Made by a program: the position numbers and the translations under genes. Shown piece after piece: positions 1-64,000 of a stretch of 64,000 nt of DNA. The DNA is taken from positions 124,001 to 188,000 of the forward strand of contig JAKFWA010000055.1 in the NCBI GenBank assembly GCA_021732995.1, written 5' to 3'. The stretch's first letter is position 1; every line of letters begins with the position of its first letter. The DNA is from Planctomycetaceae bacterium. GTDB taxonomy: Bacteria > Planctomycetota > Planctomycetia > Planctomycetales > Planctomycetaceae. The notes below the pieces were generated by a model. That model was given only the letters and a program-made list of their open reading frames with translations. It was not told the origin of the DNA and made no database searches.

Positions 1-1236
1 AGAGGTGTCTTCCACCTTGCCTTCGAGCACATCCTTGACCGTCGCTGGCACTTCAACCAGCGTCACATTGATTTCATCAACCTTCTTGAAGCGATCGATC
101 TCGGGCTTGGCATCTTTCTGCTCTGAAGCGTCGAGCTTCTTCAACGCCTCAACGGTTTCAACTTCGAGTTCTTCATCAGTCTTCGGCCGGAAGAGCTGCA
201 CCAACGCGGGAACCTGATCGGCCTGATCGGTCAGATCGCGGTCAGCGTCGTTAGTCTGAATGTTGACAGGCTTGCCGAGCACGACACCTTGCAGTGATTC
301 CGAGTACGCACCATCGGTGACCTGCACAATCGCGTTGCCGACGACAGGAATATCCTTCAATCGCTTGCGATTGAACTGTTTGTCTGAGGTCTGCGCGTCG
401 TTGTAGGAAACGACGATCTTGTCGTCGCCCTTCAATTCCAGAACGCCGTTGCCTTTCACCGGCTTGCCGAGCCTGGTGGTGACGCTGCCGAGCACAATGC
501 GCACGTTGCGACCGACGGGATAGCACTTCACGTCTTCGACGTCACCACTGGTGGCTTCGGCCTGCACGATGACCGCTTCGCCGCTGTCGAGTGCCGCGAG
601 GTCCGCGTCTTCAATCTTCACGAACAGACGCTTGCCTGCTTCCAGACGCTCGGTCTTGGTATCACCTTCGCCAAGCGAAGTACCAACCTTCTCCAGCGCT
701 TCGATCGCGCGGCTGTAGTGGCCGAGCTGAAAGTGGCCCAGTCCGATGTAGTAGTAGGCCTGATTCACCTGCCGGCTGACTGGAAACTTCTCGATGACGT
801 CGCGCATCACCTGGAAGCACTTGCCGAAGTTGCGGGCTTCGTAGAAGCACACGCCCATCTTCAGAGTGGCTTCCGCACGCTGATCTTCATCGCGGTTGTC
901 TTCCGCAGAAACGGCTTCGAACTGCACGCGAGCTTTGTCATACGCGCGATCGCGATCGAGGAAAAAGTTCCCCAACCGCATGTGAGCTTCGTAACGCACC
1001 TTGCTGCGCGGATAGCGTTCAATGACCGACTGCCAGATCTCAACGGCCTTCGAGACTTCATCGCCTTCGTAGCGTGAATCACCGGCTTCGAGCAGCTTTC
1101 GCGCGGCACGGTCTTCGACGATCGAACCCTGCGATGGTCCCGGCTTCGGCGCAGTTTCTTGAGCCGACAATCCTGAAGCAGCCAGCAGCAGCAGCAGCAG
1201 AGTGAGAACGCAACCTGCGAGAGAGATTCGTTTCAT
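1..1236 (-). CDS. Secreted TPR-type protein, C-terminus cut by window edge
   Basis: The reading frame is open without a stop from the ATG at 1236 down to base 1, so 412 codons are visible and the C-terminus lies outside the window. The N-terminus is a clear Sec signal peptide (MKRISLAGC, then a run of six Leu, ending near LSAQ). Residues about 45-190 are built of helical repeats typical of tetratricopeptide/YbgF-like tol-pal proteins (ERYPRSKVRYEAHMRLG; YYYIGLGHFQLGHYSRAIEA). The remainder is Lys/Asp-rich and looks like a beta domain. A periplasmic scaffold or assembly role is inferred, not shown. It is divergent from ruvC, with an inverted repeat between them. No enzyme motif is seen. Confidence 0.8.
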   Translation of the reverse strand, partial: MKRISLAGCVLTLLLLLLAASGLSAQETAPKPGPSQGSIVEDRAARKLLEAGDSRYEGDEVSKAVEIWQSVIERYPRSKVRYEAHMRLGNFFLDRDRAYDKARVQFEAVSAEDNRDEDQRAEATLKMGVCFYEARNFGKCFQVMRDVIEKFPVSRQVNQAYYYIGLGHFQLGHYSRAIEALEKVGTSLGEGDTKTERLEAGKRLFVKIEDADLAALDSGEAVIVQAEATSGDVEDVKCYPVGRNVRIVLGSVTTRLGKPVKGNGVLELKGDDKIVVSYNDAQTSDKQFNRKRLKDIPVVGNAIVQVTDGAYSESLQGVVLGKPVNIQTNDADRDLTDQADQVPALVQLFRPKTDEELEVETVEALKKLDASEQKDAKPEIDRFKKVDEINVTLVEVPATVKDVLEGKVEDTS

Positions 1237-1316
1237 AGGTGGGTCAGCAGTTGAGGCTTGTGGGTAGGTCTCGGCAGCAACCGATTGGACGGTCGCCAGC
1301 GATGATTCTGCTTGCA

Positions 1317-1347
1317 GTAGACCGATTTGTGACTCGCATCGGTCTAC
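1317..1347. promoter_or_regulatory. Perfect 10-bp inverted repeat in divergent intergenic region
   Basis: GTAGACCGAT at 1317-1326 and ATCGGTCTAC at 1338-1347 are exact reverse complements with an 11-base spacer. The repeat lies between the divergent secreted TPR gene (start 1236) and ruvC (start about 1500). No T-run follows, and no gene ends here, so an operator or a leader hairpin is more likely than a terminator. Function is inference. Confidence 0.4.
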
Positions 1348-1499
1348 GCTGAAGTGACGACGCTACGCCTGCCGCCACTGAGAGTCAATTCTCCGCCCAG
1401 TCTTTCGAGCTTGCGCCGCTTGAATCGAACTGGCAATCCGGCGCCTCGTGACAGTCTTGCTCTTGGCGTCGGGCAGTGTCTTCGGTTCTGCTACGCGAC

Positions 1500-2069
1500 A
1501 TGCCACCTTTCAATCTCAGTATTTCCAGTTCGACCCCAGGCGGTCAAAAGGCGCCGTTGCGAGTTCTGGGCGTCGATCCCGGACTCAACCGCACCGGCTA
1601 CGCGATCCTGGAACAATCCGATCGTGGCCCGGTGGTGCGCGAAGGCGGCATCATCCAGACGAACCGCAAGCAGGTGCTGGCCGATCGCGTCTGCGAGATC
1701 GCTACCGGACTGAGAGAACTGATCGCCGAGTACCAGCCCGCGGTGATGGCGATTGAGCAAGTCTTCTCTCACGTGCAGAATCCCAAAACGGCGATTCTGA
1801 TGGCTCACGCGCGCGGCGTGATCCTGCTGTCCGCAGCCGAAAAGAAACTGCCCATCCAGCATTACACGCCGACGCAAATCAAACGCCTGCTTACCGGCAG
1901 CGGTCGAGCTTCGAAAGAGCAGGTACAGAACGCGATTCGTCTGGAACTGGGACTGAAGACAGTCCTCGAACCCAACGACGTGGCCGACGCCTTTGCGGTG
2001 GCGCTATGTCACCTCTACAGCGCGCGACACTTGGGCTTCATGGATTCAGCGGCCGCGATGTCAAAGTGA
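1500..2069 (+). CDS. ruvC: Holliday junction resolvase RuvC
   Basis: RuvC is the endonuclease that cuts Holliday junctions together with RuvAB. All four acidic catalytic residues are visible. With the ATG at 1500 they are Asp26 (in VLGVDPGLNRTGYA), Glu86 (in AIEQVF) and Asp160/Asp163 (in PNDVADAFAVALCH), with the same spacing as E. coli D7/E66/D138/D141. The frame also has a GTG at 1476; 1500 is preferred because even from there about 19 residues precede the conserved start, and neither site has a convincing Shine-Dalgarno. Length 189 residues is normal for the family. No ruvA or ruvB is adjacent. The gene converges with the PSCyt gene, 13 bases away. Confidence 0.96.
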   Translation: MPPFNLSISSSTPGGQKAPLRVLGVDPGLNRTGYAILEQSDRGPVVREGGIIQTNRKQVLADRVCEIATGLRELIAEYQPAVMAIEQVFSHVQNPKTAILMAHARGVILLSAAEKKLPIQHYTPTQIKRLLTGSGRASKEQVQNAIRLELGLKTVLEPNDVADAFAVALCHLYSARHLGFMDSAAAMSK

Positions 2070-2082
2070 GACGGTTGTAGCC

Positions 2083-5000
2083 TCAGTCGATGTAAACGAA
2101 TTCATTGGCGTTCAGCAGCATGCGGCAAAGCTGCGGCAGCTTGTTGTCTTTCAAGAAACGCTTGGCGGCATCGAGTTCATTCGCTGACGGCTGCCGAGCG
2201 AACGCGACCACGAACGCGCGACGGATCTGAGCTTCGACGTTGTCGCCGGCTTCGCGTTGCACTCGGTCGGCAAAGTGCACTGACTGCCGCAGCATGAAAT
2301 CGTTGTTGAGCAGTGCCAATGACTGCAGCGCGGTTGTGGTGACGTTGCGGCTGGGCGTCAGGTTGGCCGGGTTGGGGCAGTCGAGCGTCGTCAGGAACTG
2401 ATGAGCCGTCGTGCGGACGACGAAGCGATAGATCGAGCGCCTCCACAAGTCGGATTGATCCGGCGTGATGTAGTTGTAGATCGGGGCGTAAGCTTCGACG
2501 TAATCGAAGTCGCGGTAGCCTGCCCCATACATCGTGAGGTTCAACTTGCCGCTGGTCGCCAGCACCGCATCACGCAGGGATTCGGCATCCAGGCGGCGTG
2601 GGTTCATACGCCAGAGCAGACGGTTAGAGCTGTCCACGGCCTGCGGACTCTTCGGCGAGCCAGAGTCCGTGCTGTCGAACTTCGAAATCTGACGGTAGGC
2701 GGCGCTCAGGCAGATCAGTCGGTGCATGTGCTTCATGGACCAGCCGCCGCGTGCGAACTCATCGGCGAGCCAGTCGAGCAATTCAGGATGCGACGGCTTA
2801 CCACCACCGAATCCGAAGTCACTGGGTGTATCGACCAGACCAACGCCAAAATGATGATGCCACAGGCGGTTGACGAGCACTCGGCGCGTCAGCGGGTTCG
2901 CGGGATCGACAATCCAGTTGGCCAGCGCGAGACGCCGTGCACCCTCGTCTGACGCGGCCAGCTTCAATTCACCATTCAAACCCGTCAGGCAGCCGATTGA
3001 CCCCGGAGCGGCTTCCTCGCGCGGCTGCTCAGGATCACCGCGATGCAGGGTGCGAATGGCAGGCGGTGCTTCGCTGACAACGGCATAAACTTTGGCTGAC
3101 TTGGGCAAGGCTCCGATCAAACGGTCAATGTCTTTGCCACGTTCTTCGAGCTTGGCCAACTCAGCGCGTTCGGGCTCAGAAAGAGTCGTTGGCTGCAGCG
3201 GTGAAAGAATCGCATCTGCAAAGCAGATCTGGTCATGACCGATGCCGTTCCCATTGTCGGTCGCCATCAACGTTAGAAACCGCGAACTGACTGGAATTGG
3301 CAGTTCCAGCGATTGAGGGCCATCATCGCGGCCGATCGCGACCCGCTCAGTCTTCAGCTCACCATCAAGATAGATGAAGAAACTCGCTCCGGCTTTCGGC
3401 GTCTGACCGAAGTAGCCTGCGGTTGTCGTGAACTTCAAATCGCCGGGCAGACCCGCAGCGCGGATGGTGTTGAGATCAAATGTAATCGCGGCATTGGCAT
3501 GCAGAGACAGCAGCGAGTGACCGTTCGCGGCGAAGTCGATGTCGCCCAGCTTGGTTGAGAATTGCGAGTTGATGGGCCCGAACCGAACCGCGTCCCACAC
3601 TTGACCAGAGGTCTTCGGAACTTTTTGTACGCGGAGCCCGGTCGATGAGATCTGAGTTCCCTCGTCGCTGGCATCTGGAATGACGACGCCATCGACGAAC
3701 TTCACTTCGGACTTCGCGAACGTGTTGGCCCGCGCAGCGCTGACGAAGCCGCGTGGCACGGTTTGGACCTTGCCGGTCACGGGATCAATTCCCGCACCGA
3801 GCTTACCGGTGTTGTCGCCATTTCCACCCCCGACGATGTCTGCGAGATTCCGGGAGTCGCCCTTCAACTTCAGGATTCGCGCACGCACGGTCTGCAACTC
3901 GGCGTTCAGTTTCGCCCGTTCGCCTTCGACGCGTTGTATGTCTGCGGGATGGCTATCTCGTTCGCCGCGTTTCACGCCCGCGAAGACGGCCCACAACTGG
4001 TAGTACTCATGCTGGGTGATGGGATCCAGCTTATGGTCATGACAGCGAGCACAGTTCACGGTGAGCCCACAGGCCGCCGTCATGACTTGCGTCACCATGT
4101 CGTCCAGATCGTCGGCACGCGCGGCTCGTCTTAGGACATCGGAACGTGTTTCGACTTGCCCGACGAAGTCCCATGGGCCAGCCGCGAGGAAGCCGGTGGC
4201 GATGACGGCATCAGCGTCGTCTGGCTTGAGCACGTCGCCCGCAATCTGCTCGCGCAGGAAGTCGTCATAGCGTTTGTCCGCGTTCAGGGACCGGATGACA
4301 TAGTCGCGATACGGCCAGGCATTGTCGCGCCGTTGGTCGCGCTCGAAGCCGTGCGTATCGGCATAGTGGGCGATATCGAGCCAGTGCCGCGCCCACCGCT
4401 CGCCATAGTGCGGAGACTTCAGGAAGCGATCAACGAGACGTTCGTAGGCGCGACTGACGGTCGCAGCAGAGCTTGAGGCACGTTCTGCCTCAAACTCACC
4501 AACGAACGCTTCGACCTCTTCCAATTTTGGCGGCAGTCCTAACAGATCGAACGACAGTCGGCGGATAAGCGTCCGCGGGTCCGCTTCTGGAGAAGGCGTC
4601 AGTCCTCGATCGGCGAGTTTCGCGAAGATGAACCGGTCAATCGGATTCTGAGCCCAGCGAAGTTCCTGCACCGTCGGGGGCATCGCGTGCGACACTGGCT
4701 GAAAGGACCACCAGTCACGGCCTCCTGCGGCTCGTTCCTGTAGCTTCAATGCGTCTGGCCAGTCGGCTCCCTCGGCAATCCACTGACGAAACTTATTGAT
4801 CTCGGCGGACGTTAATGGAACGCCTTCGGCAGGCATTTGCGGTTCTGAACCTGAAATCATTTCCAGGAGCAGGCTTTGACCGCGCTGGTCACGAACTAAC
4901 ACCGGACCACTGTCACCACCGCGCAGAAATTCAGCTTTAGAGGAGAACGACAATCCACCCTTCGGCTTCCCGTGCGAATGGCAGCGGATACAGCGTTGCT

Positions 5001-5175
5001 CCAGAATCGGCGCGATGTCGCGAGCGAACCGCACGGGCTCGGCAGCATTCGCCTGATGAGGACTACCGGTAGCGGCCAGGAACATTCCGCACAGGATGAT
5101 GGCCAGCCAAGGGCGGCTCGTTGTTACGAGGTACGTGCAGCGCAGTTGCTCAACAAATCCGGTCGCGCGGGACAT
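2083..5175 (-). CDS. Planctomycete cytochrome-type protein, PSCyt1/DUF1549/DUF1553
   Basis: This 1030-residue secreted protein follows the planctomycete layout. A hydrophobic segment near residues 23-38 is the signal or anchor. Next comes a PSCyt1 haem-type motif CIRCH at residues 62-66 followed by GKPKGGL. A DUF1549 region runs over about 175-385 (NPIDRFIFAKL, GERWARHWLD, PYRDYVIRSLN) and ends at a second motif, CARCHDHKLDP, near 375. A long insert of about 280 residues looks like a beta-sandwich, and DUF1553 is at the C-terminus (NRLWHHHFG; ALLNNDFMLRQS). Function of the family is unknown; covalent haem binding in the periplasm is inferred from CxxCH. The ATG at 5175 is chosen over a GTG at 5214 because a purine-rich GGGAAG precedes it. 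Unlike the pair at 39-45 kb it has no neighbouring DUF1501 gene. Confidence 0.9.
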   Translation of the reverse strand: MSRATGFVEQLRCTYLVTTSRPWLAIILCGMFLAATGSPHQANAAEPVRFARDIAPILEQRCIRCHSHGKPKGGLSFSSKAEFLRGGDSGPVLVRDQRGQSLLLEMISGSEPQMPAEGVPLTSAEINKFRQWIAEGADWPDALKLQERAAGGRDWWSFQPVSHAMPPTVQELRWAQNPIDRFIFAKLADRGLTPSPEADPRTLIRRLSFDLLGLPPKLEEVEAFVGEFEAERASSSAATVSRAYERLVDRFLKSPHYGERWARHWLDIAHYADTHGFERDQRRDNAWPYRDYVIRSLNADKRYDDFLREQIAGDVLKPDDADAVIATGFLAAGPWDFVGQVETRSDVLRRAARADDLDDMVTQVMTAACGLTVNCARCHDHKLDPITQHEYYQLWAVFAGVKRGERDSHPADIQRVEGERAKLNAELQTVRARILKLKGDSRNLADIVGGGNGDNTGKLGAGIDPVTGKVQTVPRGFVSAARANTFAKSEVKFVDGVVIPDASDEGTQISSTGLRVQKVPKTSGQVWDAVRFGPINSQFSTKLGDIDFAANGHSLLSLHANAAITFDLNTIRAAGLPGDLKFTTTAGYFGQTPKAGASFFIYLDGELKTERVAIGRDDGPQSLELPIPVSSRFLTLMATDNGNGIGHDQICFADAILSPLQPTTLSEPERAELAKLEERGKDIDRLIGALPKSAKVYAVVSEAPPAIRTLHRGDPEQPREEAAPGSIGCLTGLNGELKLAASDEGARRLALANWIVDPANPLTRRVLVNRLWHHHFGVGLVDTPSDFGFGGGKPSHPELLDWLADEFARGGWSMKHMHRLICLSAAYRQISKFDSTDSGSPKSPQAVDSSNRLLWRMNPRRLDAESLRDAVLATSGKLNLTMYGAGYRDFDYVEAYAPIYNYITPDQSDLWRRSIYRFVVRTTAHQFLTTLDCPNPANLTPSRNVTTTALQSLALLNNDFMLRQSVHFADRVQREAGDNVEAQIRRAFVVAFARQPSANELDAAKRFLKDNKLPQLCRMLLNANEFVYID

Positions 5176-5273
5176 GCTTCCCGATCCTCGATTGCGCGGA
5201 AAGAACGCAGCCACAATGAGTTCGCTGCGACGCGCATGTTAGTTAGCGACCAGAGAGCACGGCAGTCAGGACG

Positions 5274-5699
5274 TTACTTGACCAGCAGAATTGGACATCG
5301 ACATCCATCTGAGATCTGCTGATTCAGGGTCTCGGTCTCTTCTTCGAGGCACTCTTCACCCGCGCGATGTGTCCCGAGCACCACCAGATCGACGTTGCGT
5401 TCTGAGGCGAATCGCACGATTTCAGGTACCCGCTCGCCCTGCCGGGTTTTCCATTCGACGGGCACTCCGGCGTCCACGAAACGCTGAGTCAGCGTTTCCA
5501 GCTCGGTTTCGGCCAGTCGCTGCACGGGCTCGTCGAGTGTGTCGAACTCGTCGTCGTTGCTGCGAATTGCCTCGATTACGTGCAGCAATGTCACCGAAGA
5601 GCGATTTTGCACCGCTAATTCGAACGCGACGTCGAGCACCGGAAGATTCTTATCGCTGATATCAACCGGAACAAAAATGTGGCGAAACCGAGAAAGCAT
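5274..5699 (-). CDS. Universal stress protein, UspA family
   Basis: A 141-residue single-domain Usp. The N-terminal strand FRHIFVPVDISD and the C-terminal segment DLVVLGTHRAG...CPILLVK are the family's nucleotide-binding-fold landmarks. The usual ATP-binding motif G-2x-G-9x-G(S/T) near the C-terminus is not intact (GTHRAGEECLEEETETLNQQ), so it may be of the non-ATP-binding UspA type; this is inference. A good ribosome binding site GAGGT lies 7 bases before the ATG at 5699. It is followed on the same strand by the PSCyt gene with about 100 bases between, so cotranscription is possible. Confidence 0.9.
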   Translation of the reverse strand: MLSRFRHIFVPVDISDKNLPVLDVAFELAVQNRSSVTLLHVIEAIRSNDDEFDTLDEPVQRLAETELETLTQRFVDAGVPVEWKTRQGERVPEIVRFASERNVDLVVLGTHRAGEECLEEETETLNQQISDGCRCPILLVK

Positions 5700-6086
5700 G
5701 TCCGTACCTCATGTGGGCCAAGGAATTAGGGGAATAGCTCCCCGCTGTCGCTTCCCAGAACTGTCTGTTCAAAACTCGCGCCAAATTTTTCGAATGTCTT
5801 GCGGCTTAGTGCGAGGTGCGTGACTGGCATAGCAGTTGCCTACTCACCGCGAACCTTTCACGGGACGCCGGTAACCGATCTATCACGAACCAGCGCACCA
5901 CTGGCAGGAAGACGGTTGACCGCTGCGCTCTATACGCATCTCTCCGGCTATGTCGGGCGGTGCCACTTAAGCTCGACGCTCGATGTGTTTTCTTGAGTCT
6001 TTCATTTCTTGTTCACCGAGATCGGCGACGATGTCGGTAAACGACTTCGATACACAACTTTGTCTTCATTCACAGGAGCCCACCTG
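5700..6086. other. Intergenic, divergent promoter region
   Basis: These 387 bases separate the leftward usp gene and the rightward BON gene and must hold both promoters. I see no credible ORF. A small perfect hairpin (GGGGA at 5729-5733 with TCCCC at 5739-5743) lies in the usp leader. No clear -35/-10 pair was recognised. Confidence 0.5.
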
Positions 6087-6407
6087 ATGCTGATCGTCGA
6101 TTCGACCCAAGAGAAGGGACGTCGGGAAAGCTCATTATCTGCGGATTTTGTCGCGGAACCCCGACGTAACCAGGATGCCAGTATTGAGGCCACAATTCGC
6201 CAGAGGTTTTCGAACCTCGGCTACCCCCAGTTGCAGCAGTTGCGAGTAGACGTTGATCACGGTCGCGTGGCGATCGCCGGTCAACTCTCCCGGTATTACC
6301 TGCGACAACTGGCGCAGACCGCTGTGATGCAAATTCCTGGAGTGACTGGATTGACGACGGATGTCGCGGTGGTTGCTTCGAATGGCGATGTGTCAGCGGA
6401 TTCGTAA
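6087..6407 (+). CDS. BON-domain protein
   Basis: A 106-residue protein made of an N-terminal charged stretch and one BON domain at about residues 35-95 (IEATIRQRFSNLGYPQL, VDVDHGRVAIAGQLSRYYL, QTAVMQIPGVTGLTTDVAV). BON domains bind phospholipid or act as small adaptor modules. No signal peptide is seen, so a cytoplasmic or membrane-surface role is inferred. The ATG at 6087 follows a CAGGAG ribosome binding site. An upstream ATG at 6009 in the same frame would add 26 residues with no ribosome site and no recognisable fold. The gene is divergent from usp, and both may belong to a stress response. Confidence 0.8.
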   Translation: MLIVDSTQEKGRRESSLSADFVAEPRRNQDASIEATIRQRFSNLGYPQLQQLRVDVDHGRVAIAGQLSRYYLRQLAQTAVMQIPGVTGLTTDVAVVASNGDVSADS

Positions 6408-6477
6408 TGCGACGGCGCGCATGAATCAGGCGATGAAGCGGCCCGAATGCGGCGGCTCTCGCAGATCCTGATCTCGG

Positions 6478-6507
6478 GCGGACGGTGCCTGTTTTGAGCA
6501 CCGCCGC
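6478..6507. other. GC-rich stem-loop between BON gene and secreted unknown
   Basis: GCGGACGGTGC (6478-6488) can pair with GCACCGCCGC (6498-6507), with one bulged A and a 9-base loop containing TTTT. It lies 70 bases after the BON stop. There is no T-run after the stem, so it is only a weak terminator candidate. Confidence 0.25.
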
Positions 6508-6632
6508 TCGAAATGGTCTTGTCTAACTTGGCAGGCAGTGAGTACCTCCCCACTTGGCGCGTCCGCGAGTTCGTCGGAATTCGCCCGATGAACGCCAACT
6601 TTGCGGCTGAGCCGCGAATGGGAGATACGGAG

Positions 6633-7982
6633 ATGCTGTACTTTCGCCGCTGCTTTCTCTTGCTGAGCTGCCTGACCGCACTCGGATTTGAATCGTCCGC
6701 TACCGCTGCTGGCGTGACGCTGACCGAGTCCGCCGACGATACGCGGACCTTCGCCGTACGCACGCGACTCAAGGTTGAGGGCACCATTCAAACCGCCGGC
6801 GCTGACGGGAAAACCAGCAGCCTCAAGACGGTCGTGGATGGCAAGCTGAGCTTTCTGGAGCGGCGCCTGCCCGCTGGCGGTCGCGATGCCGACGCGCTGC
6901 GGTCCATTCGCTACTACGAACTGGCCGAGGCGGATATCACCGTTGCGGATCGCAAGACCGTGAACCGGCTGGACGGCTCTCAAAAAGTGATTGTAGCCGA
7001 GGGCCGCCGCGACGGCGTACGCGTTTACTCTCATGATGCTTCGATGACTCCGGATGGTGTGGAACTGCTCCGCACACCGGGCGACAACTTGATACTGATC
7101 GGCCTGCTGCCCGCCGGAGAAGTGCAGGCGGGTAGCACCTGGAAGCCGGATGATTGGGTACTACCAGCGCTGGCGACCGTCGAGGCTGTCGAAAAGAGTG
7201 AGGTGAGCTGCAAGGTCGACAAGCTGGATGAGCGATATGCCGTTATCAGCTTTGAAGGCAAAGTCTCCGGCGCGATACAGGGAGCTTTGACCAAGATCGG
7301 CATCAAAGGCCAACTCGCGTATGACCTGCAGAAGAAGAACATCCGGCAGGTCGTGATGACTCAAACGGAAGAACGCAGCGTGGGTGCGGTCAGTCCGGGG
7401 ATGCAGGTCACGGCGACGCTGTATATCGATCGGTCGCCTTCCGGAATTTCCGGCCCGTTGACGGACAACGTGCTGAACGCGGTGGCCATCAGCCCGACGC
7501 AGCAACAACTGGCTTTGTGGTTCAACGCTCCGTGGGGCGTGCGGTTCGCTTTTGATCGCAACTGGTCCGTCTTCCATCAGAAGGATGAAGTCGCGGTGTT
7601 GCGACTCGTCGAGGCAGGTTCGCTGCTCGCACAATGCAATGTGTCAAAAGTTCCCAGCGTTGTTGCGGGGCAACAGACCACGTCAGATCAGTTTCAGGCC
7701 GATATCCGAACGTCTTTGGGCGCCGGACTGCAGGAAATCGTCAAAGCCGAACAGACGAAGACCGAAGACGGCCTGATCCTGCAGCGAGTCGTCGCCACGG
7801 GAACATCACGCGACATTCCAATGCACTGGCTGTACTACCTCTGCACCGCACCGGACGGTCGTCAGTTGGCGTTCGCATTTTCCGTCGAGTCACGCCTCGT
7901 GGAGAAACTGGCTGGTCGCGATCGCGAGATGGTGGAGTCCGTCATCTTCACCAATCAGCGAGCCGCAGCGCTACCGCAGTAA
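6633..7982 (+). CDS. Secreted protein of unknown function
   Basis: I do not recognise a family. The ATG at 6633 gives 449 residues starting with a classic Sec signal peptide (MLYFRRCFLLLSCLTALGFE, cleavage near SATAA). An in-frame ATG at 6513 would put 40 polar residues before the signal peptide, so 6633 is preferred; GGAG at 6620-6623 serves as ribosome site. The mature protein is rich in beta-prone segments with few cysteines: a lipoprotein-carrier-like first half (FAVRTRLKVEGTIQTAG; YELAEADITVADRKTVNRL) and a second half around APWGVRFAFDRNWSVFHQ that looks like a separate domain. It sits alone between the BON gene and the kinase-like gene. Periplasmic location is inferred. Confidence 0.75.
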   Translation: MLYFRRCFLLLSCLTALGFESSATAAGVTLTESADDTRTFAVRTRLKVEGTIQTAGADGKTSSLKTVVDGKLSFLERRLPAGGRDADALRSIRYYELAEADITVADRKTVNRLDGSQKVIVAEGRRDGVRVYSHDASMTPDGVELLRTPGDNLILIGLLPAGEVQAGSTWKPDDWVLPALATVEAVEKSEVSCKVDKLDERYAVISFEGKVSGAIQGALTKIGIKGQLAYDLQKKNIRQVVMTQTEERSVGAVSPGMQVTATLYIDRSPSGISGPLTDNVLNAVAISPTQQQLALWFNAPWGVRFAFDRNWSVFHQKDEVAVLRLVEAGSLLAQCNVSKVPSVVAGQQTTSDQFQADIRTSLGAGLQEIVKAEQTKTEDGLILQRVVATGTSRDIPMHWLYYLCTAPDGRQLAFAFSVESRLVEKLAGRDREMVESVIFTNQRAAALPQ

Positions 7983-8153
7983 TCGCTCCAAGCGACGAAG
8001 CCTCGTATCTGCGGAGAACCCCTCACAAGAGACTCGTCTTGCGGGGAACGGTCATTACATTACGACTGCACAGCAGCAGTGACGACCAGGCGCACGGCGC
8101 GTCACTTCAGCAGACTTCGCGTCCGTGAAAGCAATCCAAGGGGAGCGTGTGGC

Positions 8154-9374
8154 ATGAAGATTGAAGACGTCATTGCGATGCTGAAGAAGGGTGGCTTGTT
8201 GAGTGCCGCGGAATGCGACGCCCAGTTGTCGGCGTTCCAGCGATCAGGTTCATCCAACGACGACACCAGCGCCTTTGTCTGGTCACTGGTAGATCAGCGA
8301 CTACTCACCGGCTTTCAAGCTCAAGGCATCCTTGCAGGTATTCCCGGACCGTATGCGCTTGGACCTTATCGAGTTTCTGCGCGGATCTCGGTTGGCAACC
8401 TCGGTGACCTGTTCCACGCCGAGCACGCTGAGTTTCACCAGCCGGTCAGCCTGAAAGTCTTTCCGCCTTCACTGAATCAGAACACCGAATTGATGCTGCG
8501 CCTTGGCCGCGAAGCACGCGTCAGTGCAGAGGTCAGCCATCCGAATGTTGTGCGGACCTTGCAGGTCGGCAAAGTGGGCACCGTACCGTTCATCGCCATG
8601 GAGCCGCTCGACGGCGAAACGCTCGGTCAGCGCCTGGCTCGTGTCGGTCGTCTGGGCATCGAAGAGGCCTGCGACATCATCCGCCAGGCTGCGCTGGGTC
8701 TGGACTATCTGCATCACGAAGGTGTGATTCACCGCGATATCCGTCCCAACAACCTGTGGGTTGGCTCGAACGGCGTGGTCAAGATCATGGAATTCGGCGC
8801 CGCGATCGATGCGCTGTCGTACCTGGATTCTCTCGGCGACGACGAAAACGAAGGCGCCCTGACGATCAGCGACAATCAGGAAAGCATCATCGGCCACTAC
8901 GACTATATGTCCGCCGAACAGGCGGCGAATCCTCACGACGCCGATGTGTCGAGTGACCTCTACAGCCTCGGCTGCACCTTCTACCACTGTCTCACCGGGC
9001 AGGTGCCGTTCCCGGACAAGAACCCCGTTCGACAGATGCTGCGACACTCGAACGAAACCCCGAAGCCGCTGACCACTTTCATCCCGGATGTCGGCAACGC
9101 CGTTGTGGGTATCGTCGACCAGTTGCTGGCCAAGAGCAAACAGGACCGCTTCCGTGCCGCGTCTGTGCTGGCCGAAACCCTCGCCCTGATCGTCCCGCCG
9201 ACGGAAGCTCCGCCGGTAGACGCCATCAACTCCGACTTCCTGAACTGGCTCCAATCCGACCGCCGCGACGAACTGCAAGACGTCGGCTACGAACCCGAAG
9301 CCGAAGCCTTCATGGAATGGCTGACCCACACCCGCTTCGACGAAATGGACGCCGCGCGAGCCGGAAGGTCGTAG
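8154..9374 (+). CDS. Ser/Thr protein kinase-fold protein with EFG in place of DFG
   Basis: The kinase domain covers about residues 70-350 of 406. Visible landmarks are the lysine strand VSLKVF (Lys101), helix-C Glu120, the catalytic loop HRDIRPNN (His193, Asp195, Asn200), SAEQ at 253-256 where APE is expected, and SDLYSLG (268-274). The metal-binding DFG is EFG here (Glu213 in VKIMEFGAA) and the loop has Arg where HRDxKPxN has Lys, so activity may be reduced or absent. The glycine loop (ISVGNLGDLF) is also relaxed. There is no transmembrane helix. The C-terminal 55 residues are acidic. The start at 8154 follows AAGGGGAG; an in-frame ATG at 8079 adds 25 basic residues and is rejected. Confidence 0.85.
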   Translation: MKIEDVIAMLKKGGLLSAAECDAQLSAFQRSGSSNDDTSAFVWSLVDQRLLTGFQAQGILAGIPGPYALGPYRVSARISVGNLGDLFHAEHAEFHQPVSLKVFPPSLNQNTELMLRLGREARVSAEVSHPNVVRTLQVGKVGTVPFIAMEPLDGETLGQRLARVGRLGIEEACDIIRQAALGLDYLHHEGVIHRDIRPNNLWVGSNGVVKIMEFGAAIDALSYLDSLGDDENEGALTISDNQESIIGHYDYMSAEQAANPHDADVSSDLYSLGCTFYHCLTGQVPFPDKNPVRQMLRHSNETPKPLTTFIPDVGNAVVGIVDQLLAKSKQDRFRAASVLAETLALIVPPTEAPPVDAINSDFLNWLQSDRRDELQDVGYEPEAEAFMEWLTHTRFDEMDAARAGRS

Positions 9375-9483
9375 AAGTTCGTGGGCTCAAGAGATTCTCG
9401 CGATACCTGTTGGCACTTGCTGTGTCTGCGGGCACTGCATCTTGAGTTCCGTCCATTCGCTCGCGTGTAGAGTCCGTTGACTC

Positions 9484-9508
9484 GGTCGCCTGCGACCACG
9501 CTCGCGAG
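9484..9508. promoter_or_regulatory. Inverted repeats just upstream of RNA ligase gene
   Basis: GGTCGC-CT-GCGACC (9484-9497) is a perfect 6-bp inverted repeat, followed by the palindrome CTCGCGAG (9501-9508), which ends six bases before the ligase ATG at 9515. They could be an operator or could occlude the ribosome site. Function is inference. Confidence 0.3.
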
Positions 9509-9514
9509 ACGATC

Positions 9515-10255
9515 ATGGGCACCAGTCACGACGACTTCTTTAAGTATCCCCGCACACCTCATCTCGTCGGCTCGACAGGCACGAGCGACGACAAGCATTT
9601 GGGTGCGGCTGACTCGGCGCGCTTTCTGGCTGACGACTCGCTGATCGTTGAAGAGAAGCTCGACGGCACGAATGTCGGTATTCACTTCAAAGTGAGCGGA
9701 CAACTTGTGCTGCAGTGCCGAGGTCACGAGATCACCGAGGGCATGCATCCGCAGTACGACCTGTTCAAGCAATGGGTGTCCGTAAAGCGACCGGTTTTCG
9801 AATTGATGTTGGAAGACCGATTCATCCTCTACGGTGAATGGCTCTATGCGCGGCATTCGGTGCATTACCTCGCCCTGCCGCACTACTTCTTTGAGTTCGA
9901 CATCTTTGACAAGAACGTGGGATGCTTTCTCGATCTGGCAACTCGGCAGGAGATGTTGGCAGGCAACGGCATCGAAACGGTGCCGGTCATTCACCGTGGT
10001 GCTGCGACGGTTGAGCAACTCCGCGCTTTGATTGGGGAGTCAGCCTTTGGAGCCCGGTTCGACAACCCGGTGACAAACCGCATCGACACGTTGATGGAAG
10101 GGCTTTATCTGCGAACGGAAGCGAATGGAGTGGTGACTGGACGGGCTAAATTCGTGCGCTCCGAGTTCACCGAACGAGTCAAACAAAGTGAGCACTGGCA
10201 GCATCGGGCACTGGTGCCGAACCAACTCAAAGACGGTGCGGAGATCTGGTCATGA
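9515..10255 (+). CDS. RNA ligase, minimal adenylyltransferase domain
   Basis: The protein has the signature motifs of ATP-dependent RNA ligases of the Rnl2/RNA_ligase superfamily. Motif I is EEKLDGTN with nucleophile Lys48, motif III is [11 protein letters not shown] (105-115), motif IIIa is FFEFDIFD (125-132), motif IV is MEGLYLR (Glu195) and motif V is RAKFVR (Lys212). It is predicted to form a lysyl-AMP and seal nicked or broken RNA. At 246 residues it has only the nucleotidyltransferase core and no separate C-terminal domain. Its last four bases (ATGA) overlap the start of the next gene, an HD-Pnk end-healing enzyme, which supports a joint role in repair. The ribosome site (GAGA) is weak. 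A DNA substrate cannot be excluded from sequence. Confidence 0.87.
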
Positions 10256-11361
10256 CCAAGTGGCAGAAACTTACTGCTCAGTCATTCGGCGAGATCCTCG
10301 ACTGGGCCGCCAACCAATCCTGGGTTCAAGAGATGGCTGCCTGCCAGCAAGACGCGATCTGGCATGCGGAAGGCGATGTGTGGACTCACACAAAACTCGT
10401 CTGCGGCGAGCTGGAACGGCTGGCCGAGTGGTCTGACCTGGATCGGCCGCAGCAGCTCAAGCTGTTCTTCACAGCGCTGTTTCATGACTCCGGAAAACCG
10501 GCAACGACGTGCATCGATCCTGAAACCGGACGCACGCGATCTCACGGGCATGCTGCTGTCGGTGTAGCGGTTGCTCGGCGAGTGCTGAGGGAACTGGACT
10601 GTGACTTCGCAACGCGAGAAGCGATCTGCAATCTCGTCGCGTACCACGGACGCCCGCCATACCTGCTGGAGAAATCGAGTCCGGAACTCGAAGTCATTCG
10701 CTTGTCGTGGATGGTTGAGAATCGATTGCTCTACTTGTTCGCCCTGGCCGACACGCGCGGTCGGTTGGCACGCGAGATGTCGCGTTCCGAAGACACGCTG
10801 CACATGTGGAAGCTGGCGTGCGAAGAGCAAACCTGCTTCGACCAGCCGTACCCGTTTGCGAACGACCACGCGCGGTTCTTGTTCTTCCGCCAGCAGCTGA
10901 GCCACCCGACGTATGCACCGCATGAGAGTTATCGCTGCACGATGACTCTCATGTCCGGCTTGCCTGGAGCAGGTAAAGACACTTGGCTGGCCAGAACCCG
11001 ACCGGGCCTGCCGGTTGTTTCGCTGGACGAAATCCGCGACGGCTTGGAGATCGACCCCACGGACAAGCAGGGCGAGGTCATTCAAGCCGCGCGCGAGCAA
11101 TGCCGTATTCATCTACGAGCGGGCCGAGACTTCTCCTTCAACGCAACGAATGTCTCAAAGCAACTGCGGCAGCGTTGGATCGATCTGGCTCATGACTATC
11201 AGGCTCGTGCGGAGATCGTGTACTGCGAACCTCCACTCGCGATAGTGCTTGCTCAGAACAAGCGCCGACCCGAGCCCGTACCTGACAAAGTAATTCTCAG
11301 CTTGTGCGAACGCGTTGAGCCGCCCAGCATCACGGAATGCCACCAGCTTTCCGTAGTCTGA
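10252..11361 (+). CDS. HD-domain phosphoesterase / polynucleotide 5'-kinase fusion (HD-Pnk)
   Basis: Two domains are visible in 369 residues. The N-terminal HD domain (about 1-200) has its metal ligands at His46, His78-Asp79 (ALFHDSGKP), His98/His100, His132 and Asp167 (ALADTRGR). The C-terminal P-loop kinase (about 228-350) has GLPGAGKDT (236-244), the acidic general-base segment SLDEIRD (258-263) and a basic lid [13 protein letters not shown]. The same architecture in Runella slithyformis HD-Pnk removes 2',3'-cyclic or terminal phosphates and phosphorylates 5'-OH ends, which is the healing needed before ligation. It is translationally coupled to the RNA ligase by a 4-base overlap. Function here is by homology; substrate is untested. 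It converges with the mazF-type gene. Confidence 0.85.
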
Positions 11362-11369
11362 ATAGCTCA

Positions 11370-11729
11370 CTAAGAAGTCTTGAGACTCAGGGCCACCTGT
11401 AAGCAAGAGTCTGCTTGGCACATCTGCGAGACGCTCAGTTTCCCGAGCGTTCGCAGGATCGCCGATTGATCGACAGTGAAGAGATTCACGAACACGGCCA
11501 ACGATGGCCCAATCAAACCACTACTTGCACCATCCTTGGTAGTTGGGTCAACGAGCAGATGCGTTGGCTCATGCGATCTCCGGATGTTACCGGTGATCAT
11601 CGCAACGATGGTCTTCGGCAGGCGTTGATTGTCCGTATCGTTTTGAATAACCAATGCTGGCCTGACTTTGCTCTGCTTTCCATTTGTGAATGGAAAGTTG
11701 AGTATCACCACGTCACCGCGGTGGACCAT
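11370..11729 (-). CDS. MazF/PemK-family toxin
   Basis: A 119-residue protein with the MazF landmarks HRGDVVILNFPFTNGK and KVRPALVIQND at the N-terminus, and GLIGPSLAVFVNLFTVDQ in the second half, the usual dimer and RNA-binding strands. MazF proteins are sequence-specific endoribonucleases. The ribosome site GAGGAG, 6 bases before the ATG, lies in the last codons of the antitoxin gene, whose stop ends 2 bases before this start, so the two are translationally coupled. Placing a toxin that cuts RNA next to an RNA repair operon may be chance, since they are on opposite strands and convergent. Confidence 0.88.
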   Translation of the reverse strand: MVHRGDVVILNFPFTNGKQSKVRPALVIQNDTDNQRLPKTIVAMITGNIRRSHEPTHLLVDPTTKDGASSGLIGPSLAVFVNLFTVDQSAILRTLGKLSVSQMCQADSCLQVALSLKTS

Positions 11730-11731
11730 CT

Positions 11732-11980
11732 TCAGCTCCTCATACCTTGGTAGGAATCGAGCAGAGGGTCATCGGAATCGTATTCGCTCATCGCGTCGTC
11801 GATCAGCGCGCCCACGTCGACGTCTTCACCAGACTCGGCCAGAGCCTGCCGACAGATCCTTTCGTAGGTTTTCTCTGGCAAAAGCACAAAGACTTCCTTC
11901 GAAACGGGATCCAGCACTCGCTTGGGCGTTTCCTGATCAGCCGTCGCGAGTGCATGTTGCTCGATCGTCAGTTCGATCAT
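11732..11980 (-). CDS. Putative antitoxin of MazF-type pair
   Basis: An 82-residue acidic protein directly upstream of and coupled to the MazF-like toxin. It begins MIELTIEQHALATADQE, continues with a short strand region (RVLDPVSKEVFVLLPEKTYERI), and ends in an acidic tail (DAMSEYDSDDPLLDSYQG) of the kind that wraps MazF. It does not resemble the AbrB-fold MazE I know, so it may be a planctomycete-type antitoxin; the call rests on position and composition. The ATG at 11980 is preferred to the GTG at 11989 because AAAGGTGG sits 5 bases before it. Confidence 0.7.
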   Translation of the reverse strand: MIELTIEQHALATADQETPKRVLDPVSKEVFVLLPEKTYERICRQALAESGEDVDVGALIDDAMSEYDSDDPLLDSYQGMRS

Positions 11981-12097
11981 CACGTCCACCTTTCACCATC
12001 AGCTTCGTTTCAGCAGAGAGCTGAGGATAACTGGGTCATTGATCCCGCTGCGATAAGTCTTCCTGGTTTATTAGGTCCGTCGGTCGTAACCGCAAAC

Positions 12098-14716
12098 TCA
12101 CTTCGCCAACGCTTTGCGGTAGACGGCGGCTCCGGTGGTGAGGGCGTCGGGGAGTTTGGTGGCGTCTTTGCCGCCGGCTTCGGCTAGGTCGGGGCGGCCG
12201 CCGCCGCCGCCGCCGATGACCTTTGCCGCGTCGCGGACGCAGTCACCGGCTTTGACGCCTTTGTCGTTCAGGTCTTTCGTGACAGCCGCCAACAGGCAGG
12301 GCTTACCGTCAACGACGGCGCCCAGCAGCACGGCGGCGCTCTTCGCTTTGCCGCGCAGCTTGTCGGCGAATTCTCGCAGGGCATCGCGGTCAAGGCCTTC
12401 AGCCAGATGCGTGATGATCTTCGCGCCGTTGATGTCTTCCGCTTTCGCGACGAGGTCATCTACCAGGCCAGCGATGTTCGCGGAGGCGTGCTTGGCGAGT
12501 TCCTTCTTGGCATCGCGCAGTTCGTCCTGCAATTGGTTGACTCGGCGAACGATGTCTTCCGCGTTGGGAACCTTGACGGCTTGAGCGACTTCCTTGAGCA
12601 AACTCTCGGTGTCGCGGAGACGTTGCAGGGCCTTCGGACCGGTGAGGCAACTGATGCGGCGAATGCCCTTCGCGACGGGTTCGTCGGAGAGCACTTTGCA
12701 GAGGCCGACTTGCCCTGAGTTCGACAAGTGCGTGCCACCGCACAATTCGATGCTGAAGTCGCCCATGCTCACCACGCGGACTCGGTCGGGATACTTCTCG
12801 CCGAAGAGCGCCATCGCGCCTTTGGCACGTGCGTCTTCGATGTTCAACAACTCGGTCGTAATCGTCGAGCCACTCGCGATCTTCTCATTGATCGTATCTT
12901 CAATCCGCGTGAGCTGCTCCGAAGTCAGCGAAGTCGGCCAACTGAAGTCGAACCGCATCTGATCCTGATCGACCTTCGAACCGCGTTGCGTCGCGTTCTC
13001 ATCCAGATGAGTGCGCAGCGCATGATGCAGCATGTGCGTGGCCGAGTGAGCGCGGCGAATGCCCGATCGGCGATCCGCATCGACGCTCGCTGTGACTGAC
13101 TGGCCAACGCTCAGCTTGCCCTTTTTCAAGTGGCCAACATGGATCCACAGCTCCCCGTCCTTCTGAGTGTCGATGACAGTGAACTCAACACCGTTGCCGA
13201 TCAGGCTGCCGGTATCGCCGACTTGGCCGCCGGATTCGCCGTAGAACGGAGTCTGATCCAGCGCGACGCCAATCGGTGCGTCGTGCCCGACCGCTGAGAA
13301 CTCAGAGACGAGTTCCTTATTCGAGATAATGCCCACAACCTTGCTGGCTGAGGACAGCGAGTCATAGCCGAGGAACTTTGTGCCGCCCTTTTGCTTGAGT
13401 GAGTCGATCGGACCCGCGCTCATCACGGAGTCCGCAAACGCGCCGCTGCCGCTGACGAGTTCGTGTCGCTTCTTGGCTTTCTCGTAGCCGTCGCGATCAA
13501 TGCTGAGGCCGGCCTGTTCCGCCAGAGTTTGCGTCAGTTCGATCAGGAAGCCGTAGGACTGGTGCAGATCAAACGCGTCTTCGCCGGAGATAACGCCATT
13601 CGACTTTGCGCGTTGTGCGAGCTTCTCAAAGCGCGGCAGACCGCGATCGACGACGTCCAGGAACTGCTCTTCTTCGGCCTTGATGACGTCCGACACCGAC
13701 TTCATCGTCTGCGTGATTTCCGGATACTGAGCCTTCATGCCCTCGACGATGGCTGGCACCAGGCCGTGCAGGAACGGTGTCTTCCTGCCAAGCAAGTAAC
13801 CTTCCATCGCCGCGCGACGCAGCAGCAGGCGGACGATGTAGTTGGCTTTGTCCGGACCAGGGATCGCGCCTTCGTGAATGGCGAAGGTGCAGGCGCGGAC
13901 GTGATCTGCAATACGGCGGCAAGCTCGGCCATGAGCTGCTGCATACTCGTACTTCAGGCCGAGCGAATCGCCCGCCGCTAGACACATGGGCTTGAGAATG
14001 TCAATCTCAAAATTGCTCAAGACGCCTTGCAGACATGACGCCGTCCGCTCGAGTCCCATGCCCGTATCAATGTTCTTCTTCGGCAAAGGGTGCAGGTTGT
14101 TGGGCGGATTGCCCACACGGTTAAACTGCGTAAACACCAGATTCCAGATCTCAACGGACTTCGTGGCCCCTGGCGCGAGGTAGTAGATCTCGGAACAAGG
14201 TCCGCAGACGCCGTCCGGTCCTTGCGAGGGTGACGACGCGGGCCAAAAATTCTCTGACTCGTCGCAGCGAGTGATGCGCGAAGCCGGAACTTTGACTTCG
14301 TTATTCCAAATGCCGAAGGCTTCGTCGTCATCCAAATAGACGGTGATCGTCAGCCGCTCTGGATCGAGGCCCAGCCACTGCTTGGTGGTCAGGAACTCCC
14401 ACGCCCAGTGAATGGCTTCGCGCTTGAAGTAGTCACCAAACGAAAAGTTACCCAGCATCTCGAAGAACGTGTGGTGATACGCCGTCACGCCGACGTTGCC
14501 GATGTCACCCGTTCGCAGGCACTTCTGAGACGTGGTGGCCTTCGTGAATTCCAGCGGTCCGATGCCGAGGAACTGGTTCTTGAACTGGTTCATGCCAGCG
14601 GGCGTGAACAGCACCGTCGGATCATCTTTCGGAATGAGCACGTCGCTGGGCCGACGAACGCAGCCCTTGGATTCAAAGAATGCCAGATACTTTTCACGGA
14701 GTTCGTTGGTCTGCAT
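12098..14716 (-). CDS. alaS: Alanyl-tRNA synthetase
   Basis: Charges tRNA-Ala in the cytoplasm and edits Ser/Gly mischarging. The start ATG at 14716 gives [18 protein letters not shown], the usual AlaRS N-terminus; 90 further upstream in-frame residues show no family similarity. The class II core follows ([37 protein letters not shown]), then the editing-domain zinc/His motif [11 protein letters not shown] and the CGGTH motif, and a C-terminal DHHA1-like region with [15 protein letters not shown]. Length 872 matches the family (about 875). It is a single-gene unit, upstream of the antitoxin on the same strand and divergent from the TPR protein. Confidence 0.97.
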
Positions 14717-15061
14717 GACGCGCAAATCCCTGCGTTCAAGGTACTTATGATGCCGGTGACGGCTTACTGACAAGCGGAGCGAGCACGCGCCCGAAGTGTC
14801 CGGGCGGCGGAGTGTAAGGCTGCGAGCCGTTTGCGTCAGCAGAGGCAGTTTTCTCGCCTCATTTGGACACCGGGACCGATTCAGCGTTCGCTCGCGGCTG
14901 TCCCTGAAGCGTTCTGTTTGCGGAGCAAACAGCGACTTTAGCCAATCTGCCTCTCCGAAGCCGTGTTGACTGAATTTTTCGGGCACAGGTATGACTCGGC
15001 TCCCTTCCTCGCACTTCCTGCCGCTTTTTCCCCTCTGCGGCCCATTTCAGTTCCTTTCATC

Positions 15062-17572
15062 GTGGCCGAAAAAGCTCCCTCTCCAGAAGGCGCGGACCCG
15101 AATGCGGTTCCGAACGCCAAGCCTAAGTCCAAGAAGAAAACTGTCATCTTGGGTGCGGTCGGCGTGTTGGTGTTGCTCGGTGGAGTCGCGGCCTTCCTGC
15201 TGCGCGGTGGTGGAGAACTGCCGTCCGAGAAGATCGCCAAAGCACTGGAGCTCCTGGACGAAGCGGAAACATCAAACGACGCCCGCATGCGGATTCGCGC
15301 CCTGCTGGCGGACATCGAAAAGGTCAAGTACGTCGATCCAGACTTTCCGGCGGTGGGTTCGTTCGTCGACGGTATGCTGCACTATTACGAAGCCCGGGAA
15401 CTGATCGGCGATGATCAGCAGCCGAAGTTTCTGAAAGCCATCGCCAAGTTTGAAGACGTCAAGCTACGGCCGATGAAGTTCGAGTATGTCGATCAACTGA
15501 CGTACGTGCTGGGCGTGTCACTGCAGATGGTGGGCTTGCGGACGCAGGCTCGCCCCGAGCTGGAAGAGGCGTTCCGAAGCTATGAACCGGGACGCAAAGA
15601 AGCCGGGTTGTTGCTCCTCGCGAACTATCTGGAAGAGCAGACTCCGGAAACGCTCGAGAAGGCCCTGCAACTCAGCGAGGAACTCAAGAAGCTCGAAGAC
15701 TTGAGCGACGAGCAGAAAGAGCAAATCACGATTCAGCGGGCTCAGGCCCTGCAGCAGTTAGGACGCTCCGAAGAAGCTGAGCAACTCTTGTCTGCCAGCT
15801 CGTCTCCAACGGGAGTGACTCACGAGGCGACGATTGTTCGTGCACGATCGATGATGGCTGAAGCCGACCTGTTGCTGCGTCAGCAAGACCGCAAGCGCGC
15901 TGAGGCTCGCTACAACGAAGCCCGCACTGCGTTGGCGACGCTCTTCAAGCCACTCGTTCCCGACAGTGTTGTTGCGCGAGCCATGTTCCTGTCAGCACGG
16001 TGTGCGCTGCGAGCGGGCAACACTGAGCAGGCGATTGATTTCTACGAGCAGACTCAACGCAAATTTGAACGCAGCCACGAAGGTCATGCCGCGACGGTCG
16101 AACTGGCGACTGTGTTCCGCAAGCAGGGGCGTACCGAAGAAGCGTTGAGCAACTATCAGGCAGCTCTGAAGGCGATCTCTCGACCAGAAGAATTCTGCAA
16201 TCGCTGGATCAGCCGCCAGGAGTTTCAGCGGGTGATTATGGACGCCTGGAACGAGTGGATGTCGCAGTCCAAGTTCCAGGAAGCGTTGGCGATTGCCGAA
16301 CGCATGGCTCCCGTTTTCGACCACCTGCGATCCCGCGAACTGGTGTGCACGACTCGGCAGAAGTGGGTCGATCGGCTGCAGGCCGATCATGACTCTTTGA
16401 CGGTCGACAAGCGCAAGGGCGTTGTTGATGAACTGCGGCAACGCTGGGCGGAATGCGGCAAGGCTTACGAAGAGCTGGCGCATATCGTGCGGTTCACGAA
16501 CCGTTACGAGACCACCTTGTGGCAAGGCACGGAGTGCTATGCCAAGGGGCATCAGTTCGAAAAGTCGATGCAGCTCACTGATGAGTATTTGGCAGCAGGC
16601 CCTAAGCAAGGCGTGCCACGTGCTCACGTGCATCGCGGTCAGATGTTGATGCACCTCGATCAGCGCAAGGCGGCTCTGGACGATCTGGAATTCGTCAGCA
16701 AGTTCTATCCAACCGACCCGGCCGTGTTTGAAGCTCAGCTCTGGGCGGGTTACGCGAAACTCGAACAGGATAAGCCTGCTGAAGCAGTAAAGGCCTGGCG
16801 CACGTTGTTGAGTTCCGCGGAACTGGACCCCACCGCTAAGGAATGGCGACTGGCCAAGTTCGCTCTCAGCCAACTGCTGGTGGAACTCGCAGCCAACGAA
16901 CGCACGAAGGCGCAGCCGCGCGACGACAATCCGCCGACGGAAGCTCAGCAGGCGGCTCGAACTCAGTCGTATTTCTACATCACCGAAGCTATTCGACATC
17001 TGGATGAATACGTCCGACGGTATCCGCAAGGCGAAGACCGCTTTCAGGCTCGTGAACTACTGGTTCGCGCTTTGAGGGCTGCTGCCGCTGAGCCGCGCGA
17101 ACAATTGCTGGCGACGTTGCCAGCATCAGCGCGAGCACAACTTCACAAAGAGATTGCGCGGTATCTCACCCGGGCCCTCACCGAACTGCGAACGCTGCAG
17201 GATGACTTGCAGTTGCTGCAGACCTCGGGCCGTCTGGACGACGTCGGCCAGCAGATCTATCGCGACACATTCGTGTCGATTCCTGACGTGCTCTTCGAGC
17301 AGGAGCTGTTTGAAGACGCGGTGGACTTTTATCGCACCGTGACCAATCGCTTTCCGGATCATCCGATGGCTCTGACGGCCTACGTGCAGATGGCTCGGTG
17401 CCTGGAACGACTGGGCAAACCTAAAGATGCACTTGAACAACTGGAGCAAGCCAAGCTGACGCTGAACCGCATTCCAGACGACGCCTTTCGTCCGTCCAAC
17501 AGCGGCCTTGATCGGAACGAGTGGACCGCGTGGCTGGACTGGGCATCCAAAGTTCGGGAGCGGCCTTTGTGA
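15062..17572 (+). CDS. Membrane-anchored TPR-repeat protein
   Basis: An 836-residue protein with a short cytoplasmic, lysine-rich N-terminus, one transmembrane helix at about residues 26-46 (ILGAVGVLVLLGGVAAFLL), and a long periplasmic or extracytoplasmic array of helical repeats with TPR-like spacing (for example ALRAGNTEQAIDFYEQTQRK; GHAATVELATVFRKQGRTEE; YVQMARCLERLGKPKDALE). The GTG at 15062 is a proposal; the frame is open from 14963 but those codons look like upstream sequence and neither start has a good ribosome site. It ends 75 bases before the flgN-like gene and on the same strand, so it may be the first gene of the flagellar operon. A direct flagellar role is unproven. Confidence 0.8.
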   Translation: MAEKAPSPEGADPNAVPNAKPKSKKKTVILGAVGVLVLLGGVAAFLLRGGGELPSEKIAKALELLDEAETSNDARMRIRALLADIEKVKYVDPDFPAVGSFVDGMLHYYEARELIGDDQQPKFLKAIAKFEDVKLRPMKFEYVDQLTYVLGVSLQMVGLRTQARPELEEAFRSYEPGRKEAGLLLLANYLEEQTPETLEKALQLSEELKKLEDLSDEQKEQITIQRAQALQQLGRSEEAEQLLSASSSPTGVTHEATIVRARSMMAEADLLLRQQDRKRAEARYNEARTALATLFKPLVPDSVVARAMFLSARCALRAGNTEQAIDFYEQTQRKFERSHEGHAATVELATVFRKQGRTEEALSNYQAALKAISRPEEFCNRWISRQEFQRVIMDAWNEWMSQSKFQEALAIAERMAPVFDHLRSRELVCTTRQKWVDRLQADHDSLTVDKRKGVVDELRQRWAECGKAYEELAHIVRFTNRYETTLWQGTECYAKGHQFEKSMQLTDEYLAAGPKQGVPRAHVHRGQMLMHLDQRKAALDDLEFVSKFYPTDPAVFEAQLWAGYAKLEQDKPAEAVKAWRTLLSSAELDPTAKEWRLAKFALSQLLVELAANERTKAQPRDDNPPTEAQQAARTQSYFYITEAIRHLDEYVRRYPQGEDRFQARELLVRALRAAAAEPREQLLATLPASARAQLHKEIARYLTRALTELRTLQDDLQLLQTSGRLDDVGQQIYRDTFVSIPDVLFEQELFEDAVDFYRTVTNRFPDHPMALTAYVQMARCLERLGKPKDALEQLEQAKLTLNRIPDDAFRPSNSGLDRNEWTAWLDWASKVRERPL

Positions 17573-17647
17573 TTCCCACCCCAGACGAAACCCGTACCGC
17601 CAGAGAACACTTCGAAATCGCGACCTCTTTGCAGCAGATCATTCACT

Positions 17648-18073
17648 ATGCACGATGAATTCCTGACCGCCCTCAAAACTCGTCGCGAGTACTGTCGGAG
17701 TCTGGTGGAGCTTGCCAGGCACCAGGACGAACTCATTCGCGGCAACGAGTATCCCGACCTGCTGCAGGTGTTGTCGCAGAAGCAGCGGGTGATTGAGCTG
17801 ATGCACGAGGTCTCGCAGCCGTTTGGCAACGTGGCGGGCTACTGGCGTCGCATTCGTGAGGGGCTGCAACCCAGCCTGCGGACCGCCTGCGAGGATGCCA
17901 TCAACGCGGCAGAAGCTTTGCTGGCGGAAGCGTTGGCGATTGAACGAACCAGCACGGATCTGCTGATTGAGCGTCGCAACGCCGCTCAAAGAGAACTGCG
18001 AGACCTTAGCGACTTCGCGGCCTACAGCCGGACGAATGAGCGTGGCGGTCATGCTCTGAACAGTTTTGGCTAG
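17648..18073 (+). CDS. flgN: FlgN-like flagellar chaperone
   Basis: A 141-residue almost entirely helical protein (LTALKTRREYCRSLVELARH; LSQKQRVIELMHEVS; RRNAAQRELRDLSDF) placed immediately before flgB. Size, all-alpha composition and location fit FlgN, which chaperones the hook-filament junction proteins FlgK and FlgL. FlgN sequences diverge strongly, so the call depends on context. The conserved C-terminal stretch with a Tyr and SFG-like ending (AYSRT...NSFG) is suggestive. Confidence 0.65.
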   Translation: MHDEFLTALKTRREYCRSLVELARHQDELIRGNEYPDLLQVLSQKQRVIELMHEVSQPFGNVAGYWRRIREGLQPSLRTACEDAINAAEALLAEALAIERTSTDLLIERRNAAQRELRDLSDFAAYSRTNERGGHALNSFG

Positions 18074-18124
18074 TTGTCAGCGTGATGTCGCTCGATCGCG
18101 GTTCTGAAGCACAAGGAAGTCATT

Positions 18125-18607
18125 ATGAACTCATCGCTGTTGCGAACACCGACGCTGCCATTGCTGCAACAGGCCGCCCGGTTTCACGAACGCCGGCAAG
18201 ACGCAATCGCAAGCAATATTGCCAACATTGAAACACCGGGTTACAAGACCCGCGACCTACCTCAAGAGGCCTTTCAACAGGCCATGCAGCAGGCCGTCCA
18301 AAGCCTTTCCAATCCTCCGCAAGCCCCCTCAGCTAACCCGTTCTCACACTTCCCACTGCCCTTCCCTGACGCCGTTCCGAGTTCTCAAGCGACCGCCAAG
18401 GCCAGCCTTGAAGACCTTTTCCAACCCCAGCTTTTTCAGATTCAAACCGCGCCGCCGTCGAACATCACGTTCAACGATGGCAACAACCGCAGCATCGAAA
18501 ATGAGATCGTTGAACTGCAGAAAACGGTCTTGCAGCAGAACTACGCCATTCAACTGATGCAGGCTCAATACAGCATGCTGCAGACCGCGATCAGCGAACG
18601 CGTCTGA
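18125..18607 (+). CDS. flgB: Flagellar basal-body rod protein FlgB
   Basis: FlgB forms the proximal rod of the flagellum in the periplasm. The rod-family N-terminal motif is clear (RRQDAIASNIANIETPGYKT, about residues 23-42), and the C-terminal amphipathic helix ends QLMQAQYSMLQTAISERV. Residues 55-100 are a Pro/Ser/Ala-rich linker longer than in E. coli, giving 160 residues in all. An AAGGAAG ribosome site precedes the ATG. It is followed by flgC with 78 bases between. Confidence 0.95.
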   Translation: MNSSLLRTPTLPLLQQAARFHERRQDAIASNIANIETPGYKTRDLPQEAFQQAMQQAVQSLSNPPQAPSANPFSHFPLPFPDAVPSSQATAKASLEDLFQPQLFQIQTAPPSNITFNDGNNRSIENEIVELQKTVLQQNYAIQLMQAQYSMLQTAISERV

Positions 18608-18685
18608 AACTTCTGAACTCAGCAACTCAACTCACAATTTGTCGCTCGCCACAAACATCTCATTCCCCGGCATGGAGGCCTTCGA

Positions 18686-19090
18686 ATGATCGGTGCAATG
18701 AACACGCTGGCTGCCGGCATGGCCGCTCAGCGGCTGCGTATGGACGCATCCGCAAGCAACCTGGCGAACGCGCAGACCACCAAGCAGGACGGCAAAGTCG
18801 ATGCTTTTCAGCGCCGCGTGGTGATGATCACGACTCAGCCGGCGAACGATGGCAGTCAACGTGTCAGTCCGCAGGCGAAGATTCAGCTTGCTGAATCCGG
18901 AATCCGCAAGGTGCATGATCCGTTTCATCCGCACGCGGGACCGGACGGGTACGTCGAATACCCGGACATCAACATGATGGACGAAATGGTCAACGCGACC
19001 GTCGCCAATCGTGCTTACGAAGCCAACGTCAATGCCCTGCAGGCGACTCGGCAGATGGCGGAGCAGGCCTTGAGGCTGCTGCAGAAATAA
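18686..19090 (+). CDS. flgC: Flagellar basal-body rod protein FlgC
   Basis: The proximal rod protein that partners FlgB. Landmarks are AAGMAAQRLRMDASASNLAN at the N-terminus (residues about 6-30) and, at the C-terminus, GYVEYPDINMMDEMVN followed by ANRAYEANVNALQ, both diagnostic of FlgC. Length 134 residues is normal. A GGAGG ribosome site lies 7 bases before the ATG. It is the second gene of the rod trio flgB-flgC-fliE. Confidence 0.97.
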   Translation: MIGAMNTLAAGMAAQRLRMDASASNLANAQTTKQDGKVDAFQRRVVMITTQPANDGSQRVSPQAKIQLAESGIRKVHDPFHPHAGPDGYVEYPDINMMDEMVNATVANRAYEANVNALQATRQMAEQALRLLQK

Positions 19091-19121
19091 CGCTCGCTGA
19101 CCTGTTCCCGTCGAGGCCGTC

Positions 19122-19421
19122 ATGACACCCATCACTAGTGCCAGTCCTTCATTCAACTTCCCGTCGCTCGGAGCAACGTCTGCCGCTCCTGCCGCGAACG
19201 GGACGTCGTTCGCGGACATGCTGATGCAGGCGTTGCATCAGACATCCGCGGCGGATGGCAGAGCCCAGAGCATGGTCGCTCAAGGGCTGGCGGGTGGCGA
19301 CGTGACGATGGCCGAAATGGTCGTGGCGACTCGCGAAGCGGACCTATCATTCAACCTGATGATGCAGGTCCGCAACAAAATGCTCGAAGCCTACAACGAG
19401 ATCAAACAGATGCAGTTCTAA
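19122..19421 (+). CDS. fliE: Flagellar hook-basal body protein FliE
   Basis: FliE links the MS ring (FliF) to the rod. The 99-residue protein has a Ser/Ala/Pro-rich N-terminus, then FADMLMQALHQTSAADG and the conserved C-terminal helix MVVATREADLSFNLMMQVRN followed by KMLEAYNEI. This ending is characteristic of FliE. It follows flgC by 31 bases and precedes fliF by 65 bases. Confidence 0.96.
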   Translation: MTPITSASPSFNFPSLGATSAAPAANGTSFADMLMQALHQTSAADGRAQSMVAQGLAGGDVTMAEMVVATREADLSFNLMMQVRNKMLEAYNEIKQMQF

Positions 19422-19486
19422 GGCTCACCGCAGAACGATCCGCACTCCACACCCCTGAAACCAAAACAACATAACCCGTCGATCCG

Positions 19487-21112
19487 ATGCTCAAGCAACT
19501 CACAGACATTCGCGACAAGTTCGGCGCTTTGATGAACGCGATGGCGTTTCATCAGAAGGTGACGCTCGTGGTGTTGGGCATCGTCGTGCTGGCACCGTTC
19601 CTGTACTTGTCGTTCGGCAAAAGCGAGTCCGAGTACGAGCCGCTGCAATTCGGACTGTCCTACGACCGTGAATCGTTGATGAAGGCCGAAGAGGCGTTGA
19701 TGAACCGTGGCTTCACGGAATTCAAAACCCTCGGCTCACGAATCATGGCCCCGAAATCGAAAGTCCAGGAGTACAACGCAGCTCTGTACTCAAGCGGAGC
19801 TGGCGTGGCTCAACCCAAATCTGAGTATGAAAAGGGACTCGGCGCTGCTTCCACACCTTTTACCCCCAAAGATTATTCTGATAAGCAGAGCAAGTATCAT
19901 CTCAAGCAGGAAATCGACTCCACGCTCAGCAAGATGGACGGAGTTCAAACTGTTAATGTGAATTGGGCCGAGTCAAAGAGGCGAATTGGTCTGTCAGGTA
20001 CCCCGTCGGTGATGGCCACCATCCATGTGACTCCCAAATCGGGGCGTGACTTCAACAAGGAACTGGCCAACAGCCTGCGTGAAGCAGTCGTCGGCATGGT
20101 TCCGGACTTGAAGAAAGAGCACGTCACCGTCATCGACCTTCGAACCGGCCGGGCGTTTAAGGCCAGCGACGCGAACGATCCGTTCGACTCAAAGGTGCGC
20201 GAGTACAAAGAAGGTGTGATTCACGACTATCAGACGCGCATCAGCAGTGCGCTGTCCTTCATTCCGGATGTCGTCGTCTCGGTGAATGTCGAGTTCGACA
20301 ACCTCAAGGCGTCGCGCGAACGCAAACAGCAGATCGACCCGAAGACGGTCGAAATGGCGACGACCACCAAAACTCGCTCCGCCACCAACGTCGAACCGCA
20401 GACCGGCGGCGTCGCCGGAACAACGTCCAATCAACCACGCGACATTACGACTTCTCAGCCATCCAAGCAGTCCACCGAAAAAGATTCGGAAACTTCGACC
20501 CAGTCGGCGGCATCAGTGACGGTGACCGAGAATGAATACCTCGCCTCCGCTCCCAAGGCGGTGAAAGTTGCTGTTTCGGTGCCTGAGGACTACTTCGAGA
20601 AGATCGTCTTGGGCAGCGGCACCAAGGTGGGTGAAACCGATGCCGAGAAGGCTGAATTTCGCAAGGCTGTTGATGCAGTCCGCACGCGCGAGACTGCGAA
20701 GGTCAAAAGTCAGATTGCCACCCTGATGCCAACCAACTCCCCGCCGGAAGCGGTCAGCGTCACGTCGCACACGACCATCCCGGAAGAGCTGCCGAAGCTG
20801 GAAGTGCCGCTCACGGCCACACTGACCCAAGTCGCTGCGAACTGGGGCAGCACAGTGGCTCTCGCCGCCTTCGCCATCTGGGCACTGTTGATGCTGAGGA
20901 AAACCATGCCTACGCAGTCCGCAGGCCCGAGCAGCAGTATTGAATCACTGGTGAAGTCCATGATTCCGGAACCGCCGCCGCCACCGGTGGCAGCTCCTGA
21001 ACCTGAGCCTGAACCGATTCCCAAGACCAATCGCGAAATGCTGGAAGCCACCATTCAGGAAGACCCGGCCGCTGCGGCTGCCATCCTCACCAAGTGGCTT
21101 GCCAAGACCTGA
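19487..21112 (+). CDS. fliF: Flagellar MS-ring protein FliF
   Basis: FliF builds the inner-membrane MS ring that houses the export gate and holds the FliG rotor. Two membrane helices are visible, one near residues 25-44 (VTLVVLGIVVLAPFLYLSF) and one near 455-472 (VALAAFAIWALLMLRK). Between them lies the YscJ/FliF ring-building domain with FGLSYDRESLMKAEEALMNR, KYHLKQEIDSTLSKMDGVQ and the DLRTGR segment, and a Thr/Ser/Gln-rich loop. The short cytoplasmic tail ends TIQEDPAAAAAILTKWLAK, the usual FliG-binding tail. Length 541 is typical. Confidence 0.97.
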   Translation: MLKQLTDIRDKFGALMNAMAFHQKVTLVVLGIVVLAPFLYLSFGKSESEYEPLQFGLSYDRESLMKAEEALMNRGFTEFKTLGSRIMAPKSKVQEYNAALYSSGAGVAQPKSEYEKGLGAASTPFTPKDYSDKQSKYHLKQEIDSTLSKMDGVQTVNVNWAESKRRIGLSGTPSVMATIHVTPKSGRDFNKELANSLREAVVGMVPDLKKEHVTVIDLRTGRAFKASDANDPFDSKVREYKEGVIHDYQTRISSALSFIPDVVVSVNVEFDNLKASRERKQQIDPKTVEMATTTKTRSATNVEPQTGGVAGTTSNQPRDITTSQPSKQSTEKDSETSTQSAASVTVTENEYLASAPKAVKVAVSVPEDYFEKIVLGSGTKVGETDAEKAEFRKAVDAVRTRETAKVKSQIATLMPTNSPPEAVSVTSHTTIPEELPKLEVPLTATLTQVAANWGSTVALAAFAIWALLMLRKTMPTQSAGPSSSIESLVKSMIPEPPPPPVAAPEPEPEPIPKTNREMLEATIQEDPAAAAAILTKWLAKT

Positions 21113-21146
21113 GAACCCCGCCCGAAACGATACGTGAAGCCCTGTC

Positions 21147-22142
21147 ATGGATAGCAACATTCGTAAAGCCGCGATCGTGATGCTCAGCATGGACAAGTCG
21201 CTGTCGGCGAAGGTCCTGAATCTGCTGTCGCGCGACATGGTCGAGAAGCTGACGATGGAGATCGCCAAGACGAACGACGTCTCGACAGAAGAGCAGGACG
21301 GTTCGATTCACGATTTCCTCACCAGCCTCGGCAAACGCACACAGATCGAGCGCGGCAGCCTGGACCTCGCCAACGAACTGCTGACGCAGTCCCTCGGCAA
21401 GGATGCGGCTTCGACGATTGTGGATAACGTCAAGAAGTCACTGGAGTCGGTGCCGTTCGGCTTCCTGCACCGAGTCAGCGGTGATGATCTCTTCAACTTC
21501 CTGAGCGACGAGCATCCGCAGACGATCGCGCTGATTCTCTCTTATCTGCCGACCAGTCTCGCGGCCGATGTGCTCGGGCAACTGAATACCGAGAAGCAGC
21601 TTGATGTGGTGCGACGCATCGCCAACATGGAACAGACCAATCCGGAAATCGTACGTGACATCGAAGGCAGCTTGAAAGCGCGCATGACGGCGCTGTTCAG
21701 TCAGGATTCAGAACGGACCGGTGGAGTGCCGCTGGTCGCACAGATCCTGAACGTCTCGAACCGCGAGACCAGCAAGGGGATTCTGGATGCGCTCGGACAG
21801 GAATCCAACGATCTCGCGACTGACATCCAACGGCTGATGTTCGTCTTCGACGACATCGTCAAGCTCGACAAGAAAGCCATTCAGGCACTCAACAAAGAAA
21901 TCGACATTCCACAATGGGCCCTGGCACTCAAAGCCGCCTCCGAAGAACTGCGTCAGAAGATCTTCGAGAACCTGTCGCAGCGCGGTGCTGAAAACCTGAA
22001 GGAAGAAATGTCGATGCTGGGCAAGGTGAAGTTCAGCGAAGTCGAAGCCAAGCAGCAGGCCATCGTCGACGTCGTGCGTCGCCTCGAAAATGCCGGGCTC
22101 ATCGAAGTGTCGAACGGGGACACCGAACGACTGGTGTCCTGA
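21147..22142 (+). CDS. fliG: Flagellar motor switch protein FliG
   Basis: FliG is the rotor torque protein on the cytoplasmic face of the MS ring. The protein has the N-terminal domain (IRKAAIVMLSMDKSLSAKVL), the middle domain with EHPQTIALILSYLPTSLAAD (EHPQ motif), and the C-terminal torque domain (FVFDDIVKLDKKAIQALNKE; KVKFSEVEAKQQAIVDVVRR). Charged residues of the torque helix are present. Length 331 is normal. It follows fliF by 34 bases. Confidence 0.97.
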   Translation: MDSNIRKAAIVMLSMDKSLSAKVLNLLSRDMVEKLTMEIAKTNDVSTEEQDGSIHDFLTSLGKRTQIERGSLDLANELLTQSLGKDAASTIVDNVKKSLESVPFGFLHRVSGDDLFNFLSDEHPQTIALILSYLPTSLAADVLGQLNTEKQLDVVRRIANMEQTNPEIVRDIEGSLKARMTALFSQDSERTGGVPLVAQILNVSNRETSKGILDALGQESNDLATDIQRLMFVFDDIVKLDKKAIQALNKEIDIPQWALALKAASEELRQKIFENLSQRGAENLKEEMSMLGKVKFSEVEAKQQAIVDVVRRLENAGLIEVSNGDTERLVS

Positions 22143-22238
22143 GACATCTCCATCCAACCCGGCAACTTACTTAGCCATGAAACATCAACTCAATCAACTC
22201 GCAGCCGACCATCAACGGAACTTTGGATCTGAAACCTC

Positions 22239-22943
22239 ATGTCGTCCACTCGCATCATGAAACGGTTTGGCGTCGGTACCGACCCTGGTTCCGTGGCGTT
22301 CAATTTTGACGACATGGAGCAGCGGCTGGCCGACTACAAATCGCAGATCAAAGAAGAGTGTCGGCAGGAGATCCTGAAAGCCCACGAGGACGCGGAACGG
22401 ATTCGAGCGAAAGCACAGGCGGAAGGTCATGCTGAGGGTTATCGGCACGGGTTGTCTCAGGCCGAGCATGAGATTCAGCAGAAGGCCACGCAGATTGCCG
22501 AGCAACTGATTGAAGCCCGGATGCAGCCGGTGCTGCCCGCCATGTCAGCACTCCTCAATCAGATTGCGACCGAGCACGCGCGACGTCAGGCGGAGGTGGA
22601 AGCGGAAGTCATCAACCTCGCACTGGCGATTGCGGAGAAGATCATCCGTGTGGAACTGACGATCCGACCGGAACGCATTCGCGAGATCATCAGTCACGCT
22701 CTGCGGCTGGTCATTGGTAAGCCCAACTTCAGCGTGCTGATGAACGCCGAAGACCTGGCCGTCCTCGGCGACCGACTGGATGCGATCTTGCGCGACGCCA
22801 ATCACGGCGTCGCGGTCGCGGTGACGGCTTCAGATTCTGTCAGCAGCGGTGGCTGCGTGGTGGCGACAGAACACGGCCGCATTGACGCTCAGATTGAAAC
22901 GATGCTGGCGCGCATCCGCGACGAGATTCTGGGGGACGGCTGA
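22239..22943 (+). CDS. fliH: Flagellar export ATPase regulator FliH
   Basis: FliH binds and restrains the ATPase FliI and links it to the C ring. The 234-residue protein has a long charged coiled coil (about 20-110, QRLADYKSQIKEECRQEILK, ERIRAKAQAEGHAEGYRHG) with the GxxxG-like spacing usual for FliH, then the V-ATPase E-subunit-like C-terminal domain (NLALAIAEKIIRVEL; TASDSVSSGGCVVATEHG). The stop codon overlaps the fliI start by one base (TGATG), which indicates translational coupling of the pair. Confidence 0.92.
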   Translation: MSSTRIMKRFGVGTDPGSVAFNFDDMEQRLADYKSQIKEECRQEILKAHEDAERIRAKAQAEGHAEGYRHGLSQAEHEIQQKATQIAEQLIEARMQPVLPAMSALLNQIATEHARRQAEVEAEVINLALAIAEKIIRVELTIRPERIREIISHALRLVIGKPNFSVLMNAEDLAVLGDRLDAILRDANHGVAVAVTASDSVSSGGCVVATEHGRIDAQIETMLARIRDEILGDG

Positions 22944-24286
22944 TGCTCACACGTGCTCAACTCGTCCGTCAGATTCAGGCTCCGAGGATCATCGGCACAA
23001 CGACTCGCAGTGTCGGACTGGCGGCGGCAGTGTCGGACTTTCCTGCCCCGCTGGGAGCGCGCTGCCGCATCCATCGTGATGGCACAGATCCACTCGACGG
23101 CGAAGTCGTGGGCTTTGCTGGTGAAGAAACCCTGGTTCTGCCATTCGGCGACCTGCGCGGTGTGCGGCGAGGAACTCAGGTCGAACTGACGTCATCAGTC
23201 CCGACAGCACACGTTGGGAAAGAACTTCTTGGTCGAGTCATCGACGCGCGCGGGCGTTTTCTGGATGGCCTGCCGCCGGTCGTACTCCCCCATCGCATCA
23301 GTCTGTTTGGTCAGCCTACGGCCCCGCTGAATCGACCTCGCATCCGAAAACCGCTCGGCACCGGCATTCGCACGATCGACGGGTTAATGAGCTGTGGCCT
23401 CGGTCAACGACTCGGCATCTTCGCTGGTAGCGGTGTTGGCAAAAGCGTGTTGCTCGGCCAGATGGCGCGCGGAAGTTCCGCCGATGTGAACGTCGTCGTG
23501 CTGGTCGGTGAACGAGGTCGCGAAGTTCGTGAGTTCATTGAGAACTCACTCGGTGAAGAGGGTCGCAAGCGTAGCGTGGTGGTCGTGGCAACCAGCGACG
23601 AACCGGCATTGATGCGGCTGCGAGCCGCATGGTTAGGCTCAGCGGTTGCCGACTATTTCCGCGAGACCGGCTCGAACGTACTCCTCATGATGGACTCGGT
23701 CACGCGCTTCGCGATGGCCCAGCGTGAGATCGGTTTGGCGGCAGGAGAACCTCCCGCGACGAGGGGTTATCCTCCAAGTGTGTTTTCTTTGCTTCCCAAG
23801 TTATTGGAACGCAGCGGGTTAACCGAGAACGGCAGTATTACCGGACTCTATACCGTGCTCGTGGAGGGCGATGACACCAACGAACCGATCGCGGACACCG
23901 TTCGCGGAATTCTGGACGGCCACCTGGTGCTGTCCCGCAAACTCGCTCATGAGAACCATTGGCCGGCGATTGATTCGCTCAGCAGCATCAGCCGGTTGAT
24001 GCCCGACATCACGACTCCCGAACACCAGGACGCAGCTCGTACCGTCCGTCGAGTTCTCGCGGCGCACCGCGAATCGCAAGACCTGATTTCGATTGGCGCG
24101 TATCGGCCCGGCACCAACCCGCTGGTCGACGCGGCCCTGAAACTCGCCGAGCCCCTGCGGTCGTTCCTGCAACAAGCTCGCGAAGACGGTCCCGCTTACG
24201 ACGCCAACATCCAGCAGCTCGTCCTGCTGAGCAACAGCATCAAGGCTTTTATTCAGCAACATCCCAGCAACAAACAACTGAAGTAG
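22943..24286 (+). CDS. fliI: Flagellum-specific ATPase FliI
   Basis: FliI is the ATPase of the flagellar type III export apparatus. The Walker A loop is FAGSGVGKS (near residue 163), followed by VVLVGERGREVREF, the Walker B strand NVLLMMDSVTRFAMAQREIG and GEPPATRGYPPSVFSLLP, all highly conserved in FliI/YscN. The C-terminal segment GAYRPGTNPLVDAAL is also diagnostic. Length 447 is normal. It is coupled to fliH upstream and precedes fliJ by 56 bases. Confidence 0.98.
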   Translation: MLTRAQLVRQIQAPRIIGTTTRSVGLAAAVSDFPAPLGARCRIHRDGTDPLDGEVVGFAGEETLVLPFGDLRGVRRGTQVELTSSVPTAHVGKELLGRVIDARGRFLDGLPPVVLPHRISLFGQPTAPLNRPRIRKPLGTGIRTIDGLMSCGLGQRLGIFAGSGVGKSVLLGQMARGSSADVNVVVLVGERGREVREFIENSLGEEGRKRSVVVVATSDEPALMRLRAAWLGSAVADYFRETGSNVLLMMDSVTRFAMAQREIGLAAGEPPATRGYPPSVFSLLPKLLERSGLTENGSITGLYTVLVEGDDTNEPIADTVRGILDGHLVLSRKLAHENHWPAIDSLSSISRLMPDITTPEHQDAARTVRRVLAAHRESQDLISIGAYRPGTNPLVDAALKLAEPLRSFLQQAREDGPAYDANIQQLVLLSNSIKAFIQQHPSNKQLK

Positions 24287-24342
24287 GACCGGTTCCCAGA
24301 ACCGTTCAATACTTCTCTTCCTTTCGCGTCTGATCAGCACAC

Positions 24343-24804
24343 ATGGCTAAGCCGTTTCCACTGCAGAAAGTTCTTGAGTACCGCCGCCACCTGCGGCTGG
24401 ACCGTCGCAATGCGCTTGCAGCCGCGATGGCTCAGGAACGCAGTTACGTTGATCGACAAACGCGAGTGACGCAGGACCGCGAACGGCAGATTGCGGAACT
24501 GAGTCAACTCTCGCAAGACCAGACAATGGACGTCGCGGCAACGGCTCGACGCTGGTACTTCGCCAGTCAGTTGGACATCGAACTGCGACTGGTAGCTCAA
24601 TATATCGAGAGGGCTCGACAAGCGGTTGAGGCCTGTCGGCAGGAACTGATTTATGCGGACCAGGAAGTGAAAGCGCTGGAACGGCTGCAGGAGAATTTCG
24701 TGGCCGAGCAGCAATTCAACGCGAACAAGCAAGCGGAACTTGCCCTAGCCGAACAGTGGCAGGCAGCTCACTGGGGTGAGTTCGGTGTCACTGCTAACCG
24801 CTGA
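24343..24804 (+). CDS. fliJ: Flagellar export protein FliJ
   Basis: FliJ is the coiled-coil central stalk of the export ATPase and an escort for export chaperones. The 153-residue protein begins with the typical FPLQKVLEYRRHLRLDRR and is helical throughout (AQERSYVDRQTRVTQDRERQ; IERARQAVEACRQELIYADQ). It is recognised by composition and by its place directly after fliI. The C-terminus overlaps no gene; 92 bases separate it from the motE-like gene. Confidence 0.9.
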   Translation: MAKPFPLQKVLEYRRHLRLDRRNALAAAMAQERSYVDRQTRVTQDRERQIAELSQLSQDQTMDVAATARRWYFASQLDIELRLVAQYIERARQAVEACRQELIYADQEVKALERLQENFVAEQQFNANKQAELALAEQWQAAHWGEFGVTANR

Positions 24805-24896
24805 CACCACGACGAATCTGATTCCTCAACAAGAACAACTACTGAAGAGAACACAAAACACACTTGGCCTGACCGGCTTCAAGGACGAAATCGACG

Positions 24897-25553
24897 ATGG
24901 GTTCCAAGATCTTCGCACTACTTTCGACGATCGCACTGGCGACGCTCTTCGCGGAAGGGCTGGTCGTCGGCGTGCTCTTCGCCAAAGGAAGACTCACGCC
25001 CGAAGCGGTGCAGGAAATCCGCGACATCCTGCGCGACCCGTCAACGTTGGCAGTGACGACCGACAAGACTCAAGAGAAGTCCACTACGGTGGCCGTCACA
25101 ACAGACGACGTCGTCAAAGCACGGGCACTGCGCATCCTGCAGATTGAGCAGCGCGAACGGGAGCAACAGCTCCTCAAGGGGTATGTGGTTGATGCACGCA
25201 GCATCGTGGCCAAAGACCGCGAGGTCGCGACTAAGCTGAGGAAGGACTACGAGGACGAACGCCGCACAGTGGCCGAACGCGAGAAGTCCGCGGCGGTGGA
25301 ACAAGCCCGCAACGTCCTGCTGAAAACCGACACTCCGATCATGCTCGAACACCTGATGAAGATGCCGCTCGACGACAGCATCACGCTCGTGAAAGGCATG
25401 CCGGAAAAGAAGATTGCAGAACTCTTGCAGGCGTTCTCTTCTGGAGATCAGAAGGCGGCGAAACGCGGGCAGGAGATCTTTCAGTCCATTGCGCAAGGAC
25501 AGGCTAGTGGGTCTCAGGCGGCGGCTGACGCGGCCGCCAAAAACAACCCCTGA
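24897..25553 (+). CDS. MotE-like flagellar protein (MgtE-N-like domain)
   Basis: A 218-residue protein with one N-terminal membrane helix (FALLSTIALATLFAEGLVVG), a central coiled coil of about 90 residues (ILQIEQREREQQLLKGYVV; TKLRKDYEDERRTVAEREKS), and a C-terminal helical domain (MLEHLMKMPLDDSITLVKGM, PEKKIAELLQAFSSGD) that resembles the MgtE intracellular N domain. This layout and the position after fliJ match MotE, which in other bacteria stabilises the stator MotB or MotC. The assignment is by architecture and context. Confidence 0.7.
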   Translation: MGSKIFALLSTIALATLFAEGLVVGVLFAKGRLTPEAVQEIRDILRDPSTLAVTTDKTQEKSTTVAVTTDDVVKARALRILQIEQREREQQLLKGYVVDARSIVAKDREVATKLRKDYEDERRTVAEREKSAAVEQARNVLLKTDTPIMLEHLMKMPLDDSITLVKGMPEKKIAELLQAFSSGDQKAAKRGQEIFQSIAQGQASGSQAAADAAAKNNP

Positions 25554-25639
25554 CAGCGTTGGGAGTGTTCTCAAGCGTTCGAGAACGAGTTCACGGATTT
25601 CAATGGAAACTTTCGTTTGACTGCTCCGGGAGAGCGTGA

Positions 25640-27793
25640 ATGCTGCCTGATCTGAAATCGTTGCTTCCGACTACAACGACGACTGCGGCTCCAAATTCGG
25701 GAACCGCTCCGGCGAACGCTCCCGGTGCGCAGGCCTTTGCGAACTCACTGAATAGCCCTGCCATCGACGATGCTGGTGACGCAGACGGCGCGAACACAGC
25801 AACCGCGGTTCAAGCATTGCCGCAGACGGCGGGTCAAACCGCGACGGACTACGGCACTCCAGCGGCTGACGCCGTGACGACCAATATCTCTGCAGAGTTA
25901 GCGAGTCTTTCGGAGACGACGACCGCGAAGTTTTTCGCGTCGGCTTCTGGCAAGCTCATTCGTTTCGATAACAGTCACCAGGCGGATGCCGCGAGTTCGT
26001 TGTCCGCCTTCGCGGAACAAGCTTCAGCCAGTGCCGCTGGCCAGCAACTGCCGCTGGTTCTTGACAGTTTGAGAGACGCTGCAGAGACCGTGCCACAATC
26101 TGCGGCGACATTCCTGATCGCCGTGTCGACAAACATCCCTCTGCAGTTGCCCTCGTTGAATGAGCCCACAGTTGAGGACACGCAACTCGCGGCGGTTGTC
26201 GTTGATTCTTCAGCCGACACCGATGCGACATCTCAAGTCGCTCCGACTGCGCCCACCGCGAACGCGCCCGTAGATCTGCGGCTGTCGACGTTCGACATCG
26301 CCCAGGCGGTGCTGCCGTCGCTGCAGGATCTGCCTACCGCGATAACTGATGCTTATGCAACACCATTGACAGCTGCGAATGACGCGCAGGTTCTCACTGC
26401 CAACGTAGCTACCGCTGAACTGCTGCCTGATGTCGCGGCATCGTCAGACGACGTAGCGCTCCAGGGGACCACAAAGAGTTTGGGAGGGGCGACAACGAAG
26501 GCGTCGTCCGCGCCTGCTCAACCAACCCAAAGCCTGCCGACGGTCGCTGGAGCACTGGCCACAGACGACCTGCAGAACAAACCAACGACACCCGTGACAG
26601 GAAGCGATTCGGTAACTTCCAACATCGCGCCGACCACGGCGCTGCCAGCCGCGAAAGCGAAGAAACAAACTGCTGCTGTGACGACACCTGCAGACCAGGA
26701 AGCTGACACTCAGGCAAATGCAACCACCGTTGACGAGTCCACTGCTTCCGCTGGCTCTGAGGTGAATCGCACGGTTGCAGCCAACTCAGGTGAAGACAGC
26801 GTCACTCCGGCAGCGAAGGTACTTGCCCAACCGCGGCATCTGACCGCAAAGGCATCCGCAGAGCCGGAAGTTGACGCGAAGGATCAGCCTCAACAGTCGG
26901 TGAGCGGGAACCATTCGCTCGTGAAGAGCAAGCTGGGTGCGCAACCTGTCCCCGTTTCATTCACTCAGCCGTCGGCGAAACAACCGCTGGTGTCTCAGAC
27001 CGCTCCTGTGACACAACAGGCGGCAGTAATTGCACAAGCGACCGTTGCGCCAGCGACGCAGAATCAAGCTGCTGATGCCTCGTCACCTGATGCTGAGCCC
27101 GACGATCGCCTTAGAGATCAGCTACTTGGTGATGGTTCAGCTCGAACGCTGACTCCACCAGTTCACGCAGCTCCTCAAGTTGCGGCGTTACAAGCATCCG
27201 ATCGCACATCGGCTCCTTCCAAGAGCCAGTCGCAGACAATCGCAGCCATCGGTTCGAAGTCCGTTGATGCAACCAAGCCTGATGCGGCTTCGAGAACCGT
27301 CGAACCCATCGCCGATGCGGTCACGACGAACTTCGTCAGCGCACCGGCTGGGAGTTCAACAACGGCTAACACAACTCAATTTCATGCCGAAGCGCGTGAG
27401 TCGCACCCAACCCAGTTGGGGCATCAGGTGCTCACTGCGATTCAGAAGGCTGCGGATGAAGGCTCGCATCTGCGCATCCAGTTGACCCCGCCGTCGCTTG
27501 GTTCACTCATCGTCGATGTGTCTCGTACCGAGAACGGCATCGTGGCACGACTCGAATTCAGTAATCCGGCTGCTCAGCAGGTCGCGTTGCAGAACCTGCC
27601 AGATCTGCAGCAGACGCTGGCTCAGCAGGGCATCAAGGTCGATCGCATCGAAATTCAGTCTCAGGACACCAATCAACAACCAGGTCGAGGTCGTGACGAA
27701 CAAGCGCGAGACGGTGCTCAGCAACGTCAGGACCGACGACAGGAACAATCACAGCAAACTGAAGAGGAGGCTGACGAAAATCTGGCAGCCTGA
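25640..27793 (+). CDS. fliK: Flagellar hook-length control protein FliK
   Basis: FliK measures the hook and switches export specificity. The first 570 residues are low-complexity and Ala/Thr/Ser/Pro/Gln-rich, as expected of the disordered ruler part. The conserved C-terminal switch domain lies at about 585-675 (LRIQLTPPSLGSLIVDVSRT; GIVARLEFSNPAAQQVALQN; LPDLQQTLAQQGIKVDRIEI). A charged Gln/Arg/Glu tail follows (RRQEQSQQTEEEADENLAA). At 717 residues it is nearly twice as long as the E. coli protein. A GGGAG site precedes the ATG. Confidence 0.92.
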   Translation: MLPDLKSLLPTTTTTAAPNSGTAPANAPGAQAFANSLNSPAIDDAGDADGANTATAVQALPQTAGQTATDYGTPAADAVTTNISAELASLSETTTAKFFASASGKLIRFDNSHQADAASSLSAFAEQASASAAGQQLPLVLDSLRDAAETVPQSAATFLIAVSTNIPLQLPSLNEPTVEDTQLAAVVVDSSADTDATSQVAPTAPTANAPVDLRLSTFDIAQAVLPSLQDLPTAITDAYATPLTAANDAQVLTANVATAELLPDVAASSDDVALQGTTKSLGGATTKASSAPAQPTQSLPTVAGALATDDLQNKPTTPVTGSDSVTSNIAPTTALPAAKAKKQTAAVTTPADQEADTQANATTVDESTASAGSEVNRTVAANSGEDSVTPAAKVLAQPRHLTAKASAEPEVDAKDQPQQSVSGNHSLVKSKLGAQPVPVSFTQPSAKQPLVSQTAPVTQQAAVIAQATVAPATQNQAADASSPDAEPDDRLRDQLLGDGSARTLTPPVHAAPQVAALQASDRTSAPSKSQSQTIAAIGSKSVDATKPDAASRTVEPIADAVTTNFVSAPAGSSTTANTTQFHAEARESHPTQLGHQVLTAIQKAADEGSHLRIQLTPPSLGSLIVDVSRTENGIVARLEFSNPAAQQVALQNLPDLQQTLAQQGIKVDRIEIQSQDTNQQPGRGRDEQARDGAQQRQDRRQEQSQQTEEEADENLAA

Positions 27794-27914
27794 TCGGCGC
27801 GAGCGTTCGCTCGCACTCGTCACCGCAGCATCACATCAGCTGATGCGATCGCAGTGATTCGAGGCAGGGTCAGTTGCCCGTCTGTCGTCCGCCGAGAATG
27901 CCAAGGAAGGCAAC

Positions 27915-28718
27915 ATGGCCGTTACATCCACCGGTTCATCCACCACTACTCAACCGAAGACCACCGACGCCAGCAAGACGGGCTTCAACGGCCTGACCGC
28001 GGACGACTTCTTCAAGCTGCTCATCGCGCAGTTGCAGAATCAGGATCCTTCAGCGCCGACCAGCAACGAAGATCTCCTAAACCAGATTTCCACGATCCGC
28101 AGCCTGCAATCGAACATCGAAGTGGGCGACACGCTGAAGTCGTTGAACACGACGCTGTCGGCGAACAACTCCATCGCAGGACAAGGCTTGTCCGTCGCGG
28201 CTTCGTTCATCGGCAATCCGGTGTCACTCAACGACGATGGCTTTGGCATTGCGACGCAGGCGCTGATGAAAGACGGGCAGTCGTATGTTGTGGTCAACGG
28301 CAAGGAAGTGGCGGTCAGCAGCATCAGATCAGTGCAGCCGCCAGAGACGCTCGTGAATCGCATTGTCGGCGGTAAGACGACCGTGGACGGTGTCAGCCGA
28401 GACACCTTTGGCGTCGTGACTGAAGTTGGTCAGCAGGACGGGGAGATTTATCTGACTCTGTCGAAAGCCTCGGACAAGCCCGAGGACCGGGGCAGGCTGG
28501 TTGAGTCCGCCATCATTCCGCTGGACTCGGTGAACTCGCTCTACAGCTACGATTCCTTCGTCGGGAAAACGGTGCGAGCTAAAGACGCCAGCGGCAAGGA
28601 CGTCACTGGCCAGGTGCAGTCCACAACACAGCAGGTCGGCAATAAGCCCGCGTACCTCGTCGGCGGCACATTGGTCCCCGCAACGAACATTGTGGACATC
28701 TTCAGTTCTTCGTCGTAG
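27915..28718 (+). CDS. flgD: Flagellar hook capping protein FlgD
   Basis: FlgD caps the growing hook. The N-terminal export and assembly region has the diagnostic DDFFKLLIAQLQNQDPSAPT (about residues 31-50) followed by NEDLLNQISTIRSLQSN. Next is a conserved GQGLSVAASFIGNPVSLND turn, and the remaining 170 residues are beta-rich. Length 267 is somewhat longer than usual. The ribosome site is AAGGAAGG. No hook gene flgE follows; the cluster ends here against a convergent gene. Confidence 0.93.
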   Translation: MAVTSTGSSTTTQPKTTDASKTGFNGLTADDFFKLLIAQLQNQDPSAPTSNEDLLNQISTIRSLQSNIEVGDTLKSLNTTLSANNSIAGQGLSVAASFIGNPVSLNDDGFGIATQALMKDGQSYVVVNGKEVAVSSIRSVQPPETLVNRIVGGKTTVDGVSRDTFGVVTEVGQQDGEIYLTLSKASDKPEDRGRLVESAIIPLDSVNSLYSYDSFVGKTVRAKDASGKDVTGQVQSTTQQVGNKPAYLVGGTLVPATNIVDIFSSSS

Positions 28719-28736
28719 CCAGTGACACTGCTTGAG

Positions 28737-29348
28737 CTACTTGGCTGCCTTCGCTGGTTCCGGTTTCGCGACCTCAATAGTCCCGATGGATCCATTTTTC
28801 TTCAGGTCTTTACCGAACTTCAGGGAGACCTTGAGAGGTATTTTCTCCATCCCTTTAACGATCGCTGTGGGAGGTGTGCTGTAACCTGAACCGGGTTCGG
28901 TGACGACGATCTCCTTGATCTTCCCATCAACAACAACGGCGTGCGCTTTCGCCGGGGTGTTCTTCCAGAGATCACCTTTTTGAGGCTGGTATCGGTAATA
29001 GTCCGACACCTCGTCCAGCCGGTCGTTGGTGATCCCGTGCGGCTTCAACACTTTCATCAGGGCATCTTTGTTGCGGCGAGCTTCTTCACCGGTGGGCTTG
29101 CCATTGCGCGCCGGAGTGACACCGCTGAAGGCTTCGCGGAAGACTTCAGGCTTCACTCCCAAAGCCGCGGCAATCAGCACGACGGGGCGCCCATGATCTT
29201 TCTGATCAATGTCGTGGCCGCCTGAGAATGTGATCGACACCTTCGCGTCATCAGCGAATGCGGAGTTCATTGTGGTACCAGCCGCCATTCCCGCACCGCC
29301 CAGAAAGGCAAGACCTAAAGTTCGAACGATTCTTGATGACTTCGACAT
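28737..29348 (-). CDS. Secreted protein of unknown function
   Basis: I do not recognise a family. The 203-residue protein, starting at ATG 29348 behind AAGG, has a signal peptide with twin basic residues (MSKSSRIVRTLGLAFLGG, cleavage near NSAFA). The mature part has a predicted helical domain (ALGVKPEVFREAFSGVTP; DALMKVLKPHGITNDRLDEV) with the segment SDYYRYQPQKGDLW, then a short motif EPGSGYSTPPTAIVKG, a GSGY-type repeat unit seen in cell-surface proteins. It ends with a Lys/Pro/Ala tail. It converges with flgD at 18 bases and is unlikely to belong to the flagellar operon. Upstream ATG at 29372 adds only 8 residues. Confidence 0.75.
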   Translation of the reverse strand: MSKSSRIVRTLGLAFLGGAGMAAGTTMNSAFADDAKVSITFSGGHDIDQKDHGRPVVLIAAALGVKPEVFREAFSGVTPARNGKPTGEEARRNKDALMKVLKPHGITNDRLDEVSDYYRYQPQKGDLWKNTPAKAHAVVVDGKIKEIVVTEPGSGYSTPPTAIVKGMEKIPLKVSLKFGKDLKKNGSIGTIEVAKPEPAKAAK

Positions 29349-29537
29349 CGGCCGTAACCTTGTACAGAACATGAATCATTCAAGCGTGCTACCTCGTGGA
29401 GAGTAGGCAGAGAACATTCAGTGTTGAAGCCTGATTGTCGAGCCGGCAGAAACCTCGAGAGTCCTGAACGTCGGCACGCACGAGTACGAAACGCCAACAT
29501 CCGCGAACTCCGGTAGCACGAGGCCACTCACGGTGAA

Positions 29538-30146
29538 TTAGCGTGATGGACTGCGGCGGATGCGGTAAAGCACATGGGGACAAAGGATATGCCCGGCGGG
29601 GACCAGGGGATGCTGAAAGTCATCGTCCGGCGAACGAGTCATGCCGAGCTTCTCCATGACTCGCCGCGAACGTGAGTTAATACATGCGGTCATAGACACA
29701 ACCTCATCCAGATGCAGTGTCTCAAAAGCGAAGTTCAGTGCCGCACGCGCCCCTTCCGTCGCCAGCCCGCGTCCCCAGAACGGCCGGGCCAGTCGCCAAC
29801 CGATCTCGATACAGGGCGTGAAATGTGCTTCGAAACGCGGCGACCATATTCCGATGAAGCCCGCAAACAACGCTTCGTTCGGAATCTCGACGACCCAGGG
29901 ACCGAAGCCGTGCTCTTCGAAATACCGCATACTCCGCGCGGCACTGGCGTCACTTTCTTCACGCGTCAGCAGATTCGGGAAAAACTCCATGACCGCCGGG
30001 TCTGCGTTCATCCGCGCGTATGATTCCAAGTCTTCGGCCCGCCACCGGCGAAGCTTCAGCCGTGTTGTATGAAGTTCAGTGGGCAGATCATTAGCGGCCG
30101 GGATGGGAATCGGTTTCACATTGGAACTCACTGCGGTGTTCAACAC
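29538..30146 (-). CDS. GNAT N-acetyltransferase, RimJ/RimL-like
   Basis: A 202-residue acetyltransferase of the RimJ/RimL type that transfers acetyl from acetyl-CoA to an amine. Visible landmarks are TTRLKLRRWRAEDLESYARM (beta 1), EIGWRLARPFWGRGLATEG (acetyl-CoA binding Arg/Gln-x-x-Gly-x-Gly/Ala region near residue 130), and VVSMTACINSRSRRVMEKLG (helix after the last core strand, typical of this subfamily). The substrate cannot be told. The start is a GTG at 30146 with no ribosome site; an internal GTG at 30131 is an alternative. It lies 21 bases from the stop of the CxxCH protein upstream on the same strand, so the two may share a transcript. Confidence 0.9.
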   Translation of the reverse strand: MLNTAVSSNVKPIPIPAANDLPTELHTTRLKLRRWRAEDLESYARMNADPAVMEFFPNLLTREESDASAARSMRYFEEHGFGPWVVEIPNEALFAGFIGIWSPRFEAHFTPCIEIGWRLARPFWGRGLATEGARAALNFAFETLHLDEVVSMTACINSRSRRVMEKLGMTRSPDDDFQHPLVPAGHILCPHVLYRIRRSPSR

Positions 30147-30167
30147 GAGGTAACAACTTCAACACAG

Positions 30168-31607
30168 TCACTCTCCCAGATGTTCCAGCAGCCGCCGAAA
30201 ACTTTCGTGGCGAGTCTTATACTTGGCCACCCGCTGGCCGGAAGTGCCAGACTCGCTGGGTTTGAGCGGACGGACAACGCCCATTTGAGCGCCCGCATCG
30301 AAGCCGCCCGAGTGGATCATCGACGGAATACTCGCGGCTCCGAGACGTTCCAGACGGCGTGACATATGACAATCAACACACTGCTGAAAAAGCACAGACT
30401 TATCCGCGAAGCCCCAATCGGGAGCGGTTGCCTTCAGCCCGTCGATCGCCACGCGGTATTGCGGCATGCCCTCCGGCTCGCGCTCGAGTCCGCCGGCGCG
30501 CTGATTATCAAACAGCAAGTGCCGCTTCAGTCGATAATCGAGAATGTTGATACCGGCGCCTGTGTTCGTGGGTGGTTCACTCGTGCCATCGATGTTGCGG
30601 AAAACGCGGAACTGAAATGACTCGACAATCGTTGTGGGCACAGGTTGCAATTGGTCGTTCATAGTCATCAGAAGCTGCAGTAGCACGAGTTCGGTACCAA
30701 CCGGGATGGGTGGCGCATCTTTGGTGAGCCGGACGAATCCCTGATTCGCGGCTTGCTTCCAGTCGATGCCGCGTTCATTCAACTTCTTCAGATACTCAAC
30801 GATCTGCTCACGCCCTCCCGGAAAACGGTAGAAAATGCGGTAGTACGATCTCCCCTGCAGCGACTGTGTATGCAACGTCACAAAGCGGTCGGAAATATCT
30901 TCATGGATATCTGGCTGATAGAAATCGACTTCGACCCACGTCTCCGGCTCTGTCAACAAACCACTCGGCAAGTAATTTCGCTCAGCGACAAATTCATGGC
31001 TCGGCTCGAACGCTCCTGATCGCACCGCCAATGTATAGGTATCTGGTAACTGAATAATTTCCTTTGGAGACAGTGCCAACCTCTTCAGGCAATCCGCCAA
31101 CTTGGCACACAGCACATTGCGTCGTGCACGGGTCGCCTGGTCGGCGGTTCGTTTGATGTTCTGGTCGATGAGATGGTCATAGACCGCCCACAAATCGTGC
31201 TGCAAGACGACTCGCTTCAACGGATCTCGCAGCAATGTTTCCCCGCCGCGATGCAGAAACTCATCAAGTAACGGATTTACTTTCTCGAAGACATCGGGCT
31301 TCGACCAATACTGTGTCTTGCCCCAAGCCAGGAATTCAATGACGTCTCCACCTTCATACTGAGTGACCGCAGGTTGACCATCGCGAGCAGGAAAGTGTCT
31401 GGGGCGGATGTAGAAGGCCGCGAACAGACGATTCCAGAGATGCTGAGGATCGGCATCGTAAAGCGGAAGCGGCTGGTCGCTCTTCAAAGTTCCGGCCAAC
31501 GGTCCGTCGGTGTGAAAAAACTTGCGGAGATCATCGCCATACGACGACGTTGCGTGAACAAGTATCAGCACCAGAGTCAGCAACAGGCGAGCGGCTTGGG
31601 CAATCAT
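30168..31607 (-). CDS. Secreted protein with one CxxCH motif, unknown function
   Basis: A 479-residue protein with a signal peptide (MIAQAARLLLTLVLILVHAT, cleavage near SYG). I do not recognise the family. The body is mainly helical, with a conserved-looking core (HDLWAVYDHLIDQ; SYYRIFYRFPGGREQIVEYL). A single haem-type motif CVDCH is near residue 415, followed by MSRRLERLG. Covalent haem attachment in the periplasm is inferred. The ATG at 31607 is preferred to one at 31613 because GAGGG is spaced 6 bases from it. It is divergently arranged with the gene at 31722, which also carries a single CxxCH, and upstream of a GNAT gene. Confidence 0.8.
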   Translation of the reverse strand: MIAQAARLLLTLVLILVHATSSYGDDLRKFFHTDGPLAGTLKSDQPLPLYDADPQHLWNRLFAAFYIRPRHFPARDGQPAVTQYEGGDVIEFLAWGKTQYWSKPDVFEKVNPLLDEFLHRGGETLLRDPLKRVVLQHDLWAVYDHLIDQNIKRTADQATRARRNVLCAKLADCLKRLALSPKEIIQLPDTYTLAVRSGAFEPSHEFVAERNYLPSGLLTEPETWVEVDFYQPDIHEDISDRFVTLHTQSLQGRSYYRIFYRFPGGREQIVEYLKKLNERGIDWKQAANQGFVRLTKDAPPIPVGTELVLLQLLMTMNDQLQPVPTTIVESFQFRVFRNIDGTSEPPTNTGAGINILDYRLKRHLLFDNQRAGGLEREPEGMPQYRVAIDGLKATAPDWGFADKSVLFQQCVDCHMSRRLERLGAASIPSMIHSGGFDAGAQMGVVRPLKPSESGTSGQRVAKYKTRHESFRRLLEHLGE

Positions 31608-31721
31608 GGTCATCCCTCGAATGACGCGTGGGTGCAGTCCTACCTGCGTACTGTGACAGCAATCCGGTTATACTGCGACGCGGCCAACGAAGAATGTCAT
31701 CCCAATCCTGAAGGGGGACAA

Positions 31722-32777
31722 ATGCAACGACCACTCAACGTCCGACGAATATCTCGCTGGATCAACCAGGCGACACTCGCCTTTGTCGCGGTGCTCGCGT
31801 TTTTGACATCGTCGAGCACTGCCGACGAGGCGGACACGAAAGCTCAAACCCGGCGGGCTGCCGAACGGGGTTTGAGTTTTCTCGCTCGCGACGCGGTCGC
31901 ATGGCGGACCGAATACAAATGTGTCTCCTGCCATCATGCGGGACTGGTGATCTGGGCAATGCACGAGTCGCATGATCGCGGCCTGGCCGTGGACGTTCCG
32001 CTGATGACAGAGCTGACTCGCTGGGTCGCAGAATCGGGCAGCGGCAAGACGGGCGTTCCCCGGCCGGAAGGCATCCCGCAAGCACTCAATGCCAAGCCTG
32101 TCTGGTTGGGGCTGGGACTCGGTGCGGTGCGTCAGCCCGACGAAGCAGCCATCAAGGGCATGAAACTGATGATGCAAACGGTGCGTGAAGACCAACTCGA
32201 GAACGGCTCGTGGGCGTCGTGGCCTAATACCCGACCGCCGTTCTTCGGCAACTCGGACGACAGCATGACGGCGTTGGCGACGTTAGCTTTGCTGCCAGCC
32301 GCCAAGGACGACGATGCCAGTCGACAAACGCGTGATCGCGGCGTGAAGTGGCTGGCCGAGACGAAATCGGACAACGACCCGCAATCAACGGCAATCCGGC
32401 TGGTTTTGTGGACCCGAGTTGGCCGGCCTCAAGCCGAAATCGAGCAACTGACTCGTGAGATCCTCGCTCGCCAGCGAGACGACGGCGGCTGGAGTCAGGC
32501 CACTGAAATGGCCAGCGACGCCTGGGCCACCGGGCAAGCGCTCTATGCGCTGAGGCACGCGGGGTTGAAGTCGACTCATGATGCAATCTCCCGCGCGCAC
32601 CACTTTCTCATCAAGACCCAGCGTGAGGACGGTTCGTGGCCGATGACATCGCGACCGACCAAGCCCGGAGGCGAAGGCACAGGCAATCTGGTGCCGATCA
32701 CAGGCGCCGGCGCCGCCTGGGCGGTACTTGGTCTGGTACAGAGCGAAGAGAAACCGCTGACAAAACAAGCTGACTAG
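31722..32777 (+). CDS. Secreted alpha/alpha-toroid protein with CxxCH
   Basis: The ATG at 31722 lies behind AAGGGGG and gives a 351-residue protein with a signal peptide (about 1-35, INQATLAFVAVLAFLTSS). An ORF extension to 31374 is rejected because it overlaps the divergent gene. After a CVSCHH motif near residue 69 the protein is made of repeats of the squalene-cyclase/prenyltransferase toroid type (QRDDGGWSQATEMASDAWAT; QREDGSWPMTSRPTKPGG). The Q-x-DGSW repeat is typical of terpenoid-cyclase-fold proteins. The catalytic DxDD motif of squalene-hopene cyclase is not seen, so it is likely not a cyclase. A haem-linked periplasmic role is inferred. Confidence 0.82.
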   Translation: MQRPLNVRRISRWINQATLAFVAVLAFLTSSSTADEADTKAQTRRAAERGLSFLARDAVAWRTEYKCVSCHHAGLVIWAMHESHDRGLAVDVPLMTELTRWVAESGSGKTGVPRPEGIPQALNAKPVWLGLGLGAVRQPDEAAIKGMKLMMQTVREDQLENGSWASWPNTRPPFFGNSDDSMTALATLALLPAAKDDDASRQTRDRGVKWLAETKSDNDPQSTAIRLVLWTRVGRPQAEIEQLTREILARQRDDGGWSQATEMASDAWATGQALYALRHAGLKSTHDAISRAHHFLIKTQREDGSWPMTSRPTKPGGEGTGNLVPITGAGAAWAVLGLVQSEEKPLTKQAD

Positions 32778-32863
32778 CGTCCGCAGTTCCTGCACTGAAG
32801 CTGGCAGCGCTCGGACAAACTCGCGGTGGTCTCGTTGGATTCGCGACCGTTCACGAGAGGTCA

Positions 32864-33868
32864 CTACTTACGCCGTTGTTTTGGTTCTCGCGTTTCCTTC
32901 TTGAACAGCTTTGTGCCGAGACGCTGCAAGAACTCCAACAGGTCCTGCGGGGGCTGCATTTCGAAATCGAGCGGTTCGCGGTCATTTGGGTGGGTGAAAC
33001 CCAAGCTTGCGGCATGCAGGGCGAGTCGCGGAGCCCCGCTGTTGTCCGGCAGCGGGGCCAGACCGCGCGGCTTGCAGTAGAGCTTGTCACCACACAGGAA
33101 ATGTCCTGCCTCGGACAAGTGGATGCGAATCTGATGCGTGCGACCGGTTTCCAGGCGACATTCAACGACGGTGAATTCACCCAGTCGTTCGATCGGCTTC
33201 ACGTGGGTGATGGCTTTGTCGCCGCCTTCCGGGGCAGTCGTGCTGCCACGCAGGCCATCGCCGCGATCTTCGATGAAGCGAGACTCGTAGGTCGTCGGTT
33301 CGGCTAAGTCGCCGTGCACAACCGCGATGTAACGGCGGCGAATCGTATGCTTGCGAAACTGTTGCGACAGCACCTGCTCGGCGGACGCGGTGCGGGCAAA
33401 GACCATCAGGCCGCTGGTGTCGCGATCCAGCCGATGCACCGGAATCACCTTTGGCAGCTTGATACGCCGCTCGCGCGGCAGGCCGAGTCTGCCGCCAATT
33501 AACTCGGGCAGAATCTCGTCGATGGTCTGCAAGCGATCACGCTTGGGGCCATCGGAATGCTCACGAACGCTCGTGAAACCTGCGGGCTTCTCGACGACGA
33601 CCACGTACTCGTCGAGAAACTGCAGTCGCACGTCTTCCGCCTTCGGCGGCGGGGCCTGCGGGTGAGGAAGCACTCGCACAACGTCGCCCGGATTGAGGCG
33701 TTTGCGTTCGTCATCCACCAGATTGCCGTTGATCTGCACACGACGCGTCAGCACCAGCTTGCGGGCTTGATGCCATGACGAGCCAATCCAGTCATGCAAT
33801 GCCTGACTCACCATCTTGCGGTGGTCTTCGGGAGTGACATGGAACACTTGAATCTCGGTCGCACTCAT
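32864..33868 (-). CDS. RluA-family pseudouridine synthase
   Basis: An rRNA or tRNA pseudouridine synthase. The N-terminal S4 RNA-binding domain (about 20-80; VLTRRVQINGNLVDDERKRL) precedes the catalytic domain with VVEKPAGFTSVREH and the signature HRLDRDTSGLMVFART (catalytic Asp in HRLDRDTSG) near residue 155. KPIERLGEFTVVECRLETGR and THQIRIHLSEAGHFLCGDKL are also conserved in RluA/RluC/RluD. The specific uridine target cannot be assigned. The ATG at 33868 is used; the frame starts with TTG at 33871. A short reading frame ends at the overlap TGATG just before. Confidence 0.93.
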   Translation of the reverse strand: MSATEIQVFHVTPEDHRKMVSQALHDWIGSSWHQARKLVLTRRVQINGNLVDDERKRLNPGDVVRVLPHPQAPPPKAEDVRLQFLDEYVVVVEKPAGFTSVREHSDGPKRDRLQTIDEILPELIGGRLGLPRERRIKLPKVIPVHRLDRDTSGLMVFARTASAEQVLSQQFRKHTIRRRYIAVVHGDLAEPTTYESRFIEDRGDGLRGSTTAPEGGDKAITHVKPIERLGEFTVVECRLETGRTHQIRIHLSEAGHFLCGDKLYCKPRGLAPLPDNSGAPRLALHAASLGFTHPNDREPLDFEMQPPQDLLEFLQRLGTKLFKKETREPKQRRK

Positions 33869-34237
33869 CAAATCACGCTGGCTGGGGACAATGGCCTCTT
33901 GCCGTCAACGCGCCGGCCACGTCCGTTTTCTGATTGCTTCGGCTGCGGCGGTCTGCTGACGTACTCGTTCGTCCCGCGCATTTGATCGACCGGCAGGGGT
34001 TGAGCGGAAGCATCCGCCCCCAATTCCCCACGAATGGCGGTGGTCAGGTCGCGGACGATCGCTCCGTCGTGCCAGTCGTCGTGATCGATTTGGGCTCTCG
34101 CTGACAGTTGAAGCCGGCTCCCTCCTTGCTCGCAGCAACGCTCGTCGATACGTTGATGATCACTTTTTGATCGCAGATTCCCGCCTTTGAATCCTCACGA
34201 CTTCCATCCTTCGCCTCAAAGCTCACGGTGACAGGTT
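33869..34237. other. Intergenic region with an unassigned leftward frame
   Basis: No gene is called here. On the minus strand a stop-free frame of about 110 codons runs to a TGA at 33868-33870, overlapping the ATG of the pseudouridine synthase (TGATG). Its codons near the C-terminus look coding (for example AQIDHDDWHDGAIVRDLTTA). There is no ATG before codon 37 from the end (33981), so it may be a small or decayed gene. See findings. The rest should hold the promoter of the large gene at 34238. Confidence 0.35.
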
Positions 34238-37200
34238 ATGTATTTCCGCGCAATGCACTTAGCGGCTTGGGTTTCGTGTTTTCTCTCCGTTGCGACGGCA
34301 GTGGCTCAAGAGAAGCCCGCAGACGGCAACGGCAAAGTCAGCTACTACAAACAAGTTCGGCCGATTTTTCAGGCGAACTGCCAAGGCTGTCATCAGCCAG
34401 CGAAAGCTGGCGGCAAGTATGTGATGACGGACTTCAAGCAGTTGCTGGGCCAAGGTGAAAGCGGCGAAAAGGCCATCGTCACCGGCAAGCCGGATGGCAG
34501 CTATCTGGTGAAGCTGATCACTCCGAAGGATGGCAAGGCCGAGATGCCGCGCGGTAAGTCGCCGATCCATGCTCAGGAAATCGAGACGATCCGCAAGTGG
34601 ATCGCTGAAGGGGCGACGGACGACACCCCCGCCAACGCCGACCTGCAGTATGACGCGGCTCACCCGCCGGTTTACGTCCTGCCGCCAGCGATCACGTCGC
34701 TGGACTACTCTCCGGATGGCAGCCTGGTGGCGGTCTCGGGTTATCACGAAGTCCTGATTCATAAAGCCGACGGTTCAGGCATCGTGGCTCGCCTGGTCGG
34801 TGTCGCGGAACGTATTCAGCAGGTGCGGTTCTCTCCCGATGGCAAGCGCCTGGCGGTGTCAGGCGGCAAGCCGGCCCGCATGGGCGAAGTGCAGATCTGG
34901 GATGTCGAGAAGAAAGAACTGCTGCTCTCGCACTCCATTACCTATGACACCGTGTACGGCGTGAGCTGGTCGCCGGACAGTACTCGCGTGGCTTTTGGCT
35001 GCTCGGACAAGACTCTGCGAGCCATCAATGCGGAAACCGGCGAGCAGGTCGTGTTTCAGGGAGCCCATGACGATTGGGTCCTGGATACCGTCTGGAATCC
35101 GAGCGGCGATCACATTATTTCCGTCGGTCGTGACCGCACGGCCAAGCTGACCGAGGTCGCGACGAACCGTTTCATCGACAACATCACGTCGATCACCCCC
35201 GGTGCACTGAAGGGTGGTATCGCGGCGGTTGATACGCATCCCTCCCGCGATGAAATCGTTGTGGGCGGTGCTGATGGTGCTCCGAAGCTGTTCCGCATCT
35301 TCCGTATCACGGCTCGCGTGATTGGCGACAATGCCAATCTGATTCGTGAACTCAGCCCGATGCGCGGTCGCGTGTTTGGAGTGGACTACAGCCAGGACGG
35401 ACGTCGCGTCGTCGCAGGCAGCAGTCTGGACGATAAGGGCGACGTGTTTGTTTACGACACAGACGTCGACACCACCGCTCCTGATGACATCAAAGCCATC
35501 ATGAAGAAGCGGGTGCAGCAGCAGAACGACGGCGAAAAGAAGAAGCTGGCCGAGTACCAGAACAAGTCTCTGCCTGTGCTGGCTCAGATTAAGCTCGACA
35601 ACGCGGGTATCTATTCCGTGCGGTTCTCGCCGGATGGAAAGCAAGTCGCGGCGGGTTGCTCTGATGGCAAGATTCGCGTCTTTGAAACCGAAGGCGGCAA
35701 ACCGATCCGTGAGTTTCTCGCGGTGCCGTTGAGCCAACCGTCAGCAACCGCGAATCAAGTGGCGATGGCGGCTGGACCGAGCGTCGCTGCTCCAACGCCG
35801 GTTGAAACGCTGCACAAGGACGACAAGGTTGCTGCGCTGGAAGTTTCTCCGAAGGCGGTCGAACTGGCGGGTGCTTTCGAGAAGGCCCAACTGCTGATTA
35901 CCGGCAAACTGGCGAACGGTGATACCAGCGACGTGACCCGCATGGTCAAGTTTGGTGTTTCCAAAGAAGGCGTGGTGAAGGTTGCAGCCAACGGTCTGGT
36001 GAGCGTGGTCGCTGCGGGCGATTGCGAACTGACCGCCACCATCGGCGATCAAACGATCAAGGTGCCGGTAAAGGTTACCGGCACTGCGGCTTCGGCCGAT
36101 TTCGTCCGCGACGTGAATCCTGTGCTATCGAAGCTGGGTTGCAATCAGGGGACGTGTCACGGAGCTAAAGACGGCAAGAACGGGTTCAAGCTGTCGCTCC
36201 GCGGCTATGACCCGATCTACGACACGCGAGCGTTCACGGACGATCTGGCTTCCCGCCGGGCGAACGTAGCCTCGCCGGAAAACAGCCTCATGCTGCTGAA
36301 GGCGACTGGTGCCGTGCCGCACGTGGGCGGTCAGCTCACTCAGCCTGGGCATCCTTACTTTGAAGTCATCCGTCGCTGGATTGGCAGCGGCGCGAAGCTG
36401 GATCTCAACACACCGCGCGTGGTTTCCATCGACGTCGAACCGAAGAACGCCGTCGTGCAGCGCATCGGCAACAAGCAACAGATCCGCATCATTGCTAGCT
36501 ACGCCAATGGCACGACTCGCGATGTGACGGCGGAAGCCTTCATCGAGAGCAGCAATACCGACGTCGCCAAGACGGACGGAACTGGTCTGGTCAGCACGCT
36601 GCGTCGAGGTGAAGCGGCCATTCTCGCCCGCTTTGAAGGTCGTTACGCGGCGACGACGGTGACGGTGATGGGCGATCGTACTGGCTTCGTCTGGGCTGAT
36701 CCGCAGAAGTGGAATGCGATTGACGATCACGTCGCCCGCAAGCTGCAGCGCATGAAGATCGCGCCGTCAGACTTGTGCGACGACTATGAATTCGTCCGAC
36801 GTATCTATCTGGACCTGACCGGTCTGCCGCCGTCGGTGGCCGAGGTGCAGGCCTTCGTGACTGATGCGCGCGAAACGCAGGTCAAGCGGTATGAACTCAT
36901 CGACAAGCTGATTGGCTCGCCCGAGTTCATCGATCATTGGACGAACAAGTGGGCGGATTTGTTGCAGGTCAACCGTAAGTTCCTCGGTGAGCCCGGAGCG
37001 AAGTCGTTCCGTGACTGGATCCGCAATGAAGTCGCGAACAACACGCCGCACAACCAGTTCGCCTACAAGGTGCTGACAGCGTCGGGATCAAACCGCGAGA
37101 ACCCCGCCGCGTCCTACTGGAAGATCACCCGCGTGCCTCAAGAGACGCTCGAAAACAGCACTCACCTGTTCATGGCCGTGCGGTTCAACTGCAACAAGTG

Positions 37201-39334
37201 CCACGACCACCCATTCGAAAAGTGGACTCAGGACAACTACTACGAAACCGGAGCCTTCCTGGCCCAGTTCGGTCTGAAGGGTGACCCGGAGAGCAAGGGA
37301 GCCACCATCGGCGGTACGGCCGTTGAAGGTGCCAAGCCGCTCTATGAAGTTGTCTTCGATCAGGCGGGCGGTGAACTGAAGCACGACCGTACGGGCGAAG
37401 TCACTCCGCCGAAGTTCCCCTTTGAAGCCAAGTTCGAAGCCGATCCCAAGTCTTCCCGCCGTGAGCAGTTCGCTCGCTGGGTCACTTCGGCTGACAACCA
37501 GTACTTTGCCAAGAGCTACGTCAATCGCATCTGGGGTTACCTGATGGGCGTCGGCCTGATTGAGCCGCTGGATGACATCCGCGCGGGCAATCCACCGTCG
37601 AACCCCGAACTGCTGGATGACCTCACGAAGAAGTTCATCGAAGGCGGCTTCAATACCCGCGAACTGATGCGCGCGGTCGTGAAGTCACGGACTTACAACC
37701 TGTCGCTCAAGTCCAATCAGTGGAACGCTGACGACAAGATCAACTTCTCGCATGCGGTCCCCAAACGCCTGACGGCGGAGGCGCTGTTTGATGCCATTCA
37801 CAAAGTGACCGGTTCAACGCCGCAGATCCCGGGCGTTCCCGCTGGTACGCGAGCCTCCCAGTTGCCCGATGCGGGTATCAGGCTGGCCGACGGCTTCCTG
37901 GAGAACTTTGGCAAGCCCGCCCGCGAAAGCTCTTGCGAATGTGAGCGATCATCGGGTGTCGCCTTGGGACCGGTCATGGCTCTCGTTTCCGGACCGACGG
38001 TCGGTAACGCGATCTCCGATCCGAACAACGACTTGGCCAAGATGGTCGCCGCTCAGGCGGACGACAAGGCTCTGATCAACGAACTGTTCCTGAAAGTCCT
38101 CAACCGACCCGCTTCGGAATCCGAAATTACCGCCACGATCAACGCCATCAACGCGATTGACGGCGATCATGCGGTCGTGATGAAGGAAATGGGCGACCGT
38201 GAAGCCTTCTGGAAGGAAGAAAAGCCGAAGCTTGAACAACAGCGAGTCGACGCGATCGCGAAGGCTCAAGCGGATCTCGACGCGTTCTCGAAGGAGATCG
38301 CACCGCGAATCGCTGAAGCTCAAAAGAAGAAGGACGAAGACGCGGTCAAGGCGGACGCGGATGTGAAAGCCTACGAAGCCGAACTCGCCGTTCATGCAAC
38401 CAAGTATCTGGCGAACAACAACCAGCCGATCGACTGGCAGTTGCTGGAAGCCGCGTCGGTTTCAGCGACCAAGGACGTGACACTGGAAGCTCAGTCAGAC
38501 AAGTCCATTCTCGCGAAGGGCACGGCTGAAAAAGGCAACTACACCCTGACCTTCAATACCACGTTGAAGAACATCACCGGTCTGCGTCTGGAAGCCATTC
38601 CAGATGAGTCCATCAAGGGCGGCGGTCCCGGCTTGCCGGAGAACGGCAACTTTGTGGTGACCGAGTTTGAAGTCTTCGCAGCTCCGATGTCGAAGCCGAC
38701 TGAGTTCAAGAAAGTGGATTTGCAAAACGCCAAAGCCTCTTTCAACCAGGAAAGCTTCAACATTGCCCAGGCGATCGATGGCAACCCCAATGCAGCGCAA
38801 GGTTGGGCTGTCGCGAATGCGATTCCGGCCATCGTGCATTGGGCGACGTTCGAGACTAAGCAACCTGCAGGTTTCGAAGAAGGTTCGGTGCTGAAGGTGG
38901 TTATTACTCAACAGCATGCGGCCAAGGCCCACTTGCTCGGACGGTTCCGTATCAGTGCCACGGCTCAAGCATTGCCGATCCCGTTGAGCCTGCCAGAATC
39001 GTTCAAGGCCATCGCAGCAGTTCCAGAAGCCGAGCGCACCGAAGCTCAGAACAAGACGGTGCTCGCCTTCTTCCAGAAGACGGACGCGACTTATGCCAAC
39101 AAGCAGAAGGCTCTGGCCGCCGCTCGTGCTCCGCTGCCGGAAGATCCGGGCGTCACACAGCGCAAGGGCATTTTGGCGTCGGTCAGCCAACCGGTTCCGG
39201 AAGATCCGAAGCTGGTGCAACTCAAGAAGGATGCGGATTTCAGTACGAAGCAACTGGCCTCGAAGCGTCTGACGGCGGCTCAAGACCTCGCCTGGGCCCT
39301 GATCAACAGCCCGGCATTCTTGTTCAACCACTAA
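34238..39334 (+). CDS. Giant secreted haem/WD40/Ig-like/DUF1549/DUF1553 protein
   Basis: A 1698-residue multi-domain protein. After a signal peptide (about 1-23), a PSCyt1 haem-type motif CQGCH lies at 48-52. A WD40-type beta-propeller follows (about 140-500, several SPDG and W-x-x-D repeats), then a Big2-like Ig domain (about 540-610). A second cysteine motif CNQGTCH (635-641) is followed by GAKDGKNGFKLSLRG, then another Ig-like segment. DUF1549 (IDDHVARKLQRMKIAP; GLPPSVAEVQAF) ends in CNKCHDHPFEKW (985-996), and DUF1553 is near 1080-1280. A Lys/Glu coiled coil and a discoidin-like domain close the C-terminus (SFNQESFNIAQAIDGN). Function is unknown; a surface or periplasmic haem-containing scaffold is inferred. 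It heads a row of two PSCyt-DUF1501 pairs, 13 bases before the first DUF1501 gene. Confidence 0.9.
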   Translation: MYFRAMHLAAWVSCFLSVATAVAQEKPADGNGKVSYYKQVRPIFQANCQGCHQPAKAGGKYVMTDFKQLLGQGESGEKAIVTGKPDGSYLVKLITPKDGKAEMPRGKSPIHAQEIETIRKWIAEGATDDTPANADLQYDAAHPPVYVLPPAITSLDYSPDGSLVAVSGYHEVLIHKADGSGIVARLVGVAERIQQVRFSPDGKRLAVSGGKPARMGEVQIWDVEKKELLLSHSITYDTVYGVSWSPDSTRVAFGCSDKTLRAINAETGEQVVFQGAHDDWVLDTVWNPSGDHIISVGRDRTAKLTEVATNRFIDNITSITPGALKGGIAAVDTHPSRDEIVVGGADGAPKLFRIFRITARVIGDNANLIRELSPMRGRVFGVDYSQDGRRVVAGSSLDDKGDVFVYDTDVDTTAPDDIKAIMKKRVQQQNDGEKKKLAEYQNKSLPVLAQIKLDNAGIYSVRFSPDGKQVAAGCSDGKIRVFETEGGKPIREFLAVPLSQPSATANQVAMAAGPSVAAPTPVETLHKDDKVAALEVSPKAVELAGAFEKAQLLITGKLANGDTSDVTRMVKFGVSKEGVVKVAANGLVSVVAAGDCELTATIGDQTIKVPVKVTGTAASADFVRDVNPVLSKLGCNQGTCHGAKDGKNGFKLSLRGYDPIYDTRAFTDDLASRRANVASPENSLMLLKATGAVPHVGGQLTQPGHPYFEVIRRWIGSGAKLDLNTPRVVSIDVEPKNAVVQRIGNKQQIRIIASYANGTTRDVTAEAFIESSNTDVAKTDGTGLVSTLRRGEAAILARFEGRYAATTVTVMGDRTGFVWADPQKWNAIDDHVARKLQRMKIAPSDLCDDYEFVRRIYLDLTGLPPSVAEVQAFVTDARETQVKRYELIDKLIGSPEFIDHWTNKWADLLQVNRKFLGEPGAKSFRDWIRNEVANNTPHNQFAYKVLTASGSNRENPAASYWKITRVPQETLENSTHLFMAVRFNCNKCHDHPFEKWTQDNYYETGAFLAQFGLKGDPESKGATIGGTAVEGAKPLYEVVFDQAGGELKHDRTGEVTPPKFPFEAKFEADPKSSRREQFARWVTSADNQYFAKSYVNRIWGYLMGVGLIEPLDDIRAGNPPSNPELLDDLTKKFIEGGFNTRELMRAVVKSRTYNLSLKSNQWNADDKINFSHAVPKRLTAEALFDAIHKVTGSTPQIPGVPAGTRASQLPDAGIRLADGFLENFGKPARESSCECERSSGVALGPVMALVSGPTVGNAISDPNNDLAKMVAAQADDKALINELFLKVLNRPASESEITATINAINAIDGDHAVVMKEMGDREAFWKEEKPKLEQQRVDAIAKAQADLDAFSKEIAPRIAEAQKKKDEDAVKADADVKAYEAELAVHATKYLANNNQPIDWQLLEAASVSATKDVTLEAQSDKSILAKGTAEKGNYTLTFNTTLKNITGLRLEAIPDESIKGGGPGLPENGNFVVTEFEVFAAPMSKPTEFKKVDLQNAKASFNQESFNIAQAIDGNPNAAQGWAVANAIPAIVHWATFETKQPAGFEEGSVLKVVITQQHAAKAHLLGRFRISATAQALPIPLSLPESFKAIAAVPEAERTEAQNKTVLAFFQKTDATYANKQKALAAARAPLPEDPGVTQRKGILASVSQPVPEDPKLVQLKKDADFSTKQLASKRLTAAQDLAWALINSPAFLFNH

Positions 39335-39347
39335 CAGAGCGTTGATT

Positions 39348-40793
39348 ATGGAGCTGCCTCGACCCCGCAGTCCTGCGTCACGAAACTCATGTGGACCACA
39401 ATCCCGGCGTGAGTTCTTCCGTGACGGATGCTGCGGGTTTGGCGGACTGGCTTTGACCTCGTTGCTGCATGACGAACAGGTTCATGCGGCGACTGGCAGC
39501 CCATTGGCCGCAAAGCGGACGCATCATCAACCCAAGGCTCGAGCGGTCATCTTTCTGTTTATGGCCGGTGGCCCGAGTCATGTGGACTCGTACGACGATA
39601 AGCCGCTGCTCCGCAAACTGGATGGTCAGAAGCGACCTGAGTCTTTCGGCGAAGTGAAATACCAATTTGTTGAGAACACCGCCCGGCTGCTGGGGTCGCG
39701 ACGGACGTTTCAACGATACGGTGAATGCGGGACCTCGGTCAGCGACTTGTTCCCACATACAGCACGCTGCGTGGATGACATCGCCGTGCTGCGGTCGTGC
39801 TACGGCGACATGGTGGTGCACTCGGCCGCGCAGTATGAGCTGTTTTCCGGTCGCACTGTCCCCGGCTTCCCTAGCCTCGGTTCGTGGCTGTTGTACGGAT
39901 TGGGGTCAGAGAGCCAATCACTGCCTTCGTACGTGGTGATGCCAGATCCGAAAGGTGCACTCGAAGCCGGGCAGCCGATGTACAATCACGGCTTTCTGCC
40001 CGCGATCTATCAGCCCACCATGTTCCGCCCCGGCGATCGTCCGGTGCTGAATCTGGATCTCCCCAGCCACGTCACGGCTCAGCAGCGACGTCGCACATTG
40101 CAGCTCATTCGAGACTTGAACGAATCTTCGATGTCGCTTGGGGACGAAGAATTCAACGCGCGCGTCAACGCCTACGACGTTGCCTTTCGCATGCAGACAG
40201 ACGCCCCCGAACTGCTGGATCTGTCGCGTGAATCTAAAGAGACGCAGGAGCTTTACGGCATCGGCAAAGAGCCGACTCACGATTACGGACGCCGCTGCCT
40301 GATGGCTCGCAAGCTGGTTGAGAGCGGCGTGCGTTTCGTTTGCGTTGTTTCTGGAGGTGGTCCAGGCAACATGCAGTGGGACGCACACGGCGATATTGAA
40401 GAGAACCATCTCCGCAAGGCGGCCGAAACCGATCAGCCAGTGGCCGCATTGCTGACGGACCTCAAGCGGCGCGGTTTGTTAGATACGACCCTCGTCCTGT
40501 GGGGCGGCGAGTTCGGACGTTCCCCCGAAGCTCAATCCGGCAAGGGGCGCGACCACCACAATCTCGGCTTCACAATGTGGATGGCCGGCGGCGGCGTGAA
40601 GGGCGGCCAGGTAATCGGAGCGACCGACGACATCGGCCTGCGGGCGATCGAGAAGCCCTATCACTTCCGGGACGTCCACACCACGATTCTGCATCAACTG
40701 GGACTCGATCAGCACAAGCTGACCTACCCGCATCTCGGTCGCGACGAGCGGCTGACGTTCGTCGAAGGAAAACTGATGCGTGAGATTGTGTAA
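39348..40793 (+). CDS. DUF1501 protein, Tat-exported
   Basis: A 481-residue protein of the DUF1501 family, which belongs to the alkaline-phosphatase/sulfatase-like superfamily. The N-terminus carries a twin-arginine-like signal (SRREFFRDGCCGFGGLALTS), and conserved parts are VIFLFMAGGPSHVDSYD, GVRFVCVVSGGGPGNMQWDA, DTTLVLWGGEFGRSPEAQ and GRDHHNLGFTMWMAGGG. A metallo-hydrolase-type site (Asp/His residues of SHVDSYD, GRDHH) is seen; the substrate is unknown. It immediately follows the giant PSCyt gene by 13 bases, so the two are surely one operon. The frame also opens at TTG 39342; ATG 39348 is used. Confidence 0.93.
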   Translation: MELPRPRSPASRNSCGPQSRREFFRDGCCGFGGLALTSLLHDEQVHAATGSPLAAKRTHHQPKARAVIFLFMAGGPSHVDSYDDKPLLRKLDGQKRPESFGEVKYQFVENTARLLGSRRTFQRYGECGTSVSDLFPHTARCVDDIAVLRSCYGDMVVHSAAQYELFSGRTVPGFPSLGSWLLYGLGSESQSLPSYVVMPDPKGALEAGQPMYNHGFLPAIYQPTMFRPGDRPVLNLDLPSHVTAQQRRRTLQLIRDLNESSMSLGDEEFNARVNAYDVAFRMQTDAPELLDLSRESKETQELYGIGKEPTHDYGRRCLMARKLVESGVRFVCVVSGGGPGNMQWDAHGDIEENHLRKAAETDQPVAALLTDLKRRGLLDTTLVLWGGEFGRSPEAQSGKGRDHHNLGFTMWMAGGGVKGGQVIGATDDIGLRAIEKPYHFRDVHTTILHQLGLDQHKLTYPHLGRDERLTFVEGKLMREIV

Positions 40794-40886
40794 CGTTTGA
40801 GGAAGTCCACAGGGCTTGCCGGTTTCGCAGGAATTATACTGTTGACCCTGGTTGGTGCTCGGTCAGGTTGAACCAAGGAATCGCGT

Positions 40887-43505
40887 ATGCCGAATCGCTG
40901 TTTCCCTGCTGTGCTGGCGAGTCTGCTGTTCGTTGGAGCGGTGCGCGGCGCTATGGCCGATGATACGGCTCCAGCCCCTAGCTTTGAGGGGGATGTTGCA
41001 CCGTTGCTGACCGCTCGCTGCGCGAAGTGCCACGGTGGCGGCAAACTGGAAGGCGGGCTCGATGTGCGGCGGCGGTTCCTGATCGCCAAAGGCGGTGACT
41101 CAGGTGCGGCGATTGTGCCCGGCAAGCCGGATGACAGTTTGCTGCTGCAACGCATCACGTCGGGCGAGATGCCACCAGACAAGCCGGAGCGCCTCAACGA
41201 GCAGCAGATCGCTGTACTCAAACGCTGGATTGCGGCGGGAGCAAAGACTGCTGCTGAGAAGGAAGCACCGCTCGAGGATGCCGAAGTTGCCAGCCGCGTC
41301 ACGCCTGAAGACCGCAAGTTCTGGTCGTTCCAGACTCCGGTTCGACCGCCGGTGCCGGTTGTCCAAAACACCGATCGAGTCCGCACGCCGATTGATGCGT
41401 TCTTGCTCGCAAAGCTGGAAGCTCTATCACCCACCACAAAGTTCAGCTTCAACCGCGACGCTGACAAACAGGTACTGATTCGGCGGCTCTGTGTTGATCT
41501 GCTCGGGCTGCCACCGACGATTCAACAGCTCGATGAGTTCCTCGCAGACAACTCGGACGATGCTTACGAGCAGCTAGTTGATCGGTTGTTGGCCTCGCCG
41601 GCTTACGGGGAGCGATGGGGGCGCCACTGGCTGGATGTGGCGGGCTACGCGGACTCGGATGGGTATCTCGCCGCCGACCGGCTACGTCCTGAAGCGTGGC
41701 GCTATCGAGACTATGTCATCCGGTCGCTGAATGCGGATCTGCCCTATGACCGCTTTCTCACCGAGCAGGTTGCGGGAGATGAAATCACCGATTGGCGACG
41801 AGCCTCGGAACTGACGCCCGAGATGATTGACGGTCTGGTCGCCACGGGTTTCCTGCGAACGGCACTGGATCCGACCTATCCGGGTTACACCGAGCCGAAT
41901 GAGATCCATCAAGTGCTTGCGGACACCATGCAGATTGTGGGCACATCCTTGATGGGGCTGACTGTGCATTGTGCCCGCTGTCACGCGCATAAGTTCGATC
42001 CCGTGTCGCAGCGTGACTACTACGGCATGCTGGCCATGTTCACGCCGTCACTGGATCCGGCTCGCTGGCAACCTTCCGAGGTGCGCGGCATCGCATTGGC
42101 ATCCGAGGCTCAGCAGTCGCGCATCACGGAATCGAACCAGAAAGCCGATACACGCATCGCCGAACTGCTCAAGCAGTACGCAGAGCTACAGAAAGCGACA
42201 CGCTTGAAGCGGCTGCGTGAACTACTGGGTGATCGACTGACTGCGATACCCGCTGAAGAGCAAACGCAATTGGCGGACGTGCTCGCAATCGTCCCCGACA
42301 AGCGCAACGCGACTCAGAAGATGCTGGCCATGAAGCACGGCGTGCAGGAGTCATTGGCCGATGTGGATCTCGAAGCACGTTACCCCGAGTTCAAAGAGGA
42401 CGGTGGCAAACTCAAAGCGGCCGCTGCTGCAGAAGCGGCATTGAAGAAGAACATCGTCAAGCTGCGCGGCCTGGCAGATCTCGACGACAAGCCGGCGATG
42501 ACGCACATCTTTCGGCGCGGCGACTATTCCAAGCTGGGCAACGAAGTTGGCCCGTCTGTTCCGGAAGTGCTCGCTCCAGTTTCAACCTCATTCGCGCCGG
42601 CTTCTGGCTACAAAACGACCGGACGTCGAACAGCCTTTGCCAAGTGGCTGGTCGATCCATCCAACCCGCTGACGGCTCGTGTGCACGCCAATCGCGTCTG
42701 GGCTCATCATTTCGGTAAGGGCATTGTGCCGACGTTGGCGAACTTCGGACGGTCGGGCGTGAAGCCGACTCATCCGGAGCTACTGGACTGGCTGGCGACC
42801 GAGTTCATTCGCAGCGGGTGGAGCCAGAAAGCTCTGCAGCGGCTGATCGTGATTTCCACGGCCTATCGGCAGTCCTCGGAACAGAACGCTGCCAAGTCAC
42901 AACTCGATCCCGAGAACACGCTACTGGGATCGTGGCCGCCGCGTCGCGTTGAAGGTGAAGTCTTACGTGATTCAACACTGGCCATCGCGGACAAGCTGCA
43001 CATCCCGATGTTTGGTTCTCCCTCTCCGGTCGCTCTGCAGGGAGATGGTTCGGTCATTACTGCTGACGACACGACGGGCAATCGCCGCAGCATCTATCTC
43101 ATCGTGCGTCGCAGTCAGCACCTGACGCTGTTCGATCTCTTTGACACGCCGATGATGGAGACGAATTGCACTGAGCGCAAAGTCTCCATTGTTCCGCTGC
43201 AGGCGCTGGCGATGTTGAATGGCCCATTTGCCGAACGCAGCGCGACAGCGTTGGCGGATCGGCTACTCAGAGACGCCAGTAACGATGCTGATCGGATCGA
43301 TCTGGCCTATCGCGGTCTGCTGTCCCGTCCGGCCAGCGCTACCGAGCGGCAAGCGATTGCCGATTTTCTGACGAGTGCTCAGGCAGAACCGTTGGCCGCA
43401 AAGCCATCTGCCACCGACGCGGAGAAGCAAGCTGCGTTGCGTGCCGCGTGGACACAGGCCGCCCTGGTTCTGCTTAACACGAGCGAGTTCCTGTATCTGC
43501 ATTGA
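40887..43505 (+). CDS. Planctomycete cytochrome-type protein, PSCyt1/DUF1549/DUF1553
   Basis: An 872-residue secreted protein with the standard layout: signal peptide (about 1-24), PSCyt1 motif CAKCHGGGKLEGG (starting at 45), DUF1549 (TPIDAFLLAKLE; GERWGRHWLDVAGYADSDGY) ending in CARCHAHKFDPVSQ, and DUF1553 (ANRVWAHHFGKGIVPTLANF; LIVISTAYRQSSEQ). It has a shorter middle insert than the protein at 2083-5175. Haem attachment is inferred from CxxCH motifs. It follows the DUF1501 gene by 93 bases and is followed by a second DUF1501 gene, giving a second PSCyt-DUF1501 pair. Confidence 0.93.
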   Translation: MPNRCFPAVLASLLFVGAVRGAMADDTAPAPSFEGDVAPLLTARCAKCHGGGKLEGGLDVRRRFLIAKGGDSGAAIVPGKPDDSLLLQRITSGEMPPDKPERLNEQQIAVLKRWIAAGAKTAAEKEAPLEDAEVASRVTPEDRKFWSFQTPVRPPVPVVQNTDRVRTPIDAFLLAKLEALSPTTKFSFNRDADKQVLIRRLCVDLLGLPPTIQQLDEFLADNSDDAYEQLVDRLLASPAYGERWGRHWLDVAGYADSDGYLAADRLRPEAWRYRDYVIRSLNADLPYDRFLTEQVAGDEITDWRRASELTPEMIDGLVATGFLRTALDPTYPGYTEPNEIHQVLADTMQIVGTSLMGLTVHCARCHAHKFDPVSQRDYYGMLAMFTPSLDPARWQPSEVRGIALASEAQQSRITESNQKADTRIAELLKQYAELQKATRLKRLRELLGDRLTAIPAEEQTQLADVLAIVPDKRNATQKMLAMKHGVQESLADVDLEARYPEFKEDGGKLKAAAAAEAALKKNIVKLRGLADLDDKPAMTHIFRRGDYSKLGNEVGPSVPEVLAPVSTSFAPASGYKTTGRRTAFAKWLVDPSNPLTARVHANRVWAHHFGKGIVPTLANFGRSGVKPTHPELLDWLATEFIRSGWSQKALQRLIVISTAYRQSSEQNAAKSQLDPENTLLGSWPPRRVEGEVLRDSTLAIADKLHIPMFGSPSPVALQGDGSVITADDTTGNRRSIYLIVRRSQHLTLFDLFDTPMMETNCTERKVSIVPLQALAMLNGPFAERSATALADRLLRDASNDADRIDLAYRGLLSRPASATERQAIADFLTSAQAEPLAAKPSATDAEKQAALRAAWTQAALVLLNTSEFLYLH

Positions 43506-43569
43506 CCCAGACAAGTCGTTGCAGTCGATTCAAGGACAGTGAGAGTTCAAGTTCGCAAGCGTGGTTGCA

Positions 43570-45021
43570 ATGAGAGATTTCGCCATGACGCCTCACAACA
43601 CATCGCACGGGTTCGCTCACCATCTCGCGGGACTGGTGTCTCGCCGCGAGTTGCTGTCGTCCACCGCGGGCGGATTCGCCGGACTGGCATTTGGCGCGAT
43701 GCTGCAACAGGAAGCTCATGGCGACTCGGTGGCGTCTGACCTGCGCGAACCGCATTACACGCCGCGTGCTAAAGCGGTCATCCAACTGTTTCAACACGGT
43801 GGTCCCTCGCAAGTGGACCTGCTGGATGAAAAGCCGGAACTCACCAAGCGGCACAACCAGAAGATGCCCGAGTCGTTTACGGACCTCGTGAAGATCTCGG
43901 CACATGGCAACCTGCTGGCGTCGCCTTTCCGCTTTCGCGAAGCCGGAGATTGCGGCATTCGCTACTCCGAGTTGTTGCCGCACACCGCAGCCTGCGCTGA
44001 CGACATCGCCGTGATCCGTTCGATGCATACGGAGCACAACAATCACGAGCAGGCTCTGTGGATGATCCACACGGGCCGCATCGTCACCGGCCGACCGACA
44101 ATCGGCGCGTGGGTGAACTACGCGTTAGGTTCGGCCAACGAGAACCTGCCCGCGTATGTCGTGCTGCGCAATGATGGCTCGCTGCCCACGGACGGCACTC
44201 GGAACTGGTCGAGCGGATTCTTGCCACCGCGTTATCAGGGAGTCCATTTCCGGCACAACGGCTCGCCAGTCCTCTACCTCAAGCCGACATCCGCCATCAG
44301 TGACAACACACAGAAGTTGCGGCGCGAACTGCTCAACAAGCTGGAGGCCGAACATCAGGCCGAGCACCCGCGACTTGCGGGAGAACTCGAAGCCCGCATC
44401 GCCAGCTATGAACTTGCCGCCCGCATGCAGTTGTCCGCGTCTGCCGCTCTGGATCTCAGTCAGGAAACCGCTGAGACGCTGCAGCAGTACGGCGTCGGGC
44501 AAGCGCCGACCGACAGCTATGCCAAACGCTGCCTGATTGCGCGGCGTCTCGTCGAACGCGGTGTCCGCTATGTGCAGATCTTTGTTGAAGGCCAGATCTG
44601 GGACACTCATTCCAAGAACGCCGAAAGCACAACCAATTGCTGCAAGCAAACCGATCAACCGGTGGCGGCCCTGTTAAGAGATCTCAAGCAACGCGGTTTA
44701 CTGGATTCCACCTTGCTGGTTTGGGGTGGTGAGTTCGGTCGCACGCCCGTCAGTCAATCCGGGGATGGCCGGGATCATCACAAGCAGGGTTTTTCCATGT
44801 GGCTGGCCGGTGGCGGAATCAAGGGCGGGCAAGCGTACGGCGCGACGGATGAACTCGGTTATCACGCGGTCGAAAACCGTGTGCAGGTCGCCGATCTGCA
44901 CGCGACCATGCTGCATCTGCTGGGCCTCGATCACAAACGAGTGACCTATCACCTGCACGGCCGCGACGAACGGCTCACTGACGTCTACGACGCTCGAATT
45001 CTGACGCCGCTGCTGGCATAA
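43570..45021 (+). CDS. DUF1501 protein, Tat-exported (second copy)
   Basis: A 483-residue paralogue of the DUF1501 protein at 39348. The signal region SRRELLSSTAGGFAGLAFGA is of the twin-arginine type. Shared blocks include VIQLFQHGGPSQVDLLDEKP, STLLVWGGEFGRTPVSQ and GRDHHKQGFSMWLAGGG. Because the first copy has HVDSYDDKP where this has QVDLLDEKP, the active-site neighbourhood is not identical and the two may differ in substrate. The start is uncertain between GTG 43561, ATG 43570 and ATG 43585; none has a strong ribosome site. It pairs with the PSCyt gene upstream, 64 bases away. Confidence 0.92.
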   Translation: MRDFAMTPHNTSHGFAHHLAGLVSRRELLSSTAGGFAGLAFGAMLQQEAHGDSVASDLREPHYTPRAKAVIQLFQHGGPSQVDLLDEKPELTKRHNQKMPESFTDLVKISAHGNLLASPFRFREAGDCGIRYSELLPHTAACADDIAVIRSMHTEHNNHEQALWMIHTGRIVTGRPTIGAWVNYALGSANENLPAYVVLRNDGSLPTDGTRNWSSGFLPPRYQGVHFRHNGSPVLYLKPTSAISDNTQKLRRELLNKLEAEHQAEHPRLAGELEARIASYELAARMQLSASAALDLSQETAETLQQYGVGQAPTDSYAKRCLIARRLVERGVRYVQIFVEGQIWDTHSKNAESTTNCCKQTDQPVAALLRDLKQRGLLDSTLLVWGGEFGRTPVSQSGDGRDHHKQGFSMWLAGGGIKGGQAYGATDELGYHAVENRVQVADLHATMLHLLGLDHKRVTYHLHGRDERLTDVYDARILTPLLA

Positions 45022-45040
45022 GAAGTCAAAGGCGCTGGCG

Positions 45041-45295
45041 ATGTCCAACGCGCGGCTGTTGGTCTTTCTGGTCCTCATCCTCGCTCCGCTGATGGTCAAA
45101 ATCGCGTGGCAGTGCGTCGCAGGCGAGTTCCTCGGCGGCTACGTGATCGGACTGCTGGCGGTTCCGACCTTATTCATCCTGTCGCTCATCGTGGGCATCG
45201 TCTGCGGACTCCGTCGTCGACTCACCGACGAATTGTCGCGCGGGAGTAACGAGCAGTCAGCAACACGAAAATTAGGGACCGACCACTCATGCTGA
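45041..45295 (+). CDS. Small membrane protein, unknown function
   Basis: An 84-residue protein with two predicted transmembrane helices (LLVFLVLILAPLMVKIAW at about 6-23; YVIGLLAVPTLFILSLIVGI at about 34-53), a basic loop RRR and a polar tail. It follows the DUF1501 stop by 19 bases and so may be the last gene of that operon. I recognise no family. There is no clear ribosome site, so the gene is supported mainly by hydrophobicity and position. Confidence 0.55.
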   Translation: MSNARLLVFLVLILAPLMVKIAWQCVAGEFLGGYVIGLLAVPTLFILSLIVGIVCGLRRRLTDELSRGSNEQSATRKLGTDHSC

Positions 45296-45440
45296 TACAA
45301 GTCCCGCAACCGGATCAGCGAAGTACCAACCCGACTAGACTACGCTGAAGGAGTTGATGTTTCGATGATTCGGTGGCCTTGTCGCAGCTCCTTAATGGCC
45401 ATTCCCTGTTACCCCTTCAGAACAGACAAAGGATCCGCTC

Positions 45441-47366
45441 TCAGCAGGAAGCGCCAAGGCAAGCTTCGATGTTTCGGGACTCTTCCTGCCGGTCACTCAC
45501 TGCACGGAGAATGACATCGCGAAATGCATCAACCTGGATCGGTTTGGCGATGTAGTGGGAGCAGCCGGACTCCAGGCAGCGCCGACGATCGACAGCACCT
45601 TCGTACGCAGTAATCGCGATAATGGGCAGGGTCACGCCTGACGCTCTCAGTCGCGTGGCTGCGGAGTAGCCATCAAGGACAGGCATCTGCATGTCCATCA
45701 ACACAATGTCGTAACCAACACCGGATGAATCAGCATCAGCGATGGCTTCGATTCCTGCTAGCCCGTTAATCGCCCCCGCGGTTATCGCGCCCATCTTTCT
45801 GAGCAAGAACTGTAACAGTCGTTGATTGTCCTGGCAGTCATCCACGACAAGCACTCGAAGTCCCTCCGGAATGCTGTCCAGAGGTGGTAGCGATTCGCGG
45901 TTCCTAGTGGCAGTTGGAGCCGAAGAGTTCGGCGACAACACCGCTGAGCCTGGCCGGCACGGCAGATCAATGAAGAATGAGCTGCCGACGCCCAACTCAG
46001 AATCGACGCGGAGCGTGCCATGCATTAGATCCACCAGGCGCCGCACAATAACTAATCCGATGCCTGGACAACGCGTCGATGAATCATCGGACTGTGTCCA
46101 CGGTTGCTGCAACTGTGCAATTTGTTCTGAAGTCAGGCCGCTTCCGGTGTCTTGAACTTTCAGTTGAACCCACATTCCGTTGGCGTTCGCGCGACTCACG
46201 GCTTGCACGCTGATGGAACCTCGATCTGTGTATTTAACGGCGTTGCTAACAAGGTTCATCAAGATCTGTCGCAGTCGCGCCGGGTCACCGTTGAGCAATT
46301 CAGGCATATCATTGTCGCAACTGACGGAGAGTTTCAGTGACTTCGAGCGAGCGCGAACCGCCATACGATCAGCGACATCGTTCAACAATCCGCGAAGCGA
46401 ATAGTCAACTTGCTGCAACTCAATACGTCCCGCCTCAGCCTTCGCCAAGTCGAGAATGTCGCTGACAATTGTGAGTAGATGGCCCCCGTTCTTCTGAATC
46501 GTGGAGATCGCACTAGTGATCTGGCTCGACTCACTTTGACAAACGTCCGCCAAGAAGTCCGTGTACCCCAGGATCGCCGACATAGGCGTACGAATCTGAT
46601 GGCTCATATTGGCCAGGAAATCACTCTTCAATTCGCTGGCTCGCTGCAACGCCTCAGAGTGCTCTGAGAGCATCTTGTTGCGTTCTGCCAGGTCTGCTGA
46701 CGCTGCTCGAAGCTCCAATGTCCGCAATTCGACCACTTCTTCGTTTCTGGTGATCTGATAGTCGTTGTGAACTCGAGCCTCAACTCCATCGGCGATCTGC
46801 TTCAAACTACTACGGATGGAAATCAGTAAGAAGAAATCCTCAAAGATCACCCACCCACCATGCTCCAGACTGCGCCACACTTCTGGATTGGAGAGTCCGT
46901 AGATGGACTCAGGCATGAATGCTCCGCGCATTAAGTGATCTACGACAGTCACGCTGGTGGCTGCCAACATGACCTTCCAATCGAGGTAGTAAGATAGCAG
47001 CGCAAGCGAACCGAACACATGAAAGTGAGTTTCAATTCGACCACCGGTGAGATGGATCAGTAATCCGGACCACATCATTTGAGCAACGGCGAGAGCAAGC
47101 CGCGTCATGGAATGTCCGGGCAACAAATATGCGAGGGCCAGAGGCAACAAACTGATCACGCCGCCCAGAACGACGGCGATCGTTACGTGGACATGGATGG
47201 ACTGAGTCGCCCCTTCCCACGAGTAAGGTGTCACAAAGAGCGCGAGCGCAATTCCGGCGATCCATTGCAGCCACATTAATACTGCAAAGATTCTGTCGGT
47301 TCGCGCTCGAATACTCGCAAGTTCATTATCCAGCATCTCGGCTTTGCGTTTCTTGAATCTGGTCAT
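45441..47366 (-). CDS. Hybrid histidine kinase with degenerate ATP lid (copy 1)
   Basis: A 641-residue membrane hybrid kinase and paralogue of 48282-50213. A multi-helix membrane domain (about 25-190) carries the conserved LIHLTGGRIETHFHVFGSLA (103-122). A coiled coil follows, then a HisKA H-box SHQIRTP (His256; the usual Glu is Gln), an N-box-like LMNLVSNAVKYTD and a DTGSG G1 box. The G2 region reads TRCPGIGLVIVRRL and is three residues shorter than the sister. A receiver domain has VVDD, LMDMQMPVLDG and the IAKP lysine. The ATG at 47366 is preferred to the frame opening at 47396: it overlaps the extended upstream frame by ATGA, as in the sister module, and gives identical residue numbering. 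Kinase activity may be impaired. Confidence 0.9.
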   Translation of the reverse strand: MTRFKKRKAEMLDNELASIRARTDRIFAVLMWLQWIAGIALALFVTPYSWEGATQSIHVHVTIAVVLGGVISLLPLALAYLLPGHSMTRLALAVAQMMWSGLLIHLTGGRIETHFHVFGSLALLSYYLDWKVMLAATSVTVVDHLMRGAFMPESIYGLSNPEVWRSLEHGGWVIFEDFFLLISIRSSLKQIADGVEARVHNDYQITRNEEVVELRTLELRAASADLAERNKMLSEHSEALQRASELKSDFLANMSHQIRTPMSAILGYTDFLADVCQSESSQITSAISTIQKNGGHLLTIVSDILDLAKAEAGRIELQQVDYSLRGLLNDVADRMAVRARSKSLKLSVSCDNDMPELLNGDPARLRQILMNLVSNAVKYTDRGSISVQAVSRANANGMWVQLKVQDTGSGLTSEQIAQLQQPWTQSDDSSTRCPGIGLVIVRRLVDLMHGTLRVDSELGVGSSFFIDLPCRPGSAVLSPNSSAPTATRNRESLPPLDSIPEGLRVLVVDDCQDNQRLLQFLLRKMGAITAGAINGLAGIEAIADADSSGVGYDIVLMDMQMPVLDGYSAATRLRASGVTLPIIAITAYEGAVDRRRCLESGCSHYIAKPIQVDAFRDVILRAVSDRQEESRNIEACLGASC

Positions 47367-48025
47367 TGAATTGCTTCTCCAGCTCCTCGACAGCAACTGT
47401 TTCGTGTAGAAAGCATACAGCCGAAAACGGCGTGTCTCGCGAGTAAGGTAGAACTTTCGGATTGCAATTAGCCTTCCAGGCGAGAACGCCCCAGATTGTC
47501 GCCCGAGTGTCCGCGAGAGCCGGTAATTCCGCCCGAAAACAGCAAGTTTCCAGCTGCGGAATACAGCAAGGTGTGTCCTGAAGTCTTAACGCCGAAGACG
47601 TGAGATTCCTGGCCGCTGCGATCAGCGATGACCTGCACTCCGACGATTTGACTGGCTTGCTTCCAAGTATCAGACTCGGACAAATCCGCGACCGCAGCGT
47701 CAGACACGTCAATAATGACGGTTGCTGAGAGCTCCGTAGCGTGGCGCGAAACAAGACGAGCGAACTCTTCTAAACTTGCCCGCGTGCAGGCGCAATGGGG
47801 ATGAGTGAATAGTACCAATGATGGTCTGCTCGCATCGTGCTTCAGTGATGTCTGGTTCGGCCAGATGGGAGCCGTAATACCAAAGTCGCAGGGCGCGAAC
47901 TTGTATCTTATGACTTGCAGAATGCCTGCAATCGATGCCATTCCCCAAACCGCAACGGCAAAGCATAAGTATGGCGAGCAAGGCGACTCCTTAAGCTTGG
48001 GCGCGGTGAGAATAGAATCTGGCAT
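47363..48025 (-). pseudogene. RedB-like thioredoxin-fold protein with in-frame stop (copy 1)
   Basis: The frame starts at ATG 48025 with a membrane helix and the redox-type motif HPHCACTRASLEEFARL. It is interrupted by TAA at 47468-47470, giving 185 residues. Beyond the stop the same frame continues 34 codons to TGA at 47363-47365. Those codons (...VFGCMLSTRNSCC...) align gaplessly with the end of the intact sister at 50210-50878 (VFGCSLSTNKNCC). The stop occupies the place of a Leu codon (CTA in the sister). The restored frame would be 221 codons against 223, with the same ATGA overlap with the kinase. Read-through or a truncated but working protein cannot be excluded. Confidence 0.82.
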
Positions 48026-48281
48026 TACAATTCGGCTATGTACAGTGATAGGATCGAAAGAGCTGAGTATGCAGGTCTGAGTCTAGCTCGCATCAGGTTT
48101 GCAATTAATTATTCGGACATCACGATCAGCTTTGTGTGGGGTTTCGCCTATCTGGTAGCGTCGCGAGGTCCGAAATCCCCAAGACCTAACTCTCATGACT
48201 CTCGACCGTTGAGATCGTGAGTCTGTAAAGTTCAGGGCAAATGCCCATTCCTAGCCAGGCAGGTACTTCTTGTAAGAACGC

Positions 48282-50213
48282 TTAGACAGAGTTCGCGAGG
48301 CTCCTCTCATTGGCCGAGCTCGGCTCAGATGAGTGTGAATCACAGAGGGCCAGGGTGAGAGCGCGGCGCAGTTCATCCTTCTTAAGGGGTTTGGTGATGT
48401 AGTCGGAGCAGCCGGCGTCGAGACAGCGGCTGCGGTCAGACTCCAGGGCATGGGCAGTGACAGCAATGATGGGGAGTTTGATACCAAACTCTCGCAACCG
48501 ACCGGTTGCCGAGTACCCGTCCAGAACGGGCATCTGCATGTCCATCAGCACGACGTCGAAGTCTGAGCCCGGCGGGTCACAGCTCATGACGGCATCCACA
48601 CCTTCCTGACCGTTGGCGGTCAGAGTGACCGTCGCTCCCAGCTTCTTCAGCATGAACGACAGCAGTTGCTGATTATCCGGACCATCTTCGACGATCAGGA
48701 TCCGTGCGCCGCGAAAGAGGTCGTTGTCACTCGCAGCCACGGCGGGTTTGTGGGCCGCGATTGACGCTGGAGCCGTCACCGTTGCACCGCGACGTGTCGG
48801 GAAGTTGACGATGAACGTGCTGCCTTGTCCCAACGCTGTTGCCACGCGAATTGTCCCTTGCATGAGTTCCACCAGGCGTCGTGAGATGGCCAGACCTAAT
48901 CCGGTTCCACCGAAGCGGCGTGTCATGGAGTTATCGGCTTGTGTGAACGCTTCGAAGGCTTTCGAGGACTGCTCGCTGGCCATGCCCAGGCCGGTGTCCT
49001 GCACTCGCAGCTCGACCCACAACCCCGCTTCTCTTTCGCGGCAAGTGACCTGAACAACAACCGAGCCGCGTTCCGTGAACTTGATCGCGTTACCGACCAG
49101 GTTCATCAACACTTGCCTCACGCGAGTTGGGTCGCCGACGAGGGTGCGCGGCAGGTGCGGAGCAAGCTGAAGACTGAGCTTGAGCGCTTTCGCTTCGGCT
49201 TGGACCTTCATCAGATCCACCACGTTGCTGACCAGGTCCTGCAGCGAGAAGTCGATCTGCTCCAGTTCTACGCGACCAGCTTCGATCTTGGACAAGTCGA
49301 GGATGTCGTTGATGATTGTCAGCAAGTGCGTTCCGTTGCGACGGATGGTGTTGACGGCTTCCAGCGACTTCGTGCGGTCGTCGGCATGTCCATCGGCGAG
49401 CAGGTCCGTGTATCCCAAGATCGCAGTCATCGGAGTGCGAATCTCATGGCTCATATTCGCGAGGAACTCGCTCTTGGCGCGACTGGCCTGCAGCAGGGCC
49501 TCAGCGTTTTGTTCCAGCGTGCGATTGCGTTCGGCGAGTTGTTCCGATGCCAGACGTAGCTCCTGAGTTCGCAACTGCACGAGTTCTTCAGTGCGTTGAA
49601 CCTGATCCTCGACACGAACCCTCCCATCGACTCCGTTCTCGATTTGCCGCAAGCTGGTCCGAATGGAGATCAGCAGGAAGATATCTTCGAAGACCACCCA
49701 GGCCGCATGCTCGCAACTGCGCCACCACTCGGGGTCAGTCAAACCGTAGATGGATTCCGGAAAGATCATCCCGCGGACGACATGATCCAGTGCCGTTACC
49801 GCGGACGCCAACGTGAGCACCTTCCAGTCGAGGTAGAACGCCAGAAGCGCCAGCGAGCCGAAGACGTGAAAGTGAGTTTCAATGCGGCCGCCGGTGAGAT
49901 GAATCAGCAGGCCGGACCAGAGCATCTGACCAACAGCGAGCACCAACCGTGTCAGGCAAGTGCCGGGAGCGAACAATGCCAGAGCGACTGGCAACGAACT
50001 GATCAGGCCCCCGAGGATGACCGCCACCGATACATGAAAGTGAACCGAGCGTGTCGAGCCTTCCCAGGAATAGGGCGAGACCACCAACGCGAGAATTATG
50101 CCGCAAACCCATTGCAGCAGCATGAGGGCGACGAAGATGCGGTCCGTCTGCGTGCGGGTGCCCATCAGCTCTTCGGCCATCAATCGTGATTTACGACTCT
50201 CCGGAGCGCTCAT
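48282..50213 (-). CDS. Hybrid histidine kinase with His-rich membrane sensor (copy 2)
   Basis: A 643-residue hybrid sensor kinase. The membrane domain (about 25-190) contains LIHLTGGRIETHFHVFGSLA (103-122) with three clustered His and a second His at DHVVRG (143), a possible metal or haem site. A coiled coil follows. HisKA has SHEIRTP with His256; HATPase has VLMNLVGNAIKFTE, DTGLG and an intact G2 box RRFGGTGLGLAISRRL. The receiver has VED, phosphoacceptor Asp558 (LMDMQMPVLDG) and the ITKP lysine. No output domain or response regulator gene is adjacent. Its start overlaps the stop of the RedB-like gene by 4 bases, so the thioredoxin-fold protein probably acts with this kinase. This copy appears intact. 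Confidence 0.93.
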   Translation of the reverse strand: MSAPESRKSRLMAEELMGTRTQTDRIFVALMLLQWVCGIILALVVSPYSWEGSTRSVHFHVSVAVILGGLISSLPVALALFAPGTCLTRLVLAVGQMLWSGLLIHLTGGRIETHFHVFGSLALLAFYLDWKVLTLASAVTALDHVVRGMIFPESIYGLTDPEWWRSCEHAAWVVFEDIFLLISIRTSLRQIENGVDGRVRVEDQVQRTEELVQLRTQELRLASEQLAERNRTLEQNAEALLQASRAKSEFLANMSHEIRTPMTAILGYTDLLADGHADDRTKSLEAVNTIRRNGTHLLTIINDILDLSKIEAGRVELEQIDFSLQDLVSNVVDLMKVQAEAKALKLSLQLAPHLPRTLVGDPTRVRQVLMNLVGNAIKFTERGSVVVQVTCREREAGLWVELRVQDTGLGMASEQSSKAFEAFTQADNSMTRRFGGTGLGLAISRRLVELMQGTIRVATALGQGSTFIVNFPTRRGATVTAPASIAAHKPAVAASDNDLFRGARILIVEDGPDNQQLLSFMLKKLGATVTLTANGQEGVDAVMSCDPPGSDFDVVLMDMQMPVLDGYSATGRLREFGIKLPIIAVTAHALESDRSRCLDAGCSDYITKPLKKDELRRALTLALCDSHSSEPSSANERSLANSV

Positions 50214-50878
50214 GAGCGTGAGCCCTTTAATGATTGGCAGCAGTTTTTATTGGTCGACAACGAGCAGCCGAACACGGGCCAGCTGGCGCCGGTCTGCGCG
50301 TTTTGATTGCGAATTAGTTCCTCGACCTGGCGAGTTGCCGGATTGGTGCCGCGGTGTCCTCGACTTGCGGTGATGCCGCCTGAGAACAACAACGCCCCAT
50401 CGACTCCGTACAGCACGACATGTCCTGACGTCTGGACTCCGAAGACAGCGGTTTCTCGCCCCGAGGAATCCGTGACGACGTTTGCTCCGGAGATGCGGTT
50501 GGCGCGCTGCCAGGTCTCAGAAGCGGCCGGGGCATCAACGCTGACTTCAGAAACATCAATGACGACTGTCGCGGCAACTTGCTCGTTGAGATGCGTAAAA
50601 AGTCGCGCGAATTCCTCAAGGCTCGCTTGCGTGCAAGTGCAGTGCGGATGAGCGAACAAGATCAGCGTGGGCCATCGGGACGGGCGAGCCAGACCCGAAC
50701 TCTCCGGCCAACGAGCAGGCACACTGCCCACGGAACTGGGGGTTGAGTTGTACCGCCACAACTGATGAATGCCCCCCAGGCAAGCTGCCCCCCAACCGAG
50801 TATCAGCAACAGCAGGCAAACAAATCTGCGTCGTGAGGCGAGATCAGAGCCAGAAGGTATTGAGACGGCGGCTTTCAT
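50210..50878 (-). CDS. RedB-like membrane-anchored thioredoxin-fold protein (copy 2)
   Basis: A 222-residue protein with one N-terminal membrane helix (about 18-38, FVCLLLLILGWGAACLGGIH). The body has a thioredoxin-like pattern: LILFAHPHCTCTQASLEEF (Cys-Thr-Cys where CxxC would lie), VIDVSEVSVDAPAAS, and SSGRETAVFGVQTSGHVVLY. The C-terminus carries a conserved cysteine cluster VFGCSLSTNKNCC. HPxCxCTRASLxE signatures appear in proteins labelled RedB; I am moderately sure of the family and unsure of its biochemistry. The location is periplasmic face by topology. Translation is coupled to the histidine kinase by ATGA. It may pass a redox or copper signal to that kinase; this is inference. Confidence 0.75.
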   Translation of the reverse strand: MKAAVSIPSGSDLASRRRFVCLLLLILGWGAACLGGIHQLWRYNSTPSSVGSVPARWPESSGLARPSRWPTLILFAHPHCTCTQASLEEFARLFTHLNEQVAATVVIDVSEVSVDAPAASETWQRANRISGANVVTDSSGRETAVFGVQTSGHVVLYGVDGALLFSGGITASRGHRGTNPATRQVEELIRNQNAQTGASWPVFGCSLSTNKNCCQSLKGSRS

Positions 50879-51381
50879 CGGAATTGAGTTTTGGGGTGGC
50901 AGAAGGGCGTTGGAGTAACTGGTCTCAGAGTGCAGATAACCCTAGTTCGCCTTTCTCGACATTCCGGATGGTTCTGTCCGAAACGAGGCAGATGGCGGGG
51001 ACACCTCAATTGGAGGGATTTAGTAGGTCCACCTGTGCGGATTGCATGGATCTTGCGTGGTTCACAGCGGCTGAGATTGTGATCAGGCATACGCAGAGGC
51101 GTTGCCGGCCTGGCTGAGGAGAAATGCCTTTGAGCAGGCTGCGAAGTGGTTTTGAATGAGGTTACCATGTCGCCAAGTGGACGCAGCCGCACCGGCAACC
51201 GATTCATCCGTCGATGAGACGCCACCGACTTGCTGGGCAACGCGCGGCGGTCTAACTTTCGGCGGCGTTCGATGATTGGCAACTGTTGACTCGCTGGTCG
51301 AAGCTCGGTTCGTTGACGGAGCGATCCGACTAGTTCCCTGTGCAGTTTCGCGAATTGCACTCACTGATTCACGAGGAAGTT
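50879..51381. other. Intergenic, divergent promoter region
   Basis: A 503-base gap between the leftward RedB-like/kinase module and the rightward isocitrate dehydrogenase gene. Open frames here are short and on composition look non-coding. It must hold promoters for both units. I see no tRNA, no terminator and no strong repeat. Confidence 0.5.
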
Positions 51382-52560
51382 ATGGCCTACAAAGTTACGT
51401 TGATCCCAGGTGACGGCACCGGCCCTGAAATCGCTGAAGCCACCCGCAAGTGCATCGACGCGACCGGCGTGAAAATCGACTGGGACGTGCAGGAGTGCGG
51501 TATTGAAGTCATCGAAGCCGAAGGCAGCATTCCAGATCGCGTCTTCAAGTCTATCAAGGCCAACAAGGTTGCCATCAAAGGCCCGATCACCACTCCGATC
51601 GGTAAGGGTTTCCGCTCGGTCAACGTGCACCTGCGACAAGAACTTGGTCTCTACGCGTGCGTGCGTCCTTGCAAGCAATACAAAGGTGTGCGGACCTTCT
51701 ACGAGAACTCCAAGGTCGATCTGGTCCTCGTGCGTGAGAACACCGAAGACCTCTATGCCGGTGTGGAATTCAAAGCAGGTGAGCCCAAGACCGCCGACCT
51801 GATCAACTTCATCAACGGCATTGCGACGGGCAAGAAGATCAACACGGGCCTGGCAACCACCGGCGTGTCGATCAAGCCGATGTCCTATGAAGGTACGCGA
51901 GACATTGCGAAGTACGCCTTTGACTATGCCATCGCCAACAAGCGGTCGACGATTTCGTCGGTCTGCAAAGCCAATATCATGAAGTTCACGGACGGTCTGT
52001 GGTACGACGAGACCCGCGCTGTGGCTGTGGCCTACAAGGCCAAGTTCGAGCAACCGGAACTCGCTCAGGGCGTGACTGCTGATCCAGCGCTGGCGGGTAA
52101 AGCGGGCGATGCGTCGGGCATCATCTATACCGAACGTCTGATCGACAACATGTGCATGCAGCTCGTGCAGAAGCCCGAGTTGTATGACGTCATCGTGACC
52201 TCGAACCTGTACGGCGACATTTTGAGCGACCTGTGCGCCGGTCTGGTGGGCGGCCTGGGCGTGGCTCCTGGTTCGAACATCGGTACTGAAGCTGCCATCT
52301 TCGAAGCGACTCACGGCAGCGCTCCGAAGTACAAGGGCCAGAACAAGGTGAACCCGACCGCTCTGATCCTGTCCGGCAAGATGATGCTGGACTACATCGG
52401 TGAGCACGATGCCGCGAATCGGTTGGACGCCGCTGTGGCCGCTGTCATCGCCGAAGGTAAGGACGTGACCTACGACATGAAGCCCGATCGCAACGACCCG
52501 ACCGCCGTCGGTACTCAAGAGATGGCTGCGGCGATTTGTGCCAAGCTGAAGAAGATCTAG
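51382..52560 (+). CDS. icd: Isocitrate dehydrogenase
   Basis: Oxidatively decarboxylates isocitrate to 2-oxoglutarate in the TCA cycle. Beta-decarboxylating dehydrogenase landmarks are [38 protein letters not shown] (isocitrate-binding Ser and Arg, equivalent to E. coli Ser113 region), [12 protein letters not shown] and [19 protein letters not shown]. The coenzyme loop reads [17 protein letters not shown], with the Lys-Tyr pair that E. coli uses for NADP, so NADP is favoured, tentatively. Length 392. The ATG at 51382 follows GAGGA; the frame extends to 51340 but without homology. It is followed by lpxK with 36 bases between. Confidence 0.92.
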
Positions 52561-52596
52561 ATTCGGAGCGTTCCTCTCGGGAATTCCGCATCGACG

Positions 52597-53664
52597 ATGA
52601 ATCAAGCACAGTTTCTGGAATTGATCTCGGAGCAGTCGCCGTCTGCGAAGCAGCGACTGCTCCGTTTCTTTTTGTCGGTGCTGAGTGTTGGCTACGGCTT
52701 CGGCACGCGATTCCGCAACGCGTTGTTCGATTGCAGTTTGAAGCCGGTGCACGATGTCGGTGTGCCGGTGATTGCGATCGGCAACCTCACGACTGGCGGC
52801 ACGGGCAAAACGCCGATGGTCGCCTTTGTGGTCAATTGGCTGACGCAGCGCGGCTATCGTCCCGGAATTGTCAGCCGAGGCTACCGCTCGCTGCACGAGG
52901 GCGAGAACGATGAAAAACGCGTGCTCGCCTTGAGCTGTCCCGGCATTCCGCACATTCAAGATCGAGACCGTGTCGCTGCCGCCAGGAGATTGATTACCGA
53001 ACATCAGGTGAACGTAATCGTGGCCGATGACGCCTTCCAACATCGGCGTCTGGCGCGGAGCTGTGATGTCGTGCTCATTGATGCGCTAAACCCGTGGGGT
53101 TATTCATTCATTCTGCCGCGCGGTTTATTGCGAGAACCGCAAGCGTCATTGCGGCGTACCAACGCGGTCATCCTCACGCGAGCGGATCAGGTCACAGTTG
53201 AGGAACGCTCGCGCATCTGGCAACAGATCCGCCGCTGGCTGCCTCACGCCAGTACGATCGAAGTCGCCTTTCGACCAACCGTGTTTCGCACTCTGTCTGG
53301 AGAGACCCGGCAGGATCTAGCCGGCCCCGTGCTCGGGTTTTGCGGCATCGGCAATCCACGCGGTTTCGAACAGACGCTGGCTGCTGCTCATGTGAACGTC
53401 GCCAGGTTCATCGTGTTTCCCGACCACCATCATTATTCGCAAGCAGATCTTGAGTCGCTCGTCGAGAATGCTCAACAAACCGGAGCAGTGGCACTCGTCA
53501 CAACCATGAAGGATCTCGTGAAACTGAAAGACCTCACAATTCCAGCGCAGTCGCCTACAGTCTGGGCTGTCGACATCGAAGCCAGTTTCATGAACGGTTT
53601 GGCGCAACTCGAACGAGAGCTTGTGGGTGCAATCTCTCGCCAGAACGCTCAACCACGGTCGTGA
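52597..53664 (+). CDS. lpxK: Tetraacyldisaccharide 4'-kinase LpxK
   Basis: Phosphorylates the lipid A disaccharide at the 4' position at the inner-membrane face. The Walker A is VIAIGNLTTGGTGKTPMVAF (about residue 65), with FFLSVLSVGYGFGTRFRNAL (membrane-associating N-terminus) before it. VIVADDAFQHRRLARSCDVV (DDxFQH) and GYSFILPRGLLREP follow, all diagnostic of LpxK. The presence of this gene supports a lipopolysaccharide-type outer membrane. Length 355 is normal. Confidence 0.95.
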   Translation: MNQAQFLELISEQSPSAKQRLLRFFLSVLSVGYGFGTRFRNALFDCSLKPVHDVGVPVIAIGNLTTGGTGKTPMVAFVVNWLTQRGYRPGIVSRGYRSLHEGENDEKRVLALSCPGIPHIQDRDRVAAARRLITEHQVNVIVADDAFQHRRLARSCDVVLIDALNPWGYSFILPRGLLREPQASLRRTNAVILTRADQVTVEERSRIWQQIRRWLPHASTIEVAFRPTVFRTLSGETRQDLAGPVLGFCGIGNPRGFEQTLAAAHVNVARFIVFPDHHHYSQADLESLVENAQQTGAVALVTTMKDLVKLKDLTIPAQSPTVWAVDIEASFMNGLAQLERELVGAISRQNAQPRS

Positions 53665-53805
53665 AGGCGTCCAAAAACGGTGCTGAGGTTATGACGCAAC
53701 ATTGTCGCTCAACGCTTCCGTCAGCAAGCAAACGTTACACTTCGAACTTGACTGACCGGTCTAATACAGAATTGTAGTTGCCGTTGCGAATTTGGGAGCA
53801 TCCTT

Positions 53806-54966
53806 GTGCCGCAGCATGAATGTCAGCCTCATCGACGGCGCATTGCGATAGTCATTCACGCGCTGCACGGCGGCGGCAGCGAGCATGTCGCGGCGAGCAT
53901 GGCCGACTGGTGGGCCTCGACCGGAAATGAAGTCGCGCTCATCACGCTCGCGGATACCAGCACTGATACGATCGCGCTGAGTTCTCAAGTTCAACGCATC
54001 GGTTTGGGACTCGTTGGCGAATCGAGTTCCCTCGCGCAAGCCATTCGCCACAACCGGCAGCGCGTTCGAGGACTCAGGCAAGAGTTGTTGATGTTGCAGC
54101 CCGATTGCGTGGTCAGCCTGGTTGATCGCATGAATGTGCTGACTCTGTTGGCCTGCAAGAGCACCACGTTGCCGGTGTTTGCCTGCGAGCGGACTGACGT
54201 GCGTCATCATCAGATCGGTCGACTCTGGAGCACGCTGCGGCGTTTGACCTATCCGCGGGCGAAACGCATCGTTGTGCAGACTGCAGCGGTGCAGGCCGCG
54301 TTGGAGAAGTTGATCTCGCGCGCTGCGGCGGTTTGCATTCCGAACTTCGTGCAAAACGGCGTCGAAGGTCCAGACTCAGCAGGCGCGCGGGGCGAGTTAG
54401 ATTTGTCTGCGCACTGGATCTGCGGCGTCGGGCGACTGAGCGTCGAGAAAGGCTTTGATCTGCTGATCCACGCCTTTGCAAAGTTGTCCGCCCAGTTCCC
54501 GGATTGGAACGTAGCCATCGTCGGAGATGGGACCGAACGATCGAATTTGGAAACTCAGATCAGGGACCTGCAACTGGAGTCGCGAGTCAGGTTACTCGGC
54601 TGGAGCGAACGACCTTGGGAGCTGTTGGCGGGCGCAGAGGTATTTGTGCTGCCCTCCCGCTACGAAGGGTTCCCTAACGCGCTGCTCGAAGCGATGGCTC
54701 GCGGGCTGGCGGTTGTCGCAGCGGATTGCGACAGCGGACCGCGTGAGATCGTACAGCCCGAATTGAATGGGTTACTTGTAGAGCCAGAGAATGTTTCGGC
54801 GCTGACCCATGCGCTGTCATGCCTGCTGGAGAATGCCGCACTGCGGCAACGGCTCAGCCACAACGCGCGACAAGTCACGGAGCAGTTCTCTGCTCAGAAG
54901 CATTTCGAGCGTTGGGAAGCACTGATGGCCGAATGCAACATCAACTGCAGCGTCACCAAGCGGTAG
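53806..54966 (+). CDS. Glycosyltransferase, family 4-like
   Basis: A GT-B glycosyltransferase of about 386 residues. The N-terminal domain opens IAIVIHALHGGGSEHVAASM (nucleotide-sugar acceptor side Gly-rich loop). The donor domain has GVGRLSVEKGFDLLIHAF, RVRLLGWSERPWELLAGAEV, LPSRYEGFPNALLEAMARGL (E-x7-E motif) and VVAADCDSGPREIV. It probably transfers a sugar to an envelope polysaccharide or lipid; the acceptor is unknown. It follows lpxK by 141 bases. The GTG at 53806 is used because GGGAG lies 7 bases before it. Confidence 0.9.
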   Translation: MPQHECQPHRRRIAIVIHALHGGGSEHVAASMADWWASTGNEVALITLADTSTDTIALSSQVQRIGLGLVGESSSLAQAIRHNRQRVRGLRQELLMLQPDCVVSLVDRMNVLTLLACKSTTLPVFACERTDVRHHQIGRLWSTLRRLTYPRAKRIVVQTAAVQAALEKLISRAAAVCIPNFVQNGVEGPDSAGARGELDLSAHWICGVGRLSVEKGFDLLIHAFAKLSAQFPDWNVAIVGDGTERSNLETQIRDLQLESRVRLLGWSERPWELLAGAEVFVLPSRYEGFPNALLEAMARGLAVVAADCDSGPREIVQPELNGLLVEPENVSALTHALSCLLENAALRQRLSHNARQVTEQFSAQKHFERWEALMAECNINCSVTKR

Positions 54967-55006
54967 CGAAGTAGGAGCAAAGAGGGCAGCCACCGTGCCA
55001 GCGGAA

Positions 55007-56269
55007 TCACTTCGGGTGATCATCCCGCTCCGCAGTTTGTTCGACTCGACTGATCACGAGGCCTTCCTGCAGATAGGTGAGGAGTCGATCTCCGGGCTGC
55101 AGATCGACAGCGCGACGTACCAGCTTGCGACCCTCCTGCGGCGTTGATGCGGAGAACTCCGCTGCCGGCGTCTGGAACGTCATTGAGTAACCGCGAGCGA
55201 GCACGCCGAGTGGGCTCAAGGCATCCAGTGCATGTGCGATTCCCGTGACGTTCTGCTTGGCGTGTTCAACCCGCTGACGGATCGCTCGCTGCATGCGGTC
55301 GTCGAGATCATCGACAGACTCCATCAACTGGCGAATGCGCTGGCCGGGATTTTTTAGAACTGGTCGCGACGCCAGAGCATCCAGCCGCAAACGCGCTCTG
55401 ATCGCCCGCTGTTTCAAGGCTTCAGCCAGCCGACCTCGCGCGCCGTCCAAAGCAGCCAGCACATCAGCGTGATTCGGAACAACGAGTTCTGCGGCCTCGC
55501 TCGGCGTCAGAGCCCGCACGTCCGCCACAAGGTCGGCAATCGTGACGTCAATTTCGTGACCGACGGCACTGATGACCGGGATTCGACACGCGACGATCGC
55601 GCGAGCAACAAGCTCTTCGTTGAAGGCCCACAGGTCCTCCAGACTGCCACCGCCACGACCGCAGATGACAACGTCTACTTCCGGAATCAGGTGCACGTAG
55701 CCCAGCGCAGCAGCGATCTCTGGAGCTGCGTTCGGCCCCTGCACTGCCACCGGAACAATCACGATGTTTGCGCTCGGCCAACGGCGCGTGATGATCTGCA
55801 GCATGTCCCGCACAGCCGCTCCCTGCGGGCTGGTGACGAGAGCAATACGCCGGGGCAATCGAGGAATCGGGCGTTTGCGTTCAAGCGCGAACAGCCCCTC
55901 GGCGGCCAGCTTCTCTTTCAGTTGCCGCAAAGCGAGTTCCAGCGCACCGACACCCTGCGGGAACAAGCGGCTGATGATGAGCTGATAAGACCCGCGCGCC
56001 GGATAGACCTCGATCGAACCCATCGCGATGACCTGCATGCCGTCCTGCAACCGAAACGGCAGCTTGCCAGCCGCGGTGCGCCACATGACGGCTGACAGTT
56101 GGGCAGTCTCATCTTTGAGCGTCAGGTAAACATGTCCGGAACTCGCGGCCTTGCAGTTCGAAACCTCGCCGCACACGCAGACCGAATCGAGGTTCGCTTC
56201 GATGAGTTCCTTGATCTCATGCGTGATCTCAGTCACCGACTGCGGATGAACTTGCGGGAGTAAGGTCAT
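55007..56269 (-). CDS. xseA: Exodeoxyribonuclease VII large subunit
   Basis: The single-strand DNA exonuclease large subunit. The N-terminal OB fold is VCVCGEVSNCKAASSGHVYL; the catalytic region has RIALVTSPQGAAVRDMLQII, DVVICGRGGGSLEDLWAFNE and PVISAVGHEIDVTIADLVAD, which are signature XseA blocks. The C-terminal helices end near residue 400. The ATG at 56269 gives the usual MTLLPQVHPQSVTEITHEIK start; an upstream ATG at 56320 adds 17 unrelated residues. No xseB is adjacent in this window, so the small subunit must lie elsewhere. Confidence 0.96.
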   Translation of the reverse strand: MTLLPQVHPQSVTEITHEIKELIEANLDSVCVCGEVSNCKAASSGHVYLTLKDETAQLSAVMWRTAAGKLPFRLQDGMQVIAMGSIEVYPARGSYQLIISRLFPQGVGALELALRQLKEKLAAEGLFALERKRPIPRLPRRIALVTSPQGAAVRDMLQIITRRWPSANIVIVPVAVQGPNAAPEIAAALGYVHLIPEVDVVICGRGGGSLEDLWAFNEELVARAIVACRIPVISAVGHEIDVTIADLVADVRALTPSEAAELVVPNHADVLAALDGARGRLAEALKQRAIRARLRLDALASRPVLKNPGQRIRQLMESVDDLDDRMQRAIRQRVEHAKQNVTGIAHALDALSPLGVLARGYSMTFQTPAAEFSASTPQEGRKLVRRAVDLQPGDRLLTYLQEGLVISRVEQTAERDDHPK

Positions 56270-56405
56270 AGGAGAATTCGGCCAGACGAAATGAATTGAA
56301 AGCACCCGTCGCGGGCTCATATCAGAATGCCAGCGGCGCCGTTAGAGTCGCTCGCGACTGCGAATCGTATCGATTCGTCTCCCAGTGCGTGCCTGAGGTT
56401 TGTTC

Positions 56406-57107
56406 ATGCGACTGTTAAAGATTGTTACGCCGCTGATCATCGCTGGCGCCGTGATGACCTGGTGGGCCACTGCTGCCGAGCCCAAGCCACAAACGACCGG
56501 CACTGTGGAAGGCGTCGTCACGTTCAAGGCAGATCCGAAGAAGCCTTGGCGCTATTCACGGTTCTACTTGAAGACTCGCAGCAGCAACGCGCTGTCGGAA
56601 GCTGTTGTCGCCTTGCAGGGACGGGAGCTGAGAGCGGCCAGCGCGAATCGCGAACCTAAAATGGTTGAGGTCGATCAGAAGGACTTCATGTTCATCCCGG
56701 AGACGACGGCGATTCACGCCGGGGATACCGTCAAGTTCCTCAACAACGATGGCCCGACCCACAACGTGCGGAGCAGTCATGCGACGGCCAACTTCAACGA
56801 GAACATGCCGGCTGGCGGCGAATACTCACACCAGTTCAAGAAACCAACCGGCGTCATCGATCCGATCACGCTGGGCTGCGTCTATCACGGCAACATGCGG
56901 GCGTTCGTGTACGTTTTCGAGAATCCCTTCTTCTCCGTCACAGAGAATGCTGGCAAATTCCGGTTCGAAAACGTCCCGGCTGGAAACTTCCGGCTGGATG
57001 TCGTGCATCCCGCCGGACAGATGAAGTCGTCGCAGCGGATCGATGTTAAACCGGGTGAAACTCTGAAAATTGAAGTTCAGCTGTCGCAGGAGTCACCGGC
57101 GCAGTAG
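56406..57107 (+). CDS. Secreted cupredoxin-domain protein
   Basis: A 233-residue exported protein. It has a signal peptide (about 1-24), then a plastocyanin-like domain with VDQKDFMFIPETTAIHAGDT, DGPTHNVRSSHATANFN and ITLGCVYHGNMRAFV. The His, Cys-x2-His-x2-Met ligands form a type-1 copper site by family pattern. The C-terminus is a carboxypeptidase-regulatory-like beta domain (ENAGKFRFENVPAGNFRLDV). Electron transfer in the periplasm is inferred. The frame opens at TTG 56400; ATG 56406 is used. It precedes the 1402-residue membrane protein by 56 bases and may be cotranscribed. Confidence 0.9.
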   Translation: MRLLKIVTPLIIAGAVMTWWATAAEPKPQTTGTVEGVVTFKADPKKPWRYSRFYLKTRSSNALSEAVVALQGRELRAASANREPKMVEVDQKDFMFIPETTAIHAGDTVKFLNNDGPTHNVRSSHATANFNENMPAGGEYSHQFKKPTGVIDPITLGCVYHGNMRAFVYVFENPFFSVTENAGKFRFENVPAGNFRLDVVHPAGQMKSSQRIDVKPGETLKIEVQLSQESPAQ

Positions 57108-57163
57108 TCTTTTTCCCGAGCTGGCGCTCGCAAAGACGGAACCCCAACTGCCCGAGGTGCGGC

Positions 57164-60100
57164 ATGCACGATCGTGTCAGACTGCGATTGGAAGAAGTCG
57201 TTCGACTTTGGAGACGCGTTGTCCGCTGGCAGCGAGTCAGCATCGTGTGGGGGCTGGCAGCAATCGCTGCAGGGATCTGCCTGCTATCAGCCAACCCGGG
57301 TTCCGTACAGGCATGGGCGAACCTGTCCGCAGTCGCCATCTGCACTGCCGCCGCCGCTACGATGTTGTTGTTTCTTCCGCGTCGAGTTTCTCAGACAGAA
57401 CTCCAGAACTCAGCCAGACATGTAGAAGAAACTTTCCCGGACCTCAGCCAGCGTCTGGTCACCCTGCTGGAACAGTCACCCGATCGCGACACTGGCCGCT
57501 TTACGGCTCTGCAGAAGCAGTTAGCCCATGAAGTTCATTCGCACGCCGACATTCATGACTGGCGCCGTTGCGTACCTCAGAGGCGTCTGCGCCTGGTGAA
57601 GCTGGCATCGTGGATCGCACTGATCGTCGTCGCGTTGACCAGTGCCGAACTGTGGGCGATCAAGCCGGTGGGAGCGAACTCCATCAGCTCGTCCTCGAAA
57701 GACAAACCGGCCGTTGACGCGTCCGTCAAAACAACGGTCGAGATTGAACCGGGCAACGCAGAAGTTGAACGCGGCAGCAATTTGCTGATCCTCGCGCGCT
57801 TCGCGGGACCGCTGCCAGCTACGGTTTCGCTCGACCAGCAATTCGCCAACGCCAAGACCCCGGAAGGCGCGGCGGCTCAAGTCGCGATGAGCAAAAGTCT
57901 GGACGATCCGATCTTCGGCGCACGCCTGGGGAATGTCGAAAAGTCATTTCGTTACTCCGTGACATACGATGGTCAGACGTCGCCGACGTACGACGTCACT
58001 GTCTTCGAACTGCCGCGAGTTGAACGCATCGATGCGACCATCAGCTATCCGAAGTATGCCGGGCTCAAGGACGAAACTATTGAGGATACCTGGCAGGTCT
58101 CGGCGGTCGAAGGCTCACAGGTACGCTTGAGCTGCACGCTCAACAAGCCGCTGAAGTCCGCGAGACTCGTCGCTTCAGACGGGACGGCGTTCCCGATGTC
58201 GTCATCCAAAACACGGTCGCTCCGTAAGACTCCTGAGACAACGCCTGAGCAACCCGCTGATGCCGCGCAGTCCGGCGATGCCTCGGAAGAAGCGGAGAAA
58301 TTCACCTACCTGGTGAACGTGCCCGTCTCGAAATCGATGCGGCTGAAGTTCGTTCTGGAAGATGAAAAGGGACGCAGCAATCGCGAACCGGGTGAGTTCC
58401 GCATCATCTCGTTGCCCAATCGACCCGCCGAAATTGCGATCAAGTTCCCGGCGAAGGACCAGAAGGTTTCGCCGATCGAAGAACTGCAGCTGCAGGCGAC
58501 TGCCTACGACGACTTCGGCTTGAAAGAGCACGGGTTGATCTTCTCACTCGGCGACCGCGAGCCGAAGACCGTCACGCTGGGGCAAGAAGGAGTTGCCAAG
58601 ACGAAGCATGCGCTCGATTACGTGCTCTCGCTGGAACTGCTGGAGGCCCAGCCCGATCAACTGGTCTCGTACTACTTCTTCGCCGATGACATCGCCGCCG
58701 ACGGTTCGGTGCGCCGCACGATGTCGGACATGTTCTTCGCCGAGGTCCGGCACTTTGAGGAAATCTTCCGACAAGGCCAGCAGCCGCCGGGAGGTGCTCA
58801 ACAACAGCAGCAGCAACAACAGCAAGGCAATCAACAGACTCAGCAGATTGGCCAACTCGCCGATCAGCAAAAGCAGATCATCAACGCGACCTGGAAAATC
58901 ATTCGCCGCGAGCCGTCCAAAACCACACTTGCCCCCGCTCAGTACAGCGACAACGCGGTGACCAAAGAGCGTCCGCAGACCAACCTCAGCACCACCTTCA
59001 AGGAAGACGTGGTGGAACTGGCCAACGCTCAAGACAAGCTGATCACCCAGTTCGACAAGCTCGCCGAGAATCTGGAAGACGGCCAATCGAAGCGTTTCGG
59101 CGAAGCCGTGAAGAAGGCGATGCAGTCCGCCTCGGATGCCCTGCACGAAGCCGTTGATGGTCCGAAACGCGAACCGCTGGATCCGGCACTGGTCGCTGAA
59201 CGCGGTGCTTATGAGGCGTTGTTGAAATTGCGAGCGCGCGAGCATCAGGTTGTGCAAAGCCGCAGTGGTGGCGGCCAAGGTGGTGGAGCGGCCAGTCCAT
59301 CTCAGCAACAACTTTCGCAGCTGGAACTCAATCAGAAAGAGAACCGCTACGAAGCCGAACGCAAAGCTGGTGAGCAGTCTCAGCGAGCGACCGAGCAGCG
59401 TGAACAACTGCAGGTTCTGAACCGTCTGCGCGAACTGGCTCAACGTCAGGGCGACGTGAATGAGAAACTCAAAGACCTCGAACGCGAACTTAAGGCAGCT
59501 CAAGCCGAAAAGGAACAGGAAGAACTGAAGCGGCAGCTCAAGCGATTACGCGACGAGCAACGTGATCTGCTGAAGGACGTCGATGAATTGAAGAACCGCA
59601 TGGAGCGGCCTGAGAATCAGCAGAAGATGGCCGAGCAGCGTCAGCAGTTGGAAGACACGCGCTCCAAAGTTCGTCAAACATCCGACGCTCTGGAAGAAGG
59701 TCGGCTGTCGCAAGCACTCAGTACGGGCACGCGCGCTGAACGGGAACTGGAAGACCTGCGCGATGATTTACGAAAGCAGGCGGCCGGTCAGTTCGGCGAA
59801 TCGATGCGTCAGTTGCGCAACGAAACACGCGAGTTGAATCAGAAACAGGACGAACTGGCGAAGGCGATCAAGGACCCACCGCCGCAGCCGAATCGTTCGT
59901 TGAAGAGCACAGACAATCGGCAGCAACTGGCCGATGAATTCCGTCAGCAGCGTGAGAAGCTGGACCGAGTCCTTGATGATGCCAAGAAGGTCATCGAACA
60001 GGCTGAAGCCACCGAACCGACGCTCTCGAAGGAACTCTATGAGACAGTTCGTAAGACCTGGTCGGACAAGCCCGCGGAAGCACTGGATGTGACTCGCGAG

Positions 60101-61372
60101 CTGCTGCGTCGCGGTATGCCCGAGCAGGCTCAGCAGGCGGAAAAGATTGCGAACGATGGTCTCGACAAGCTGCAGCAAGGCATCGATCGCGCCAGCCAAC
60201 TGGTGCTGGGCGATGAGTTGGAAGCCTTGAAGCAGGCTCGCGAGCAGGTGCGGCAGCTCAACCGCGCCGTCTCGAATGAGGTCGCTCAGAACGATCCCAA
60301 CGCCGCACGTTCCGGACAGAACCCTGATGGAACAGACCCGTCAGAAAATCAGTCCTCAGAGAATCAACCCGGCCAGCAGCGCCGTCCGGGGCAGGAAGGT
60401 CAGGCTGGCCAGCAAGGTCAACAGGGCAATCAACAGCAGCCCGGACAACGAGGTCAGCAGGGACAGCAACCCGGTCAGCGTGACCAGCAGGGGCAACAGG
60501 GCCAGCAAGCGGGACAACAAGGCCAACAGCCCGGCCAACAGAATCAGCAGGGGCAAGGCCAGCAACCGAATCAGGCTGGACAGCAACCTGGACAGCAACC
60601 CGGACAGCAGGCTGGTCAGCAAGGCCGTGAACCGGGGCAACAAGCCGGTCAACAAGGACAACAAGGCGGTCAACAGCAGTCCGGACAACGCGGCCAGCAA
60701 GGTCAGCAGCCCGGTCAACAGGGACAGCAGGCGGGCCAGCAACCCGGACAACAACAGGGACAGCAGCCCGGTCAGCAAGGACAGCCCTCTGGCCAACAGG
60801 GGCAACAGTCAGGCCAACAAGCGGGGCAGCAAGGACAACAGCCCGGACAACAGAATCAGCAGGGGCAACAAGCTGGTCAAGCCGGACAACAAGGTCAGCA
60901 GCCCGGCCAGCAAGGACAGCAGGCTGGTGGCGGTCGTCGTCCTGGTCTGCGTGACTCAGGGAATCAGGCTCGACCAAATGAACAACCGGGCCAACAAAGT
61001 GGCGGTATGGGCAACGGCCCGGGCGCCATCGAAAACCCGGTGACGGGTCGCGGCTTCAACGAATGGACGGATCGTTTGCGCGAAGTCGAAGAAACCGTCA
61101 GCGACCCAAAATTGCGGGGCGACGTGGCCCGCATCCGCGAAGCCGCGCGCAGCATGCGTGCCGAGTTCAAACGGCACTCGAAGGACCCGGAATGGGATCT
61201 GGTGCGTACCAAGATTCTGGAACCACTTACCGAAGTCGAGAAACGCATCGCCGAGGAAATCTCCCGGCAGCAATCGCCAGATTCGCTGGTGCCCATCGAC
61301 CGTGATCCCGTGCCGGATCGCTATTCCGAATTGGTGCGGAAATACTACGAGCGATTGGGCTCAGGCAAGTAG
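57164..61372 (+). CDS. Large DUF4175-like membrane protein with Gly-Gln repeat
   Basis: A 1402-residue protein with membrane helices at about 26-43, 51-71 and 143-167 and a long outward region. Domains of beta type follow (about 180-520; Ig-like, VTYDGQTSPTYDVTVFELPR). Next is a Gln run near 548, a long coiled coil (about 700-960, ELKRQLKRLRDEQRDLLKDV), and about 190 residues of Gly-Gln-Gln repeats (about 1068-1257). A conserved C-terminal helical domain ends SELVRKYYERLG. The layout resembles DUF4175 proteins; I am fairly sure of the type, unsure of function. A GAGG site precedes the ATG. Sits downstream of the cupredoxin. Confidence 0.8.
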   Translation: MHDRVRLRLEEVVRLWRRVVRWQRVSIVWGLAAIAAGICLLSANPGSVQAWANLSAVAICTAAAATMLLFLPRRVSQTELQNSARHVEETFPDLSQRLVTLLEQSPDRDTGRFTALQKQLAHEVHSHADIHDWRRCVPQRRLRLVKLASWIALIVVALTSAELWAIKPVGANSISSSSKDKPAVDASVKTTVEIEPGNAEVERGSNLLILARFAGPLPATVSLDQQFANAKTPEGAAAQVAMSKSLDDPIFGARLGNVEKSFRYSVTYDGQTSPTYDVTVFELPRVERIDATISYPKYAGLKDETIEDTWQVSAVEGSQVRLSCTLNKPLKSARLVASDGTAFPMSSSKTRSLRKTPETTPEQPADAAQSGDASEEAEKFTYLVNVPVSKSMRLKFVLEDEKGRSNREPGEFRIISLPNRPAEIAIKFPAKDQKVSPIEELQLQATAYDDFGLKEHGLIFSLGDREPKTVTLGQEGVAKTKHALDYVLSLELLEAQPDQLVSYYFFADDIAADGSVRRTMSDMFFAEVRHFEEIFRQGQQPPGGAQQQQQQQQQGNQQTQQIGQLADQQKQIINATWKIIRREPSKTTLAPAQYSDNAVTKERPQTNLSTTFKEDVVELANAQDKLITQFDKLAENLEDGQSKRFGEAVKKAMQSASDALHEAVDGPKREPLDPALVAERGAYEALLKLRAREHQVVQSRSGGGQGGGAASPSQQQLSQLELNQKENRYEAERKAGEQSQRATEQREQLQVLNRLRELAQRQGDVNEKLKDLERELKAAQAEKEQEELKRQLKRLRDEQRDLLKDVDELKNRMERPENQQKMAEQRQQLEDTRSKVRQTSDALEEGRLSQALSTGTRAERELEDLRDDLRKQAAGQFGESMRQLRNETRELNQKQDELAKAIKDPPPQPNRSLKSTDNRQQLADEFRQQREKLDRVLDDAKKVIEQAEATEPTLSKELYETVRKTWSDKPAEALDVTRELLRRGMPEQAQQAEKIANDGLDKLQQGIDRASQLVLGDELEALKQAREQVRQLNRAVSNEVAQNDPNAARSGQNPDGTDPSENQSSENQPGQQRRPGQEGQAGQQGQQGNQQQPGQRGQQGQQPGQRDQQGQQGQQAGQQGQQPGQQNQQGQGQQPNQAGQQPGQQPGQQAGQQGREPGQQAGQQGQQGGQQQSGQRGQQGQQPGQQGQQAGQQPGQQQGQQPGQQGQPSGQQGQQSGQQAGQQGQQPGQQNQQGQQAGQAGQQGQQPGQQGQQAGGGRRPGLRDSGNQARPNEQPGQQSGGMGNGPGAIENPVTGRGFNEWTDRLREVEETVSDPKLRGDVARIREAARSMRAEFKRHSKDPEWDLVRTKILEPLTEVEKRIAEEISRQQSPDSLVPIDRDPVPDRYSELVRKYYERLGSGK
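60366..60935 (+). repeat. Gly-Gln-Gln-Pro low-complexity coding repeat
   Basis: About 570 bases encode an irregular array of G-Q-Q units with Pro, Ala, Asn and Ser variants (QQGQQPGQQGQQAGQQ type) inside the large membrane protein. The DNA is a degenerate CAGCAAGGNCAACAG-type repeat rather than an exact tandem repeat. Such regions can vary in copy number and be disordered. Confidence 0.9.
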
Positions 61373-61473
61373 TCAGATCACACGGGTCGGGCCGGGTGCT
61401 GACCGCTACACTGCGGACGTTTGCAGCTTTGGCTGCAAGGTCCCCCGTGAGTTCATTCTGCCAGACATCTAAC

Positions 61474-62427
61474 ATGCCCCAAGCTCGCCTGCCTGAAGAC
61501 GTTCGTGACGAGATCCATCTGCTCGTGTGGTCCGGTTACAAGAACTGCGAAGACATCATCGACGAACTGCTCGAGATGTACGAAGACGACGAAGACCTCG
61601 ACGAAGAGGCTGTCGTCGCGGAAGTGTTTGCCGAGTTCGACCGCAAGTGCGCCGATGAAAAGAGCTGGCAGGAACCCACTGATGGAGAGCGCCTCGGCGA
61701 CCTGTTCGAAGAACTAGCGAACGCCGACCTGCTGGCCGTGGAGTGCATCGGAGAATCTACCGACGAAGCTCTCCAAGACATGACTGAGGGCTTTCAAGAC
61801 TTCTCCCCGGAAGATCGTCGCGACGTCGCCGGGTACTGCTTCTTCACTCTGGAATCCCTGCGCAACGCGCTCGCCGGTCGCGGACTCACCCTGAATTGCG
61901 GAGATCTGGAGCGCAACGCCAGTAAGGCGCTCGCCGCCGCTCGCAAAGTCTGCGACGCCGCGAAGCAAGCAGGCTTCGAGGTCCTGTGGGACGAAAAGCA
62001 ACCGGGCACAATCCTGCTGCCGGCGTTCAAGTGGCAGCGTCCTTCAGCCCTGTGGGGGCGCAGTCGCCTGCACCAGCAGATCACCTACATCACCGGTCAG
62101 CGCGACAATCAGGACCACGATTACTGGGTCGAGTTCACTCACCCGCAAAAACCCGAGGGTTGGATTCGCATCAGCGCCAAATCCATCGAGGCCGCTTATC
62201 CCTTCGCCGATGCTCCTCAGCAGAAGCTGCAGCAACTGAAAGTCTTCATTGCACCGAGCACCCGCATTGAGAACTTCGCTGCCAATAAGAGCGTGACACT
62301 CAGCTTCCCCGCCGAAGGCTACCCCATCGACGACCTGGTGCAGTTCGCCATCACCTACCTGCAGCGAGTGTGGAAGATCACCGAGCCCATGTCAGACCTC
62401 GAATGGGAAGACTCCGACGAGTCTTGA
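61474..62427 (+). CDS. Acidic protein of unknown function, DUF6891-like
   Basis: A 317-residue cytoplasmic protein starting MPQARLPEDVRDEIHLLVWS, with an Asp/Glu-rich segment (YEDDEDLDEEAVVAEVFAEF). The middle (about 65-150) has TDGERLGDLFEELANADLLA, and YCFFTLESLRNALAGRGLTL, the order and spacing of the DUF6891 domain. The C-terminal half is unassigned (YWVEFTHPQKPEGWIRISAK). The ATG at 61474 is used because 26 residues from the frame opening at 61396 look like read-through of a leader. No function is known. It converges with the mazG-like gene. Confidence 0.7.
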   Translation: MPQARLPEDVRDEIHLLVWSGYKNCEDIIDELLEMYEDDEDLDEEAVVAEVFAEFDRKCADEKSWQEPTDGERLGDLFEELANADLLAVECIGESTDEALQDMTEGFQDFSPEDRRDVAGYCFFTLESLRNALAGRGLTLNCGDLERNASKALAAARKVCDAAKQAGFEVLWDEKQPGTILLPAFKWQRPSALWGRSRLHQQITYITGQRDNQDHDYWVEFTHPQKPEGWIRISAKSIEAAYPFADAPQQKLQQLKVFIAPSTRIENFAANKSVTLSFPAEGYPIDDLVQFAITYLQRVWKITEPMSDLEWEDSDES

Positions 62428-62461
62428 GCGACAGCGCCACCGGACGGCTCGGCAAGCCAGA

Positions 62462-62809
62462 CTACGGCTTCTCTGACAAGGCGCAGGTGCAGATGCGTTG
62501 GCCGCAGCCGGGGCAGCCTTGGGCGTATTTTTCGCAGAAGGCTTGGGCGAGATCGACATTGGCCACGTTCGCAATCGTCGCCAGCCAGGCGAGCACGTCT
62601 GCGAATTCGCTGGCGAGGGCTTCAGAAGCTTTAGCTTGTCCGGGCGGTTCTTCACGTAGGGCGGTGGCGAGTTCTCCCACTTCTTCCATCAACCACATGA
62701 ACGTGCCGGGAATGCCGCGTGCGGCGTCTTTGGAGCCGTACATCTGGTCGATGAGTCGCTGCACCTCAGTGAGGGTCAACGTGGATGTTTCAGAAGCGGG
62801 AGTCGTCAC
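62462..62809 (-). CDS. MazG-like nucleotide pyrophosphohydrolase with Cys-rich tail
   Basis: A 115-residue all-alpha protein. The MazG/dUTPase-like metal site is visible as MWLMEEVGELATALRE (Glu residues of EEVGEL) and SEFADVLAWLATIANVANVD (ExxD). The C-terminus adds CPGCGQRICTC, a likely zinc-binding ribbon. It probably hydrolyses a (d)NTP to the monophosphate and pyrophosphate; substrate not known. The start is a GTG at 62809, with GAGG 8 bases before it, 14 bases after the cysH stop on the same strand, so the two are one operon. Confidence 0.82.
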   Translation of the reverse strand: MTTPASETSTLTLTEVQRLIDQMYGSKDAARGIPGTFMWLMEEVGELATALREEPPGQAKASEALASEFADVLAWLATIANVANVDLAQAFCEKYAQGCPGCGQRICTCALSEKP

Positions 62810-62823
62810 GGCGGATGCCTCGG

Positions 62824-63615
62824 TTAGATCATGAAGTCGGACTTGCGGCCCAGGATGCGATCCACCAGTTCGTCAGGAAACTCCAGGTACGGCGCTTTCG
62901 ACGGGTCGCGATCAGAGGGATTGATACCGCAGTAGACCGACCACGGCCCCAAGTGTCGCCAGCGGCCGGCGCGCTTCGGTTCGCCTGGCATGACTGGCGT
63001 CGTGCAGCGATTGCAGCCGATCGTGGAGAACCCCTGATGATGCAGCGGGTTCACAATGACGTTGTGCTCAGCGATGTAGCCGTGAAGCTGCTCATCGGTT
63101 ACCAGAGCCAGCGGGTTGATGCGCACCGCCTTCATCTCATCATCGATTTGCAGAATGGGCGCCATGGAGCGTTTGCCGCCTTCGGCACGACGCAAGCTGC
63201 CGATCATCGCGTCGTAAGTACCGATGATCTTCAACAGCGGATCGACCTTGCGCATGTGACAGCATTGCTTCTGGCCTTCCGGAGTCAGGTACAGGATGCC
63301 GTACTTCGCGGTCTGTTCTTCCATCGACAGCTCCGGATGGAAGGTGATGATCTCCAGCCCGTATTCGCTGGCCAGTCGATCTCGGGTATCGAGCGTCTCC
63401 TGAAAGTTCACGCCGGTATCGACGAACAGCACCGGGATTTTCACACCGGTCGAGTGCAGCATGTGACTGATGACGCAGCCCGCTTCCTGCATCGCGGAGA
63501 TCGCGGCCACACGGTCGCCAAACACTTCTTTCGCCCACAACAGCAATTCCTGCGGTGTGCGCTGCTCCAGCTTTTCGTTCACGCTGGCCAGATCAGCCTG
63601 AGTCAGTCGAGCCAT
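62824..63615 (-). CDS. cysH: Adenylyl-sulfate/phosphoadenylyl-sulfate reductase CysH
   Basis: Reduces activated sulfate (APS or PAPS) to sulfite in sulfate assimilation. The PP-loop-like region is followed by [20 protein letters not shown] and the Cys-Cys motif [11 protein letters not shown] (Cys118-119). [20 protein letters not shown] (Cys201, Cys204) and YCGIN (Cys229) follow. The CC and CxxC pairs are the four ligands of the [4Fe-4S] cluster of assimilatory APS reductases, and Cys229 would be the catalytic cysteine, so APS rather than PAPS is the likely substrate. Length 263. The ATG at 63615 is used with GAGGA upstream; a TTG at 63660 would add 15 residues. It heads a two-gene unit with the MazG-like gene. 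Confidence 0.92.
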
Positions 63616-63709
63616 GCGTGCCCGGTCCTCAAAAAGTCGTATCAAAAATGCACGCGGCAACCTCGCCAGGTGCGGTTCGTTCGTTCGCCGGCGGGGTTTT
63701 ATTGGGTGC

Positions 63710-63755
63710 CCGAATGAGGGTCAACACGCCTGTTTTTCGGGCGTTCCTCACTCGG
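63710..63755. promoter_or_regulatory. Nested inverted repeat between cysH and 3-hydroxyacyl-CoA dehydrogenase
   Basis: CCGAATGAGG (63710-63719) pairs with CCTCACTCGG (63746-63755) with one mismatch, and inside it ACGCC (63726-63730) can pair with GGCGT (63740-63744). It lies about 95 bases before the cysH start and 128 before the rightward gene. An operator or leader structure is possible; function is inference. Confidence 0.3.
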
Positions 63756-63882
63756 TTACATCAGCGGCCCGGCATCCATAACACCGCGAAATGAAGTTCG
63801 CGTAAGTTGTTGACACAAGTCGCGATGTCGTAGGCTCGCGGCTCTGCAGAACATCCAGTTTCACCCACAGCATGAGGGCAGC

Positions 63883-64000
63883 ATGGCGATCGAGCAAGTG
63901 GCAGTGTTGGGGCTCGGAACGATGGGGCACGGGATTGCTCAGACTTTCGCGATCGCTGGCCTGCAGGTCCATTGTTTTGACGACGTACCTGCGGCGCGAG
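63883..64000 (+). CDS. 3-hydroxyacyl-CoA dehydrogenase, N-terminal fragment (cut by window edge)
   Basis: The first 39 codons of a gene starting at ATG 63883, with GAGGG six bases upstream. The translation MAIEQVAVLGLGTMGHGIAQ is the Rossmann-fold NAD-binding start (GxGxxG) of 3-hydroxyacyl- or 3-hydroxybutyryl-CoA dehydrogenases; TFAIAGLQVHCFDDV follows. The rest is outside the window, so the exact family member cannot be told. Confidence 0.8.
   Translation, partial: MAIEQVAVLGLGTMGHGIAQTFAIAGLQVHCFDDVPAAR

Follow-up and report, generated by a model that had tools for sequence, protein, structure and literature searches.

The locus considered here raises the question of whether two overlapping genes can between them mend broken nucleic acid ends and, if so, whether those ends belong to RNA or to DNA. 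It lies in a 64,000-nucleotide stretch of a Planctomycetaceae genome (contig JAKFWA010000055.1, positions 124,001 to 188,000 of the forward strand), which we analyzed at full length and refer to as the window; its features are numbered from its first nucleotide. An initial annotation, made from the DNA letters, had read an RNA ligase gene and an HD-Pnk gene at positions 9515–11361 as a complete cut-heal-seal pathway, possibly for tRNA or DNA cut by a nuclease. We consider it probable that the pair is a two-gene RNA end-repair operon of the heal-and-seal type, because the domains and motifs of the two proteins, their RNA-ligase-like and Pnk-like folds, the coupling of their genes and the RNA-repair genes that neighbour them in relatives all point in this direction.

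The first gene (9515–10255, + strand, stop codon included) starts with ATG and encodes a protein of 246 amino acids, which matches the Pfam family RNA_ligase (PF09414, E = 6.9e-32) over residues 42–212, above the curated cut-off. The nucleotidyltransferase motifs by which an ATP-dependent RNA ligase is recognized are all present, in segments that we take to be motifs I (EEKLDGTN), III (GEWLYA), IIIa (FEFDIFD), IV (EGLYLR) and V (GRAKFVR). The motif I lysine, Lys48 (codon 9656–9658, + strand), is the predicted AMP acceptor and is shared by all 45 ligases aligned. Since 34 residues remain after Lys212, and the AlphaFold model (mean pLDDT 93.4) builds them as one further helix and a tail, the protein lacks a C-terminal domain; within this tail, His227-Trp228 is invariant in the alignment. 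In a structure search, the first ranks were taken by a Naegleria RNA ligase, the trypanosome (T. brucei) editing ligase and RNA ligases of archaea. T4 Rnl2 followed closely, and viral, human and replicative DNA ligases ranked lower; the TM-scores, by query, were about 0.4–0.6 overall and about 0.5–0.6 for the Naegleria, T. brucei and T4 enzymes. Judged by profile and model, the protein belongs to the RNA-ligase family and is predicted to join 3′-OH and 5′-phosphate RNA ends.

The second gene (10252–11361, + strand, stop codon included) also starts with ATG and encodes a 369-residue fusion of an HD phosphohydrolase with a polynucleotide kinase. The HD domain occupies residues 44–137 (10381–10662, + strand; Pfam HD PF01966, E = 2.9e-7) and the P-loop kinase domain residues 231–358 (10942–11325, + strand; AAA_33 PF13671, E = 4.9e-22), both above their curated cut-offs. 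The features of the HD-Pnk family are thus found together: an HD domain followed by a P-loop kinase in one chain, the HD pair, the P-loop lysine and the Asp-x-x-Arg element. Eight residues are invariant in 49 of 49 aligned HD-Pnks, namely His46, His78, Asp79 and Asp167 of the HD part, the last of which lies beyond the Pfam HD match that includes the other three, and Lys242 (P-loop), Asp259, Arg262 and Arg306 of the kinase part. The AlphaFold model has a mean pLDDT of 95.7. When the kinase half was used for a structure search, mammalian PNKP and Clostridium thermocellum Pnk appeared in the first ranks, P-loop kinases of other kinds (PFKFB3, for example) were found among them, and T4 Pnk came at rank 43; by profile, the HD half matched a poly(A)-polymerase in its HD domain. 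From sequence and model, we predict HD-Pnk to be a 2′,3′-phosphoesterase and 5′-kinase. The protein architecture proposed in the initial annotation, a motif-bearing ligase without a C-terminal domain and an HD-kinase fusion, is therefore borne out, as are the catalytic residues that it had named (Lys48, His78/Asp79 and the P-loop lysine).

The stop codon of the ligase gene and the start codon of the HD-Pnk gene overlap by four bases, ATGA (10252–10255, + strand), as had been noted. To what extent the two genes travel together was assessed in two collections. Of 294 same-phylum genomes searched at E ≤ 1e-20, 13 carried HD-Pnk, 16 carried the ligase and 12 carried both, a co-occurrence with a Fisher p of 3e-17 when relatedness is ignored. 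The two genes were adjacent or overlapping in 10 of the 12 genomes with both. In G191, the ligase gene runs into one contig end and the HD-Pnk gene lies near the end of another contig. In G181 (locus L131), an insertion of about 1.5 kb with inverted ends and a 462-aa ORF sits within the HD-Pnk gene and, by its sequence, looks like an insertion sequence; HD-Pnk is therefore dispensable or dead in that genome. Within the family of the window's genome, the pair is patchy, occurring in 6 of 17 sampled genomes.

The second collection consisted of named GTDB genomes, from which we took the best 80 of at least 521 HD-Pnk relatives, so that the counts hold for the closest relatives. The ligase profile matched at 72 of these 80 loci, strongly at 63 and distantly at nine (E from 1e-9 to 1e-25; L068, L074, L089, L096, L098, L099, L105, L106 and L111), the distant ligases forming a clade of their own. 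The ligase gene lay upstream of HD-Pnk at 71 of the 72 ligase-bearing loci and downstream at L105. When a script assigned the start codons, the two genes shared 1–23 bases at 44 of the 72 loci, exactly four bases at 24 of these, and were separated by 2–206 bases at 26. No ligase match was obtained at the remaining eight loci. Three of them (L064, L072 and L087) start near a contig edge; the other five (L093, L102, L112, L113 and L114) are not at an edge and showed no RNA ligase among two neighbouring ORFs each. Because of these five, which count against the RNA end-repair reading, we regard the coupling as strong but not universal; the conservation of the two genes as neighbours, proposed earlier as a check, was confirmed in these terms. 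A single 649-aa frame in Yoonia maritima (L058) was considered as a natural ligase–HD-Pnk fusion and rejected, its junction being a frameshift by comparison with sister loci.

Trees were built from 48 of the 80 HD-Pnk loci and 44 of the 72 ligase loci, each with the window added. The HD-Pnk loci in the tree came from nine phyla (Planctomycetota, Verrucomicrobiota, Cyanobacteriota, Pseudomonadota, Acidobacteriota, Actinomycetota, Myxococcota, Chloroflexota and Bacteroidota), and the nearest named relatives belonged to Planctomycetota and Verrucomicrobiota. At L045, HD-Pnk falls in the clade of the window and the ligase in the other clade, a mismatch that suggests partner exchange. Both genes also had matches among mobile-element records: 43 plasmids and one phage for HD-Pnk, and 42 plasmids and 28 phages for the ligase. 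They occurred together at five such loci (L030–L034), from D. radiodurans, Variovorax, P. aeruginosa, Sphaerospermopsis and an uncultured phage, with one intervening gene in D. radiodurans and Variovorax. The Variovorax intervening gene (L031, 5576–5920, + strand) encodes a 115-aa protein that appears HNH-like by eye; at the phage locus (L034), a stretch similar to this protein lies in the open frame of the ligase.

Genes of RNA repair recur around the pair in some relatives. At the best-matching locus of the named-relative scan (L035, Limisphaerales; HD-Pnk 66%), RlaP genes flank the pair, the second of them spread over two frames. At L044, a Hen1 gene truncated by the contig edge is followed by ligase, HD-Pnk and Pnkp; at L046, the order is Thg1-like, ligase, HD-Pnk, Hen1, Pnkp; and in the same-phylum genome G048 (L129), it is ligase, HD-Pnk, Hen1, one ORF that Pfam does not match, Pnkp and two RlaP genes. 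The clusters of G238 and G181 look like that of G048, as judged by their ORFs, a minority of which were searched against Pfam. The ORF between Hen1 and Pnkp in G048 encodes 307 aa (L129, 8394–9317, + strand), and by eye it is resembled by an ORF in the equivalent position in G181 (L131, 8246–9148). In G238 and G181, the ligase gene is preceded at a distance of about 4 kb by a Thg1-like gene; in G283 (L132) and at L043, such a gene lies directly upstream. At five cyanobacterial loci, HD-Pnk is followed by a gene for one protein that combines MJ1316, endonuclease/phosphatase, 2H and poly(A)-polymerase domains. Among the 17 sampled genomes of the window's family, the five with a Thg1-like gene all fall within the six with the pair (p = 0.001; p = 0.03 after collapsing by hand to genera). 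That bacterial Thg1 is linked to a polynucleotide kinase, and in some cases to an RNA ligase as well, was described in 2010 (PMC2904730). Our literature search for RlaP returned unrelated papers only.

Because the pair in several relatives keeps company with Hen1, Pnkp, RlaP, Thg1-like and MJ1316/2H/PAP genes, RNA is favoured over DNA as its substrate. Several observations count against an RNA end-repair role. The window's own pair has no Hen1, Pnkp, RlaP, Thg1-like or MJ1316/2H/PAP gene alongside, and the same is true of most of the 80 loci in the searches made, by phmmer in the available flanks and by Pfam in the nearest ORFs. On the upstream side, the Pfam scan covered 58 of the 74 nearest ORFs, and on the downstream side 60 of the 78, its results being the 25 commonest families. 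Outside the family of the window's genome, the association of Thg1 with the pair is not significant (one of six pair genomes, p = 0.3). Moreover, the window's genome has two RtcB genes, which could already seal cut tRNA; they are on contigs other than that of the pair, and no RtcB gene adjoins it, in agreement with the earlier statement that this is not the RtcB/RtcA arrangement. The parallel statement about Pnkp/Hen1 holds for the window and its genome, in which the models TIGR04075 and TIGR04074 give partial matches only, far below cut-off, but it does not extend to those relatives whose pairs lie within Hen1/Pnkp clusters. The window's genome does contain a Thg1-like gene elsewhere (contig G000:C7, L141); an ORF overlapping it on the upstream side resembles a P-loop kinase.

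In some relatives, the ligase gene is immediately preceded by a further gene, which encodes a small SAM methyltransferase of class I. This arrangement was seen at 11 of the 80 loci, themselves the best 80 of at least 521 (L045, L059, L065, L077, L090, L091, L092, L094, L097, L103 and L108), with a four-base overlap between the methyltransferase and ligase genes at six of the 11, and also at same-phylum loci L009–L012. Whole-genome searches in two phyla, at the strict cut-offs of 1e-25 and 1e-20 and with up to 10 or 7 candidates scored per genome, recovered the family from 5 of 294 genomes in one phylum and from 4 of 396 in the other. The methyltransferase gene adjoins the ligase gene in 8 of these 9 copies, a count that is partly circular because the query rows were chosen from copies next to a ligase; four of the nine genomes (G118, G149, G264 and G322) had contributed such rows. 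Among the five that had not, it adjoins the ligase gene in G178 and G191 (both already seen as such) and in G377 and G672, and in G389 it is not next to a ligase gene within a 1.5-kb flank. At the search cut-off, no methyltransferase of this family was detected in the window's genome, nor did the plasmid collection yield a match at E ≤ 1e-20. In the genomes searched, the protein thus appears, by gene position, to be mostly a partner of the pair.

The methyltransferase shares with Hen1 the Glu-x-x-Glu-His element and a distal His, which we take to be the metal ligands of Hen1; they are invariant and align with three Hen1 rows. The pattern E-V-x-E-H is common in other SAM methyltransferases as well. 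Comparison by hhalign gave 97% probability for Hen1, the sole family so compared. Hen1 had first been suggested by the alignment with Hen1 rows and by a structure search that was biased, its profile containing Hen1 rows. A clean profile scored 5.9e-10 against Hen1 structures and 1.3e-10 against another methyltransferase, and in NCBIfam Hen1 matched 10 of 13 members while MftM matched all 13 and had the better E-values, the scores of both models falling far short of cut-off. As Hen1 did not stand out with the clean profile and NCBIfam ranked MftM first, we treat Hen1 as no more than a candidate identity. The protein might be a compact counterpart of Hen1, and that it 2′-O-methylates RNA is a guess. 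Pnkp/Hen1 carries out repair with protection, and we put forward, as a speculation that we hold to be rather unlikely, that methyltransferase, minimal ligase and HD-Pnk, whose genes adjoin or overlap, form a third self-contained bacterial system of this kind, which would heal the ends, methylate the 2′-OH of the repaired end and seal. If so, the repaired RNA would resist a second cut, other parts would do the job of Pnkp/Hen1, and the two-gene form in the window would be the version without protection. A methyltransferase that mostly adjoins the pair in the genomes searched in any case offers a concrete lead, open to testing, towards a second way of combining repair with protection. In the literature searched, we found no description of the methyltransferase trio or of the composite clusters, although Burroughs and Aravind (2016) may already depict them.

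How the pair itself would work we infer, for each chemical step, from the enzyme families. The breaks would come from metal-independent RNases. The HD domain would take the 2′,3′-cyclic or terminal phosphate off the upstream fragment, the kinase domain would phosphorylate the 5′-OH of the downstream fragment, and the ligase, adenylated on Lys48, would connect the 5′-phosphate with the 3′-OH. Our conjecture for the likeliest substrate is a tRNA cut by a ribotoxin. It is likewise a conjecture, made already in the initial annotation, that HD-Pnk supplies the substrate recognition in place of the missing C-terminal domain of the ligase.

The genes on either side of the pair in the window, and other possible roles of the pair, were also considered. 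Upstream lies a Ser/Thr protein kinase gene (8079–9374, + strand; Pfam, PADLOC), whose high PADLOC score for PD-T4-6 probably arises just because it encodes a kinase. The pair itself was considered as a defence system and rejected: PADLOC found nothing for the ligase and a weak Cas3 match for HD-Pnk. On the other side, a MazF/PemK-like toxin gene (11370–11729, − strand; PF02452, E = 3.7e-20) is convergent with the HD-Pnk gene, with 8 bases between their ends, and is preceded by an 85-aa ORF without a Pfam match (11732–11989, − strand). MazF cuts leave ends of the kind that HD-Pnk heals, and the pair could be a dedicated repair kit for this toxin, in keeping with the strong profile match, the close spacing and the fact that the genome, at 9.39 Mb, has only three matches to the PemK family. 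Yet when 97 loci were searched with a profile from 15 PemK sequences, a PemK-type gene was found near the pair in one, the window's own, at least 11 of the other 96 having only about 1.5 kb of flank; queries with single sequences agreed. We therefore do not use the MazF-like neighbour as evidence, and consider a dedicated link very improbable. Programmed RNA processing, such as tRNA maturation, splicing-like joining or, in some genomes, Thg1-like 5′-end editing, would agree with the Thg1-like, RlaP or poly(A)-polymerase-type nucleotidyltransferase genes that adjoin the pair in some relatives. However, a system present in 6 of 17 family genomes, carried on plasmids and in a phage and interrupted by an insertion in one copy is dispensable and mobile, unlike core maturation enzymes, and this makes such a function improbable.

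The remaining alternative is a DNA break end-healing operon, in which HD-Pnk would clear 3′-phosphates and phosphorylate 5′-OH ends and either its partner or a house-keeping DNA ligase would seal. The window's HD-Pnk is homologous to that of D. radiodurans, which reportedly aids radiation resistance, and the Runella HD-Pnk is said to be active on DNA ends. Radiation induces the D. radiodurans operon, which was proposed to form a DNA double-strand-break repair complex, and its HD-Pnk has 5′-kinase activity on DNA (PMC1997131, PMC1274311). This operon counts against the RNA end-repair reading, as does the lack of detected ligation in vitro by its ligase, DRB0100. On the other hand, the model of the window's ligase is nearest to RNA ligases, the recurring neighbours of the pair in relatives are RNA-repair genes, and a strain with disrupted DRB0100 was fully radiation-resistant (PMC1978522). 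A DNA function therefore seems unlikely to us, and of the two substrates named in the initial annotation we retain RNA and give less weight to DNA. We prefer RNA end repair, for which the pair is a compact and experimentally tractable heal-and-seal candidate; the comparative evidence pointing to an RNA substrate is that Hen1, Pnkp, RlaP and Thg1-like genes accompany it in several relatives.

The pair can be set beside several known systems. The RtcB/RtcA pathway acts on the same kind of broken ends, but its enzymes and chemistry differ from those of the pair. Known kinase-phosphatase-ligase complexes are similar to the pair in predicted activities, although the phosphatase here is of the HD type, unlike theirs. 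Compared with Pnkp/Hen1, the window's genome has no Hen1 above cut-off. The HD-Pnk of Runella slithyformis resembles the window's in having an N-terminal HD and a C-terminal Pnk, a likeness of domain order; Munir and Shuman reportedly noted in 2017 that its homologues frequently share an operon with a putative ATP-dependent ligase. The closest parallel in gene arrangement that we compared is the D. radiodurans operon DRB0100-DRB0099-DRB0098, which encodes a ligase, a PARG-like macrodomain protein and HD-Pnk (PMC1997131, PMC11833690). As in the window, the ligase gene comes first, HD-Pnk comes last and the genes overlap; the middle gene, a macrodomain/PARG match to TIGR02452, is absent between the two genes of the window. 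The window's HD-Pnk is 30% identical to DRB0098 over residues 25–367, and the ligases, both small (DRB0100 has 210 aa), are far apart at 29% identity. Since DRB0100 was adenylated but DNA or RNA ligation by it was not detected in vitro (PMC1997131), sealing by the window's ligase cannot be assumed; a complete heal-and-seal pathway, as first proposed, stands as the best reading of the conserved pair, with its sealing step left conditional. The ligase/HD-Pnk pair is already a known arrangement, published in D. radiodurans, and the window adds to it a two-gene example without the macrodomain.
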